A program made the translations under genes and the position numbers. This document shows, piece after piece, positions 1 through 64,000 of a stretch of 64,000 nt of DNA. Numbering within the stretch: position 1 is the first letter of the stretch; every line of letters begins with the position of its first letter. The notes under the pieces were generated by a model. That model was not told where the DNA came from, ran no database searches, and saw only the letters and a list, made by a program, of their open reading frames with translations. The stretch comes from an uncultured Hoeflea sp. (GTDB taxonomy: Bacteria; Pseudomonadota; Alphaproteobacteria; Rhizobiales; Rhizobiaceae): assembly GCF_947501405.1 (NCBI RefSeq), contig NZ_CANMVK010000003.1:186001-250000 (forward strand), read 5' to 3'.

Positions 1-238
1 CACCACCGCCCATCACATTAAGGGCGAACAGGGCGAAACACCCCGAAAACACGATCAGGGAGGCTGCGATCGACCATCCGAAGGTCGCCAAGTCCATGCC
101 GGAAAACGGAGCAACCACAAAGAACGACACCGCGAGAATGATGGATACGCGGTTGGGAATGGTCATCGTCAGGATGTCGGAAAACGCCGCCATCGCCAGG
201 CAAAGCGGTAAAATGACAAATATCGCGGCCTCGACCAT
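1..238 (-). CDS. cpaA: Prepilin peptidase CpaA-like (A24 family), 5' part only, runs off the left edge
   Basis: Minus-strand translation from ATG at 238 reads MVEAAIFVILPLCLAMAAFSDILTMTIPNRVSIILAVSFFVVAPFSGMDLATFGW..., open to the window edge; next to Flp pilin genes. Absent from the ORF track because there is no stop in the window. Confidence 0.8.
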   Translation of the reverse strand, partial: MVEAAIFVILPLCLAMAAFSDILTMTIPNRVSIILAVSFFVVAPFSGMDLATFGWSIAASLIVFSGCFALFALNVMGGG

Positions 239-317
239 CTGTTCTGCTCCTTGGCTCAGGCTCACATTAGCGTCAAAACCTTAAGAAACCGCGACGGTTA
301 ACCGGCCTCAACAACGC

Positions 318-344
318 CAAAAAGCCGCCCGGAAAGGCGGCTTT
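318..344 (-). terminator. Rho-independent terminator of the first Flp pilin gene
   Basis: Minus strand: AAAGCCGCC-TTTCC-GGGCGGCTTTTT, just after the pilin stop. Confidence 0.7.
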
Positions 345-374
345 CAGGTTGTCCATCTGGACGCGAATCCCGCT

Positions 375-557
375 TTAGTGCGTGTTGGCAGCGGTGTTCA
401 TCTTGTTCGACAGGCCCTGGAACTGGGTGTTCAGGGTGTTGCCGAGTGTGGTTGCGCCGGTGATCAGGGCAACCGAAATCAGAGCGGCGATCAGGCCATA
501 TTCAATGGCTGTGGCGCCGGATTCGTCTTTGACGAAACGATCGATAAGAATCTTCAT
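375..557 (-). CDS. Flp/Fap pilin component
   Basis: 60 aa with Flp signature ESGATAIEYGLIAALISVALI; type IVb prepilin processing motif. Confidence 0.93.
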   Translation of the reverse strand: MKILIDRFVKDESGATAIEYGLIAALISVALITGATTLGNTLNTQFQGLSNKMNTAANTH

Positions 558-814
558 GGTTCTGTTCCTTCATCCACTTGGGTTTTCAGCACTCCGCCAA
601 CTGCTTCGGCTGGTCGGATACGAAGATCATAGGAGCTGTCGTTTTCGAACCGCTTAACAAATGAGGTTACCGAATTCTTGAAGTGCGCGATTTCGCGCTA
701 TGGTGAACAAAACATTTAGAATTGCTGCCTGTTTCGGTGTTGTAGACACAGCAAAGCCGCCCGGAACGAGCGGCTTTGCGTTGTATCCAACTGGCTAAGG
801 GTCTTGCCCCGACC

Positions 815-997
815 TTAGTGGTTGTTTGCAGCTGAGTTCATCTTGTTCGACAAGCCCTGGAACTGGGTGTTCAGCGTATTGCCGAGCGTGGTTGCGCCGG
901 TGATCAGAGCAACCGAGATCAGCGCGGCGATCAGGCCGTATTCGATTGCCGTGGCGCCGGATTCGTCTTTGACGAAGCGTTCAAAAATGGTCTTCAT
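815..997 (-). CDS. Flp/Fap pilin component (tandem paralog)
   Basis: 60 aa, nearly identical to the 375..557 product; same ATAIEYGLIAALIS motif. Confidence 0.93.
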   Translation of the reverse strand: MKTIFERFVKDESGATAIEYGLIAALISVALITGATTLGNTLNTQFQGLSNKMNSAANNH

Positions 998-1189
998 GGG
1001 ATACTCCTTATCCGCAATGGTTTCAGCACTCCGTCAACCGTTCCCGTTGATCAGATGCCCTCAAATTACAGGGTGAAGTTTTCGATCCGCTTAAACGATA
1101 TGGTTAGCAAAACCTTTGTTTTGGCCGCGGTTGCGAGGGCATCCGATCCTGAGCGCGAGAGTGGATTTTTCAGCCCGGACCAGCGCCCA

Positions 1190-1225
1190 CAGCAAAACGC
1201 CCAGCGGACAACAAGTCCGCTGAGC
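1190..1225 (-). terminator. Probable secB terminator hairpin
   Basis: Minus strand: GCTCAGCGGAC-TTGTT-GTCCGCTGGGC followed by GTTTTG. Confidence 0.55.
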
Positions 1226-1255
1226 GTCAATGCAACTCGATCCAGGCAGATGCGT

Positions 1256-1768
1256 TTAGTTGACCGGGTTGGTCACCTTCGCCTTGGTTTGCTCTTCGGC
1301 CATGCGCTGCTGGAACATCTGGGCAAAGTCGATCGGATCGATCAGCAGCGGCGGGAATCCGCCATTGCGGGTCGCGTCGGCAACGATCTGGCGGGCGAAG
1401 GGAAACAGGATCCGCGGGCATTCGATGAACAGCAGCGGCAGCATGTGTTCCTGCGGGAAGTTGGCCACGCGGAAGACGCCGCCATAGACAAGCTCGACAT
1501 TAAACACCACCGTCTCGCCATTCTTGGCTTCCGCATTCATTGTCAGCAAGACATCAAACTCCGTCTCGCCGAGTGGATTGGCATTGACGTTGACGTTGAT
1601 GTTGATCGCCGGGGCCTTCTCGCGAGGTCCGAGTGACTTCGGCGCGCCGGGATTTTCAAAAGAAAGATCTTTCACATATTGCGCCAGCACGTTGAGCGTC
1701 GGCGATTCGCCATTTCCCTTTGACTCGGTCGCGGCCGCTTCGTTCTTGCCGGTGGTATCCTTTGCCAT
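1256..1768 (-). CDS. secB: Protein-export chaperone SecB
   Basis: 170 aa, SecB features ([19 protein letters not shown]..., [55 protein letters not shown]). Confidence 0.95.
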
Positions 1769-1863
1769 GTGGCTCTTCCCTGTTCTTGTCCGCCAATGCG
1801 GTCGTCCGGTAAATTGTTCGGGCTTGGGCTAGCATTTCACCACCTGCGTTACAACCCGCTTGC

Positions 1864-2433
1864 TCAGCTCCCGTCCCGCTTGCCGTCAGCCTTTCCATCG
1901 GCCCCACCATCGCCGGGAAGCCGGGTCTCATCGCCGGACCAGGGCGACGAGGGATCGGGGTTGCGCACATATTCACCCTCGTCGAGGTCGACCACACCAT
2001 CCCGGGATGGTCCGCGGCCAGGTCCGGATGTGCCGCCGGGTCCGTGCGCGCCGCGAAAGCCCGCAGACATGCCATGCACAACGATACGATCCTTGATCAG
2101 ACGCCATACAGTGTCGCGAAATCCCGGCACGAACAGCAGGAAGCCCAGCGAATCGGTGACGAAGCCCGGCGTCAACAGCAAAACTCCGGCCACCAGGATC
2201 ATCACTCCGTGCACCAGTTCGCGGCCGGGCACGCGGTCGGCACGCATTTCCGCATTGATGCGGTTGAACAGCCCTATCCCCTGCCAACGCAGCAAGAGAC
2301 TGCCGATAACCGCGGTCAGCAGAACCATTCCGAGCGTCGCCCAGACGCCGATCTGGCCGCCAATGACGACAAAAGCCGCAATCTCGGCCAGTGGCACGAC
2401 AAGCAGCAGGAGCGGGATCAGGGAAAATCGCAT
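1864..2433 (-). CDS. fxsA: FxsA family membrane protein
   Basis: MRFSLIPLLLLVVPLAEIAAFVVIGGQIGVWATLGMVLLTAVIGSLLLRWQG... typical FxsA; start at internal Met (2433). Confidence 0.85.
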   Translation of the reverse strand: MRFSLIPLLLLVVPLAEIAAFVVIGGQIGVWATLGMVLLTAVIGSLLLRWQGIGLFNRINAEMRADRVPGRELVHGVMILVAGVLLLTPGFVTDSLGFLLFVPGFRDTVWRLIKDRIVVHGMSAGFRGAHGPGGTSGPGRGPSRDGVVDLDEGEYVRNPDPSSPWSGDETRLPGDGGADGKADGKRDGS

Positions 2434-2563
2434 GTAAGGGTTCCAGGCTGAGGCAGAGCCGTATTCGACCGGCAGGTGCAAATAGATGGCGCGACCCTTT
2501 GATTGATCGGCCCGAGAGGATTATATGCATCCTTACCGAGGATGAAACCGAAAGAAGGCGGGA

Positions 2564-3268
2564 ATGGGTTCCTTTGATTTTGTGACGTTCTTCTTTTTTG
2601 TGGCGGCGGTGATTGTGTTCATCCAGCTCCGGGCGGTGCTTGGCAAGCGCACCGGACATGAACGGCCGCCGCACGACCAGATGGCCCGCCGCGACGAGGC
2701 CCAGGAACAGGAAGGACTGGACGACCCCAAGGTGGTGACGCTGCCGCGCCGCGGACGCGAAGCCGCCGAACCCGACGCGTTCGCCGCAATCGACGCCTAT
2801 GCGGATCCGGGAACCGATCTGAACAGGGGGCTGCGCGACGTGTCAGCCGCCGATCCTTCGTTCAATCCCGATGAATTCGTCAAGGGCGCGACCATGGCCT
2901 ACGAGATGATCGTTTCGGCCTATGCGGACGGGGATCGCAAGACGCTTAAATCCTTGCTGTCGCGGGAAGTCTTTGACGGCTTTGTCGCCGCGATTGACGA
3001 TCGCGAGGCGCGCGGTGAAACAGTTCGCTCGAATTTCGTCGGGATCGAGAAAGCCAACATCATTCAGGCGGAGATGAAGGAAGCGGAAGCCAATGTCACG
3101 CTGCGCATCATCAGCCAGTTGATTTCGGCCACGCTTGACAAGGACGGCGAGGTGATCGAGGGCGATCTGGCGGAGGTCACCGATGTCAATGATGTCTGGA
3201 CCTTTGCCCGCGATACCCGCTCGCGCGATCCGAACTGGCGGCTGATTGCGACGGAAGCCGATCAGTAA
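2564..3268 (+). CDS. Tim44/TimA-like domain protein
   Basis: N-terminal TM then Tim44-like domain (FVKGATMAYEMIVSAYADGDRKTLKSLLSREVFDGF...); divergent from fxsA/secB and followed by mltA, as in rhizobia. Confidence 0.85.
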   Translation: MGSFDFVTFFFFVAAVIVFIQLRAVLGKRTGHERPPHDQMARRDEAQEQEGLDDPKVVTLPRRGREAAEPDAFAAIDAYADPGTDLNRGLRDVSAADPSFNPDEFVKGATMAYEMIVSAYADGDRKTLKSLLSREVFDGFVAAIDDREARGETVRSNFVGIEKANIIQAEMKEAEANVTLRIISQLISATLDKDGEVIEGDLAEVTDVNDVWTFARDTRSRDPNWRLIATEADQ

Positions 3269-4401
3269 TGCGGCTGGCGCTGCGGGCGGAGGCGTTTTCA
3301 TCGCTGCCCGGCTGGGCGGATGATCAACCCGCCGCCGCCCTTGCAGCCTTTCGCCGCTCTGCGCGGCGGGCGCTGGAAGAGGCGCCTTACAAGACGGGAT
3401 CTCTGGGCCTGTCGCATTCGGATTTCGAGGCCGGGTTCCGCGCCTCGCTGTCCTTGCCGGATGGCCCGGCGACAAATCCCGACAGCACCGAGGCGCGTGA
3501 TTTTTTCGAAACCTGGTTTCGTCCGGTCGAAATCGTACCTGGCGACGAAACCGGGTTCGTAACCGGCTATTACGAGCCGGAAATCGAAGTGAGCGAAACC
3601 GCCGGCCCGCGCCATGCCTATCCGTTCCTGAAAAAGCCTTTGGGCCTGACCAAGGTCGCCGATCCGGATGCGCCGCCTTCCGGCGTTCCCAAAGGTCATG
3701 CCTTCATGCTGGTTAAGGCCGGAAAGCCTGCGTGTTGCCCGGACCGGCGGGCGATTGAAACAGGGGCATTCGATGGTGAGAACCTCGAGATCGCCTGGGC
3801 CGAATCCCGTGCGGATGTGTTTTTCACCCATGTTCAGGGTTGCGCGCGGCTTCGCTTCACCAATGGCCGCAACACCCGCATTACCTATGATGGCAAGAGC
3901 GGGCATCCATTCACCGGGATCGGCAAATTGCTTGTCGAGCGCGGCGAGATCGATCCAGAGGCGATCTCGATGGCGGCGATCCGCCAATGGCTGGCAGACA
4001 ATGCTCACCAGGCTGATGATCTGATGCGGGAAAACCGCTCCTACATCTTTTTCCGCGAGGCCCCGGTTGAGGACGTTCGGCTTGGTCCCGTGGCCGCCGC
4101 CAAGGTTCCGCTGGAGCCGGGACGGTCGCTGGCGGTCGACCGCCACATCCATAGCTTCGGCACGCCAATCTTCGTGTCCGCCCCCGAGATTGAGGATTTC
4201 GACGCCCCGCGGCCTTTTGCGCGGCTGATGGTCGCACAAGACACCGGAACCGCGATCACCGGACCAGCGCGGGGGGACCTGTTTGCCGGCTGCGGCCCGC
4301 TGGCCGGCGACAAGGCGGGCTCGATCCGCAACCGGGCGCGGTTTGTGGTGCTGGCGCCTGCCGGATCAGACCTTGCGCGGCAGGCCGGACATGAGCACTG
4401 A
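3268..4401 (+). CDS. mltA: Membrane-bound lytic murein transglycosylase A
   Basis: MltA/3D domains: GFVTGYYEPEIEVSETAGPRHAYPFLKKP..., FVSAPEI...RLMVAQDTGTAITGPARGDLFAGCG. Confidence 0.93.
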   Translation: MRLALRAEAFSSLPGWADDQPAAALAAFRRSARRALEEAPYKTGSLGLSHSDFEAGFRASLSLPDGPATNPDSTEARDFFETWFRPVEIVPGDETGFVTGYYEPEIEVSETAGPRHAYPFLKKPLGLTKVADPDAPPSGVPKGHAFMLVKAGKPACCPDRRAIETGAFDGENLEIAWAESRADVFFTHVQGCARLRFTNGRNTRITYDGKSGHPFTGIGKLLVERGEIDPEAISMAAIRQWLADNAHQADDLMRENRSYIFFREAPVEDVRLGPVAAAKVPLEPGRSLAVDRHIHSFGTPIFVSAPEIEDFDAPRPFARLMVAQDTGTAITGPARGDLFAGCGPLAGDKAGSIRNRARFVVLAPAGSDLARQAGHEH

Positions 4402-4418
4402 TCCATGAGCACTGGCCC

Positions 4419-4970
4419 ATGAGCACCGACAAGCGCAAACTCAGCCATGAAGACCGGATCATCTGGGCCCAGGTGACCCGCACCGTCGATCCACTGCCCG
4501 GCAGGAAGATCGAGGACGAGGACTGGTACAGCGTCGCCGAGCCGTCGGCGATGCAGCTTACCGGCTCTCACCCACCGGTCTCCCAACCCAGGATACCGGG
4601 CAAACCGGAAAGCCCGGCCAAGCCGCGCCTCCACGCGATCGAACAACCGGTGATCCGCAAACTTGCGCGCGGGCGGCTGCCGATCGACGGCCGTATCGAC
4701 CTTCACGGCATGACACAAAGTGAGGCGCACAATCTGCTGTTCGGATTTCTGGCCCGTGCCCATGAGCGCGGTCTCAGGCATGTGCTGGTGATTACCGGCA
4801 AGGGCGCATCGCTCGGCAGCGATGGTGCACTTAAACGGCTGGTGCCGCAATGGCTGGCCAAGCCGGAGTTCCGGTTTCTTGTCTCCGGTCACGAGGAAGC
4901 GGCACGAAGCCACGGCGGACAGGGCGCGCTTTACATCCGGCTTCGCCGCGAGCGGGGCAAGCCGCGATGA
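4419..4970 (+). CDS. Smr/MutS2 C-terminal domain protein
   Basis: Smr motif IDGRIDLHGMTQSEAHNLLFGFL...RHVLVITGKG. Confidence 0.9.
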   Translation: MSTDKRKLSHEDRIIWAQVTRTVDPLPGRKIEDEDWYSVAEPSAMQLTGSHPPVSQPRIPGKPESPAKPRLHAIEQPVIRKLARGRLPIDGRIDLHGMTQSEAHNLLFGFLARAHERGLRHVLVITGKGASLGSDGALKRLVPQWLAKPEFRFLVSGHEEAARSHGGQGALYIRLRRERGKPR

Positions 4971-5386
4971 CGCCGTTTGGACAAGCCGTACGCAAGCTGC
5001 GCGCCGAGCGCGGCGTGACCCAGCGCGAGATGGCCAAGGCAATCGGGGTGTCGCCGGCCTATCTCTCGGCGCTCGAACACGGGCAGCGCTCGGAGCCAAG
5101 CTGGGAATTGATTCAGCGTGTGATCGGCTACTTCAACATCATCTGGGACGAGGCGGAAGAGCTGCAGATGCTGGCAAGCCTGTCGCGGCCAAAGGTAACC
5201 ATCGATACGTCCGGCCTGTCGCCCAAGGCCACCGAGATCGCCAACCGGCTGGCGGCAGCAATTGCAAAGCTGGACCCGGCAACGCTTGACGAGATCAGCA
5301 GCTTGATCGATGCGGCCGACCCGGCGGTTGGCGCGCGTACAGCTCAGCCGATCCTGCAGGGACGCGGCGACAAGCTGCCTCGATAG
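4967..5386 (+). CDS. XRE family helix-turn-helix regulator
   Basis: MTPFGQAVRKLRAERGVTQREMAKAIGVSPAYLSALEHGQRSEPSW; ATGA overlap with the smr stop. Confidence 0.9.
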   Translation: MTPFGQAVRKLRAERGVTQREMAKAIGVSPAYLSALEHGQRSEPSWELIQRVIGYFNIIWDEAEELQMLASLSRPKVTIDTSGLSPKATEIANRLAAAIAKLDPATLDEISSLIDAADPAVGARTAQPILQGRGDKLPR

Positions 5387-5428
5387 GCGCACAAGTCGTT
5401 TTTGCGCGTTTTGCTTGGAAAACCGTGC

Positions 5429-6418
5429 TTAGCGTTCAATCATAGCGCGGAGTTCTTCTTCGTGATCATTGACCAGCCAGCCATAATAATTCTCCTTGGG
5501 CAGGAGCGGTTTTTGGCCGCGGCTTTTGCGCTTGCGGTTGGTTTCAGCGAGTTCGCGCGCACGCCGGGCCGAATTGCCGACATTGTAAAGCGTGGCGGTC
5601 AGCCCGGGATTTTGTGAAATATCGAAGCCGGCAATGTCTCGGTAATTGTCGATCGAGTCGGCAATCGAAGCGGCCATGAAAGCCAGCGTCGAATCGGGCT
5701 CCATGATGGCTTTGTAGACCTGTGCCGCATTGCTCGCGCGCAGTTTCGGCAGCCGCGAAACCTTGTGCACCCGGTCGGTGTGGATGAGCGCCGTGAGCGG
5801 GTTGAGCTGGCCCAGCCCAAAGGTCTGGCCGGCATAGAAGGGCTGGAAGAACACCGCGCCGAAGCGGTCTTTGGGAAAGGACTTGCCATCAACGGTCTTG
5901 CCGCGGAACTCGGCCTCCCAGACCTCTTCACGGCAGCTCCACAGCACCGCCGAATCGGCATCCTCGTCGCAGACCTCGAATTGCGGGCGCGTGACGAAAT
6001 CGACCACCGTCTCGCCATCATACTCGAAGCGGAAACGCTCGCCTGCATAGGAAACGGCTTTGACGTAATAGGTTTGCAGGTGGTCATAGGCGTCGACATT
6101 GTAGGTGTGTTCGCCCACCAGCGCGCCGACAATGTGGATCGGGTCGATCTCGTAACGCTCGGAGACCTTGTGGATCTTGTTGCGAAGCTTCTTGTCCTCG
6201 GCGATCAGATCGCGGATTTTTTCGTATTTGCGATCGAAGCTGGTCTTGCTCGCCTTGGTGCGGCGCTTGGAGGCGCCCGGAATGTCAGGCTGTTCGGCAT
6301 TGCGGTTGCCCGGCGGCGCCAGCTCCACAGCGATTGCCTGCGAGAGCGGCGCCAGGCTCAGGACGAACACAGTCACAATCGCGATGACCGTCGTGAGTGG
6401 GTTGCCTGACACCTTCAT
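5429..6418 (-). CDS. DUF1402 family secreted protein
   Basis: 329 aa with signal peptide; resembles rhizobial DUF1402 proteins (VSERYEIDPIHIVGALVGEHTYNVDAYDHLQTYYVKA). Confidence 0.75.
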   Translation of the reverse strand: MKVSGNPLTTVIAIVTVFVLSLAPLSQAIAVELAPPGNRNAEQPDIPGASKRRTKASKTSFDRKYEKIRDLIAEDKKLRNKIHKVSERYEIDPIHIVGALVGEHTYNVDAYDHLQTYYVKAVSYAGERFRFEYDGETVVDFVTRPQFEVCDEDADSAVLWSCREEVWEAEFRGKTVDGKSFPKDRFGAVFFQPFYAGQTFGLGQLNPLTALIHTDRVHKVSRLPKLRASNAAQVYKAIMEPDSTLAFMAASIADSIDNYRDIAGFDISQNPGLTATLYNVGNSARRARELAETNRKRKSRGQKPLLPKENYYGWLVNDHEEELRAMIER

Positions 6419-6525
6419 GCTCCTCTTCGCAGGCCCCGCTGCTCAGGTCTGCGGGCATTGCCGTTCGGGCGTCGGGCGGGCAGATGCGCACGATCGCCCC
6501 GCCGACCAGTCCCGTTTATCATCGG

Positions 6526-7833
6526 CTACAGAATGAAGCGCGAGAGGTCGGTGTTCTGGGCGAGGTCTCCAACGTTCTTCCGGACATAGTCTGAATCAAT
6601 TGTGATTGTCGAGCCCGGCTGGTCCGGGGCTGTGAAAGAAATCTCGTCGAGCACCCGCTCCATAACGGTCTGCAGGCGGCGCGCGCCGATGTTCTCGATG
6701 CTGCCATTAAGGTGCACTGCAACCTCGGCCAAGGCGTCGATGGCGTCCTCGGTGAAATCGAGCGTGACGCTCTCGGTCTCCATCAAAGCCACATATTGCT
6801 TGATCAGGCTGGCTTCCGTCTCGGTCAAGATGCGGCGGAAATCATCCTTGACCAGAGCCCGCAGCTCGACCCGGATCGGCAAGCGGCCCTGCAATTCAGG
6901 CAGCAGATCGGAGGGTTTGGAGACATGGAACGCGCCCGAGGCGATAAACAAAATGTGATCGGTTTTCACCGGTCCGTATTTGGTGGCCACAGTGGTGCCT
7001 TCAACCAAAGGCAGCAGATCGCGCTGCACGCCCTCGCGCGATACGCCCGCGCCCATGCCGCCCTCGCGGTTGGCGATCTTGTCGATCTCGTCGATAAAGA
7101 CGATGCCGTCATCCTCGGCGGATTTGAGCGCTTCCTGCTGGATCTGCTCCATGTCGAGCAGCTTGTCAGACTCGTCGTTGATCAGCGTGTCGTAAGACTC
7201 GCGCACGGTGGTCTTGACCTTGCGTGTCCGCCCACCCATCGCCTTGCCGAACAGATCGCCGATATTGAGAACACCGACATTGCCGCCTGGCATGCCGGGA
7301 AGCTCGAACTGCGGCATACCGGAGGAATTGTCCGCCACCTCGATCTCGATCTCCTTGTCGTCAAGCTGACCGTCGCGCAGTTTTTTACGGAAATTATCGC
7401 GTGTGCCCGGCGACGCGGTGTCGCCGACCAGCGCATCGAGCACCCGTTCCTCGGCATTGAGCCGCGCCTTGGCCTCGACTTCGGAACGCTTGCGCTCACG
7501 CACCAGCATGATGCCGGCCTCGACAAGATCGCGGATGATTTGTTCGACATCGCGGCCGACATAACCAACCTCGGTGAATTTGGTCGCCTCGACCTTGATG
7601 AAGGGCGCGCCAGCAAGCCGCGCCAGACGCCGTGAGATTTCGGTCTTGCCGACGCCTGTCGGCCCGATCATCAGGATGTTCTTGGGCATCACCTCTTCGC
7701 GCAACGGGCCATCGAGCTGCTGCCGCCGCCAGCGATTTCTCAGCGCGATCGCCACCGCGCGTTTGGCGTCTTTCTGGCCGATGATGAACCGGTCGAGCTC
7801 GGTTACGGTTTCGCGGGGGGAAAAATTGCTCAT
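6526..7833 (-). CDS. hslU: ATP-dependent protease ATPase subunit HslU
   Basis: [34 protein letters not shown]...[15 protein letters not shown]; next to hslV. Confidence 0.97.
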
Positions 7834-7841
7834 ATCGGGGA

Positions 7842-9062
7842 TCATGCCTTTATGGGTGGAAGCCTGTTCAGGGCCGATGTGGGAAGAAGCGGGCGTATTA
7901 TCAAGCTGCGGATGCGCTGCCAGCCGGCCCCGAACAGGATGACGATCGCACCGATGGCGATCAGGATCAGCGCAAATGGCGGAATGCCCGTGGTGTTGGC
8001 CGCGTCATTGATGAGGAAATAGATGCCGACCGACCCGAAATAGGCAAGCGTCGGCGCCAACAGCGACCTCCGGTCGATTGCCAGCGCAACCAGCACGAAA
8101 CCCGCCATCATCAGGCCCAATAGGATGCTGGCCCACAGCCCCGGTTCGATTCTGCCTGACAGCACCTCCTGGCCAGTGGCTAGGATAAACAGCGGGTGCA
8201 CCAGGAGCGGCGCGGACACCACATGCAGCCAGAAGGCGCAATCCGACCAGACCGTCTGCCGCTCGCGGTCGCGCAGATCGAAAAACACGGCCACAAAGAA
8301 GATCGCCAGACCGCATAGCAATGGAATGGCCAGCGCATCGGCGAGTATGTCGGCAAGCTGATCGGCCGCCGGAACAACGGCCGCGCCGCTGATCAGTTGA
8401 TCGTGGTAGAACACCAGCGCGCCCAAGAACGCCAAGCTGGTGGCGGCGAGGGCAATCACGCCCGCAAGAACCGGCACCTTGAAGCGCGTGAAATACACAA
8501 CGGCGGCGACGATCATGCCGCCTCCGAGGATCGAGGCGACTTCGCCGGCGCTGGCTCTCAATGCCAAGAGCGAAAACACGTTGAGTTCGGCGGGCAGGCC
8601 GATTTGCGCCTGAAGGCCCTCCCACAGGAGTGCGAGGACAGCGGCCATGAACATCAGCGACAGCAGCGTGCTTGAAAGGCGCATGCGTTTTTGCCGCGTG
8701 ACGATTTCGGCCACGCCCCAACTGCCAAGCGCCAGGGCCACGGCGATCGACACGGCGTTCTGCGGCGCAATCGCCTGCAGGGCGAACAGCGCGCCGGCAA
8801 ACAGCAAAATGACGCCGACGGTGACGAAAATATCATTGCCGCCGCCCACCAGCCGCATCTGGTCATCGACCGACGGCAAAGCAGCACCGGCAAGACCTTG
8901 GGCCCTGCCCTCGACGCCTTCGGCACCCTGTCCGGCCAAGGCCGGTTCCGGCGCTTCTTCCCGCGCCAGCGCGATCAACGCCTGACGCTGACCTGCATTG
9001 AGGATGCCCCGGGCGACCGCGCGGTTGAGGATCGTCTCGTCAATCATGCCCGCGGCTTTCAT
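7842..9062 (-). CDS. DUF2157-like polytopic membrane protein
   Basis: 406 aa, many TM helices; family assignment by general resemblance only. Confidence 0.55.
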
Positions 9063-9079
9063 GTTGGCAGCCTTCTCAT

Positions 9080-9640
9080 TTATGAATCCTGATCGAGGCG
9101 CAGGCGCATGATCAGCATAGCCTGATCCCGTGCCTCGGGGTCGGGTGCTTCAAACAGCGCCTCGAACCCGGCTTTCTCATAGGCCCGGATAGCACGTGCA
9201 TTGGCGGCGTCAGGATCGATGATGATGTCACGGCAACCTTCGGCGATCAGCATTTTGACAAAGGCCTTGAGCGCAGCGGAACCCAATCCCCTGCCGAGGT
9301 TTTCTTCAAGGCCAACGGAAAGATCGACTCCGACGCTACCCGTGGGCACCTTCAACATCCAGGGCGCCTTGCTGATCCACGGCTCGACCAGATGGTCGCG
9401 GATCCGCCAGGCCTGGATGTAACCCATCGGCTCGCCGTCGCGCAGAAACAGAAACGGACGGGTGCTGTCGCGGCCCTCGACCATATCGCGGATATAGCCG
9501 AGTTCGGTTTCGACCTCACCCCACCATTGGCGCCAGTGCGGCTGGCGCATCCAGTCCTCAAGCAGTGTGTAATCGTTCGCGGTTACGGCCCGGAAGCCGA
9601 TCCGCCCGGAATCAGCCGGGGCTGATTCAGTCGAGCTCAA
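9080..9640 (-). CDS. GNAT family N-acetyltransferase (AAC(6')-like)
   Basis: [31 protein letters not shown]...GYIQAWRI...[17 protein letters not shown]...[19 protein letters not shown]; start ambiguous (likely TTG at 9640, slightly overlapping hslV). Confidence 0.8.
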
Positions 9641-10187
9641 GGGTTTCCACCACAATGTTTGTGTTGGTGTAGACGCAGATATCGCCGGCGATCTCCATGG
9701 CCCGCCGGGCCACGTCCTCGGCACTCTTGTCGCCGTCCATCATGGCGCGGGCGGCGGCATAGGCGTAGTTGCCGCCCGAGCCGATTGCCATGGTGCCGTG
9801 TTCAGGCTCCAGCACGTCACCATTGCCGGTAATTGCCAGCGTTACGGTCTTGTCGGCCACCAGCATCATGGCTTCGAGCCGCCGGAGATAGCGGTCCGTC
9901 CGCCAGTCCTTGGCCAGTTCCACCGCCGCACGGGTGAGCTGGTCGGGGTATTGCTCCAGCTTGGCCTCAAGCCGCTCGAGCAGGGTGAAGGCGTCGGCGG
10001 TGGCGCCCGCGAAGCCGGCGATCACGGTGCCGTCCTTGCCGATGCGGCGCACCTTGCGGGCATTGCCCTTCATCACCGTCTGGCCAAGGCTGACCTGGCC
10101 ATCGCCGGCCATGACCACCTGGTTGTCCTTGCGCACCGTGATGATGGTGGTGGCGTGCATCTGGCCAAAGGGATTGTGCTCGCTCAT
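9627..10187 (-). CDS. hslV: ATP-dependent protease subunit HslV
   Basis: [42 protein letters not shown]-terminal Thr protease. Confidence 0.97.
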
Positions 10188-10389
10188 GACGCGTCCTTTT
10201 TGTCACGGCGGCCAGCGACCGCCCGAATTTGAAGTCAATCCTATGTAAGCGCCCCGGAGGCATTTGCAAATCGGCTGCGGATCGCTCTATCCGTGGCGCA
10301 ACGGCCGGGCTGGGCCAATGCCAAAGCCGTTCTGGATATTTGCAGCGCAGGCTGGTATTGAGCGCCGATCACACTGCCCGGAGACGCCG

Positions 10390-10998
10390 ATGGCCACCAC
10401 CGAGAGCTCGCGCACTGCCAAGATTGCGCGAAAGACCAATGAAACCGACATCGAAGTTTCCGTAGACATTGACGGAACCGGCGCGGGATCGATCTCCACA
10501 GGCGTGGGGTTTTTCGACCACATGCTTGACCAGCTCTGCCGCCATTCGCTGATCAATCTCGATGTTCGCGCCCAGGGCGATCTGCACATCGACGATCACC
10601 ACACGGTGGAAGATACCGGCATTGCCATCGGCCAGGCGCTCAACAAGGCGCTGGGCGACAGAAAAGGCATCACCCGCTACGCTTCGCTGGATCTGGCGAT
10701 GGACGAGACCCTGACCCGTGCTGCGGTGGATATCTCCGGGCGGCCATTCCTGGTTTGGGATGTTGAGTTTTCCGCACCCAAGATCGGCACATTCGACACC
10801 GAACTGGTGCGCGAATTCTTTCAGGCGCTGGCTCAGCATGGCGGCATCACCCTGCATGTCGCCAATCTTTATGGCGCCAACAATCATCACATCGCAGAGA
10901 CCTGCTTCAAGGCCGTGGCCCGTGTGTTGCGCAGCGCCTGCGAGGTCGACCCGCGGCAGCAGGACAGGATTCCCTCAACCAAGGGATCCCTGGCCTGA
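10390..10998 (+). CDS. hisB: Imidazoleglycerol-phosphate dehydratase
   Basis: [49 protein letters not shown]. Confidence 0.97.
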
Positions 10999-11101
10999 GA
11001 ACCCGCCGGACTTGGGTGCCTGATCCGTTTCGCTCGCTTGTCGGGCAACCAGCGGGTGCCCGCACCGGATGGATGCCGGACAGACAATCGGAGACCTCGC
11101 G

Positions 11102-11590
11102 ATGAGCACATATCTGATCTTCGCCAGACCGGAGTCAGCGATTCCCGACGAGGGATCGGTGATCGTCGCGGACCGCTTCTCGTCGCTGGCCTTCATTGCG
11201 CCTTTGATCTGGCTGCTGTTTAACCGTCTGTGGGTGGAAGCGGTCCTGGTGTTGCTTTTGAGTTTGGCTGCGGGGCTGATGATCGCACAGGGCTGGTTTG
11301 GCTCGGCTCTGGCGCTGAACCTGGCGATTTCGACCGTGACGGGGCTTGAAGGCCGGAACTGGCGGGCAGCAAACCTTGCCCGCCGCGGCTGGCGGCTCGC
11401 TGATCTGGTCGAGGCCGATGACCCCGACACGGCGTTTGACATTCACGCCCATCGGAGCCTGGGACGCGGCGATCATCCCGTTCAAACCACAGGGCAGCTG
11501 CAAAACCGCTCGCTTTCGCCCCGGCTCGGGCGCGGCGAGAGCGATGGCGACAGCGGCGCAATCGGCCTGGTGCCGATCGAGAGGAACTGA
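11102..11590 (+). CDS. DUF2628 domain protein
   Basis: [52 protein letters not shown]..., TM helices; inserted between hisB and hisH. Confidence 0.75.
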
Positions 11591-11594
11591 GGGC

Positions 11595-12245
11595 ATGCGG
11601 GTTGTTGTTGTTGACTATGGCTCGGGCAATCTGCGCTCGGCGGTCAAGGCGTTTGAACGGGCCGCCCGCGAGAGCGGTGTGCGCGCCGAGATCATCCTGA
11701 GCGCCGAAGCCGATGAGGTCGCCAGGGCCGACCGGGTGGTGCTACCCGGGGTCGGCGCCTATGCCGATTGCCGTGCCGGACTCGATGCCATCGACGGCAT
11801 GACCCAGGCGCTTCGCCACGCGGTGGAGGACAAGGCACGGCCGTTTTTGGGGATCTGTGTCGGCATGCAGCTGATGTCGAGCCGTGGCCTGGAAAAGACC
11901 ACCACGGAAGGCTTTGGCTGGATTCCGGGCGATGTGGTGAAGATCGAGCCTTCCGATCCGATGCTGAAGATTCCGCAGATCGGCTGGAACACGCTGGACC
12001 TGACCGGCAGTCATCCGCTGTTTGACGGCATCCCAACGGGGGCCGACGGGCTGCACGCCTATTTTGTGCATTCCTACCACCTGGCCGCACGCGACCCGGG
12101 CGATGTGATCGCCTCAAGCGATTATGGCGGACCGGTGACTGCGGCGGTCGCCCGCGGCAACAAGGCCGGCACCCAGTTTCACCCGGAAAAGAGCCAGACG
12201 CTGGGTCTGGCGCTGATTGCCAATTTCCTCAAATGGACGCCCTGA
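11595..12245 (+). CDS. hisH: Imidazole glycerol phosphate synthase subunit HisH
   Basis: [23 protein letters not shown]...[15 protein letters not shown]...[10 protein letters not shown]. Confidence 0.97.
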
Positions 12246-12246
12246 C

Positions 12247-13017
12247 ATGATCCTGTTTCCCGCAATCGATTTGAAAGACGGCCAATGCGTCCGCCTCAAG
12301 CTTGGCGAGATGGACACCGCTACGGTCTACAATGAGGACCCCGGCGCCCAGGCCCGCGCCTTCGAGGAGCAGGGCTTTGAATGGCTGCATGTGGTCGATC
12401 TCAACGGTGCCTTCGAAGGCCAATCGGTCAATGGCGCGGCGGTCGAGGCGATCCTGAAGGCCACCAAAAACCCGGTACAGCTTGGTGGCGGCATCCGCAA
12501 CCTTGCCCAAATCGAGGCCTGGCTCGACAAGGGTCTGGCGCGGGTGATCCTCGGCACTATTGCGGTGCGCGATCCCGATCTGGTGCGTGAAGCCTGCAGA
12601 TTGTTTCCGGGCCGGGTCGCCGTGGGCATTGACGCCAAGGGCGGCAAGGTGGCAGTCGAGGGTTGGGCCGAGGCGTCCGAATTGGGCGTAATCGAGCTCG
12701 CCCGGCGCTTCGAGGGCGCAGGCGCCGCCGCCATCATCTACACCGATATCGACCGCGACGGGGTGCTTACGGGCATCAACTGGGAGAGCACCATCGAGCT
12801 AGCGGAAGCGGTATCAATTCCGGTGATCGCCTCGGGCGGTCTGGCTTCAATGGCCGATATCGTGCGTATGAAGATGCCTGACGCAGCCCGGCTCGAGGGC
12901 GCGATCTCCGGCCGGGCGCTTTATGACGGGCGTATCGATCCGGCCGAAGCGCTGAGCGTACTCAACGGCACGCTTGAAGTCGAGGCGGCTCAGTTCGAGG
13001 AGACGGACCGCTCATGA
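12247..13017 (+). CDS. hisA: Phosphoribosylformimino-5-aminoimidazole carboxamide ribotide isomerase
   Basis: [36 protein letters not shown]... Confidence 0.97.
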
Positions 13018-13124
13018 CCTTCAGATCCCGCGTTATCCCGTGTCTTGACGTCAAGGACTGCCCGCGCTCCCCGCAGCGGCTTGTCCGCCAAGTTGCACAA
13101 TCCGGAAAGGCGGCCGTCCGATGA
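13014..13124 (+). pseudogene. Partial duplicate of the hisF 5' end forming a 36-codon ORF ([36 protein letters not shown])
   Basis: First 15 codons match hisF ([15 protein letters not shown]) with five nucleotide differences, three of them synonymous; ATGA overlaps with the hisA stop and with the hisF start. Confidence 0.8.
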
Positions 13125-13897
13125 CCCTCAAATCCCGCGTTATTCCCTGCCTTGACGTCAAGGACGGCCGCGTCGTCAAGGGCGTCAACTTTGTCGATCT
13201 GATCGATGCCGGCGATCCGGTGGAGGCCGCAAAGGCCTATGATCTGGCCGGTGCTGACGAGCTCTGCTTTCTCGATATCACCGCCTCATCGGACAATCGC
13301 GAAACGATCTTCGATGTCGTGGCGCATACGGCTGAAGAATGTTTCATGCCATTGACGGTGGGCGGCGGCGTGCGCACGGTGGCCGACATCCGCAAATTGC
13401 TGCTGGCGGGCGCCGACAAGGTCTCGATCAACACCGCCGCGGTCAACAATCCGGAGTTCGTGGCCGAAGCCGCCGACAAGTTCGGCGACCAGTGCATCGT
13501 CGTCGCCATCGACGCCAAGAAGGTCTCGGGACCCGGAGAGGCCGAGCGCTGGGAGATTTTCACCCATGGCGGCCGCACCCCGACCGGTATCGAGGCCATC
13601 GGTTTCGCCCAACGCGTGGTGGAGCTGGGCGCCGGTGAGATCCTGCTGACGTCAATGGACCGCGACGGGACCAAAGCCGGCTACGATATTCCGCTCACCC
13701 GGTCGATGGCCGATGCGGTGCCGGTTCCGGTGATCGCATCGGGAGGGGTGGGCACGCTCGATCATCTGGTTGAGGGCATCCGCGACGGCCATGCGACCGC
13801 CGTGCTTGCCGCCTCGATTTTCCATTTTGGAACCTATACGATCGGTGAAGCCAAACACTATATGGCCAATGCCGGGCTCGACATGCGGTTGGCCTGA
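13121..13897 (+). CDS. hisF: Imidazole glycerol phosphate synthase subunit HisF
   Basis: [37 protein letters not shown]... Confidence 0.97.
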
Positions 13898-13924
13898 TAC
13901 GGCCGGATGAAGGACGCCAGCGCC

Positions 13925-14248
13925 ATGACCAGCTTCAGCCTCGCCCATCTCGAACGCATCGTCGAAGACCGCGCCGCCGCCGATGCATCGGAATCCTGGA
14001 CGGCAAAGCTGGTATCGGCCGGCATGCCCAAGGCCGCCAAGAAGCTTGGCGAGGAAGCGGTTGAAACCGTCATCGCGGCGACATCGCAGGGCCGCGGCGA
14101 GCTTGTCGCGGAATCGGCCGATCTGCTCTATCACCTCATAGTCGTGCTACGGATTGCCGATATCCCGCTTGATGAAGTCATGGCAGAGTTGGAACGCCGG
14201 ACATCGCAATCGGGTCTTGCTGAAAAGGCCGGGCGTGCGGCGGAGTAG
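13925..14248 (+). CDS. hisE: Phosphoribosyl-ATP pyrophosphatase
   Basis: [52 protein letters not shown]. Confidence 0.95.
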
Positions 14249-14250
14249 AT

Positions 14251-15237
14251 ATGGACCAGACCGACATCAAGCCCCGCGCACTCGATCATTTCTCTGGTGA
14301 TGAGTTTTCCCCCTACCGGTTTTTTTCCGCCGAGAAATGGGCGGAGTTCCGCGCCGATACCCCGTTGACGCTGACGGCTGACGAAGTCCATCGGCTGCGT
14401 TCGCTCAACGATCCGGTTGATCTCGATGAAGTGCGGCGGATCTATCTGTCGCTGTCGCGGCTTCTATCCGCTCATGTGGAATCCTCGCAATTGCTGTTTG
14501 AGCAGCGCAAGCATTTCCTCAATCTCTCCAATGTCATCAAGACGCCGTTCATCATCGGCATCGCCGGTTCGGTGGCGGTCGGAAAATCCACCACCGCGCG
14601 CGTGCTGGCCGAATTGCTGGCGCGGTGGCCCTCAAGCCCCAAGGTCGATCTGGTGACCACCGACGGGTTCTTGTACCCCAACGAGGTGCTCAGGCGGGAC
14701 AATTTGATGGATCGCAAGGGCTTTCCCGAAAGCTACGATGTCGGGGCGGTGCTCAGGTTTCTTTCCGAGATCAAGGCCGGCCAGCACAATGTGCATGCAC
14801 GGCGCTATTCGCACCTGACCTATGATGTGCTGCCCGATGAGTACACGGTTATCGACCGGCCCGACATTCTGATTTTCGAAGGCATTAATGTGCTGCAGGT
14901 CCGGGATCTGCCGGAAGACGGCAAGATCATCCCCTTCGTGTCGGATTTTTTCGATTTCTCGATCTATATCGACGCCGAGGAGGAGGACATTCATCAATGG
15001 TATGTCGACCGGTTCATGAACCTCCGACAGACCGCATTCCGCAATCCCGAATCCTTCTTCCACCGCTACGCGGCGATCGGCGAGGATGCCGCCCGCGCCA
15101 TTGCCGAGAGCCTGTGGGAAAACATCAACCTGAAAAACCTGCGGCAGAACATCTTGCCGACCCGGCCGCGCGCCGACCTGATCCTGCGCAAGGGACCAGA
15201 CCACCTTATCGAGCAAGTGGCGTTGCGGAAGCTTTGA
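14251..15237 (+). CDS. coaA: Type I pantothenate kinase
   Basis: [48 protein letters not shown]. Confidence 0.97.
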
Positions 15238-15318
15238 TTGCCTCGGCCGTTTAACCGTGGATTAGGATCGCCCTTGTAGGCTTCGCACATCCTAGGCATT
15301 GGAGAGGTGTGCGCAGTT

Positions 15319-16311
15319 ATGCGAGAATCCGTAGGCGTCCCCGCGCGATTTTATCTGTCCCTTTCGGCCATGTGGCTGATGATGTTGGCTGTACTTCCTT
15401 TTACGAAGGTCCAGATCGTCTACGGTGATTTCACGGATGTGATCGGACTCGGGTTGATTCTGGCTGGTTTGAGCTTGGGCGCAGGGCGGCTAAAGTGGAT
15501 TGCGGTCAGGAACACCCTCGGATTGTTCGCTGGATTCTTTCTGATTTTTTTGCCGTTGATCGTTGTCAACTATGTCGCCATGTCGTTTGAGATGCCATTG
15601 ATGGACGATGTCCTGTCACAATGGGATCGGAGCATCGGTTTTGACTGGCACAGTTTCATCGCATATGTCGACGGCATTCCTTGGCTGGCCCGCGCATTTG
15701 ACCAGGCCTACGGTTCCTTCCTCATTCAGGTGGTGCTGGTGCCCCTGTTGCTTCAGGTTACCGGGCAAAGCCGGCGGGCATTTGCCTTCGTGACATCTTA
15801 TGGTCTGGTCTGCTTTCTGGCGGCCTTCATCGCCGTATATTTCCCTGCGTACGGAACCTACAGCTACTACGGATTTTCCGAGGGCGAACTTGCCAATATC
15901 GATATGTATTTCGGTTACCAATTCATCGAGCAGTTCGAGGCTGTGCGCTCACAAGAAACCTACCTTGTCACCGCAAGCACATTGGCGGGAATTCTGACTT
16001 TTCCATCTGTTCACGCAGCAGTGGCTTATCTGGCGATCTGGGCAACCTGGTCGAATAGATGGTTGCGCGTACCGTTCCTGCTTCTCAATGTGACCATGGC
16101 ACTGTCTGCGGTCGTCAATGCCAATCATTACCTGGTGGATATTCTTGTCAGCATTCCTCTCGCCGCGATTACGGTGTGGATCGTCAAACGGATATATGCG
16201 ATGGAGGGGTTTGGGGCTTCCCTGTCGACCGGCTCAGAACATGTCCCTGGCGGGCAGGCTGCAGCTATCAGGCAGCGCCCTACACCCGATCGGCAACCCG
16301 CCGAAGCGTGA
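15319..16311 (+). CDS. PAP2 superfamily / inositolphosphotransferase-like membrane protein
   Basis: Multiple TMs with ILTFPSVHAAVAYLAIW and NANHYLVDILVSIPLA phosphatase motifs. Confidence 0.75.
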   Translation: MRESVGVPARFYLSLSAMWLMMLAVLPFTKVQIVYGDFTDVIGLGLILAGLSLGAGRLKWIAVRNTLGLFAGFFLIFLPLIVVNYVAMSFEMPLMDDVLSQWDRSIGFDWHSFIAYVDGIPWLARAFDQAYGSFLIQVVLVPLLLQVTGQSRRAFAFVTSYGLVCFLAAFIAVYFPAYGTYSYYGFSEGELANIDMYFGYQFIEQFEAVRSQETYLVTASTLAGILTFPSVHAAVAYLAIWATWSNRWLRVPFLLLNVTMALSAVVNANHYLVDILVSIPLAAITVWIVKRIYAMEGFGASLSTGSEHVPGGQAAAIRQRPTPDRQPAEA

Positions 16312-16894
16312 GGTTGATCCGTCCGCCATCTTTCAGCAAGGTCGAGGTCATCGGGTAGATTCGGTCGACCCCATGATAGATCAGCCGGCTTTCACCACCC
16401 AGTACCACCACATCACCGCTTTCGAGCCGGAAGGATTTGGTCGGATGCGTTCTTTCAATGCCGCCGAATCGGAACAGGCAAGCATCTCCCAGCGACACCG
16501 AAAGCACCGGCGCGGAAAAATCCCCCTCGTCGCGATCCTGGTGCAGACCCATGCGCGCGGTCACGTCGTAGAAATTGACCAGACAGGCCTCCGGCCGCCG
16601 GCTCTCGCCGGTCAGGTCCGCCCACAGGCTCAGCAGGGTCTTGGGGATTGGCGGCCACGGATCGCCGCTTGAAGGGTGATGCCCCTGATAGCGGTAACCG
16701 GTCTTGTCAGCCACCCATCCAAGTTGCCCGCAATTGGTCATGCGCACGCTGAAGGGCTTGCCGCTGCGCGGCATTTGCGGACGGTAGAGCGGCGCTTGAC
16801 GCACCACCGCCCGGATGTCTTCAACCAGCGCCTGTTGGCCATCTCGATCGATATGACCGGGGATGTGGCGCAATCCCTTTGGCAGAACCAGCAT
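16280..16894 (-). CDS. alkB: Alpha-ketoglutarate-dependent dioxygenase AlkB
   Basis: NFYDVTARMGLHQDRDEGDFSAPVLSVSLGDACLFRFGG...LESGDVVVLGGESRLIYHGVDRI. Confidence 0.92.
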   Translation of the reverse strand: MLVLPKGLRHIPGHIDRDGQQALVEDIRAVVRQAPLYRPQMPRSGKPFSVRMTNCGQLGWVADKTGYRYQGHHPSSGDPWPPIPKTLLSLWADLTGESRRPEACLVNFYDVTARMGLHQDRDEGDFSAPVLSVSLGDACLFRFGGIERTHPTKSFRLESGDVVVLGGESRLIYHGVDRIYPMTSTLLKDGGRINLTLRRVADRV

Positions 16895-16919
16895 GTCAGC
16901 CGTTGCCGCCGCCGGTCGG

Positions 16920-17435
16920 TCAGGCGGTTTCGATATCGGGAATGCGCAGCACCTGGCCCGGATAGATCTTGTCGGGATGCGACAGCATCGGCGTGTTGGC
17001 CTCGAAGATCACCGTGTATTTCGAGCCCTTGCCCTTGCCGTAGGCGGCTTCGGCGATCTTCCATAGATTGTCGCCCTTTTCCACGGTGTGGAATTTGGGA
17101 TCCTTGGCGGGCGTGGACGCGGCGACCAGTGCGGTCATATCGGCGTCGCCCAGCTTGAGGCCGGAATCGGGAATCACGACCTTGAGCTCCGAGGCCTCGA
17201 CCTTGGAGATGCCCAGTGTGTTGCCCACCGCGACAATTGCCTTTTCGAAGATCGACTGGTCTTCCACGACACCGGACAACACCACCTTGTCGCCATTGAC
17301 CGTCACATCGACCTTGTCGGTGCCCAGGCCATGAGAATCGAGTTCCTTTTTGACAGCGTCTGCGTCGGGCGCATCGTCATCGCCGCCAATCCCCAGTTTC
17401 TTTCCAGCCGATTTGATGAAATCGAAAATGCCCAT
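16920..17435 (-). CDS. BON + LysM domain protein (YgaU/Kbp-like)
   Basis: MGIFDFIKSAGKKLGIGG...VDVTVNGDKVVLSGVVEDQSIFEKAIVAVGN...KFHTVEKGDNLWKIAEAAYGKG. Confidence 0.88.
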   Translation of the reverse strand: MGIFDFIKSAGKKLGIGGDDDAPDADAVKKELDSHGLGTDKVDVTVNGDKVVLSGVVEDQSIFEKAIVAVGNTLGISKVEASELKVVIPDSGLKLGDADMTALVAASTPAKDPKFHTVEKGDNLWKIAEAAYGKGKGSKYTVIFEANTPMLSHPDKIYPGQVLRIPDIETA

Positions 17436-17511
17436 ATGTCCTAGTCTCCCTTGATTAGTTCCCGAGAACATAAGCATGCCGGGCGCGTCGTGCCAACAAA
17501 AAGCACCCGCT

Positions 17512-17946
17512 TTACTCGTCGCGGACCTTCTGGCGGGCCTTCTTGATCGTGGCGCGGCCGGATTTGGCGGCCAGCCGGCGCTCGACCGACCCCTTGGTCG
17601 GCCGGGTCTTGCGCCGCGGCGGCGGCGGCGGTGCGGAAGCCTGATCGATCAGCTCAACCAGCCGGGAGCGCGCATCAGCGCGATTGCGCTCCTGGGTCCG
17701 GAAGCGGTTGGCCTCTATGATGATGACGCCATCCTTGGACACGCGGCTGCCACCGATCCGGAGTGCATTGGCCTTGACGCGGTCGGTCAGCGCCGGCGAA
17801 TTGGCGATGTCGAAGCGGAGCTGCACAGCGGTCGCGACCTTGTTGACGTTTTGCCCGCCCGGACCCGATGCGCGGATGAAACTCTCGCTCAGCTCCCACG
17901 CGGCGATCACGATGCCGCGCGCTGCGTATAATGGTTCGGCGCTCAT
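17512..17946 (-). CDS. arfB: Alternative ribosome-rescue aminoacyl-tRNA hydrolase ArfB/YaeJ
   Basis: [29 protein letters not shown] motif, basic C-terminal tail. Confidence 0.92.
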
Positions 17947-18647
17947 CCGGCGGTTTTCCAGAATAAAATCTCGTCTTCGGGTTTTCGGCTGATGGCGGGA
18001 ACCCGCGCATGCTCGGCCGGATGACCGACAACCAAAAGCACCAACGGCTTTTCATTGTCGGGCCGGCCGCAGATCTGGTTGAGAAATCCCATCGGAGACG
18101 GGGTGTGGGTGAGCGTGGCAAGGCCCGCCGAATGCAGGCTGGCGATCAGCAGCCCAATGGCGATGGAAACCGATTCGGGCACATAATAGTGTTTGATCCT
18201 GCGGCCCTTGTCGTCCACGCCCCAGCGCTGGGCGAAGATGGCGATCAGCCAGGGCGCGGTTTCGAGAAACGGCTTGTCGGCATCGGTGCCCAGCGGCGCC
18301 AGCGCATCGAGCCATTCTTCCCCGGCGCGGCCCTGATAGAAGGCGCGCTCTTCCTCTTCCGCCGCCAGGCGGATGGCGCGCTTGATCTCCGGGTCGCCGA
18401 TGGCGACAAAACTCCAGGGCTGCTGGTTGGCGCCCGACGGCGCCGTGCCGGCGGTTCGAACCGCCAGCCGGATCAGCTCGGGATCGACCGGTTGTGACGA
18501 AAACTCCCGCACCGTGCGGCGTGACTGCATCAGCGCATGGAAGGCGCGGGCATCGGCCAACATGCTGGCATCACTCTTGCGCGGCAGCGAAAGCGCAACG
18601 GTGTCGGCGGTTTTGACCATAAAACGGATCTCCTGCGTCGGATTCAT
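17943..18647 (-). CDS. Nitroreductase family protein
   Basis: [51 protein letters not shown]. Confidence 0.88.
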
Positions 18648-18722
18648 ACCGGCAGAAGATGCGCGACCGGTCCCGCGGGGTCAACGGGACCGGGAAAAGC
18701 TGGCGTCTGCGACAGTGCGCGG

Positions 18723-20336
18723 CTATTCGGCCGCCGCCTTGAAGCCCGGTGCCGCATCGCGCACCGACCCATCGACATGGGCTTCGAATTTCTCGAAATT
18801 GTCGATGAACATGCCAACCAACCGGCTTGCGGCTGCGTCGTAGGCAGTCTTGTCGTTCCAGGTGGAGCGCGGATCGAGAATCGCCGGATCGACGCTGTCG
18901 ACCGCTACAGGAACCGCAAAACCGAAATTCGGGTCGATGCGGAATTCAACGTCATCGAGCGAACCATTGAGAGCCGCGGTCAGCAGCGCGCGGGTGGCCT
19001 TGATCGGCATACGCCGACCCTCGCCGTAAGCGCCACCGGTCCAGCCGGTGTTGACCAGCCAGCAATTGACCTTGTGATCGTTGATCTGGCTGCGCAGCAG
19101 ATCGCCATAGACGGACGGATGCCGGGGCATGAATGGCGCGCCAAAGCAGGTTGAGAACGTGGCTTCGGGCTCGGTGACGCCCTTCTCGGTGCCGGCCACC
19201 TTGGCGGTGTAGCCCGACAGGAAGTGATACATCGCCTGTTCCGGAGTCAGCCGGGCCAGCGGCGGCATCACACCGAAGGCGTCGGCGGTCAACATGATGA
19301 TGTTGTGGGGGTGCCCGGCCCGGCCCGTGGCGCAGGCATTGGGAATGAAATGCAGCGGATAGGCGCAACGGGTGTTTTCGGTCAACGAACCATCGTCGAA
19401 ATCCGGAATTCTGTTGTCATCGAGGACGACGTTCTCAAGCACCGTGCCGAAACGCTCGGTGGTGCCGAAAATTTCCGGCTCGGCCTCGCGTGACAGCCGG
19501 ATGGTCTTGGCGTAGCAGCCACCTTCGAAATTGAAGACGCCATCGGCGCCCCAACCATGTTCGTCATCACCGATCAGCGTGCGGCTGGGATCGGCGGACA
19601 GTGTGGTTTTACCTGTGCCGGAGAGACCGAAAAACACCGCCGTGCCGCCATCGGGCCCGGAATTGGCCGAACAATGCATCGGCATCACGCCCTTCGGCGG
19701 CAGCAGGTAGTTGAGCGCGGTGAACACCGATTTCTTCATTTCGCCCGCATAGGAGGTGCCGCCAATCAGCACCAGGCCGCGTGTCAGGTCGACGGCGATC
19801 ACCGTCTCGCTGCGGCAGCCGTGGCGCGCCGGATCGGCGCGGAAGGAAGGCAGATTGACGATGGTGAGTTGCGGCATGAATTCCGCCAGCGTCGCGCGGT
19901 CGGGCCTGATCAGCAGGTTGCGGATGAAAAGCGCATGCCAGGCATATTCGGTGACAATCCGGGACGGGAGAGCATTGGCCTTGTCGGCGCCGCCGACCAA
20001 ATCCTGCACGAACAAATCGCGGTCAGCGGCATGGGCCATCATGTCGGCATGCAGCGTCTCGAATGCCTCGGGCGTCATCGGCTTGTTGTTGTCCCACCAA
20101 ATCCGGTCTTCGGTCTGGGTGTCGCGGACGACGAACTTGTCCTTGGCCGAGCGGCCTGTGTGCTGACCGGTCAACGCCCTGAGCGCGCCATGAGCGGTCA
20201 GGACCGCTTCGCCCCTTGCCACGGCCAGCTCGATCAATTCGGCTTCATTGAAGTTGAAACGTACCTGACCGGTGGTCTTCAGTCCGCAAAGGTCGAGACC
20301 GGCCGACGGGTTGTGTACTCCCAAATCCTCATTCAT
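18723..20336 (-). CDS. pckA: Phosphoenolpyruvate carboxykinase (ATP)
   Basis: [49 protein letters not shown]. Confidence 0.97.
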
Positions 20337-20682
20337 TTCGGATTCCTTATTCTTTCAGGCGCGGGACAGGTTCAAATTCCGCGGGACCATAGGGGCGTGA
20401 AATTTAAAAAACAACAAACAATTCGTCGAATACTTAATGAAATCAAAGTATTAATCGATTTAAAAAATGCCGATATAATTTCAATCGGTTCAATTGTCGG
20501 CCGCCGGGAGTGCCTGGACAATGAGGGAATGACACGATAGGCGTTCTGTGCCACATTTTGTTCTTACTTTATCCTCATGGACGTTGCGGACAACGCACGG
20601 CCGGGACGCGGGAACTGGTTCGGGCCGGGCGTAAGCGGGGGCGCTTCCCAAAGGAACCCTGACCATGATGGAGACGACTACC

Positions 20683-21396
20683 ATGCAAACAATCGCGCTC
20701 GTCGACGACGACCGCAACATCCTTACCTCGGTTTCGATCGCGCTCGAAGCCGAAGGGTATCGTGTTGAAACCTACACCGACGGCGCCTCCGCGCTTGATG
20801 GTTTGCTGGCCCGTCCGCCGCAGATGGCAATCTTCGACATCAAGATGCCGCGTATGGACGGCATGGAGCTGTTACGGCGGCTGCGGCAAAAATCCGACGT
20901 TCCGGTGATCTTCCTGACCTCCAAGGATGAGGAAATCGACGAATTGTTCGGGCTCAAGATGGGCGCTGACGATTTCATCACCAAGCCGTTTTCGCAGCGG
21001 CTTTTAGTCGAGCGCGTCAAGGCGGTGATGCGCCGGGCCGCAAACCGCGAGGCTGCCGCAGCCCCCGGCCGGGCCACAGCGACACCGACCAAATCGCTCG
21101 AGCGGGGCAATCTGGTGATGGATCAGGAGCGCCACACCTGCACCTGGAAAAATGAACCGGTGACGCTGACCGTGACCGAATTCCTCATTCTGCAGTCGCT
21201 GGCGCAGCGGCCCGGCGTGGTCAAAAGCCGCGACGCGCTGATGGACGCCGCCTATGACGAACAGGTTTATGTCGATGACCGCACCATCGACAGCCACATC
21301 AAGCGGCTGCGCAAGAAGTTCAAGATGGTCGACGACGATTTCGACATGATCGAAACGCTTTATGGCGTAGGATACCGCTTTCGCGAAGCCGCGTAA
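20683..21396 (+). CDS. chvI: Two-component response regulator ChvI
   Basis: [41 protein letters not shown]...; OmpR family; pckA-chvI-chvG context. Confidence 0.94.
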
Positions 21397-21446
21397 GCCG
21401 GCGGGCCCGCCTTCCAACAGTCCGCGTTCGGCGCGGCGAGAGCGAC

Positions 21447-23231
21447 ATGGCGATTGAAACGGATGAAAATGTGAGCGGCGAAGCCGGCGCACCGGCTGCC
21501 GCCAATCGCGACAAAAGCTGGGTTCATCCGGTGACCCTGGTGCGCCGGATCTTCGGCAATCTGATTTTCTCGAGCCTGACGCGCCGGATCCTGTTTCTCA
21601 ACCTCGCGGCGCTGATCGTGCTGGTCTCGGGGATACTCTATCTCAACCAGTTCCGTGAGGGCCTGATCGACGCGCGCGTCGAAAGCCTTCTGACCCAGGG
21701 CGAGATCATCGCCGGCGCAGTGGCCGCGTCAGCCAGCGTTGACACCAATTCGATCACCATCGATCCGGAAAAACTGCTTGAACTGCAGGCGGGGCAGACG
21801 ATTTCGCCGACCAACTCGAATGAGGATCTGGAGTTTCCAATCAATCCCGAGCGGGTCGCCCCGGTGCTCAGGCGGCTGATATCGCCGACCCGCACCCGCG
21901 CCCGGATCTATGATGACGACGCAAGCCTCATACTCGATTCGCGCTATCTCTACAGCAGCGGTCAGGTCCTCAGATATGATCTGCCTTCGCCGGACGCCAG
22001 TTCCCAAAGCCTGACGGAAACCTTTACCGCCTGGTTCAACCGGTTCTTCCAGCGCTCCGATCTGCCGCTCTATCGCGAGCCGCCCGGGGCCGACGGTTCG
22101 ATCTATCCCGAAGTCATGAATGCGCTGACCGGCGGCCGCGGCGCGGTGGTGCGGATGACCGAAGCCGGAGAACTGATCGTGTCCGTTGCGGTGCCGGTAC
22201 AGCGGTTCCGGGCGGTTTTGGGGGTGCTGCTTTTGTCCACCCAGGCCGGCGACATCGACAAGATCGTGCATGCCGAACGGCTGGCCATTTTCCGGGTGTT
22301 CGGGGTCGCGGCCATGGTCACGATCGTGCTGTCGCTGCTTTTGGCAAGCACCATCGCCACGCCCTTGCGCCGGCTTTCGGCAGCGGCGGTGCGGGTGCGG
22401 CGTGGCGCCAAGGCGCGTGAAGAAATTCCGGATTTCTCCGATCGTCAGGACGAGATCGGCAATCTGTCGGTCGCACTGCGCGACATGACCAATGCGCTTT
22501 ATGACCGGATCGCCGCGATCGAGAGCTTCGCCGCCGATGTCAGCCATGAGCTCAAGAACCCGCTGACATCCTTGCGTAGTGCGGTGGAAACCCTGCCGCT
22601 GGCCCGCAACGAGCAATCGCGCAAGCGGCTGATGGATGTCATCCAGCACGATGTCCGCCGCATGGACCGGCTGATCAGCGACATTTCAGACGCCTCGCGG
22701 CTGGATGCGGAACTGGCGCGCCAGGACGGCACAACGGTGGATATGCGGGTGCTGCTCACCGATCTTGTGGAGATCGCACGGCAGGTCAGGGCCGGCAACA
22801 AAACCGCGGAGATCGATCTGAAAATCGACACCCGTGTTCGCGACAAGGCCGCGTTCCGTGTGCTCGGGCATGATCTTCGAATCGGTCAGGTGGTGACCAA
22901 CCTGATTGAAAACGCCCGTTCCTTCGTTCCCGAGACCGGTGGCCTGATCAAGGTCCGGCTGACCCGGCATCGCGGCTCCGTGCAGGTGCTGGTCGAGGAC
23001 AATGGTCCGGGCATCCGCGCCGAGGAGATCGAGCGGGTGTTCGAGCGGTTTTACACCGACCGGCCGGAGGGCGAGGATTTTGGCCAGAACTCCGGTCTCG
23101 GCCTGTCGATCAGCCGGCAGATCATCGAAGCTCATGGCGGCACGCTGACAGCGGAAAACATCCCCGGCCCCGTACCCGGCGCCTGGGCCGGAGCACGTTT
23201 CATCATCAAGTTGCCAGCGGACAGTCCATGA
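21447..23231 (+). CDS. chvG: Two-component sensor histidine kinase ChvG/ExoS
   Basis: SFAADVSHELKNPLTSLRSAVETLPLARNEQSRKRLMDVIQHDVRRMDRLISDISDASRLDAELAR. Confidence 0.95.
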   Translation: MAIETDENVSGEAGAPAAANRDKSWVHPVTLVRRIFGNLIFSSLTRRILFLNLAALIVLVSGILYLNQFREGLIDARVESLLTQGEIIAGAVAASASVDTNSITIDPEKLLELQAGQTISPTNSNEDLEFPINPERVAPVLRRLISPTRTRARIYDDDASLILDSRYLYSSGQVLRYDLPSPDASSQSLTETFTAWFNRFFQRSDLPLYREPPGADGSIYPEVMNALTGGRGAVVRMTEAGELIVSVAVPVQRFRAVLGVLLLSTQAGDIDKIVHAERLAIFRVFGVAAMVTIVLSLLLASTIATPLRRLSAAAVRVRRGAKAREEIPDFSDRQDEIGNLSVALRDMTNALYDRIAAIESFAADVSHELKNPLTSLRSAVETLPLARNEQSRKRLMDVIQHDVRRMDRLISDISDASRLDAELARQDGTTVDMRVLLTDLVEIARQVRAGNKTAEIDLKIDTRVRDKAAFRVLGHDLRIGQVVTNLIENARSFVPETGGLIKVRLTRHRGSVQVLVEDNGPGIRAEEIERVFERFYTDRPEGEDFGQNSGLGLSISRQIIEAHGGTLTAENIPGPVPGAWAGARFIIKLPADSP

Positions 23232-23698
23232 CAGGCGCAGACGCAGGCGGGGCGACGACCGAACACGCCACCGCGATCGTGGTGGGGCAAACCGGCCTTC
23301 TGTTCATCGGCGCATCGGGCGCGGGCAAGAGCAGCACCGCCTTCGCCTGCCTGAATGCAGCGATAAGGCGCGGCTGGAACGCGGCGCTGATTGCGGATGA
23401 CCGCACCCGGCTGAATGCGCACAGCGGGCGTTTGATCGCCAGTTGCCCGGCGCCGCTTCGCGGCCTGATCGAAATTCGCGGAACTGGTCTTTTGCGGATG
23501 CGGCGTCTCGACCGCGCGGTGATGCATCTGGCCGTGGCGCCCGGCGAACCGTCAGCGGACTCCCGACTGCCGGCCGAGAGCGAAACCTTCGCCCACCAGG
23601 GGACCGAGCTGCCGCTTCTGCGCCTGTGGCGGAATGGCGCAGTTGATCCGTTATCGGCCTTGTGTGCGCTGCGGCCTGACTGTTTTTTCGGCAATTGA
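23228..23698 (+). CDS. hprK: HPr kinase/phosphorylase, short alphaproteobacterial form
   Basis: LLFIGASGAGKSSTAFACLNAAIRRGWNAALIADDRTRL; P-loop domain only. Confidence 0.88.
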   Translation: MTGADAGGATTEHATAIVVGQTGLLFIGASGAGKSSTAFACLNAAIRRGWNAALIADDRTRLNAHSGRLIASCPAPLRGLIEIRGTGLLRMRRLDRAVMHLAVAPGEPSADSRLPAESETFAHQGTELPLLRLWRNGAVDPLSALCALRPDCFFGN

Positions 23699-23854
23699 TC
23701 GGTTTCCCCGTAGCAATTGCCTGCTTTTCGACGTTTTTTGGCTTGAACTTCGCCATCATCTGTCCAAGATGATTTTTCGAGTTGTTCGCAAGTGCGAAGA
23801 CATCGGTTCGGCCTGAGGCTGGACCCGGACGCGCCACAGGCCGCTGGAGGCAAA

Positions 23855-24256
23855 ATGATCGGATTGGTGCTTGTCACCCATGGCAAGCTCGCTGAAGAGT
23901 TCCGGCATGCCCTGGAGCATGTGGTAGGGCCGCAAAGCGCGCTGGAAACCGTGTGCATCGGACCAGAAGACGATATGGATCAGCGCCGGATGGATATCGT
24001 CGGCGCCGTGTCGCGGGTCGAAAGCGGCCAGGGCGTGATCATTTTGACCGACATGTTCGGCGGCACCCCCTCAAACCTGTCGATTTCGGTGATGGATTCG
24101 GGCCGGATCGAGGTGATCGCCGGCGTCAATCTGCCGATGTTGATCAAGCTTGCGGGCGTTCGCGGCTCCAACGACATGCAGAGTTCGCTGGAACAGGCCC
24201 AGGATGCGGGCCGCAAATACATCAATGTCGCAAGCCGTCTGCTGACCGGAAAATGA
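23855..24256 (+). CDS. PTS sugar transporter subunit IIA (EIIA-Man type)
   Basis: MIGLVLVTHGKLAEEFRHALEHVVGPQ...GVIILTDMFGGTPSNLSISVM. Confidence 0.93.
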   Translation: MIGLVLVTHGKLAEEFRHALEHVVGPQSALETVCIGPEDDMDQRRMDIVGAVSRVESGQGVIILTDMFGGTPSNLSISVMDSGRIEVIAGVNLPMLIKLAGVRGSNDMQSSLEQAQDAGRKYINVASRLLTGK

Positions 24257-24540
24257 CCGCAAGTTCCGCCATGCTGTCGCGATCGCTGATGATCGTCAAC
24301 AAGCGCGGGCTGCATGCGCGCGCCTCGGCCCGCTTCGTCCAGACCGTGGGGGGATATGACGCTAAGGTCCGGGTGACGCGGGAAGGCTCGACCGTGGGCG
24401 GCACCTCGATCATGGGGCTGATGATGCTTGCGGCCAGCCCCGGTTGCTCGATCCTGGTGGAGGCCGAAGGCGACCAGGCCGAGCAGGTGCTTGACGCGCT
24501 TGAGGAGTTGGTGGCTGACCGGTTCGGCGAAGGCGAATAA
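24253..24540 (+). CDS. HPr family phosphocarrier protein
   Basis: IVNKRGLHARASARFVQTVGGYDAKVRVTREGSTVGGTSIMGLMMLAASPG. Confidence 0.95.
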   Translation: MTASSAMLSRSLMIVNKRGLHARASARFVQTVGGYDAKVRVTREGSTVGGTSIMGLMMLAASPGCSILVEAEGDQAEQVLDALEELVADRFGEGE

Positions 24541-24548
24541 GACCCAAC

Positions 24549-24568
24549 ACATAAAGACATCTTTATGT
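24549..24568. promoter_or_regulatory. Perfect 20-bp palindrome upstream of ahcY (candidate operator)
   Basis: ACATAAAGA-CA-TCTTTATGT, 9-bp perfect arms, 93 bp before the ahcY ATG. Confidence 0.6.
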
Positions 24569-24660
24569 CCTGTTGCCTGTCGCGGCGTTTCCTGCTAAGG
24601 CAGCGCCCACGTAAACACAGCCGGATCCGCCCGGAGCCGGCAAACCCGTGGGAAAACACT

Positions 24661-26058
24661 ATGACAGCACAAGATTATGTGGTCGCCGATATCTCGTTGG
24701 CCGATTTTGGCCGCAAGGAACTCGACATCGCCGAGACCGAGATGCCCGGCCTGATGGCGCTGCGCGAGGAATACGGCACGAGCCAGCCGCTCAAGGGCGC
24801 GCGGATCGCCGGATCGCTGCACATGACAATTCAGACGGCTGTGCTGATCGAGACGCTCAAGGCGCTGGGCGCGGATGTGCGCTGGGCCTCGTGCAACATC
24901 TATTCGACCCAGGACCATGCCGCCGCAGCCATTGCCGCGGGCGGCACGCCGGTGTTTGCGATCAAGGGCGAGACGCTCGAGGAATACTGGTCGTACACCG
25001 ACAAGATTTTCCAGTTCTCCGAAGGCACCTGCAACATGATCCTCGATGATGGCGGCGACGCCACCATGTATGTGCTGATCGGGGCACGGGTCGAGGAAGG
25101 CGAGACGGATCTGATCGAAACGCCGACATCGGAAGAAGAAGAATACCTGTTCGCGCAGATAAAGAAGCGGCTCAAGGAAAGCCCGGGCTGGTTCGTCAAG
25201 CAGCGCCACGCGATCAAGGGCGTCTCCGAAGAGACCACCACCGGCGTGCACCGGCTCTACAAGATGATGGAAAAGGGCCAGCTCCCCTTCCCGGCCTTCA
25301 ACGTCAATGATTCGGTGACCAAATCGAAATTCGACAACAAGTATGGCTGCAAGGAATCGCTGGTCGACGGCATTCGCCGCGCCACCGACACCATGATGGC
25401 CGGCAAGGTTGCCGTGGTCTGCGGCTATGGCGATGTCGGCAAGGGCTCGGCCGCGTCGCTAAGCGGCGCCGGCGCCCGGGTCAAGGTCACCGAGATCGAC
25501 CCGATCTGCGCGCTGCAGGCGGCGATGGACGGTTTTGAAGTGGTGACACTGGACGACGTGGTGAGCTCCGCCGACATCTTCATCACCACCACCGGCAACA
25601 AGGACGTGATCCGGCTTGAGCACATGCGCGACATGAAGGACATGGCGATCGTCGGCAATATCGGCCACTTCGACAACGAGATTCAGGTGGCGGCGCTGAA
25701 GAACCACAAATGGACCAACATCAAGGATCAGGTCGACATGGTCGAGATGCCCTCGGGCAACCGCATGATCCTTCTGAGCCAGGGCCGCCTGCTCAATCTG
25801 GGCAATGCCACCGGCCATCCGAGCTTCGTGATGTCGGCGTCGTTCACCAACCAGGTGCTCGCGCAGATGGAATTGTGGACCAAGGGCGACGACTACGACA
25901 ACAAGGTCTATGTGCTGCCCAAACACCTCGATGAGAAGGTGGCACGGCTGCATCTCGACAAGATTGGCGCCAAGCTGACCAGCCTTGAGCCCGAGCAGGC
26001 CGACTATATCGGCGTGACAGTCGAGGGTCCGTTCAAGCCGGAACACTACAGGTACTGA
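24661..26058 (+). CDS. ahcY: Adenosylhomocysteinase
   Basis: [39 protein letters not shown]...[41 protein letters not shown]-terminal PFKPEHYRY. Confidence 0.98.
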
Positions 26059-26089
26059 TTTTCAGCCCACTACCCACAAGATATTGATG

Positions 26090-26124
26090 CCGCCTCCTTG
26101 ACAACAAGGAGGCGGTTTCTTTTT
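26090..26124 (+). terminator. Rho-independent terminator of ahcY
   Basis: CCGCCTCCTTG-ACA-CAAGGAGGCGG TTTCTTTTT. Confidence 0.85.
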
Positions 26125-26200
26125 GCGGCCTTTCCCCTTCACCGTGATTCGCGAAGCCTGTATGTTTTAAGCTGATGATTCGCTCTCGCGGTGTGGCGGC

Positions 26201-28795
26201 GTGACGGGTGGATCGGCGATGTCTTGTCAAACATGCGGCGAGGGGACGGACATGCCGGAGACGGCGGATTCACACGGACACTCTGAGAGGTCTGGTTCCG
26301 GGCGGGCTTTGGCGAGCGGCCTCAGACACAATTTTGGAAAACTCCTCTCGGGAACGATGCTTCTTGGAAGCGGCATGATCGCCTGTGCGACACAGGCGCT
26401 CGCGCAGACATCCGCGCCCGAACCGGCCGGCGGCTTTAACATCTCCTCTCTCGAAGTGGTCAATTTCGCCATGGTGATCGGCGCCATATCGGCGGCGATG
26501 ATTTCAGCAATCTGGCTGATCCGCGAGCGCGGCAAGATCGACACGGAAAACGCCGGCCTGCGCGCGGCACTGGCCGACGCCAACGCCCGGTTGTCGCGCT
26601 ATCAGGCGCTGATCGTGGATCGCGACCGGCAGATCGTGGTCTGGGACGGCGTCGGCATTCCCGCCGAGGTTCTCGGCAATTTGTCGCCGGAAACCGGTGC
26701 GCCGCAGCGCCCGGCGGAATTTCTTGCCTTCGGCCGCTGGCTGGAGGCGCGATCGGCGGCCGCACTTGACGAGGCGATAGACCGGCTGCGGGCCCAGGCT
26801 GAGCGGTTCGACCTTATTGTGGAAACCGTGCGCGGCCAGGTGATCGAAGCCCAGGGACGGGTGTCGGGCGGGCGCGCCTTCGTGCGCTTCGTGACGCTGT
26901 CCAATGTCCGCGCTGAACTGGCGGAACTGAAGACCGAGCGCGACCGCTTGATGGCATCGCTCGACACGTTCCAGGCACTGATGGACGTCATCGACATGCC
27001 GGTGTGGCTCAGAGGCCCGGACGCCAAATTGCTGTGGGTCAACAATGCCTATCTGCGCGCGGTGGAGACCGATGAGCGCAGCGATGCGCTTGATCGCGGC
27101 ATCGAACTGTTGGGCGTGGCCGCGCGGGAGAAGATCCGCGCATCGGCGACCCCGGAACGGCCCTTTCTCGACAAGGTCTCGACCGTTATCCACGGCCACC
27201 GCCGGTTCCTCGAAGTCGCCGATGTCAAGACCGTTGCCGGTCACGCCGGGCTGGCGCTGGATGTCTCGGTGGAAGAAGATCTGCGCGAGGAGCTTCAACG
27301 AACGATCCGGAGCCATGCGGAAACGCTTGATCATCTGGCGACGCCGGTGGCCATCTTCGACCGCGACCAGCGGCTGCAGTTTCACAATCAGGCCTTTCAG
27401 CAGCTTTGGGAACTCGACACGCCGTTCCTGGCGCGGCGGCCGGACAATGGCGAGTTTCTCGAGCGGCTTCGCACCGATGGCAAGCTGCCCGAGCCGCATG
27501 CCTGGCGCGACTGGAAGGAGCAGGTGCTGTCGGTCTACCGCTCGGTCGATGCAACACCGCATCTTTGGCACCTGCCGGACGGTCAGACGCTCAATGTCTT
27601 TGCCAACGCCCACCCGCAGGGCGGCGTAACCTGGGTGTTCGAGAATCTGACCGAAAAGGTCGATCTGGAGACCAAGTACAACACGCTTGTGCAGGTGCAG
27701 GGCGAAACCATCGATCACCTTGCCGAAGGCGTCGCTGTGTTCGGTCCCGACGGCAAAATCCGGCTGTCCAATCCGTCTTTCCGCGCTTTGTGGGGCCTGA
27801 ACGAGGAGGATGTGGCGCCCGGCGTTCACATTCGTGACATTGCCGCGGCCTGCGAGCCTTCCCATGGTGAACCCGATGGCTGGAAACTGTTCGCCGGCGA
27901 AATCACCTCCTTTGAGGAAGAACGCCGCAGCCGCGAGGGCCGCATCGAGCTCGCCACCGGTCTGATTCTCGATTACGCCACGGTGCCGCTTCCCAACGGC
28001 CAAACCATGATCGCCTTTGTCAATGTGACCGACAGCGTTGGCGCCGAGCGTATGCTGACCGAGAAGAATGAGGCGCTGCGAAAGGCCGATGCGCTCAAGA
28101 ATGATTTCGTTCAGCACGTCTCCTATGAATTGCGGTCGCCGCTGACCAACATTATCGGTTTCACCGACCTGCTCAAGACACCGGGCATTGGCGATCTCAA
28201 TGAGCGCCAGACCGAATATCTCGACCATATCTCGACATCGTCTTCGGTGTTGCTGACCATCGTCAACGATATTCTCGATCTGGCCACCGTCGACGCCGGG
28301 ATCATGCGGCTTGACGCCGGCGTGGTGGACATCGCGCGGCTGTTTGCCGACGCCGCGGAGCAGATCTCCGATCGTCTCAAGGAAAACGACCTGAAACTGG
28401 AGATCGACACGGCTCAGGCGCCAGCCGAGATGATCGGCGATTATCAGCGGCTCAAGCAGATCCTGTTCAAACTGCTGATGAATGCCGCCAATTTTGCGCC
28501 TGACGGCACAGTGGTGCAGCTCGGCTGCATCCGAGATGGGGACAGCATCATCTTCTCGGTAGCGGATTCGGGCCCGGGGATTCCCGAAGAGGCGCGCCAG
28601 GATGTGTTCGCCCGGTTCGAGACCCATGGCCAGAGCGGCCGCCGGCGCGGTGCGGGCCTGGGGCTATCGATCGTCCAGAGCTTTGTCGGCCTGCACGATG
28701 GCGATGTCTCGGTAGAAAGTGGCGAAGGCGGCGGTGCGAAGATCCTGTGCAGGTTTCCCGCCGACCGGCCGCTGGCGCGCGACGCGGCAGAGTGA
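26201..28795 (+). CDS. divL: DivL-like PAS-domain tyrosine pseudokinase (cell-cycle regulator)
   Basis: N-terminal TMs, PAS repeats, HisKA/HATPase domains with Tyr replacing the phospho-acceptor His (FVQHVSYELRSPLTNIIGF; TAT at 28124..28126). Start may be 26252. Confidence 0.88.
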   Translation: MTGGSAMSCQTCGEGTDMPETADSHGHSERSGSGRALASGLRHNFGKLLSGTMLLGSGMIACATQALAQTSAPEPAGGFNISSLEVVNFAMVIGAISAAMISAIWLIRERGKIDTENAGLRAALADANARLSRYQALIVDRDRQIVVWDGVGIPAEVLGNLSPETGAPQRPAEFLAFGRWLEARSAAALDEAIDRLRAQAERFDLIVETVRGQVIEAQGRVSGGRAFVRFVTLSNVRAELAELKTERDRLMASLDTFQALMDVIDMPVWLRGPDAKLLWVNNAYLRAVETDERSDALDRGIELLGVAAREKIRASATPERPFLDKVSTVIHGHRRFLEVADVKTVAGHAGLALDVSVEEDLREELQRTIRSHAETLDHLATPVAIFDRDQRLQFHNQAFQQLWELDTPFLARRPDNGEFLERLRTDGKLPEPHAWRDWKEQVLSVYRSVDATPHLWHLPDGQTLNVFANAHPQGGVTWVFENLTEKVDLETKYNTLVQVQGETIDHLAEGVAVFGPDGKIRLSNPSFRALWGLNEEDVAPGVHIRDIAAACEPSHGEPDGWKLFAGEITSFEEERRSREGRIELATGLILDYATVPLPNGQTMIAFVNVTDSVGAERMLTEKNEALRKADALKNDFVQHVSYELRSPLTNIIGFTDLLKTPGIGDLNERQTEYLDHISTSSSVLLTIVNDILDLATVDAGIMRLDAGVVDIARLFADAAEQISDRLKENDLKLEIDTAQAPAEMIGDYQRLKQILFKLLMNAANFAPDGTVVQLGCIRDGDSIIFSVADSGPGIPEEARQDVFARFETHGQSGRRRGAGLGLSIVQSFVGLHDGDVSVESGEGGGAKILCRFPADRPLARDAAE

Positions 28796-28801
28796 GCCCC
28801 G

Positions 28802-30310
28802 GTGCAAGCCGAACCCCTGACCATCGACCTTGCCGATCTGGCCGCCACCACCCGGCTGGCTGAAGATCTGGCGCTGGCGCTCAGGCCCGGAGATTGCATC
28901 TGCCTGTCGGGTGATCTGGGCGCAGGCAAATCCACCTTCGCCCGCGCCGTGATTCGCGCGATCGCCGACGATATGGATCTCGAGGCGCCAAGCCCGACCT
29001 TCACGCTGGTGCAGAGCTATGCCTTGCGCCTGCCACTGGCGCATATCGACCTCTACCGTATCGGATCGCCGGAGGAGATTGAGGAGCTCGGTCTCGAGGA
29101 CGCTTTGAGCGGTGGCTCGGCACTGATCGAATGGCCCGAACGGGCGCTCGACGCGCTGCCCGAAACACGGGTGATGATGCGGTTCGAGGGACTGGGCGCT
29201 GCCCGAACCGTCAAGATTTCGGGGCCTGAGGAATTCGTCGACAGGCTCAACCGGTCACTCGACGCGCGACATTTCATGGATCAGGCCGGATATCCCGCTG
29301 CGGTTCGGCGGCATCTTCAGGGCGACGCTTCTTCGCGGACCTATGAGAGTGTGCGCGCGCCGGACCGGGATCCGGTGATCTTGATGGATTCGCCGCACAG
29401 GCCCGATGGCGCGCCGATCCGGGACGGGTTGCCCTATTCGCGCATCGCGCATCTTGCCGAGGACGTAACGCCATTTGTGGCCATTTCCGGCTGGTTGCGC
29501 GAACAGGGTTTTGCCGCGCCGGCGGTGCTGGCGCAGGATCTCGAGGCCGGTTTTCTGCTGGTTGAGCATCTGGGCACGGCAGGCGTTCTCGATGAGCGCA
29601 ACGCACCCGATCCGCTGCGTTACCAGATCGCTATCGACTGTCTGGCGGCGCTGCATGCGACGGAGCCGCCCAGGACATTGCAAGTCGAGGACCGGGCGCA
29701 CCATGTGCCCGCCTACGATGCCCGGGCGATGCAGATCGAGGTCGAGTTGCTAACCGACTGGTACCTGCCCTGGAGGCGCGGTTCTGATGTGCCGGCATCG
29801 GAGCGGCAGGCCTATCTCGATCACTGGCAGGCCCTTTTTTTCAAACTTGAAACCGCCGAGAACGCGCTGGTCCTGCGCGATTATCATTCGCCCAATCTGA
29901 TCTGGCGCGATGAGCGCGCCGGGCTCGACCGTCTCGGCCTGATCGATTTTCAGGATGCGATGATCGGCCCGTCCGCCTATGACGTGGCCTCCCTGTGTCA
30001 GGATGCACGGGTCACCGTCAGCAATGATCTCGCCACCGATTTGCTGGCGCGCTATGTCGCTGCCCGGCGCGGACAGGATGAAAACTTCGACGAGACGGCG
30101 TTTTATGAAACCTACGCCATCATGGCGGCGCAGCGCGCAACCAAGATCCTGGGTATCTTCGTGCGGCTCAATCAGCGTGACGGCAAACCGGGCTATCTCA
30201 GACACCTGCCGCGCCTCGAGACCTATCTCGCCCGTTCACTGCAGCATCCGGCGCTTCACCCCTTGCGCTCCTGGTTCGCAAAGGCTGGTATCGGGCAAAT
30301 CGAATCATAG
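28802..30310 (+). CDS. TsaE (tRNA t6A ATPase) fused to AmgK-like sugar kinase/aminoglycoside phosphotransferase
   Basis: N-term CLSGDLGAGKSTFARAVIRAIADDMDLEAPSPTFTLVQSY (TsaE); C-term LVLRDYHSPNLIWRDERAGLDRLGLIDFQDAMIGPSAYDVASLCQDAR (APH/AmgK). GTG start. Confidence 0.92.
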   Translation: MQAEPLTIDLADLAATTRLAEDLALALRPGDCICLSGDLGAGKSTFARAVIRAIADDMDLEAPSPTFTLVQSYALRLPLAHIDLYRIGSPEEIEELGLEDALSGGSALIEWPERALDALPETRVMMRFEGLGAARTVKISGPEEFVDRLNRSLDARHFMDQAGYPAAVRRHLQGDASSRTYESVRAPDRDPVILMDSPHRPDGAPIRDGLPYSRIAHLAEDVTPFVAISGWLREQGFAAPAVLAQDLEAGFLLVEHLGTAGVLDERNAPDPLRYQIAIDCLAALHATEPPRTLQVEDRAHHVPAYDARAMQIEVELLTDWYLPWRRGSDVPASERQAYLDHWQALFFKLETAENALVLRDYHSPNLIWRDERAGLDRLGLIDFQDAMIGPSAYDVASLCQDARVTVSNDLATDLLARYVAARRGQDENFDETAFYETYAIMAAQRATKILGIFVRLNQRDGKPGYLRHLPRLETYLARSLQHPALHPLRSWFAKAGIGQIES

Positions 30311-30340
30311 GCCGAATCCTCAAACCGGGCCACGCGCACG

Positions 30341-31075
30341 ATGACCATCACCTCCGCCATGATCCTGGCTGCCGGCCTGGGCACCCGCATGCGGCCAATC
30401 ACCGAAACCCGGCCCAAGCCGCTGGTCGAAGTGGCCGGTAAGCCGTTGATCGCCTATGCGCTGGAGGCGCTGAGCCGCGCTGGCGTGCGCAACATCGTCG
30501 TCAATGTGCATTACCTCGCGCCTATGCTTGTCGAATGGCTTAAAGCCTGGCCCGGCGCCGAAATCACCATTTCCGATGAAACCGAGGCCTTGCTGGATTC
30601 GGGCGGCGGCGTCGCCCGGGCGCTGCCGCTGCTCGGTCAGGATCCGTTTCTGGTTTTGAACGCAGACACGTTCTGGATTGAGGAACCCGGCAGCGGTCTG
30701 GACAATTTGTCGATGATGATCGACCGGTTTGATCGCGAGCGGATGGATATTTTGATGATGTCCGCGCGGCCCGATCAGGCCACCGGGCATGAGGGAGCCG
30801 GGGATTTCGTTGTCGGGGCGGACAACAGGCTGCAACGCTATCGCGGTCAAGGCGAACCGGTGATCTATGCCGGTGCACTGGCGCTTGATCCGCGCCTTCT
30901 GAGGCAACAAACGGACGCCCGGTTCTCGCTCAATCGCTGCTTCGATACGGCAATCGGCGCGGGGCGGCTTTTCGCTGCGCCAATGCGCGGTCACTGGTTG
31001 ACCGTTGGCACGCCGCAGGCAATCGGCGAGGCCGAGGAGGCCATGGCGGGCTATCTGAGCAGCCAGGCATCATGA
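30341..31075 (+). CDS. Nucleotidyltransferase, MurU-like (N-acetylmuramate-1-P uridylyltransferase)
   Basis: AMILAAGLGTRMRPITETRPKPLVEVAGKPLIAYALEAL; directly after the AmgK domain. Confidence 0.85.
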   Translation: MTITSAMILAAGLGTRMRPITETRPKPLVEVAGKPLIAYALEALSRAGVRNIVVNVHYLAPMLVEWLKAWPGAEITISDETEALLDSGGGVARALPLLGQDPFLVLNADTFWIEEPGSGLDNLSMMIDRFDRERMDILMMSARPDQATGHEGAGDFVVGADNRLQRYRGQGEPVIYAGALALDPRLLRQQTDARFSLNRCFDTAIGAGRLFAAPMRGHWLTVGTPQAIGEAEEAMAGYLSSQAS

Positions 31076-34000
31076 GCCGGGCCCGGCCGCGGTTGATGAC
31101 AATTGCGCCAGGTGCGCCGTTTCTGCCGGTGCTGGCTGAAAAGATTCTCGCTGGTGAACTCATTTCCGGGCTCGGCTATCGTGCTGACGATCCGCTGTCG
31201 CTGGCCCGCGCCACCATTTTCGTTCCCACGCGCCGCGCGGCGCGGGCGTTGCGCTCGGAGCTGACCGATCAGATTGGCGCGGGCTCTGCGATCCTGCCGG
31301 TGATCCGCCCGCTGGGGGAAACCGACGAGGATTCAGGTTTTTTCGACCCTTCCGATCCGTCCACCCTGACGCTTGATCCGCCAATCACCAACACCGCTGC
31401 AGTGTTGCGCCTGGCGGATCTGGTGCTCGCCTGGAAGCAGGCGTTGCCGCAGGCTGTTCGTGATCATCTGGGCGGCGCGGCCCTGGTGGCGCCGGCCAAT
31501 CCGGCGGATGCGATCTGGCTGGGCAGCAGCCTGTTCGAACTTATTCAGGCGGTGGAAAGCGAGGAGCGCGATTTCGCCGATCAGGATGGCGCGGTGACTG
31601 CGGATCTTCAACACTGGTGGCAGCTGACCCGGGAGTTTCTGGCAATCGCGCGCGATTACTGGCCGGCTTTGCTGAACGAAATCTCCCGTTCAAGCCCTGC
31701 ACGCCATCATGATGCAATGATCGACATTTTCACCCGGACGCTGATTTCGAGTTCGAAAGACCGCCCGGTGATCGTCGCCGGATCGACCGGCACGCGGCCG
31801 TCGACCGCGCGGCTGATCGCGGCGGTGGCGAATCTGCCCCATGGCGCGGTGGTGCTGCCGGGTCTCGACCACTCGATGCGGGAATCGCACTGGCAAAGCC
31901 TCGCCGCTGCCGCCGGTGCCTCCACGGAAGACCCGGCAATGTCTGACGCCGCCATTCGCAGCCATCCGCAATATGGTCTGATGCGATTGATCCAGAGCTG
32001 CGGGCTTGGGGTAAGTGATCTCAAGGACATCCCTGAAATTGGCCGTCTCGACCCGGAGATGGAAATCCGGCGCGGCGCGGTCTCGGCAGCCCTGCTTCCC
32101 GCCGCGGCCACCGACGCCTGGGGCGAGACCGGATTTTTGCCCAAACCCGACGCGCTCTCCGCGGCCTTCAAACAGGTCAGCCTGATTGAGGCTGCCAATG
32201 AACGCGAGGAAGCCGCAGCGCTTGCTGCAGCAATGCGGCAGGCGCTCGAACCGCGCCCGGGCGCACCCGAACCTTCGGCGGCGCTGGTGACGCCTGATCG
32301 CAACCTCGCCCGGCGGGTGATCACCGAACTCAAACGCTACGGCATCGAGGCCAATGATTCGGCCGGAGCGCCCCTGATGGCGAGCCCGCAGGGCGGGTTG
32401 GCGCGGCTTGCGGCCCATGTCGCTTTCGCGCCCGGTGATGCGGTGGCGATCGCGGCGCTGATCAAGCATCCGCTGGCGCGCTTCGGGCTGGACCGCAAGG
32501 CCGCCCACCGCGGGGCAGGACTGGTCGAACGCATCGCCTTGCGCGGCGGCAGCGGCGAAGCGGATATCGACCAGCTCGAAGCGCTGGTTGCGGAACGCGA
32601 AGCATCGCGGCTCGACCGCCACGCGGCCCAGTGGCTGTCACGGATTTCCGATGAAGATGCGGCGCTGGCGCGTGATGTGGCCCGGCGGGCCATGCAGGCG
32701 CTGATGCCGCTGACCTCGGTGCTCAGTCCGGCACCCGGATCTGCCGCTCCGGCCATCGGCCAGTATGCGGAACGGACAGCCAGCGCGCTGGAGGCCATTT
32801 GCACGGACGCTGACGGCAGTCTTGGTACGTTGTGGAGCGACGAGGCCGGGGAGAGCCTGGCGAGCCTGCTGCTTGAGACGCGTGACAGTGGCGCGGCGCT
32901 GGCGCTCGCCGGCCATGAGTGGATCGGGGCGCTGGACGCGCTGCTGGCGGGTCGCATGGTCAAGCCGCGCGCCGGCGGTCATCCCCGGGCCTTTGTCTGG
33001 GGCGCGCTGGAGGCACGGCTGCAACCCGTCGACACAATCCTGATGGGGGCGCTCAATGAGGGCGTCTGGCCGCAGGCGGGGACGGAGGATCCGTTCCTTT
33101 CGCGGTCGATGAAGGCGGCGATCGGGCTGGAACCGCCGGAGCGACGCATTGGCCAAGCCGCGCATGATTTCCAGATGGCGATGGGCGCGCCAAAGCTGGT
33201 TCTGTCGCGTGCGCTGCGCTCGGGCAAGGCGCCGACTGTGGCTTCGAGATGGCTGCAACGGCTGCTCGCGGTGACCGGACCCGAGACTTCGAACGCTGTG
33301 GGTGCCCGCGGTGAGGCGATGCTGGACCATGTCCGTGCGCTTGATCTCGGACCGGCGACCGCCCCCGCCGCGCGTCCCGAACCACGGCCGCCCGCTGCCG
33401 CGCAGCCGCAGCGCTACTCCTTCTCCGAAGTCAGCAAGCTGCGGCGCGATCCCTACGCCATCTATGCGCAGCGCGTGCTTGGCCTTGATCCGCTTGACCC
33501 CTTCCTGGCCGATCCCGGCCCACGCGAGCGCGGCACGCTTTATCACGCCATTCTCGAGGCCTTCATCTCGACCATCGGGCCTGACGCGCGCACGCTGGCA
33601 GCGCTCAACCGGATCGCAGCGGAGCATTTCCTGACGGCCCGGCTGCCCGACGCCACCCGGTTGATCTGGCAATCGCGTTTTGCCGGGGCGGCCGAAAAAA
33701 TCGTCACCTGGGAGCAGGAAACCTCCGGTCAGCGGGTTCGTTCACTGGTCGAGCAGCGCGCCGGTCTGGACCTGCCCGCAGCCGGCATCCGATTGACCGG
33801 GCTTGCCGACCGCATCGATCTATGCCGTGACGGAACCGCCTGGATCATCGATTACAAGACCGGCGGCGCGCCATCGCGGAAAGAGGCGCGCAGCCTGCTC
33901 GATCCGCAATTGGCGCTGGAGGCCCACGCCTTGCGCCAGGGCGGTTTTGCGGGGCTCGACAAGACCCGGCCGTCGGCCTTGCTCTACCTGCGGCTGACCG

Positions 34001-34263
34001 GCAAAGACCCCTTCGCCGAACGGATCGACACAGACCCCAACAGGCCAGGCCGTGATGCGGCGATGACTCCCGAGGATCTTGCCGACAAGGCAGTTGACGA
34101 GTTAACGCGGCTGGTCACGCTGTTGCGCTCGGGCAAGCGCGGCTTCCTGTCGCGCGCAATTGCCCAAAGCGTGCGCGCCACGGGCGGCGATTACGACCAT
34201 CTCGCACGCGTCGCCGAATGGCAGACCGTGGTGGAAACCGATGCAGGGGACAGCGATGGCTGA
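31072..34263 (+). CDS. addB: Double-strand break repair protein AddB
   Basis: 1063 aa, C-terminal RecB-like nuclease (GTAWIIDYKTGGAPSRKEA), followed by addA. Confidence 0.95.
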   Translation: MSRARPRLMTIAPGAPFLPVLAEKILAGELISGLGYRADDPLSLARATIFVPTRRAARALRSELTDQIGAGSAILPVIRPLGETDEDSGFFDPSDPSTLTLDPPITNTAAVLRLADLVLAWKQALPQAVRDHLGGAALVAPANPADAIWLGSSLFELIQAVESEERDFADQDGAVTADLQHWWQLTREFLAIARDYWPALLNEISRSSPARHHDAMIDIFTRTLISSSKDRPVIVAGSTGTRPSTARLIAAVANLPHGAVVLPGLDHSMRESHWQSLAAAAGASTEDPAMSDAAIRSHPQYGLMRLIQSCGLGVSDLKDIPEIGRLDPEMEIRRGAVSAALLPAAATDAWGETGFLPKPDALSAAFKQVSLIEAANEREEAAALAAAMRQALEPRPGAPEPSAALVTPDRNLARRVITELKRYGIEANDSAGAPLMASPQGGLARLAAHVAFAPGDAVAIAALIKHPLARFGLDRKAAHRGAGLVERIALRGGSGEADIDQLEALVAEREASRLDRHAAQWLSRISDEDAALARDVARRAMQALMPLTSVLSPAPGSAAPAIGQYAERTASALEAICTDADGSLGTLWSDEAGESLASLLLETRDSGAALALAGHEWIGALDALLAGRMVKPRAGGHPRAFVWGALEARLQPVDTILMGALNEGVWPQAGTEDPFLSRSMKAAIGLEPPERRIGQAAHDFQMAMGAPKLVLSRALRSGKAPTVASRWLQRLLAVTGPETSNAVGARGEAMLDHVRALDLGPATAPAARPEPRPPAAAQPQRYSFSEVSKLRRDPYAIYAQRVLGLDPLDPFLADPGPRERGTLYHAILEAFISTIGPDARTLAALNRIAAEHFLTARLPDATRLIWQSRFAGAAEKIVTWEQETSGQRVRSLVEQRAGLDLPAAGIRLTGLADRIDLCRDGTAWIIDYKTGGAPSRKEARSLLDPQLALEAHALRQGGFAGLDKTRPSALLYLRLTGKDPFAERIDTDPNRPGRDAAMTPEDLADKAVDELTRLVTLLRSGKRGFLSRAIAQSVRATGGDYDHLARVAEWQTVVETDAGDSDG

Positions 34264-37200
34264 CGCGGGAATCACGCCTGCCGTTTCCGAGACCACGCTG
34301 CGGCAGAACCGTGCGGCGACGCCGGACCTTTCCGCCTGGGTGTCGGCCAATGCCGGATCGGGCAAGACTCATGTTCTGGCGCGCCGGGTGATCCGGTTGC
34401 TGCTGCGCGGGGCGCGCCCTTCGGCCATCTTGTGCCTGACTTACACCAAGGCTGCGGCGGCGGAGATGTCGAACCGGGTCTTTCGCACGCTGGCCGACTG
34501 GGTGCGGCTTGACGATACCGCGCTTGCCGAAAGACTGTCGGAACTCGAGGGTCAGGCGCCCGAGCCCGGTCATCTGATCGCCGCGCGGCGGCTGTTCGCG
34601 ACAGCGCTCGAGACCCCTGGCGGGCTCAAGATCCAGACCATCCACGCTTTTTGCGAGGCCGTCCTGCACCGCTTTCCCCTGGAGGCCAATGTTCCGGGCC
34701 ACTTCTCGGTGCTCGACGATCAGAAGGCAGCATTGCTGCTTGCCGAGGCACGCCGGCAGCTGATGTCGGCACAAAGCTTTGAGGCCGATCCCGAGCTTGC
34801 GAGCGCGGTGATGATGGCGCTGGAAATCGGCGGCGAAGCCGGATTCGATGGGCTTCTGGCCGGGCTTTATGCCCGGCGCCGCGACTATCTCGCTTTCGAC
34901 GCCGCCGCCCGCGCCAAAGGCGGAGCCGAGAGACTGTTGCGCGGGGCGCTTGGGTTGTTTCCGGATGACTCTGAAGCCGGCGTTGTTGCTGATAGCTGGC
35001 CGCTTGCGGCGCTGCCGGGCGATTACGTCAAACATGTCCATGAGTTCGCCACAGCCGCGAAATCCGCCGCCCGGGCCCGTGACTTCTGCTCCGGGCTGCT
35101 GACTGCCGGAACCGAACGGGATCCTGCCGCACGGCTGGAATTGCTGACCCGGCTGTTTTTCACGAAGTCCGGGTCACCAGCCAAGCTCGATACGATTTCA
35201 TCAAAAACGGTTGCGGAACAATTCGCTGATTTCTCGGATCGGGTGCTCGCAGCCCAGGCACAAATCGTCGATGCGACCGATCGGCTCAAGCGGCTTCGAA
35301 CGCTCGAGACCTCACTGGTTGCCCACCGGCTGGCGCGGCGCTATATCGGCGGCTTCGAGGGCCTGAAGTCCCGTCAGGCGCTCCTGGACTACGACGATCT
35401 GATCGCAGCGACCGAAGCACTTCTGGCCAAAAGCGGCGCCGGGGCGTGGGTGCATTACAAACTCGATCAGGGCATTGACCATATTCTGGTGGATGAGGCG
35501 CAGGACACCTCGCCGCTGCAATGGAATGTTATCGGACGGCTGGCGGAAGAATTCTTTGCCGGCGAAGGGGCACGAGGGCCGGGCCGTAGCCTTTTTGCCG
35601 TAGGCGATGAAAAGCAGTCGATCTACTCCTTTCAGGGCGCCCGCCCCGAACGCTTCGGCGAAGAGCGCGCCCGGGTGGCCAAACGGGCGCAAGGCGCGGG
35701 CGTAGCGTTTGAAGCGGTCTCGCTCAGGGTGTCGTTCCGCTCCTCGGTGGAAGTGCTCGCTTTGGTCGATCACGTGTTTACCGATGACGACGCGCGCCGC
35801 GGCCTGGGCAATCAGGATGAACCGGTGCTGCACGAAACCGCACGCGGCCGTGCCCCCGGTCTCGCGGAACTGTGGCCGATGATCGCCAAAGAGCGTTCTG
35901 CCAATGACGATGACTGGACCGCCGCTTTCGATGATGTGCCCGAAACCGCGCCCGCCGCGCAGCTGGCGCGCCGCATTGCCGATGTCCTGTCCGGCTGGAT
36001 TGGCCGCGAGACAATTCTGGATGCCAAGACAGGCGCGGCGCGGCCGATCACACCTGGCGATGTGCTGGTGCTGGTGCGCAAGCGCGACGGGTTCGTACCG
36101 ACGTTGCTCAGGACGCTGAAGGCCAGGGCCGGAATTCCCGTGGCGGGCGCCGACAGGCTCAAGCTGACCGATCACATTGCGGTGCAAGATCTCATCGCGC
36201 TGGGCCGCTTCTGCCTGCTCGAAGAAGACGACCTGGCGCTGGCCGGGCTGATCAAGAGCCCGCTGATCGGCATGGATGAGGACGCTTTGTTCACGCTCGG
36301 CAATGAGCGTTCCGAGGGTCAGTCGGTCTGGTCGCGTCTCAACGAACTGGCGCAATCGCAGCAGGAATTTGCGGCCGCGCGCGACCGGCTCGACCGCTGG
36401 CGCCGCCTGGTCCGAACGCTGCAGCCCCATGATTTTTACGCCACGGTGCTCGGCCCTGATGGCGGGCGCCAGGCCTATCTGCGACGTCTCGGGCACGAGG
36501 CCGGAGATGTGCTCGACGAGTTTCTGGGTCTCGGGCTCGACCATGAGCAGGCCGGGCTGCCGGGCCTGCAGGCGTTTCTGGCAATGCTTGAAAGCGATGC
36601 GCCGGAGATCAAGCGCGAGATGGAAGCCGGATCAGGTGCTGTGCGGATCATGACGGTTCACGCCGCCAAGGGGCTCGAAGCACCGGTGGTGTTTCTGGTC
36701 GATTCAGGTGGCGAGGCATTCCAGACCAGCCACCAGCCGAAATTGCGGCTGATCCCCGCCGATGGGGAAAACGGTGCAGGGTCCGGCTTGCCCGATGTGC
36801 CGGTCTGGCTGCCCGACAAATCCTTTGAAAACAGCGCCACCGAGCCGTTGCGCGACCGGCTGCGGCAACAGGCGGAAGAAGAATACCGGCGGCTGATGTA
36901 TGTCGGGCTCACCCGCGCCGCCGACCGGCTGGTGATGTGCGGCTATCGCGGCGTAAGGGAGACCAAATCCCCGACCTGGCATTCGATGGTGGAAGGCGGG
37001 ATCGCGCGGATGGACGATCAACCCGCCTTTCAGGTTACTGAAATCGAAAACGGCGCAGGCGAAGACGCTTTTACCGCCACGCGACTACGGCGCAGCAACG
37101 CAGGCGCGACGGCGGTCAGCGGTTCCGACACAGAACCACCGCCAACGGGGCGCGACGGGCCACCACTCTCGATTTCGCCCGAGCCGTTGCCTCCGCCAAA

Positions 37201-37846
37201 GCGGCTGCCCCGGCCTCTGGCGCCTTCGGGCGTCAGCGCGGTTCTGGAGGACAGCGGCGAGGTCAGCGGACAGTCGCCATTTGCGCAAAAGACCGGGGGC
37301 GCCGGGCTGGCGTTGGCGCGCGGCAGTCTGGTGCACAGGCTTTTGCAAGTGCTGCCGGGAATGGCCGAAGCCGACCGTGCGGAAGCGCTCAGGCGTTATC
37401 TCGACCGTGCGCTTGCGGGCCAGGACCGCTCGGAGGCCGATCTGATCGAACGCCAGGTTATGGGCGTGCTGCGCGATCCCGGCCTCGCTCAGATCATCGA
37501 CATGCCCGGCGAGGCCGAAGTGTCGGTGATGGGCACCTTGCGCATCGGCGGCGAGGATCGCGCGGTTTCGGGACGGATCGACCGGATCGCGGTATCTGAC
37601 GAGCGGGTGCTGATTGTCGACTACAAGACCGGGCTCGTCCCGCCGGCGGACGAGCCGCCGCCCTCAAGCCATGTCTCGCAACTGGCCATCTACCGAGCGC
37701 TGCTTGAGCCGCTTTATCCGGGACGCCGGATCGATGCGGTGCTGATTTATGTCTCGGGTCCCGTCACGGTGGAAGTGCCGGCGGAGGCGCTTGATGCGGC
37801 AATGGCAGCGCTTGAGGCCTGGCGCGATCCGCTCACGGCTCGGTGA
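34256..37846 (+). CDS. addA: Double-strand break repair helicase AddA
   Basis: [45 protein letters not shown]; UvrD/RecB helicase and nuclease (VLIVDYKTG). Confidence 0.96.
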
Positions 37847-37928
37847 TCGGCGGCAAACGCACTTGAATGTTGACCCTCGAATCATCACATTGTTCGCATC
37901 TGAGACAGCCATCAAAGGAGTGCCCATA

Positions 37929-38252
37929 ATGGCCACCGTGAAAGTAGACAGCGCCAATTTCCAAAGTGAAGTGCTCGAGTCCAGCGTGCCGGTCGTCGTC
38001 GACTTCTGGGCCGAATGGTGCGGCCCCTGCAAGATGATTGCGCCGAGCCTCGAAGAGATCTCCAATGAGATGGAAGGCAAGGTGAAGGTCGCCAAGATCA
38101 ACATCGACGAGAATCCGCAGATCGCCTCGCAGTTCGGCGTTCGTTCGATCCCGACGCTGGCCATGTTCAAGGGCGGCGCTGTGGCTGATATCAAGGTCGG
38201 CGCATCGCCGAAAACCGCACTTTCGAGCTGGATCAACGGCGCCGTCGCCTGA
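37929..38252 (+). CDS. trxA: Thioredoxin
   Basis: [29 protein letters not shown] active site. Confidence 0.97.
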
Positions 38253-38274
38253 GTTCGGCCACCACGCAAGTTTC

Positions 38275-38306
38275 AAAACCCGCCCGCGATTCCGGGCGGG
38301 TTTTTT
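38275..38306 (+). terminator. Rho-independent terminator of trxA
   Basis: AAAACCCGCCCG-CGATT-CCGGGCGGGTTTTTT. Confidence 0.9.
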
Positions 38307-38384
38307 GTATGTCAAACATGATCTTGAAGCGTTTTCCGAAGCGTGCGCGGCGGTTCGATTGGTGTGTGTGAAGCCGCAGCCCGG

Positions 38385-39731
38385 TCAGATCGGCGGCGTG
38401 CCGTTGCGCCGGAGCACATCGCCAAGCAGGTAGAGCGACCCGCAGATCAATACCCGGGGCGCCGGTTCAAGACGGTTCCAATTCCTGGTTACGGCGATCA
38501 TCGCCGCTTCAACATCCGCCGCGGATTCAGCGGTAAGACCCGCCTCGTCGGCCGTGTCGGCCAGAAATTCGGGATCCAGCCCGGCTTCCGAATCGGGCAC
38601 CGGAACCGTGAACACATGCCGGGCCATGCCGGTAAACGCCTCGAAATAGCCGACCGGATCCTTGGTGTTGATCATGCCGGCAATCAAAAACAACGGCCGC
38701 GAATCGCGCTCTTCAAGATTGGCCATGGCTTCCGCAATCGCCCGGCCGGCGCCGGGATTGTGACCGCCATCGATCCACACTTCCATACCGTCCATCGCAG
38801 CCTCGGTGATGAGGCCGCGGGGCAGCCTTTCCAGCCGGCCTGGCCAGGACACGTCGACAAGGCCTCTGGCGATCGCCGCCTCGTCCAGCTCAAAGCCAGC
38901 TGATTTCAACGCCCGGATTGCCGCTGCGGCATTGGATTGCTGGTGCCGCCCCGCCAACCGCGGCAACGGCAGGTCGATGAGTTCCTCATCGTCCTGATAG
39001 GCAAGCCGGCCGTTTTCTTCGTTGGCAAAATAGTCCTGGCCATAGACGCTGACCGGACAGCGAAGCCGCTCGGCACTGGCGATTATCACATCCCGCGCGC
39101 TCTCGTCGGGTTGGGCGCCGATCACCACCGGCACCCCTGCCTTGATGATGCCCGCCTTCTCCGCCGCAATCAGTTCAACGCGGTCACCGAGATAGGCCTG
39201 ATGATCAAGCGAAATCGACATGATCAGGGCCACCGCCGGCCTGGCAATCACATTGGTGGCGTCGAAACGGCCACCAAGACCGACCTCGACAATGGCGACA
39301 TCGGCGGGATGCTCTGAAAAAAGCAGAAACATCACCGCGGTGAGAATTTCGAAAACGGTGATCATCTCGCCCTGGTTGGCCTCCGCCACCCGCCGCACGG
39401 CCTCGGCAAAAGTCTCGTCGCTCACCAGCCGGCCGCCGCCTTTTGCGCCCAGACGGTAACGTTCATGCCAATTGACCAGATGCGGCGAGGTATGGACATG
39501 CGCCGTAAGACCGTGGGCTTCCAGGATCGCGCGGCAAAACGCACCGGTGGAGCCCTTGCCATTGGTGCCGGCGATGTGGATCACCGGCGGCAGCCGGTCC
39601 TGCGGATTGCCCAGCCGTTTCAACAGGCGGGTTATGCGCCCCAGCGACAGATCGAAGCCTTTGGGGTGCAGCGCCATCAGCGCGTTGATTTCCTGTTCGG
39701 CCGCTGACACCACCGATTTCCTCACCGTCAT
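38385..39731 (-). CDS. folC: Bifunctional folylpolyglutamate synthase/dihydrofolate synthase
   Basis: VIHIAGTNGKGSTGAFCRAILEAHGLTAHVHTSPHLVNWHERYR. Confidence 0.95.
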   Translation of the reverse strand: MTVRKSVVSAAEQEINALMALHPKGFDLSLGRITRLLKRLGNPQDRLPPVIHIAGTNGKGSTGAFCRAILEAHGLTAHVHTSPHLVNWHERYRLGAKGGGRLVSDETFAEAVRRVAEANQGEMITVFEILTAVMFLLFSEHPADVAIVEVGLGGRFDATNVIARPAVALIMSISLDHQAYLGDRVELIAAEKAGIIKAGVPVVIGAQPDESARDVIIASAERLRCPVSVYGQDYFANEENGRLAYQDDEELIDLPLPRLAGRHQQSNAAAAIRALKSAGFELDEAAIARGLVDVSWPGRLERLPRGLITEAAMDGMEVWIDGGHNPGAGRAIAEAMANLEERDSRPLFLIAGMINTKDPVGYFEAFTGMARHVFTVPVPDSEAGLDPEFLADTADEAGLTAESAADVEAAMIAVTRNWNRLEPAPRVLICGSLYLLGDVLRRNGTPPI

Positions 39732-39761
39732 GGAACCTGGGTTATGCGCCGGCCGGCGGCG

Positions 39762-40694
39762 CTATTCGGCCGCCTGAACCGCTTCGGGCTGAGGCTCTTC
39801 CGCTGCTTCCGGCGACGGGGCCGGCAACGCCACCGGAGCGGGTGCGTCAAGCTTGAGAAAGATCCTGAGCAGCCGGGCGATGGTCTCCGGAATATCATGC
39901 CGGTGGATCACCATATCGATCATGCCGTGCTCAAGCAGGTATTCAGAGGTCTGGAAGCCCTCCGGCAGCTTTTCGCGGATGGTCTGTTCAATGACCCGTT
40001 TGCCGGCAAAGCAGATTTCTGCACCGGGCTCGGCCAGATGCACATCACCGAGCATGGCGTAGGAGGCCGACACCCCGCCGGTGGTGGGATTGGTCAACAC
40101 CACGATATAGGGCAGTCCCGCTTCCTTGAGCATTTCCACCGCCACCGTGGTGCGCGGCAGTTGCATCAGCGACAGGATGCCTTCCTGCATGCGGGCGCCG
40201 CCGGAGGCTGGGAACATGACCAGCGGGCAATTGCGCTCGATCGCCGCCTCGAAGGCCTGGATGATGGCTTCGCCTGCGGCGATACCAAGCGATCCGCCCA
40301 TGAAGGAGAAATCATGCACACAGGCGATGATCTCGACCCCGCGCACCGCGCCATGGGCGGCAATGACGGAATCCTCGAGCCCGGTCTTGGTGCGATTGTC
40401 CCTCAGCCGGTCGGAGTATTTCTTGGAATCACGGAATTTCAGCGGATCCTGAGGCACCTTGGGTGAGGGCAGCAGCTCGTATTTGCCCTCATCAAACATG
40501 TGTTTGAGTCGCGCTTCGGCCGACATTTTCATGTGATAGCCGGAAGCCGGGATCACATAGTGGTTTTCCTCGAGATCATTGTGAAACACCATCTCCCCGG
40601 TTTCCGGACACTTGATCCAGAGATTTTCCGGAACCTCCCGGCGGCCGAGCATGGAATTGATCTTTGGCCTGACATAGTTGGTGATCCAGTTCAC
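39762..40694 (-). CDS. accD: Acetyl-CoA carboxylase carboxyltransferase subunit beta
   Basis: [47 protein letters not shown]...[19 protein letters not shown]. Confidence 0.97.
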
Positions 40695-40762
40695 GAGTTC
40701 GTCTCCGCTTCGTCCTGGCCCCGCTTGAGGCCTAAATGCGCCGATATGCTAATGTGGGGGTC

Positions 40763-41602
40763 TCAGTCCGCGGGTGCAAGCCGCGCTTCGCGCACGCCGG
40801 TCGCCAGCCCGCGCACCATGGTGGCCACGCTCTCGACTGTATCGCTGGTGGCCGCTCCGCTTCCGTCGAGCGTGTTGGCGATCTGGTTGACGATTGCAGT
40901 GCCGACCACGACACCGTCAGCGGACTTGCCGATGGCGCGCGCCTGCTCGGCGGTCTTGACCCCGAAGCCGACGCAAACCGGAAGGCCGGTGTGGCCCTTG
41001 ATCCGGTCAACGGCCGCGTTGACCTTCGAGGTATCGGCGATTGCCGAGCCGGTGATGCCGGTCATGGACACGTAGTAGACAAAACCGGAGGTGTTGGCGA
41101 GCACGCGCGGCAGCCGCTTGTCGTCGGTGGTGGGCGTCGCCAGACGGATGAAATTAAGGCCGGCGCCAAGTGCGGGAAGGCACAGTTCCTCGTCCATTTC
41201 CGGCGGCAGGTCGACGACGATCAGGCCATCGATCCCGGCCTCGCGGGCGTCGGTCAGGAAACGCTCGACGCCGTAGATGTAGATCGGATTGTAATAGCCC
41301 ATCAGCACGATCGGCGTGTCATTGTCGGTTTTGCGGAAATCACGCGCCATATCAAGCGTGCGCGACAGCGTCTGACCCGCCTTCAGCGCGCGCTGGCCGG
41401 CCATCTGGATTGCCGGGCCATCGGCCATCGGATCGGAAAACGGCATGCCGAGTTCGATCACGTCGGATCCTGCGCCGGGCAGCGCCTGCATGATCTTGAG
41501 CGAGGTGTCGTAATCCGGATCACCGCCCATGAAATAGGTGACCAGCGCCGGCCGGCCTTCGGATTTGAGCTTTTCAAAGCGGGTATCGATACGTGTGGTC
41601 AT
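40763..41602 (-). CDS. trpA: Tryptophan synthase alpha chain
   Basis: [63 protein letters not shown]. Confidence 0.97.
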
Positions 41603-41604
41603 GA

Positions 41605-42825
41605 TCAAAGCTCCACGCCGAGGATCTTGCCGACGGTGAAAATGTCCTTGTCGCCGCGGCCGCACAAATTCATGACGATGATTTGATCCTTGCCCATTTT
41701 CGGGGCGCGCTTGATCACCTCGGCCAGCGCATGGCTGGGCTCCAGCGCCGGGATGATACCTTCAAGCCGGGTGAGCAACTGGAAGGCTTCCAGCGCTTCG
41801 TCATCCATGATTGGCACATAGTTGACCCGGCCGGATTCCTTAAGCCAGGAATGCTCGGGCCCGATGCCCGGATAATCGAGCCCGGCCGAGATCGAGTGGC
41901 CTTCCTGGATCTGGCCGTCGCCATCCTGCAGCAGATAGGTGCGGTTTCCGTGCAGCACGCCTGGCGACCCGGCGGTCAGGGAGGCACAGTGCTCGTGACC
42001 ACCCAGCCCCTTGCCGCCGGCCTCAACGCCCACGATCTCGACGTCCTGGTCGTCGAGGAAGGGATGGAACAGCCCGATCGCGTTGGAGCCGCCGCCGACG
42101 GCCGCCACCAGCATGTCGGGCAACCGGCCTTCCAGCGCCAGCAACTGTTCACGGGTTTCCTGACCGATCACCGACTGGAAGGTGCGAACCATCTCCGGAT
42201 AAGGGTGCGGGCCCGCTGCGGTGCCGATAAGATAATAGGTGTCGGACACATTGGTGACCCAGTCTCTGAGCGCCTCGTTCATGGCGTCCTTGAGCGTGCC
42301 CTGGCCGGATGTCACCGGATGCACCTTGGCGCCCAGCAGCTTCATGCGAAACACATTCGGCGCCTGCCGCTCGACATCGGTGGCGCCCATATAGACTTCG
42401 CACGGATAGCCGAACCGCGCTGCCACCGTGGCCGAGGCGACGCCGTGTTGGCCAGCCCCGGTCTCGGCGATGATGCGGGTTTTGCCCATGCGCTTGGCGA
42501 GCAGGATCTGGCCCACGCAATTGTTGATCTTGTGCGACCCGGTGTGGTTGAGCTCGTCGCGCTTGAAGTAGACCTTGGCGCCGCCAAGATGCTCGGTCAG
42601 CCTCTCGGCGAAATAGATCGGCGACGGACGCCCGGTGTAATGGGTGTTGAGATGCTCGAGTTCAGCCTGAAAGGCGGGATCGGTCTTGGCCCTGGTCCAT
42701 TCCTCTTCCAGTTCCAGAATCAACGGCATCAATGTTTCGGCGACGAAACGTCCCCCGAAAATGCCGAACATGCCCTGTTCGTCGGGTCCGGTGCGGAATG
42801 AATTGGGATTGGCTGGCTGGTTCAC
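41605..42825 (-). CDS. trpB: Tryptophan synthase beta chain
   Basis: [51 protein letters not shown]. Confidence 0.98.
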
Positions 42826-42830
42826 TGCAT

Positions 42831-43496
42831 CTACTCCTGAGACCGTCCATTTTCGGCGGCTGTGACGGCGTGTACGAAAGCATCCATCATGGCGGGATCC
42901 TTGACCCCCGGTGCGCTTTCGACCCCCGACGACACATCGACACCGGGCGCGCGGGAAATCCGCAACGCCTCGCCGATATTGTCCTTCGTCAGACCACCGG
43001 AAAGCATGTAACTAGCAGCCCCGTCAAGCGCGGCAAGAAGCCGCCAGTCGAAGCTTACGCCATTGCCGCCGGGAAGATCGGAACCCCGCGGCGGCTTGGC
43101 GTCGAACAGGAACCGATCTGCGACGCCCCTGTACGGCGCAATCCGCTCAAGATCGGCGGCTTCGCGGATGGCGAAGGCCTTCATCACCGGCAGGCCGCAC
43201 CGTGCCTTGAGCTCGGCCGCGCGCGCCGGGCTTTCGCCGCCATGCAATTGCAGCCAGTCCGGTTTGACTTCGGCGACGATCTCGTCGAGCCCGGCGTCGT
43301 CCATATCAACAGTCACGGCGACGGTCTTGAGACCTAAACCCCTGGCGCGGGCGCTCAGATCCGCCGCTTGCGCGACGCCCACATGCCGCGGGCTTTTTTC
43401 AAAGAAGATAAAGCCTGCCATATCGGCCTTCAGCCGGGCTGCGCGATCAATCGCCTCGGGGGTGCTCAAGCCGCAGATTTTGATCATCGTGGTCAT
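42831..43496 (-). CDS. trpF: Phosphoribosylanthranilate isomerase
   Basis: [36 protein letters not shown]; start at MTTMIKICG (43496). Confidence 0.95.
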
Positions 43497-43606
43497 GCGG
43501 CTGACCTCGCACAAAACCGTCTCTGAGTCGAGATGACCATAAGATGACATTGTGGCCGTAGATGCGCCCGAACGGGACGTCGGAAAGTGCGGCCCGTCGG
43601 ATGTGT

Positions 43607-44383
43607 TCAGAAGCTTACGGCGAACAGGCGCGAACCGTTCTGTTTGAGCCAGCGCTTGGCTTCATCGGTGCGGGGACACAGCTCACGGCAGGTGGCCCAG
43701 AAGCGCGGCCCGTGGTTCATTTCCTTAAGATGCGCCACTTCGTGGGCGGCGAGATAATCGATGACGAAATCCGGCGCCATGGCAATGCGCCAGGAAAACG
43801 ACAGATTGCCCTTCGAGGTGCAGGAGCCCCAGCGGCTCTTGGTGTCCTTGTAAGAAATCGAGCGCACCGTCTCGCCGAGCCGGGCGGCATGGCCGGCGAC
43901 CAGCGCTTCGAGTTCGCTTCTGGCCACGCGCTTGAGATGATCGGCGACGCGGCGGCCGGTATGCTCGGGGCTGCCCGCAACCCGGAGGACCGCGACGCCG
44001 TCAATCTCGGTCTGCTCGGCAAGACCGCGCAGTTTTCCGGTCATCTCGATGCGGTGCTCGACGCCGCGGATGGCGATCTTGCCGACCTCGGCCAGCGGGC
44101 CAGAGTCCGGCACGCGAGCCAGCCGGGTCATCAGCCAGGCATGGTGGCGGGTGAGAAAGGCGTCGACCTCATGACCGGGCAGACCGCGCGGGATCGTCAG
44201 TTTCAACGCCTGGCCACCGGGCTCGATGCGAAGCGTCATGCGGGTGGCGCGGGCGTTTTCGCGAATGGTCAGCGGCAGCGCCCGGCCATTGACGGTAACG
44301 CTGTCAGGCCTTGGCGCGGGCGGCGTGTTGGATTTGCGGCTCAGTCCGAACATTGGCAAGAGTCTAGCCGATTCGAAGGGCAT
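43607..44383 (-). CDS. YgjP/SprT-like metallopeptidase (DUF45)
   Basis: YKDTKSRWGSCTSKGNLSFSWRIAMAPDFVIDYLAAHEVAHLKEMNHGPRFW. Confidence 0.9.
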   Translation of the reverse strand: MPFESARLLPMFGLSRKSNTPPAPRPDSVTVNGRALPLTIRENARATRMTLRIEPGGQALKLTIPRGLPGHEVDAFLTRHHAWLMTRLARVPDSGPLAEVGKIAIRGVEHRIEMTGKLRGLAEQTEIDGVAVLRVAGSPEHTGRRVADHLKRVARSELEALVAGHAARLGETVRSISYKDTKSRWGSCTSKGNLSFSWRIAMAPDFVIDYLAAHEVAHLKEMNHGPRFWATCRELCPRTDEAKRWLKQNGSRLFAVSF

Positions 44384-44429
44384 TGGGGCCGGTTTCCGCG
44401 GCCTGGATGCCGCAGCGGCGGTCAGTCAC

Positions 44430-44458
44430 AAAAACGGCGCCCGGTGAGGGACGCCGCC
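44430..44458 (-). terminator. Probable terminator after the DUF2852 gene
   Basis: Minus strand GGCGGCGTCCC-TCACC-GGGCGCCGTTTTTG. Confidence 0.5.
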
Positions 44459-44492
44459 TTGCTTGCTGGAGGGCAATCGGAGGGACCGGCAA

Positions 44493-44921
44493 TCAGCCGT
44501 CGATTTCAGGAACAGAACGCTTCTTCTTGGTCTGGCTCGTCTGGCGATCGGCCATGAACTGGTCGAACTCCTTGCGGTCACGGGCCATGCGCAGATCATG
44601 CATATGCTGATCGAATTCCTTGCGCATCTCATCGAGCTTCTTGCGCTCTTCATCGAGCCGCGTGAGTTCGGCGTCGCGCCATTCGTCGAATGCGACATTG
44701 CCGCTGCTCGACTGCATGCCGTGGCCGCGCTTGCGGCGGAACGAACCGGCAAAGTCGTCAGTCGCGCGGTTTACATCGGCCTTGAAGGCATCAAGCCGGT
44801 CGCCCCAGATGATGTAGGCCAGCATGGCCAGGCCGAGCGGCCAGAAAACCATAAAGCCCAGAACCATCAGGGCAATGGTTGCCGGCGTCCAGGCAGGGCG
44901 GATCAATGCGGTTTGTGTCAT
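44493..44921 (-). CDS. DUF2852 domain membrane protein
   Basis: MTQTALIRPAWTPATIALMVLGFMVFWPLGLAMLAYIIWGDRLDAFKADVNRATDDF. Confidence 0.8.
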   Translation of the reverse strand: MTQTALIRPAWTPATIALMVLGFMVFWPLGLAMLAYIIWGDRLDAFKADVNRATDDFAGSFRRKRGHGMQSSSGNVAFDEWRDAELTRLDEERKKLDEMRKEFDQHMHDLRMARDRKEFDQFMADRQTSQTKKKRSVPEIDG

Positions 44922-45082
44922 CGGGTAACCTCGTCTCGTCAAAGGGAAGCGGGGATCGTTCCCTCGTGATTTTGATGTGGTATGGCCGACGGATCGATTC
45001 AAGAAATCACGCGCGTAATTTCTTCAACTCATTGTTTTATCGTTGAATTATTCGATGGTTAAAATGCAACCCATTGTCCGGA

Positions 45083-46366
45083 TCAGGCCTTGCGGCCGCC
45101 TTTGACAAGCTTCGGTGCAGCCTTCCTGCCACGGTTTGCCTGGGCATTGGACCGGACGAAATCGAGGATTCTGGGTGCGATCTCGGCACGGAAACGCGAG
45201 CCGTTGAAGACGCCGTAATGGCCAACCTTCGGCTGCACGTAATGGTGCCGCATCTCATCGGGGATGTTGGGACAGATGGTCTGTGCCGCTTCGGTCTGGC
45301 CGACGCCGGAGATGTCGTCATTCTCCCCCTCGACGGTGAGCAGCGCAACATTGCGGATCGCCTTTGTGTCGACCAGGCGGCTACGATGCATCATTTCGCC
45401 CTTGGGCAGTGAATGCTTGATGAAGACGGTGTCGACGGTCTGCAGGTAGAACTCGGCCGTCAGATCCATCACGGCGAGATATTCATCATAGAAATCCCGG
45501 TGCCGCTCGGCGGAATCGCCGTCATCCTTGACCAGATGCAGATAGAAATCCTTCTGCGCGATCATGTGGCGGTCGAGGTTCATGGTCATGAAGCCCGACA
45601 ATTGCAGAAAGCCCGGATAGACCGACCGGGTGAAGCCCGGCAGCGGCCATGGCACTTGCATGATGACATTGTCGGCAAACCATTCAAGAGGCCTGTCCTG
45701 GGCGAGTTCATTGACGCCGGTGGGGTTGATGCGGGTGTCGATCGGCCCGCCCATCAATGTCATTGAGGACGGCGCGAATGTGTCGCCGCTTTCTTCCATA
45801 ACCGCGACGGCGGCCAGCACCGGCACCGACGGCTGGCACACCGCCATCACATGGGTGTCGGGCCCCAGCGCATGCAGCATGGAGATGATGTAATCAATAT
45901 AGTCATCGAGATCGAAACGGCCTTCCGACACCGGCACCATGCGCGCGTCGGTCCAGTCGGTGATGTAGACCTCGGCCTTGGGCAACAGCGCCTCGACGGT
46001 TCCGCGCAGCAAGGTCGCATAATGGCCCGACATCGGCGCCACGATCAGGATCTTGGGATCCGGGCGATGATTGGCGGGAAGGGTCCGCTCGAAATGAACG
46101 AGATCGCAGAACGGCCGCGACCAGACAACCTTCTCATGGACCGACACGGGTCCTGAGTTCAAGGTGGTCTGATCGAGACCGAATTCGGGCTTGCCGTAGC
46201 GGCGCGTCGTGCGCTCGAACAGCTCGAAACCCGCTGCCACCGCACGGCCGTAAGGTGTGTGGGAGATCGGATTGACCGGATTGCGGTAAGCCAATCGCAT
46301 CGCGTCGGCGTAGGCGCGCATCGGCGCCATGGCCGCGTGATTGAGCTCATACATCTGATAGAACAT
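45083..46366 (-). CDS. phaZ: Intracellular polyhydroxyalkanoate depolymerase
   Basis: MFYQMYELNHAAMAPMRAYADAMRLAYRNPVNPISHTPYGRAVAAGFELFERTTRRYGKPEFG; typical rhizobial PhaZ. Confidence 0.92.
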   Translation of the reverse strand: MFYQMYELNHAAMAPMRAYADAMRLAYRNPVNPISHTPYGRAVAAGFELFERTTRRYGKPEFGLDQTTLNSGPVSVHEKVVWSRPFCDLVHFERTLPANHRPDPKILIVAPMSGHYATLLRGTVEALLPKAEVYITDWTDARMVPVSEGRFDLDDYIDYIISMLHALGPDTHVMAVCQPSVPVLAAVAVMEESGDTFAPSSMTLMGGPIDTRINPTGVNELAQDRPLEWFADNVIMQVPWPLPGFTRSVYPGFLQLSGFMTMNLDRHMIAQKDFYLHLVKDDGDSAERHRDFYDEYLAVMDLTAEFYLQTVDTVFIKHSLPKGEMMHRSRLVDTKAIRNVALLTVEGENDDISGVGQTEAAQTICPNIPDEMRHHYVQPKVGHYGVFNGSRFRAEIAPRILDFVRSNAQANRGRKAAPKLVKGGRKA

Positions 46367-46678
46367 GACGTCGTGTCCCTCTTGCCGGCAGCCTGGCTGC
46401 CTGGTTCCCGCCATCTTACCCACCGCATCCTTGCAGCAATCTGACCTGTCGCGGCGCATGAACAGGCGCGGACCCTAACACGCTTTTGCTGCATAGCAAC
46501 AAAAAGCCCGGAGAAAGCAGGGGAATTGCGACCAACTGATGAGTTTGAAGTGCCGATTCAGCGCTTTACCGGCCGTTGCGGTGCCGCGTAGCGGGGTTTT
46601 TCGCGCGATCCACAGATATCCGAGGCATCCAAACGGCCTTGCGAAACCGGTGATCCGGCCGGAAAAACACTGTCACGA

Positions 46679-47689
46679 TCAGGCTGCGGCACGGCCCTGA
46701 TCGAGGTGTCCCAGATCGGCGAGTGCTTCCGCCACGGCCCGGTCAGGCGCGGTTTGTACAAGCGGACCGATCGCCGCCTCAAGCCTTACGCCCGACAACC
46801 GGTGGGGCCGGAACCAGAGATAGGATATCTCGGCTAGTTCCCTCCACATCGGCGCCACAAGGCCGCCGGCACGGATCAGCCACCAAGGGATACCAACCGG
46901 CCGGAGCCGCCGCCCCAGCGCGTTTTCCATATGCGCCTTCATCGCCGCGCCGCTTAGCGTGTGGCCTGCAAATGTGTAGGTTTTAAAACCGCTCTCATCA
47001 CTCCCCTTGCCGGCAAGCGCGACAAAGGCGCGAGCCAGGTCGGGCAGATAGGCCCAGGCGTGATCACGCTGCATGGCGGCCTGTCCAGTGCCACCGGGCC
47101 AGGTGAAAACGCCTTTCCCGGCTTTGGCGGCGATGGCCTGATCGAACCAGGAGCCGGTGCCGTCTCCGCCGTAGAAATCGCCGGCGCGCAAAATGATCGT
47201 TTTGACGCCCTTGCCCCTCCAGCCCGCTGCGGCATCCTGAAAGTGCTGCTCCATGGCGTTGCGGATGTCGCCCTTGACGGTGCCGCCAGCCATCGGCGTG
47301 GTTTCATCGACCAGATGCGGAATGACGGGTCCGTAATTGTAGACATTGCCGGCAAAAAGATGCAGCGAGCCGCTGGCGCTGGCCGCAGCAATGACATTCC
47401 CGGCCTGGATGAGGCACTCCTGCTTCCATCGGGTGTAGAGGGGATTGAGGCCGTTGAAGATCACATCGGCGCCCGCACACGCGTCGATCAGGGCCTGGCG
47501 GTCCATGGCGTCGGCAGTACGGCTTTGCGCACCGCCAAGTCCTGGCGGCTTGGTTCCGTCGCGTGTGACGGCGATGACGCGCCAGCCCTGGGCGAGAAAG
47601 GCGCGGGCAACCACGCGGCCCAGCCTGCCGCGCGCTCCGAGAATGGCGACTGTCTGCATGATCATCTCCCTGTTGGATCGGACGAGATC
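46679..47689 (-). CDS. NAD(P)-binding epimerase/SDR-like protein
   Basis: MQTVAILGARGRLGRVVARAFLAQGWRVIAVTRDG Rossmann fold; exact start uncertain. Confidence 0.75.
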   Translation of the reverse strand, partial: DLVRSNREMIMQTVAILGARGRLGRVVARAFLAQGWRVIAVTRDGTKPPGLGGAQSRTADAMDRQALIDACAGADVIFNGLNPLYTRWKQECLIQAGNVIAAASASGSLHLFAGNVYNYGPVIPHLVDETTPMAGGTVKGDIRNAMEQHFQDAAAGWRGKGVKTIILRAGDFYGGDGTGSWFDQAIAAKAGKGVFTWPGGTGQAAMQRDHAWAYLPDLARAFVALAGKGSDESGFKTYTFAGHTLSGAAMKAHMENALGRRLRPVGIPWWLIRAGGLVAPMWRELAEISYLWFRPHRLSGVRLEAAIGPLVQTAPDRAVAEALADLGHLDQGRAAA

Positions 47690-47772
47690 AGCATTGCGCA
47701 TTCATAATCAATTGAATATTGGGCATTCTTGTTCCATTATCATTCAATTATGAATGGACAAGGAGACCGATC

Positions 47773-48654
47773 CTGGACTGGAATCTGTTGCGCAGTTTTC
47801 TCGCGGTGGCCGAGACCGGCAGTCTGACGGCAGCCGCACGCCGGCTCGGCATGAGCCAACCCTCGATCGGGCGTCACATCAGCGAACTTGAGCGGCAGCT
47901 CGACACGCAGTTGTTCCGGCGCGGCCCCCGGGGCCGGGAACTGAGCGATCGCGGGCATGTGCTGATGGGCGAAGCCCGGCGCATGGGCGAGGCCGCCGAC
48001 GCCTTCTCGCGGCTAGCCCTGGGCAGGACACCGGGGCTCGCAGGCCCGGTGAGGATTACTGCCAGCGAAGTCATCGGCGCGCTGGTGCTGCCCGGCATCA
48101 TCACAGCCTTGCGCCGCGATGAACCATCGATCGAGGTCGAGATTGTCGCCTCCAATTCAGTGGGAAGTCTGCTTCGCCGGGATGCCGACATCGCCATCCG
48201 CATGATCAGACCGCACCAACTCGACCTTGTGATCCGGCATATTGCCGACATCCCGTTGGTGACTTGCGCGAGCACGGACTATTTCAACCGCGCCGGCCGG
48301 CCTGACAAACCCGCGGATCTCGCCGGTCATGATTTGCTCGGCTTCGATCGCTCGGATGAAATCATCGAAGGTTTCGCCAGGGCCGGGATCGCGCTTGATC
48401 GCAGCAACTTCAAGATCCGGTCGGACAATCAACTGGTGTTGTGGGAAGCAATCTGCGCGGGCGGCGGGATCGGTTTCGCGCAACGGCCCATGGTGGTAAC
48501 AACCCAGAATGTTGAAATCTGCCTGGAAACCATGCCGTTGCCGCGGCTTGAAACCTACCTCGCACTGCATGGCGATCTGAGGCAAAGCCCGCGCATTCGT
48601 CATGTCGCCGATTACGTCTATGAAGCGATGCGCGCCTATGCCGCCCGGGCTTGA
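47773..48654 (+). CDS. LysR family transcriptional regulator
   Basis: LDWNLLRSFLAVAETGSLTAAARRLGMSQPSIGRHISELERQL; SD AAGGAG 7 nt before CTG at 47773; the ORF track start (TTG 47719) lies inside the palindromic intergenic region. Confidence 0.88.
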   Translation: MDWNLLRSFLAVAETGSLTAAARRLGMSQPSIGRHISELERQLDTQLFRRGPRGRELSDRGHVLMGEARRMGEAADAFSRLALGRTPGLAGPVRITASEVIGALVLPGIITALRRDEPSIEVEIVASNSVGSLLRRDADIAIRMIRPHQLDLVIRHIADIPLVTCASTDYFNRAGRPDKPADLAGHDLLGFDRSDEIIEGFARAGIALDRSNFKIRSDNQLVLWEAICAGGGIGFAQRPMVVTTQNVEICLETMPLPRLETYLALHGDLRQSPRIRHVADYVYEAMRAYAARA

Positions 48655-48750
48655 CCTGGCAGGCGGGAGCAACAACTGTCGCTATTCATGGCGTCAATCT
48701 GGGTTTAGCCTCGTTGCGAAATTCACGTTACCGCAGATGATCGGAGCATC

Positions 48751-49968
48751 GTGGGAGCAAGTCCGTTGAAACCATTTGCCGGCAGTTTCACCCAGCAGGA
48801 AGCGCTTGATGAGACGGTTATCGCTGCCGCGGCCGACGTGCTGCGTACGGGCCGTCTGCACCGCTATAATCTTGTCAAGGGCGAAGTCTCTCAAGCGGCG
48901 CGCCTCGAACAGGCCTTTGCCGCCTATCAGGGTGCGCGCTACTGCCTCGCCTGCGCCTCGGGCGGCTATGCGCTGGCAATCGCGCTGAGGGCTGCGGGCC
49001 TTGAACACGGCGAAGGTGTGTTGACCAACGGCTTTACGCTGGCCCCGGTGCCGGGCGCGATTGCCTCGGCCGGCGGCAAGCCGGTGCTGGTTGAGATCAC
49101 CGAAGACATGGTGATCGATCTCGACGATCTGGAACGCAAGGCCAGGACCAGCGGCGCGCGGTTTCTGGCATTGTCGAACATGCGCGGCCATCTGGCCGAT
49201 ATGGACCGGGTGACAGATCTGGCGCGGGCCCACGGCCTGATCCTGATTGAGGATTGCGCCCACACCATGGGGGCTGCCTGGAACGGAACCCGAAGCGGCA
49301 ATTTCGGCCTGGCAGGGTGCTTTTCCACCCAGACCTACAAGCATCTCAATGCCGGCGAGGGCGGGTTGCTGACTTCCGACGATCCCGAATTCATGGCTCG
49401 CGCCATCATGCTTTCGGGCTCCTACATGTTTTATGAGCGTCATGGCGCGGCCCCGCCCGCGGAGGTGTTCGAGCGCATCCGGCTCGAAACCCCCAACATG
49501 TCGGGTCGGATGGACAATCTGCGGGCGGCGATTTTGCTGCCGCAACTTGACCGGCTCGACGATGCGATTGCGCGCTGGAACGAGCGCTACCGGGCCGTTG
49601 AGCAGGGGCTCGCGGGTGTGGAGGGGCTGGTTCTGCGCCACCGCCCGGCGGCCGAGGCCTATGTGGGGAGTTCGATCCAGTTCCGCCTGCCGGGCATTGC
49701 CGGCCACGCGGCCACCGGCTTTGTGGAGGACGCCAAGGCGCTGGGTGTGGATCTGAAATGGTTTGGCGCCGATGATCCGGCCGGCTTTACCTCCACTCAT
49801 CACAGCTGGCGCTATGTCGCAGCGCAGTCCCTGCCGCAGACCGATCATGTGCTTTCCAGCCTGTTTGACATGCGCCTTCCATTGACTTTCTCGATCGAAG
49901 ATTGCCGCCAGATCGCCGCCATCATCGCCCATTGCGCCAGCAAGCGCGTGTTGGCGCGGGCCAGTTAG
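48751..49968 (+). CDS. DegT/DnrJ/EryC1/StrS family PLP aminotransferase
   Basis: LEQAFAAYQGARYCLACASGGYALAIALRAAGLEHGEGVLTNGFTLAPVPGAI...LILIEDCAHTMGAAW...CFSTQTYKHLNAGEGGLLTSDD; GTG start. Confidence 0.85.
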   Translation: MGASPLKPFAGSFTQQEALDETVIAAAADVLRTGRLHRYNLVKGEVSQAARLEQAFAAYQGARYCLACASGGYALAIALRAAGLEHGEGVLTNGFTLAPVPGAIASAGGKPVLVEITEDMVIDLDDLERKARTSGARFLALSNMRGHLADMDRVTDLARAHGLILIEDCAHTMGAAWNGTRSGNFGLAGCFSTQTYKHLNAGEGGLLTSDDPEFMARAIMLSGSYMFYERHGAAPPAEVFERIRLETPNMSGRMDNLRAAILLPQLDRLDDAIARWNERYRAVEQGLAGVEGLVLRHRPAAEAYVGSSIQFRLPGIAGHAATGFVEDAKALGVDLKWFGADDPAGFTSTHHSWRYVAAQSLPQTDHVLSSLFDMRLPLTFSIEDCRQIAAIIAHCASKRVLARAS

Positions 49969-49975
49969 CGGCAAT

Positions 49976-50737
49976 TCAGTCGAGCACCCGGCGCATCTTT
50001 TCTGCCGCCTGGTTGAAATGCGGGATCAGACCTTCCAGCATCTCAAGCGATAGCCGCACCGTTGGCCCATGGCAGGCGAGTGCGGCGAGGAAACGTCCCT
50101 CCGCGTCGGTCACCGGCACCGCGATCGCGATCATACCGTCCATGAACTCCTCATTGTCGAACGCGAAGCCGCGTTTGGCGACAACTGCAAGTTCTTCAAG
50201 CAAGGCGTCAGGGTCGGTGATGGTCTTGGCTGTCTTGTGTTCGAGCATCAACGCCGACACACAGGCCCTGCGCTTGCGCGGCGGCAGGCTTGCCAGAAAT
50301 ACCTTGCCGCTGGCGGTGCAGTGAAACGGCACATGCGAACCGATCGGCAGTTGCACCCGGAAGGGCCAATCGGTTTCCACCCGATCGAGATAGCTCATGC
50401 CGTCATCTTCGGGCACCACGTAGTTGATGGTTTCCCCGATTTTTGAGGCAAGCTCGAGCAAAACCTGACGGCGGGCGATGTGGTCGCGCGAGGTCTGAAG
50501 CAGCCCTATGCCGATCCGGCGTGCGCGGCGCGCCGGCCGCAGCCGCTTGCCGCCAGGTTCGTAGACCAGGAATCCCTCGGCCTTCATGGTGGCGCACAGC
50601 CGATGAATGGTTTGCTTGGGCAGGCCGATCGAGCGGTTGATTTCGGTCGGGGTCAACGGCTCGCCGGCCTCGGCGATCGCCTCGAGAATCAACAGGGTTC
50701 GCAGGTTTGTGGCGATGCGCTGATCTGACTCGGACAC
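49976..50737 (-). CDS. IclR family regulator (candidate IseR)
   Basis: LLILEAIAEAGEPLTPTEINRSIGLPKQTIHRLCATMKAEGFLVYEPGG; divergent from the GMC dehydrogenase/TRAP operon. Confidence 0.88.
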   Translation of the reverse strand: MSESDQRIATNLRTLLILEAIAEAGEPLTPTEINRSIGLPKQTIHRLCATMKAEGFLVYEPGGKRLRPARRARRIGIGLLQTSRDHIARRQVLLELASKIGETINYVVPEDDGMSYLDRVETDWPFRVQLPIGSHVPFHCTASGKVFLASLPPRKRRACVSALMLEHKTAKTITDPDALLEELAVVAKRGFAFDNEEFMDGMIAIAVPVTDAEGRFLAALACHGPTVRLSLEMLEGLIPHFNQAAEKMRRVLD

Positions 50738-50773
50738 AACTATTCCAGTTCATGAGATTCGATAGTGCCAGAA

Positions 50774-50787
50774 GCAAGCGTGCTTGC
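50774..50787. promoter_or_regulatory. Perfect 14-bp palindrome GCAAGCGTGCTTGC in the iclR/GMC intergenic region
   Basis: Perfect dyad inside a longer imperfect one (TGCCAGAAGCAAGCGTGCTTGCCGTGGCA, 50766..50794). Confidence 0.55.
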
Positions 50788-50858
50788 CGTGGCATGAGAT
50801 CAGTGAATACGATGATAAACGAGATGTAAAGTCTCATTTTTTAGCTAATGGGTATGAT

Positions 50859-52460
50859 TTGGCTGAATTTGACGTGGTCATTGTGGGAGCGGGTTCTGCT
50901 GGTTGTGTTCTGGCCAACCGGCTTTCGGCTGATCCGGCCGTGTCCGTGGCGCTGGTCGAGGCCGGTGGCAGGGACCTGTCGCCGTGGATTCACGTGCCTG
51001 TCGGCTATTTCAAGACCATCAAGGATCCGGCACTCAACTGGATGTACCGCACCCAGCCCGACCCGGGGCTCAATGGCCGGGCGCTGAACTGGCCGCGCGG
51101 CAAGACGCTCGGCGGCTCGAGCTCGATCAACGGGCTGCTTTATGTCCGCGGCCAGCCGCAGGACTATGATCGTTGGAGACAGATGGGCAATGTCGGATGG
51201 GGCTGGGACGATGTGGCGCCATTGTTCCGGCGCAGCGAAGCCTGGGAGGATGGCGGCGATGACCTCAGGGGCGGCGACGGCGAGCTGACGGTTTCGCGGT
51301 CGCGCCAGTCCTGGCGGGTGGTCGACGCCTGGGTCGAGGCCGCCAAAGCCGAAGGCTTCGCCTTTAACCCGGACTACAACGGCGAAAGCCAGGAGGGGGT
51401 GGGGTATTTCCAGCTCACCGCCCGCAACGGGCTGCGCTGCAGTTCGGCGAAGGCGTTTCTCGGGCCGGCCCGCCGGCGTCCCAATCTGAAGATATACACC
51501 CATGTCGAAATCCACGACATCGAGCTGGATGGCCCGCGCGCCGTCGCCGTGCGCGGCCGCCGGCATGGATCGCCGCTGCGCATTGGCGCGCGTGGCGAAA
51601 TCGTGCTGTCGGCCGGAGCCATCGGTTCACCGCAGATCCTGATGTTGTCAGGCATCGGCGCGGGAACCGAGCTTGGCCGGCACGGCATTCAAGTGCGGCA
51701 CGAGATTGACGGTGTGGGCAAGAACCTGCAGGACCATCTTCAGGCCCGCCCGATCTATCGCTGCACCACCCCGACCATCAACACCCGCACCCGCGGGCTG
51801 TTCAACCAGGCACGGATCGGGTTCGAGTACATGCTCAACCGCTCGGGCCCATTGACCCTCGCCGCCAGTCTGGGCACCGGGTTTCTCAAGACCCGGCCGG
51901 ATCTGGAAACGCCAGACATCCAGTTTCACATCCAGCCATTTTCGGCCAACAACCCGACCACCGATACCGACGATTTCGATGCATTCACCGCTTCGGTGCT
52001 GCAATTGCGGCCCGAAAGCGCCGGCGAGATCCGGCTCAATTCGGCGCAAGCCGGCGATCCGCCGCTGATACATCCGAACTATCTCGCCACGCCGCTTGAC
52101 CAGCAGACCATCGTCGAGGGCATTCGCATGGCGCGGCGGATCTGCCGACAGTCACCGGTCCGGGAATTGATTGTCGAGGAGCATGCGCCCGGCGCCCCGG
52201 TCGCTGATGAGGATTTCGACGGGCTTCTCGACTGGGCGCGCAACACCGCCACCACGATCTATCACCCGACCGGCACCTGCAAGATGGGCGCCGACGCCAT
52301 GGCCGTGGTCGATGACCGGTTGCGGGTCCACGGGATCGAGCGGCTGCGGGTGGCCGACGCCTCGATCATGCCGAGCATCGTTTCGGGCAACACCAATGCG
52401 CCGGCCATCATGATCGGCGAAAAGGCCTCGGACCTCGTTCGTGAGGACATGCGCGCATGA
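50859..52460 (+). CDS. GMC family FAD dehydrogenase (candidate isethionate dehydrogenase, IseJ-like)
   Basis: AEFDVVIVGAGSAGCVLANRLSADPAVSVALVEAGG...PRGKTLGGSSSINGLLYVRGQPQDYDRW; likely TTG start; upstream of TRAP genes and xsc. Confidence 0.85.
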   Translation: MAEFDVVIVGAGSAGCVLANRLSADPAVSVALVEAGGRDLSPWIHVPVGYFKTIKDPALNWMYRTQPDPGLNGRALNWPRGKTLGGSSSINGLLYVRGQPQDYDRWRQMGNVGWGWDDVAPLFRRSEAWEDGGDDLRGGDGELTVSRSRQSWRVVDAWVEAAKAEGFAFNPDYNGESQEGVGYFQLTARNGLRCSSAKAFLGPARRRPNLKIYTHVEIHDIELDGPRAVAVRGRRHGSPLRIGARGEIVLSAGAIGSPQILMLSGIGAGTELGRHGIQVRHEIDGVGKNLQDHLQARPIYRCTTPTINTRTRGLFNQARIGFEYMLNRSGPLTLAASLGTGFLKTRPDLETPDIQFHIQPFSANNPTTDTDDFDAFTASVLQLRPESAGEIRLNSAQAGDPPLIHPNYLATPLDQQTIVEGIRMARRICRQSPVRELIVEEHAPGAPVADEDFDGLLDWARNTATTIYHPTGTCKMGADAMAVVDDRLRVHGIERLRVADASIMPSIVSGNTNAPAIMIGEKASDLVREDMRA

Positions 52461-52573
52461 GAACAACCGCACCGGCAGGTTCGAGCCCAAACTACCGCCG
52501 TCCGGAGAGCCTTCACCGGACGCACCGCTCACGTTCCAATCGAAGGCGAGACATGAAACGGGAGGAGAACCCC

Positions 52574-53692
52574 ATGTCGATACTAACCAACCTGACCAGA
52601 GGTGTGGCCGCGGCCGCGCTTCTGACGGCGGCATCGCTGTTCGGTGTCGCCGCCGAAGCCAAAACCACCATCCGGGTTCAGTCGGTGATTCCGAACACCG
52701 CCGATGAGGTGGTGATGCTTCAGAATTTCGCCGACGACGTCAAAGCCCTGACCGATGGCGAGGTAGAATTCGAGATCCTGCCCGCCGGCGCCGTGGTCGG
52801 CGTTCAGGAAATCCTCGACGCGGTGGATGCCGGGCTGATCGAGGGCGGCTTCGCCTGGACCCACTACTGGTCGGGCAAACATCCCGCGGCCATGTTGTTT
52901 GGCTCGCCGGTGGCGGGCGCCGGGATCGGCATCGACAACATCGCCTTCATGTCCTGGTATCTCAATGCCGGCGGCAAGGAGCTCTATGACCAGCTCTGGA
53001 AAGAGATGGGCGTCAACATCAAGGGCTTCATGCTGCAGCCGGTGGGGCCGGAAGCGCTGGGCTGGTTCAAGGAACCGATCGTGACCATGGACGATTTCCG
53101 CAAGTACCGGTTCCGCACCCCGCCCGGCATTCCGGGTCAAACCTACAAGGACATCGGCGTGGCGTCGGTTGCAATGGGCGGTGGCGACATTCTGCCGGCG
53201 CTTGAAAAAGGCACAATCGATGCCGCGGAATGGTGCTGCCCCAAGCCCGATTCGGTGTTTGGCTTCCAGAAGGTGCTGAAGCATTACTACCTGCAGGGCC
53301 TGCACCAGGTGGTGGTCAATGCCGATCTGTATCTCAATGGCGATGTCTACAATTCGCTGACGCCATTGCAACAGAAGGCCATTGAGGTGGCTGCCAATGC
53401 GTCGCTGATGAAGGCCATGGCCTACCGCATCAACGAAAACGGCAAGGCGCTGGACAAGCTGATCAACGAGGATGGCGTGCAGCTGCACGACACTCCGGCC
53501 GATTACTTCACCGAATATATGGCGGCCGCCAATGCCGCGCTTGAAAAGAACGCCGCCGAGAATGCGTTCTTCAAGACCGTCTGGGACAGCCAGAAGGCGT
53601 TCGCCAAAACGGCCGTGCCCTACTGGGCGCAGGCGCAGCGTACCAACGCCAATCTTGGCGCAGCCTATGCGGACACGCTGAAGAAGCAGTAA
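52574..53692 (+). CDS. TRAP transporter substrate-binding protein (DctP family; candidate IseK-like)
   Basis: Signal peptide then TTIRVQSVIPNTADEVVMLQNFADDVKALTDGEVEFEILPAGAVVGVQEILDAVDAGLIEGGF; followed by DctQ/DctM. Confidence 0.9.
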   Translation: MSILTNLTRGVAAAALLTAASLFGVAAEAKTTIRVQSVIPNTADEVVMLQNFADDVKALTDGEVEFEILPAGAVVGVQEILDAVDAGLIEGGFAWTHYWSGKHPAAMLFGSPVAGAGIGIDNIAFMSWYLNAGGKELYDQLWKEMGVNIKGFMLQPVGPEALGWFKEPIVTMDDFRKYRFRTPPGIPGQTYKDIGVASVAMGGGDILPALEKGTIDAAEWCCPKPDSVFGFQKVLKHYYLQGLHQVVVNADLYLNGDVYNSLTPLQQKAIEVAANASLMKAMAYRINENGKALDKLINEDGVQLHDTPADYFTEYMAAANAALEKNAAENAFFKTVWDSQKAFAKTAVPYWAQAQRTNANLGAAYADTLKKQ

Positions 53693-53707
53693 GCTCAAAA
53701 AGCCAAA

Positions 53708-53737
53708 GTCAGGCCCCGCAGTCATGCGGGGCCTGAC
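53708..53737 (+). other. Intergenic hairpin between TRAP SBP and small permease genes
   Basis: GTCAGGCCCCGCA-GTCA-TGCGGGGCCTGAC, perfect 13-bp stem, no U-tract. Confidence 0.75.
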
Positions 53738-53782
53738 AACCGGTTCGCCGGTAAGCAGCGCAATAATGCAAGGGAGGGCATT

Positions 53783-54397
53783 ATGGCCGGACACAATGAG
53801 GATGACATCGCCGAAATCGGCGACGAGCTTCTGGCCGAGCGGCGGGGCGGGCCGGGCGTACAAATGCCCGACGACATGCATCCCGCAGCCCGCGCAATCG
53901 TGCACGCAATTGATACGGTGTCCGAATGGGTCGGCCGCATCGTGGCGCTGCTGGTGGTGCCTATCATCCTCGCCATGGTCTACGAGGTGGTGGCGCGCAA
54001 GCTGTTCATCGCGCCGACACTGTGGGCATTTGATGTCTCGCGCATGCTTTACGGCATGTCCTTCATGCTCGGCGCCGGCTACGCCCTGATGCACGGGCTG
54101 CACATAAGGGCCGATTTTCTCTATCGCAATTTCGAGGTCAAAACCCAGGGACGGATCGACCTGGTGCTTTACATCGTGCTGTTCATGCCGGCGATGTTGT
54201 TCCTGCTCAAGGCCGGTTATGATTTCGCGCTGAAATCGATCCTGCAAGGCGAGCGCGCCGGCGACAGCACCTGGGCGCCAATTGTCTGGCCGGTCAAATC
54301 CTCGCTGGCCATCGGGGTGGCGCTGCTTTTGATGCAGGGCGTGTCGGAAATCATCAAATCCTGGTACGCGGCGACTCGCGGTCGGTGGCCGACATGA
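53783..54397 (+). CDS. TRAP transporter small permease (DctQ)
   Basis: VGRIVALLVVPIILAMVYEVVARKLFIAPTLWAFDVSRMLYGMSFMLGAGYAL. Confidence 0.92.
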   Translation: MAGHNEDDIAEIGDELLAERRGGPGVQMPDDMHPAARAIVHAIDTVSEWVGRIVALLVVPIILAMVYEVVARKLFIAPTLWAFDVSRMLYGMSFMLGAGYALMHGLHIRADFLYRNFEVKTQGRIDLVLYIVLFMPAMLFLLKAGYDFALKSILQGERAGDSTWAPIVWPVKSSLAIGVALLLMQGVSEIIKSWYAATRGRWPT

Positions 54398-55731
54398 GCT
54401 TTTTCGAGATTGCACCGGAGATTGTCGGCTTCTTGATGATCGGCGCCATGTTGTTCGCCATCTTCATCGGCTTTCCGATCTCCTTCACGCTGATCTTTCT
54501 GGGCATTGTGTTCGGCGCCTGGGGCTTTGGCCTCAATCTGACGATCTTCCTCATGACCCTGCAATTCTACGGCTCGATGATGGAGCAGACGCTGGCCGCG
54601 GTGCCCTTGTTTGTCTTCATGGGCTTCATGATGGAGCAGGCCGGGCTGATGGAGCGATTGTTCAAGGCGGTGCAGCTGATGCTCGCCCGCATGACCGGAT
54701 CGCTTTTCGTCGCCGTATTGTTTGTCTCCGTGGTGTTTGGTGCGGCCACCGGCATCGTTGGCGCCTCGGTGACCATTCTCGGCATCATGGCCGCCAAGAC
54801 CATGAGCGAATCCGGCTACGATGTGCGGCTGGCAGCCGGCACCATTACCGCCGGCGGCACTTTGGGGATCCTGATCCCGCCATCGATCATGCTGGTGGTG
54901 ATGGGTCCGGTGCTGGAAGTGCCGGTGACCGATTTGTTCGCCGGAGCAATTCTGCCCGGCATCATGATGGCAGTGCTTTATCTCGGCTATGCGCTGGGCC
55001 GCTGCTGGCTCAATCCCGCTCTCGGCCCGCCGTTGCGCGACGACCAGATCCCCGAGGATCGGGCGCATGTCTGGCGCGAGTTCATTCTCGGGCTGGTGCC
55101 GCCAACCATTCTGATCGCGTTTGCGATGGGTTCGATCCTGCTGGGTTGGGCGACGCCGACCGAGGGTGCTGGCATGGGCGCGTTCGGCTCGGTGCTGCTG
55201 ACCATCGGCTACCGCCGCTTCACCTGGAAGCGCACCTATGAGGCGCTTCTCAAAACGCTCGAGATCTCGGTGCTGATCCTGTTTCTGGTCGCGGCCTCGA
55301 ACTTCTTCGGTGCGGTGTTTTCGCGGCTGGGCACTCCGGGGCTGATCACCGACTGGCTGCTGGCGCTCGATCTGTCGCCGAGCCTGATCATCATCATGAT
55401 CCTGGCCATGGTGTTCATTCTCGGCTGGCCGCTCGAATGGGTGCCGATCGTGCTGATCATCCTGCCGATCCTGCAGCCGGTTCTGGTGGAAATGAATGTC
55501 AACATGACCTGGTTCGCCATTCTGGTGGCAGTCTGTCTGCAAACCGCCTGGCTCAGTCCGCCGGTGGCGCTGTCGGCCTATTTCCTCAAGGGCGTGGCGC
55601 CGCATTGGGACCTGAAAGACATCTACTACGGCATGATGCAGTTCATGACGGTGCAGGTCTTCGGTCTGGTACTGGTGTTTTTGTTCCCGGCGCTGGCGCT
55701 GTGGTTGCCCGGCTATCTTTATGGCCATTGA
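54394..55731 (+). CDS. TRAP transporter large permease (DctM)
   Basis: GFPISFTLIFLGIVFGAWGFG...AAGTITAGGTLGILIPPSIMLVVMG; ATGA overlap with dctQ. Confidence 0.95.
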   Translation: MSFFEIAPEIVGFLMIGAMLFAIFIGFPISFTLIFLGIVFGAWGFGLNLTIFLMTLQFYGSMMEQTLAAVPLFVFMGFMMEQAGLMERLFKAVQLMLARMTGSLFVAVLFVSVVFGAATGIVGASVTILGIMAAKTMSESGYDVRLAAGTITAGGTLGILIPPSIMLVVMGPVLEVPVTDLFAGAILPGIMMAVLYLGYALGRCWLNPALGPPLRDDQIPEDRAHVWREFILGLVPPTILIAFAMGSILLGWATPTEGAGMGAFGSVLLTIGYRRFTWKRTYEALLKTLEISVLILFLVAASNFFGAVFSRLGTPGLITDWLLALDLSPSLIIIMILAMVFILGWPLEWVPIVLIILPILQPVLVEMNVNMTWFAILVAVCLQTAWLSPPVALSAYFLKGVAPHWDLKDIYYGMMQFMTVQVFGLVLVFLFPALALWLPGYLYGH

Positions 55732-55842
55732 CCGGAGACATCATGCCCGCTGACCGCAAGATCCCGGTCCTGTGCAGTTTCACGGCCATCCGGCAGCGGC
55801 GCGGCCGGGCCGGGCACTGCCCATCGGCTGAACTTCACGCAA

Positions 55843-55874
55843 ACTGGCGTTGCGATGGGGCAAAACTGGCCCTA
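55843..55874 (+). promoter_or_regulatory. Direct repeat upstream of xsc (candidate TauR site)
   Basis: ACTGGCG at 55843 and ACTGGCCCTA at 55865, 22 bp apart. Confidence 0.55.
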
Positions 55875-55926
55875 GAGCCCATCAAGCCAGTTGTGGTTTC
55901 TAACCCTCAATGAAGAGGAGTGTCCC

Positions 55927-57711
55927 ATGCCCAAAATGACCACTGAGGAAGCCTTCGTCAAAGTCCTCCAGATGCACGGAATCGAACATGCCTTCGGCAT
56001 TATCGGCTCGGCCATGATGCCGGTGTCGGATCTGTTCCCCAAGGCCGGAATCACTTTCTGGGATTGCGCCCATGAAACCAATGCCGGGCTGATGTGCGAC
56101 GGTTTCATCCGCACCACCGGCAAGATGGCCATGGCGATCGCCCAGAACGGCCCCGGCGTCACCGGCTTCGTCACTCCGGTCAAGACGGCCTACTGGAACC
56201 ACACGCCGATGCTTTTGATCACACCGCAGGCGGCCAACAAGACCATCGGCCAGGGCGGTTTTCAGGAAATGGAGCAGATGCGGCTGTTTGCCGATTGCGT
56301 GTGCTACCAGGAAGAGGTGCGCGATCCGGCACGCATTCCCGAAGTGCTCAACCGGGTGATCTTGAAAGCCTGGCGCGGCTCTGCCCCGGCGCAGATGAAC
56401 ATTCCGCGCGACATGTGGACCCAGGTGATTGATGTCGAGCTGCCGCAGATGGTGCGGTTCGAACGGCCTGCGGGCGGCGAAGAGGCGATCTCGGAGGCAG
56501 CGGCGCTATTGTCCAAGGCCAAGTTCCCGGTGATCCTGTCGGGCGCCGGCGTGGTGTTGTCGGGCGCCATCCCCGATGTGGTCGAACTCGCCGAGCGGCT
56601 CGATGCGCCGGTGTGCTCGAACTACCAGCACAATGACAGCTTCCCGGGGTCGCACCGGCTGGCAGCCGGGCCGCTGGGCTACAACGGCTCCAAGGCAGCA
56701 ATGGAGCTGATCGCCAAGGCCGATGTGGTGCTGGCGCTTGGCACCCGCCTCAATCCGTTCTCCACCCTGCCCGGCTACGGCATCGACTACTGGCCCAAGG
56801 ACGCGGAAGTGATCCAGGTCGACATCAATGCCGACCGCATCGGCCTGACCAAGAAGGTCACAGTGGGCATCGAAGGCGACGCCACCAAGGTGGCGCGGAC
56901 GATCCTTTCGCAACTGGCCGGTCACGCCGGGGATGCGGGCCGCGAAGAGCGCCGCGACCTGATTTCGCTGACCAAGTCGCGCTGGACCCAGGAATTGTCC
57001 TCGCTCGACCACGAGGACGACGATCCGGGTACCTATTGGAACGAGGAATCGCGCAAGCGCGATGCCGACCTGATGTCGCCGCGCCAGGCCTGGCGGGCAA
57101 TCCAGGCGGCATTGCCGAAAAACGCCATCATCTCATCCGACATCGGCAACAATTGCGCCATCGGCAATGCCTATCCGAGCTTTGAGGAAGGCCGGAAATA
57201 CCTCGCACCGGGACTGTTCGGTCCCTGCGGCTACGGATTCCCCTCGATTCTGGGCGCCAAGATTGGCCAGCCCGGCATCCCGGTGGTGGGTTTCTCCGGC
57301 GATGGTGCGTTCGGCATCTCGATGAACGAGATGACCGCCTGCGGCCGCGAAGACTGGCCGCCAATCACCATGGTGATTTTCCGCAACTACCAGTGGGGTG
57401 CGGAAAAGCGCAACACCACCTTGTGGTATGACAACAATTTCGTCGGCACCGAACTCGACCGCGACACTTCCTATGCCGGGGTCGCCGAGGCCTGCGGCGC
57501 CCACGGGGTGGTGGTCAAGGACCAGCACGGGCTTACCGAAGAGCTCGGCAAGGCGATCGACCGCCAGATGAAGGACGGCCAGACCACCTTCATCGAAGTG
57601 GTGCTCAATCAGGAACTGGGTGAGCCGTTCCGCCGCGATGCGATGAAAAAGCCGGTGGTGGTGGCAGGCATCAACCCTGACGACATGCGCCCGCAACAGG
57701 GCGCGCTGTAA
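55927..57711 (+). CDS. xsc: Sulfoacetaldehyde acetyltransferase
   Basis: MPKMTTEEAFVKVLQMHGIEHAFGIIGSAMMPVSDLFPKAGITFWDCAHETNAGLMCDGFIRTTGKMAMAIAQNGPGVTGFVTPVKTAYWNHTP; ThDP enzyme of Xsc type in taurine gene context. Confidence 0.95.
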   Translation: MPKMTTEEAFVKVLQMHGIEHAFGIIGSAMMPVSDLFPKAGITFWDCAHETNAGLMCDGFIRTTGKMAMAIAQNGPGVTGFVTPVKTAYWNHTPMLLITPQAANKTIGQGGFQEMEQMRLFADCVCYQEEVRDPARIPEVLNRVILKAWRGSAPAQMNIPRDMWTQVIDVELPQMVRFERPAGGEEAISEAAALLSKAKFPVILSGAGVVLSGAIPDVVELAERLDAPVCSNYQHNDSFPGSHRLAAGPLGYNGSKAAMELIAKADVVLALGTRLNPFSTLPGYGIDYWPKDAEVIQVDINADRIGLTKKVTVGIEGDATKVARTILSQLAGHAGDAGREERRDLISLTKSRWTQELSSLDHEDDDPGTYWNEESRKRDADLMSPRQAWRAIQAALPKNAIISSDIGNNCAIGNAYPSFEEGRKYLAPGLFGPCGYGFPSILGAKIGQPGIPVVGFSGDGAFGISMNEMTACGREDWPPITMVIFRNYQWGAEKRNTTLWYDNNFVGTELDRDTSYAGVAEACGAHGVVVKDQHGLTEELGKAIDRQMKDGQTTFIEVVLNQELGEPFRRDAMKKPVVVAGINPDDMRPQQGAL

Positions 57712-57743
57712 GCCGACAGCCGATTAAAATCTCCACACTCCCC

Positions 57744-57768
57744 AAACCCCGCTTCGGCGGGGTTTTTT
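57744..57768 (+). terminator. Rho-independent terminator of xsc
   Basis: AAACCCCGC-TTCG-GCGGGGTTTTTT. Confidence 0.9.
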
Positions 57769-57772
57769 CGTC

Positions 57773-57876
57773 TAGCGCAATTCCACTTCAGCTTGAATCA
57801 GTAGCGTGTCAGAAAATGCGGGCGAGCATCGCGAGCGGCAGCAATTTCTGACCCAACTTCGAGTGGAAATGCGCTA
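57773..57876. repeat. Inverted-repeat element, MITE-like, between xsc and tauR
   Basis: TAGCGCAATTCCACTT (57773..57788) ... GAGTGGAAATGCGCTA (57861..57876), 14/16 matched termini, TA at both outer ends; nested inner IR GTCAGAAA...TTTCTGAC. Confidence 0.65.
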
Positions 57877-59346
57877 TTTGCGCGTCATCTTCGCCAGCGT
57901 CTCGGCGATGATATCGATGCCGGCGGGAATTCTGGCGCTGTCGATCGAGGAGTAGGCGATCCTGAAGTTGCGGCTGCCGTCCTCGGGGTTTTGAAAGAAG
58001 AAATGGCCGGGCTCGACCAGCACACCGCGCTGCCTCAGCGCCCTTGCGAGATCTCTTGCATCGATCCGGTCAGGGGTTTTCATCCAGAAGCTGGAGCCGC
58101 CCGAGACATCCGCGCCGGCGATCTGCAGACCGTAGCGGTCAATCGCCGTCTGCATCACCTCACGCCGGCGGCGATAGGTCTGGCCCATGCGGGCGACCAA
58201 TGCGTCGAAATGACCGAGCGAGAGAAAATTCGCCACGGTGCGCTGCAAATGACCCGGCGGATGCCGGACAATCACCGTGCGCAAAGCCCGGGCCTCGCGG
58301 ATGAAGGTTTCCGAGCCGACCATGTAGCCTAGCCGTAGCCCCGGAAACAGTGATTTGGAAAACGAGCCGACATAGATCACCCGACCCTCCTCATCGAGCG
58401 ATTTGAGCGCCGGCGCAGGCGGATTGAGAAACGACATCTCGAATTCATAGTCATCCTCGACGATCAGGAAATCCTGCCGGGAAGCCATGCCGAGCAGTTG
58501 CTGACGCCGCTCGAGCGGCATGGTGACACTGGTGGGACAATGATGGCTTGGGGTGGTGAAGACCACGTCCGTGGTCTCGGGCAGCGCATCGAGCCGCATA
58601 CCGGCGTGATCGACCGGCACATTGACCACATTGCAACGCGCCAGATTGAGGGCCACCCGCAGGCCCGGATAGCCAGGATTCTCCATCACCGCTGTGCGGC
58701 GCTGGTTGAGCAGCACCTGGGCGGCCAACCACAGCGCGTTCTGTCCACCCAACGTGATCAGGATCTGTTCGGGCTTGGCCTGTATGCCACGCCGCGGCAA
58801 CGTGTTGAGCGCAATATATTTGACCAGTTCCGGATCATCGCGCTCGTAGCTGTCGGCGGTGACGATAGGGAATTCACGCTTGCCCAGCGCCTGCAGCGCG
58901 CATTGACGCCAGTTGGAATGATCGAAAATGCGCTCGTCGGCCTGACCGTAGATGAAGGGATAGGGATAGGTGCGCCAATCCACCGGCTTTTCCACCAGCA
59001 CCTGGCCGGAATAACGCTGGCCGATGGCCCGCGACCAGTCGACAGCATCCCTGGTCATCGAAGACGGAGGATCGAAGCGCGCCCGCTGCGGCGCGGTTGG
59101 CGAAACATAATAGCCCGATCTGCCCTTGGCGATCAGGTAGTCGTCTGACACCAGTTCACTGTAGGCCAGGGTCACGGTGATGCGGCTGATACCGAGATGC
59201 GCGGCGAGCTTGCGGCTCGAGGGCAGCTTGGCGCCGGGATTGAAACGACCCGAGAGGACGCCTTCGCTGATCATCCGCTGGATTTTCTGCTGCAGCGTGC
59301 CTTCGAATTTGGGGTCGAGAAAAAACGTATCTATCGGGATCGACAT
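57874..59346 (-). CDS. tauR: MocR/GntR family regulator with aminotransferase domain (TauR-like)
   Basis: N-term wHTH (LPSSRKLAAHLGISRITVTLAYSELVSDDYLIAKGRSGYYV), C-term PLP fold (YVGSFSKSLFPGLRLGYMVG); lies between xsc and tpa. Confidence 0.88.
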   Translation of the reverse strand: MSIPIDTFFLDPKFEGTLQQKIQRMISEGVLSGRFNPGAKLPSSRKLAAHLGISRITVTLAYSELVSDDYLIAKGRSGYYVSPTAPQRARFDPPSSMTRDAVDWSRAIGQRYSGQVLVEKPVDWRTYPYPFIYGQADERIFDHSNWRQCALQALGKREFPIVTADSYERDDPELVKYIALNTLPRRGIQAKPEQILITLGGQNALWLAAQVLLNQRRTAVMENPGYPGLRVALNLARCNVVNVPVDHAGMRLDALPETTDVVFTTPSHHCPTSVTMPLERRQQLLGMASRQDFLIVEDDYEFEMSFLNPPAPALKSLDEEGRVIYVGSFSKSLFPGLRLGYMVGSETFIREARALRTVIVRHPPGHLQRTVANFLSLGHFDALVARMGQTYRRRREVMQTAIDRYGLQIAGADVSGGSSFWMKTPDRIDARDLARALRQRGVLVEPGHFFFQNPEDGSRNFRIAYSSIDSARIPAGIDIIAETLAKMTRK

Positions 59347-59525
59347 AAAGACATCCAGCCAGCCTTGGAGCGCCGCACGGAAAAGAGGGTTTTAAGACCC
59401 CGCTTTTCTGCGCGATGCTTAAAGCAGCATATCCATCGGCGCGGCGCTTAGGAAGAGCCAGGGCCAGGTCTGCCGGACATTTGGCGGATGTCTGAACACC
59501 ACCAGGCCGCCAACCAAAGCGCGCC

Positions 59526-60908
59526 CTATCCGAACACCCGGGTGAGCGCCTGGTCGACACTATCGGTGATGCGGTCGATGTCGGCTTCCGTGGCAATCAG
59601 CGCCGGGCTGAAACATAAGGTGTTGTTGAAGCCGGGCAGCGAGCGGTTGGTGGCGCCGATGATGACCCCCTGGCCCATGCAATCGGCGACGACCGCATGC
59701 ACCCGCTTTTCATCCGCAGGCTCCTTGCTTGCGCGGTCAGATACCAGTTCCGCGCCCAGGAAAAGCCCCTTGCCCCGGACATCTCCGATGACGGCGTGCT
59801 TGTCTTGGAGCGCGAGCAGGTTGTTCATCATGCGCTCGCCCATCGCCCGTGTGTTGTCGATCAGGTTTTCGTCTTCGATGATGCGCATGTTTTCAAGCGC
59901 CGCGGCTGGACCTGCGGCGCAGCCGCCAAAGGTCGAGATGTCGCGGAAGTAGGACATCGGATCATTGGCGTCATCCTTGAATTTTTCGAACACCGCTTCG
60001 GTGGTGACGGTGCAGGCGATCGCCGCGTAACCTGACGCCACACCCTTGGCCATGGTGACGAAATCCGGCTCGATGCCATAGTGCTGATAGCCGAACCACT
60101 CGCCGGTGCGTCCGACGCCGCAAACGACCTCGTCGATATGCAGCAGGATGTCGTACTTGCGGCAGATCTCCTGCACCCGCGGCCAATAGCCATCGGGCGG
60201 AGTTATCACCCCGCCGCCAGCAGTGATCGGCTCCAGACACAGCCCGCCAACAGTGTCGGGGCCCTCGCGCAGGATCACTTCCTCGATGGCGTTGGCAGCG
60301 GCTTCTCCGTAGCTTTGCGCATCGGGGAACTGGTTGCGGTATTCCAGGCAATGCGGAACCATGACGAAGCCCGGCGCCAGCGGACCGTATTGCTCGACCC
60401 GCTGCGGCTGACCGCCGGCCGAAAGCGTGGCCAGTGTGGTGCCGTGATAATCACGGTCGCGGTAAAGGATTTTGTATTTTCGGCCGCCGTGATGCCGGTG
60501 CGAGATCTGGCGGATCATCTTGAACGCCTTCTCGTTGGCTTCCGAACCGGAGTTGGAATAGTAAACCCGGCTCATGCCAGGCATCTTTTCGATCAGCTTT
60601 TGCGCAAACAGGGCGCCGGGAATCGAGCCCGCGGAATTGGCGAAGTAGTTCATCTTGACCAACTGGTCGCGCACCGCGTCGGCGATGCTTTCGCGGCCAT
60701 AACCGACATTGACCGTCCAGACACCGCCCGACACCGCATCGAGGTGCTCCTTGCCGGTGGCGTCCCACACCCGCATGCCGCGACCCTCGACCATAATACG
60801 CGGGTCAATCGTCTCGAACGGCTTGTGTTGAATCAGATGATGCCAGACATGGCTGCGGTCGGCTTCGATGATGGCCTGGATGTCATTGGCTTGGATAGGC
60901 AGATTCAT
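59526..60908 (-). CDS. tpa: Taurine--pyruvate aminotransferase
   Basis: HVWHHLIQHKPFETIDPRIMVEGRGMRVWDATGKEHLDAVSGGVWTVNVGYGRESIADAVRDQLVKMNYF; class III aminotransferase next to xsc/tauABC. Confidence 0.92.
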   Translation of the reverse strand: MNLPIQANDIQAIIEADRSHVWHHLIQHKPFETIDPRIMVEGRGMRVWDATGKEHLDAVSGGVWTVNVGYGRESIADAVRDQLVKMNYFANSAGSIPGALFAQKLIEKMPGMSRVYYSNSGSEANEKAFKMIRQISHRHHGGRKYKILYRDRDYHGTTLATLSAGGQPQRVEQYGPLAPGFVMVPHCLEYRNQFPDAQSYGEAAANAIEEVILREGPDTVGGLCLEPITAGGGVITPPDGYWPRVQEICRKYDILLHIDEVVCGVGRTGEWFGYQHYGIEPDFVTMAKGVASGYAAIACTVTTEAVFEKFKDDANDPMSYFRDISTFGGCAAGPAAALENMRIIEDENLIDNTRAMGERMMNNLLALQDKHAVIGDVRGKGLFLGAELVSDRASKEPADEKRVHAVVADCMGQGVIIGATNRSLPGFNNTLCFSPALIATEADIDRITDSVDQALTRVFG

Positions 60909-60965
60909 GACGGGACCTCCCCCTGGCGGAAATGGCGCTAAACTGCGCGATCTCAGACAATCGCG

Positions 60966-61137
60966 CCAGTTCGGCTCAATTCGATAGGGCCAGTGGACCC
61001 TATGCCGTAGGGCCAGCCCGGGATACCAATACAACCCGGCGCTGACGGTCCGTACGCCGGTCTACCGCGCTGAAAGCGCCGAATAAAAGCGGTCCATGCG
61101 CCAAACTGGTACACCGCGCCTTTCAGAATTGGCGCTA
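60966..61137. promoter_or_regulatory. tpa/tauA divergent regulatory region with phased ACTGG-type repeats
   Basis: Minus-oriented CCAGT 60966..60970, TAGGGCCAGT 60985..60994, TAGGGCCAG 61008..61016; plus-oriented ACTGGT 61105..61110 and ATTGGCGCTA 61128..61137. Confidence 0.6.
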
Positions 61138-61298
61138 TGGTTTTGGGTGATTGATTGTTCGACTCCAGCCCTTGACGCCACAATCAAAGTCTAAGAACGT
61201 CAAAGAAAACGGGAACAGAACCGCAGCGCTTTCGCGCTTGCGGGTATTTTGTGCAAAGCAGGCCGGACAGCGTACGGCCGCAAAACAGGGAGCGCGAC

Positions 61299-62291
61299 AT
61301 GAAACTTGCATCCAGAATGTCAACATTGCTGGCCGGCATCGCCATGGTTGCCGCCGCATCGGCCGCAAAGGCCGAAGAAATTACGGTGGCTTACTTTCTG
61401 GAATGGCCGATGCCGTTCCAATACGCCAAGGTCAACGGCCTTTATGACGAGGCGCTGGGCGTGAAGGTGAACTGGAAGTCCTTCGACGCGGGAACCGCCA
61501 TGTCGGCGGCGATGGCCTCGGGCGATATCCAGATTTCGGTAAGCCAGGGCGTACCGCCCTTCGTGGTGGCCACATCGGCCGGCCAGGACCTGCAGATCGC
61601 CGATATCGCCGTTGTCTACAATGACAACGACAATTGCGTGGTCAAGGAAGAGCTGGAAATCACCAAGGAGAACGCCAAGGAACTTGAAGGCAAGAAGGCC
61701 GGCGTGCCGATCGGTACTGCCGCGCATTACGGCTTCTTGAAGCAGATGGAACATTTCGGCGTCGACGTTTCGACGATGGAAGTGGTGGACATGGCGCCGC
61801 CGGATGGCGCTGCGGCATTCGCCCAGGGCAGCCTCGACATGGTGTGCGGCTGGGGTGGCTCGCTTCGCCGCATGACGGAGCATGGAAATGTGTTGCTGAC
61901 GGGTACGGAAAAGGACGAGATCGGCATCTCGGTCTATGACGTGACCTCGGTGCCGGCCTCCTTCGCCGCGGAAAACAGCGAATTGCTGGCCAAGTTCCTC
62001 CAGGTGACTGCCGAAATGAACGCCAAGTGGCTCACCGACTCAGCCGAGATGCTGCCAGTGATCGCCAAGGACGCCGGTATGAGCGAAGAAGACACAGCGG
62101 CGACGCTTCAAGGCTTCCAGTTCCCCACAGTTGAGGAACAGCTTTCGGACAAGTGGCTGGGCGGTGCGACCCAAGCCTTCTTGAAGGGCGTCGGCGATTT
62201 CTTCAAGGAGCAGGGCAATATCCCGGCCTCGCGCGACACCTATGACGGGGCGGTCAATAGCGGCGCGCTCCAGTCCGTCTCGCAGATGTAA
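61299..62291 (+). CDS. tauA: Taurine ABC transporter substrate-binding protein
   Basis: Signal peptide then EEITVAYFLEWPMPFQYAKVNGLYDEALGVKVNWKSFDAGTAMSAAMASGDIQISVSQG. Confidence 0.92.
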   Translation: MKLASRMSTLLAGIAMVAAASAAKAEEITVAYFLEWPMPFQYAKVNGLYDEALGVKVNWKSFDAGTAMSAAMASGDIQISVSQGVPPFVVATSAGQDLQIADIAVVYNDNDNCVVKEELEITKENAKELEGKKAGVPIGTAAHYGFLKQMEHFGVDVSTMEVVDMAPPDGAAAFAQGSLDMVCGWGGSLRRMTEHGNVLLTGTEKDEIGISVYDVTSVPASFAAENSELLAKFLQVTAEMNAKWLTDSAEMLPVIAKDAGMSEEDTAATLQGFQFPTVEEQLSDKWLGGATQAFLKGVGDFFKEQGNIPASRDTYDGAVNSGALQSVSQM

Positions 62292-62310
62292 GCCAGACTG
62301 CAATCCTCCC

Positions 62311-62340
62311 GCATGGCCCGGCCTAGCCGCCGGGCCGTGC
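62311..62340 (+). other. Intergenic hairpin between tauA and tauB
   Basis: GCATGGCCCGGC-CTAGCC-GCCGGGCCGTGC, 12-bp stem with one G-U, no U-tract. Confidence 0.65.
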
Positions 62341-62377
62341 ACCTCCGTCAATTGACGACCAAGTGATTGGAGCGGCC

Positions 62378-63184
62378 ATGGGCGACCTGGTTCTTGACGA
62401 CCTTTCCATGCGGTTCGACCTTCCCAATGGCGGCGCGGTACAAGCGCTGCAGAATGTCTCTTTGGAACTTGCCAAGGGCGAGTTGCTGTCGGTGCTGGGA
62501 CCATCGGGCTGCGGCAAGACAACACTTCTCAATATTGTGGCCGGGTTTCTGGCGCCCACCGACGGCTCCGTCACGCTTAATGGCCACAAGGTCAGCGGAC
62601 CGGCGGCAGAGCGCGGCATGGTGTTCCAGCAAGGCGCGCTGTTTGAATGGATGAGCGTGCGGCGCAACATTTCTTTCGGGCCCGACATGGCCGGCAAACC
62701 GGCATCTGAGACCGAGCCGGTGGTCGATCACCTGCTGCGCACGGTGGGCCTGCAGGATTTCGGCGACAAGATGATCTATGAATTGTCGGGCGGTATGCAG
62801 CAGCGCGTGGCGCTGGCGCGGTGCCTGGCCAACGACCCCGATGTGATCTTGATGGACGAGCCGCTGGGGGCGCTCGATGCCTTGACCCGGGAGAAGATGC
62901 AGGGCCTGGTGCTCAAACTCTGGAAGGAAACCGGCAAAACCATCATTTTGATTACCCATTCGGTGGAAGAGGCCCTGTTGCTGGGCGAACGCCTCCTGGT
63001 GATGGCGCCGCGGCCGGGCCGGATCCACAAGGAATACCGGCTGCCATTTGCCGAGATGGGCGTCGGCCAGGATTTGCGGATGGTCAAGAAAGAGAAGGAG
63101 TTCGGCGAACGCCGTGAGGAAATCCTCAGCATGATCTGGGATATGGAGGAAGAAATCATGGGCCGGCAGGAGGAACCGGCATGA
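62378..63184 (+). CDS. tauB: Taurine ABC transporter ATP-binding protein
   Basis: LLSVLGPSGCGKTTLLNIVAGFLAPTDGSV...ELSGGMQQRVALARCLANDPDVILMDEPLGALDALTRE. Confidence 0.94.
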   Translation: MGDLVLDDLSMRFDLPNGGAVQALQNVSLELAKGELLSVLGPSGCGKTTLLNIVAGFLAPTDGSVTLNGHKVSGPAAERGMVFQQGALFEWMSVRRNISFGPDMAGKPASETEPVVDHLLRTVGLQDFGDKMIYELSGGMQQRVALARCLANDPDVILMDEPLGALDALTREKMQGLVLKLWKETGKTIILITHSVEEALLLGERLLVMAPRPGRIHKEYRLPFAEMGVGQDLRMVKKEKEFGERREEILSMIWDMEEEIMGRQEEPA

Positions 63185-64000
63185 TCGTCTTTCTCATCTA
63201 TGTCGCGATTTTCGCGCTCGCCTATATCGCCTATCGCGCCTGGGACCGCTCGCAAGAACACCGGCATGATTTCACAAGCCTGAAGACCGTTACCTTCGGC
63301 GATGAAAGCGCGGTGTCCGCCAATCGTTTCGGCTCGGTGGTATCGATCGTGGCGCTGTTCGCAATCTGGGGCGCGTTCACAGGTTCGGTGATCACCCCGC
63401 TGCATGTGCCAGGTCCATTTGTCGGCGACACCAGTTTTTCCTACACCGCGCGCAATGCGGCGGGTGAGACCGACGACGCCACCGTGGCCGTCCGCGTCTT
63501 CAAGGTTGGCGAGGACGTTCCGCTTCCCGAAGTGGACGCCAATGCCGATGGCTTTGCGGTTGATGACGCGCTCAAGATTGGCGCCTGGCGTTCAAGCCTT
63601 GGCCGGCCACACGAGAACGACATCGGCGGCGACCAGGAAGGCTACAGCGTCATCGCGATTGACGGACAGGCAATCGCTCCGGGCGAAACGGTGCGATTTT
63701 CCGACGGCTTGATCACCATGACCGCCAAGGGCAGCCTATCGATCAAGCCGGATACGGGTTGGCAGATGGAGCCGATCTGGCTGCCAGCGCCCGAAGCGGT
63801 AGTATCCGCCATGGTGAAAATAGCTGTCGATGGCTACAAGAACGTCTCGTTATGGGAACATCTCGGCTACTCGCTCGGGCGGGTGCTTCTAGGGTTCGCC
63901 ATCGGCAGCATTGTCGGCATTCCGCTCGGCTACGCCATGGGTCTGTCCAACTGGTTTCGCGGCTGGTTCGACCCGATTGTTGAGTTCATGCGTCCGGTGC
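63181..64000 (+). CDS. tauC: Taurine ABC transporter permease with N-terminal extracytoplasmic insertion (3' truncated by window end)
   Basis: ATGA overlap with tauB; ...ITPLHVPGPFVGDTSFSYTARNAAGETDDATVAVRVF...PIWLPAPEAVVSAMVKIAVDGYKNVSLWEHLGYSLGRVLLGFAIGSIVGIPLGYAMGLS (BPD_transp_1-like). Not in the ORF track because no stop occurs. Confidence 0.88.
   Translation, partial: MIVFLIYVAIFALAYIAYRAWDRSQEHRHDFTSLKTVTFGDESAVSANRFGSVVSIVALFAIWGAFTGSVITPLHVPGPFVGDTSFSYTARNAAGETDDATVAVRVFKVGEDVPLPEVDANADGFAVDDALKIGAWRSSLGRPHENDIGGDQEGYSVIAIDGQAIAPGETVRFSDGLITMTAKGSLSIKPDTGWQMEPIWLPAPEAVVSAMVKIAVDGYKNVSLWEHLGYSLGRVLLGFAIGSIVGIPLGYAMGLSNWFRGWFDPIVEFMRPV

Follow-up and report, generated by a model that had tools for sequence, protein, structure and literature searches.

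A young MITE-like element family in a Hoeflea species with ten of its 16 copies in stop codons

The 104-bp segment at positions 57773..57876 (+ strand) of the window, the whole 64,000-nucleotide stretch of DNA analysed here, is one of 16 copies of a short repeated element in the genome of a Hoeflea species. Ten of these copies lie in phase and exactly in the stop codon of a gene, as is evident when each flank is read in frame into the element. The account which we consider very probable as a whole is that of a young, non-autonomous MITE which is moved in trans to TA dinucleotides in CTAG-like targets, and whose nearly harmless insertions in stop codons persist. That the segment is a MITE-like mobile element, as proposed in a preliminary description of this DNA, is well supported by the fixed ends of the 16 copies, by empty sites in congeners and by the CTAG-type targets.

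The element consists of a 100-bp core enclosed by two TA dinucleotides (57773..57774 on the left and 57875..57876 on the right), and its coordinates and sequence match those of the preliminary description. The terminal inverted repeats, TAGCGCAATTCCACTT (57773..57788, + strand) and TAGCGCATTTCCACTC (57861..57876, − strand, given in the minus-strand reading), agree at 14 of 16 positions, and base shuffling of the element, repeated 20,000 times, never reached such a match. Further inside lies an inner inverted repeat with the arms GTCAGAAA (57808..57815, + strand) and TTTCTGAC (57845..57852, + strand), which are paired in the predicted fold. Both pairs of repeats had been noted before and could be confirmed in the sequence, the termini by the shuffle test. 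The predicted folds of the two strands have energies of −40.3 kcal/mol (z −3.6) and −39.0 kcal/mol (z −3.3) compared with dinucleotide shuffles, and comprise one outer stem enclosing the inner stem, not two separate hairpins. When read inward, the core begins with G at both ends. The element has no coding capacity, as direct reading of its sequence shows a stop codon in every frame; it has no T tract of its own, and a search for known RNA families yielded no score above the gathering threshold.

On its left side the element adjoins, as previously described, the intrinsic terminator of xsc (57744..57771, + strand), whose stem (57744-57765) and T tract directly precede it. The convergent neighbour xsc itself (55891..57711, + strand) encodes a sulfoacetaldehyde acetyltransferase (NCBIfam TIGR03457, 932 bits). 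On the right side lies a gene for a tauR-like regulator of the MocR/PdxR family with 490 amino acids (57874..59346, − strand). Its stop codon, TAG at 57874..57876 (− strand), is composed of T and A from the duplicated target and of the G with which the core begins, and the terminal CTA of the element can be read directly as the complement of this stop, in agreement with the preliminary description. With NF052282, the NCBIfam model of the MocR-type regulator PdxR, the product exceeds the cut-off score, and the name tauR rests on the position of the gene beside taurine genes. Through the insertion, the stop of tauR and the terminator of xsc came to be separated by a predicted hairpin, and according to the folding model the 3′ end of the tauR mRNA may fold through the element.

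The earlier idea that the insertion defines the C-terminus of TauR did not hold. If the core and one TA are taken out, the excised site still reads TAG, and the frame is kept. The element is missing from all 11 congeners that were read at the xsc-tauR locus, where their anchors are 204-232 bp apart vs 331 bp here, and seven of the nine congener TauR sequences examined end at the same codon, the stop being TGA in all nine. The rejoined TAG and the shared position of the congener stop mean that the element replaced a tauR stop and did not create one, which rules out a creation or truncation of the C-terminus; as far as the sequences tell, the TauR protein is unchanged by the insertion. A clean pair of filled and empty sites was also obtained at the glycosyltransferase locus (L013), where a BLAST alignment of the joined flanks with congener G001 (83%) runs through without the element, giving a net insertion of 102 bp. 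With one TA left on rejoining and this net length, the suggestion that the outer TAs stem from duplication of a TA target stands.

The genome, 4.45 Mb in 11 contigs, was searched in full and yielded the 16 full-length copies, which lie on four contigs and are 95-100% identical. Among named organisms, the closest relatives obtained for its TauR are Hoeflea. Both boundaries are identical in all copies, except in L006, where the right TA reads TG. Relative to the window copy there are 19 mutations, each confined to one copy and none shared, and the divergence is 1.1%, as fits a burst that started from a single master sequence. The copies would accordingly represent a recent burst of a recently mobile element. 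Near matches to the terminal repeat (C8:22961, C1:235243, C2:21107 and C4:38797) lie in genes or are unpaired and were taken as chance. None of the 60 relatives searched contained a match to the element, and none was found in plasmid or phage collections; an exact 26-mer of the element was absent from the genome contig collection searched, and a survey of 397 further genomes of the family and 384 further ones of the class gave no paired MITE ends. Single end matches in two genomes (G381 and G647) and in 27 viral contigs had no inverted partner. Within the range of these searches, the MITE family appears to be confined to this Hoeflea species. With multiple copies and congeners lacking the element, a single-copy sequence conserved as an ordinary tauR 3′ UTR is excluded. 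Judged by sequence, all tested features of a bacterial MITE are present: the element is short and non-coding, has inverted ends, and shows dispersed copies, TA duplication and empty sites.

The base preceding the left TA is C in 13 of 16 copies, and the base following the right TA is G, likewise, in 13. Full CTAG targets account for ten copies and one-sided targets (NTAG or CTAN) for six, so that no copy lacks both bases. With regard to the less strict motif YTAR, the left base is C or T in 15 of 16 copies and the right base is G or A in 14. In element orientation, position −2 of the left flank is T in 11 of 16 copies, without a mirrored A on the right; this small asymmetry would not be expected from CTAG targeting alone.

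The ten insertions in stop codons are found in the genes for TauR (L001), an L,D-transpeptidase (L002), PhnE (L004), an Lrp-type regulator (L005), an unknown protein (L007), a RecD-like helicase (L008), an Rrf2 regulator (L009), PhaC (L011), the glycosyltransferase (L013) and GyrB (L015, C3:250571-250674). The junction codon is in all ten cases TAG, formed by the target TA and the first G of the core, and the rejoined site is in all ten cases a stop as well (TAG in nine, TAA in gyrB). Congener orthologues were compared for nine of these copies, and in each of the nine at least one orthologue has its stop at the identical codon; the genomes searched contained none that could be compared for the Lrp-type regulator. 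Rejoined and congener stops together show that the insertions went into existing stops and that the proteins were preserved and not truncated. GyrB kept its NLDI end, with its stop changed from TAA to TAG. The gyrB copy is located 6.8 kb from the tauR copy, about 0.6 kb past the right end of the window.

Of the six other copies, five (L003, L006, L010, L014 and L016) occupy intergenic DNA on the 3′ side of genes, at distances of about 18 to 137 bp from the stop. The gene before L010 is, by its sequence, putatively hisG-like. The only intragenic copy, L012 (C1:381640-381743; 1501-1604 of its locus), interrupts a reading frame of 184 codons, its junction TAG being a new stop which shortens the product to about 109 codons. 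Altogether, 15 of 16 copies are situated at or beyond gene 3′ ends, with both orientations relative to the genes being present.

In the mechanism that we propose, a DDE transposase supplied in trans would use the TA of a CTAG-like target as the insertion point for the 100-bp core, and host repair would duplicate the TA. As the core begins with G at both ends, every junction reads TA-G, and because of this junction an insertion in a stop codon would regenerate TAG in frame, leaving the protein intact, with a hairpin directly behind the stop. Being nearly harmless, insertions of this type would persist, and those that hit coding sequence or the region upstream of a gene would mostly be lost. Mobilisation in trans, the class of the transposase and selective loss as the main filter are what we infer here. 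The genome contains one DDE_3 gene (IS630-type) and three DDE_Tnp_1/DUF4096 genes (IS5-type), which were all dismissed as parent, their flanks having no repeats like the MITE ends. A resident parental IS is usual for a MITE, but not required. No transposase with matching ends (GCGCAWTTCCACT) was detected in the own genome, in the 397 family and 384 class genomes or in the viral contigs, and the parent may thus have been lost from the genome or sit in an assembly gap.

This result also bears on the proposed assignment to the IS630/Tc1-mariner type, of which the TA duplication and the CTAG preference stand, whereas a transposase to match is missing from the genomes and contigs searched and IS711 would fit also. 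By analogy, the attribution remains plausible, as IS630 prefers TA within CTAG and duplicates TA (Tenzen and Ohtsubo, 1991, as cited in PMC2170065). The element shares this target and duplication with IS630, but IS630 is autonomous and the likeness shown here is one of target and duplication, not of end sequences. A mobilising enzyme of the IS5 family (IS427/IS711-type) with YTAR targets has a fair, though less than even, chance of being the right one instead: IS711 duplicates TA at YTAR (PMC2266754), and IS5-type genes outnumber IS630-type genes in this genome by three to one, yet these resident genes are the very ones without MITE-like flanking repeats, and the reported CTAG preference of IS630 accounts for the targets equally well. 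It appears extremely unlikely that the element is a REP/REPIN-type repeat moved by a RAYT (Y1) transposase. It is indeed a short, palindromic, extragenic repeat near gene ends; however, it has one long terminal inverted repeat in place of two separate hairpins, it shows TA at both ends with a 102-bp net insertion although that class does not duplicate its target, and its copies number 16, not hundreds. Only slightly better are the prospects of a functional 3′-UTR element, i.e., a terminator or stabiliser of mRNA 3′ ends which is under selection and not a transposon copy. The strong hairpin predicted on both strands and the 15 copies at or beyond gene 3′ ends would suit such a role, but we consider it very improbable in view of congeners without the element at the same sites, the duplicated TA, copies in both orientations to genes, one copy interrupting a gene and the lack of an own T tract.

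Whether the element seeks stop codons beyond its target sequence was assessed against a background of 864 kb (about 19% of the genome), which comprised the window and the loci L210-L249. CTAG is about three-fold under-represented in this GC-rich genome (117 seen vs 354 expected in 464 kb). Of the 209 CTAG sites in the 864-kb sample, 30 coincide with stop codons and 91 fall inside genes, and the remainder comprises 28 sites no further than 100 bp 3′ of a gene and 60 at other intergenic positions; TAG stop codons thus make up about 14% of the sites, or one in seven. In a null model that treats the ten full CTAG and the six half sites separately, the ten insertions in stops have a P of about 1e-7 vs all matching targets, of 1.5e-4 vs non-coding targets only and of 0.04 vs stop and near-3′ targets only, all of these values being approximate as the genes were called with a home-made gene caller. 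Among the non-coding insertions, 14 of 15 coincide with a stop or follow one on its 3′ side by no more than 100 bp vs about half expected (P < 1e-3, likewise approximate). The weakening to 0.04 indicates that the choice of CTAG together with the loss of coding and upstream insertions explains most of the pattern, with an additional active preference for stops being possible. A machinery that recognises gene 3′ ends or termination contexts beyond CTAG, for example, through an extended TCTAG or a transcript-linked DNA state, is in our estimation unlikely. The ten exact stops among 16 copies, the T at −2, the concentration of non-coding insertions at or near 3′ ends and the residual excess of stops over near-3′ sites speak for it. 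Against it, the enrichment becomes marginal when the comparison is limited to sites at or close to the 3′ ends of genes, one copy is intragenic and five are intergenic, and selection against insertions in promoters and coding sequence would produce the same pattern. We regard as similarly doubtful the broader idea that CTAG choice and the G ends amount to a self-repairing insertion in stops, with stops and 3′ ends being actively sought as a genomic safe harbour.

Under the favoured account of nearly harmless insertions that persist, genes with essential and housekeeping roles, such as gyrB, phaC and tauR, can take up a small transposon without being broken wherever TA-G restores the stop. The same rule should apply to any element which duplicates TA, targets CTAG and has ends starting in G, which makes it worthwhile to examine stop codons as a niche of further IS630-type elements. 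In the literature searched, which covered few subscription papers, no report of systematic insertion in stop codons was found, and in the text of a 2024 review on MITEs neither 'stop codon' nor 'CTAG' occurs. The element represents a new MITE family of a known kind, settled in stop codons.

Its nearest described analogues appear to be RUP and MITEPsy1. RUP of the pneumococcus (107 bp) has a similar length, terminal inverted repeats and a TA target, and was proposed to be mobilised in trans by IS630-Spn1 (PMC2229807); unlike the Hoeflea MITE with its 16 copies and no partner found, it has 108 copies and a resident IS with matching ends, and its common site is IS elements instead of stop codons. 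MITEPsy1 of Pseudomonas syringae, a mobile element of 100 nt with 18-nt inverted repeats and CTAG or YTAA targets, differs by a four-base duplication, a link to ISPsy2 and different ends (PMC3189936). In Brucella, Bru-RS palindromes were reported as insertion sites of the IS5-family element IS711 (PMC2266754); they resemble the Hoeflea MITE as palindromic repeats of an alphaproteobacterium, but differ in serving as such sites. At the end of Coxiella enhC, QMITE2 affects the stop codon and makes the protein 33 residues longer (PMC5896051), whereas the Hoeflea MITE leaves protein length unchanged. A gene that ends at the border of a MITE is hence not necessarily truncated.
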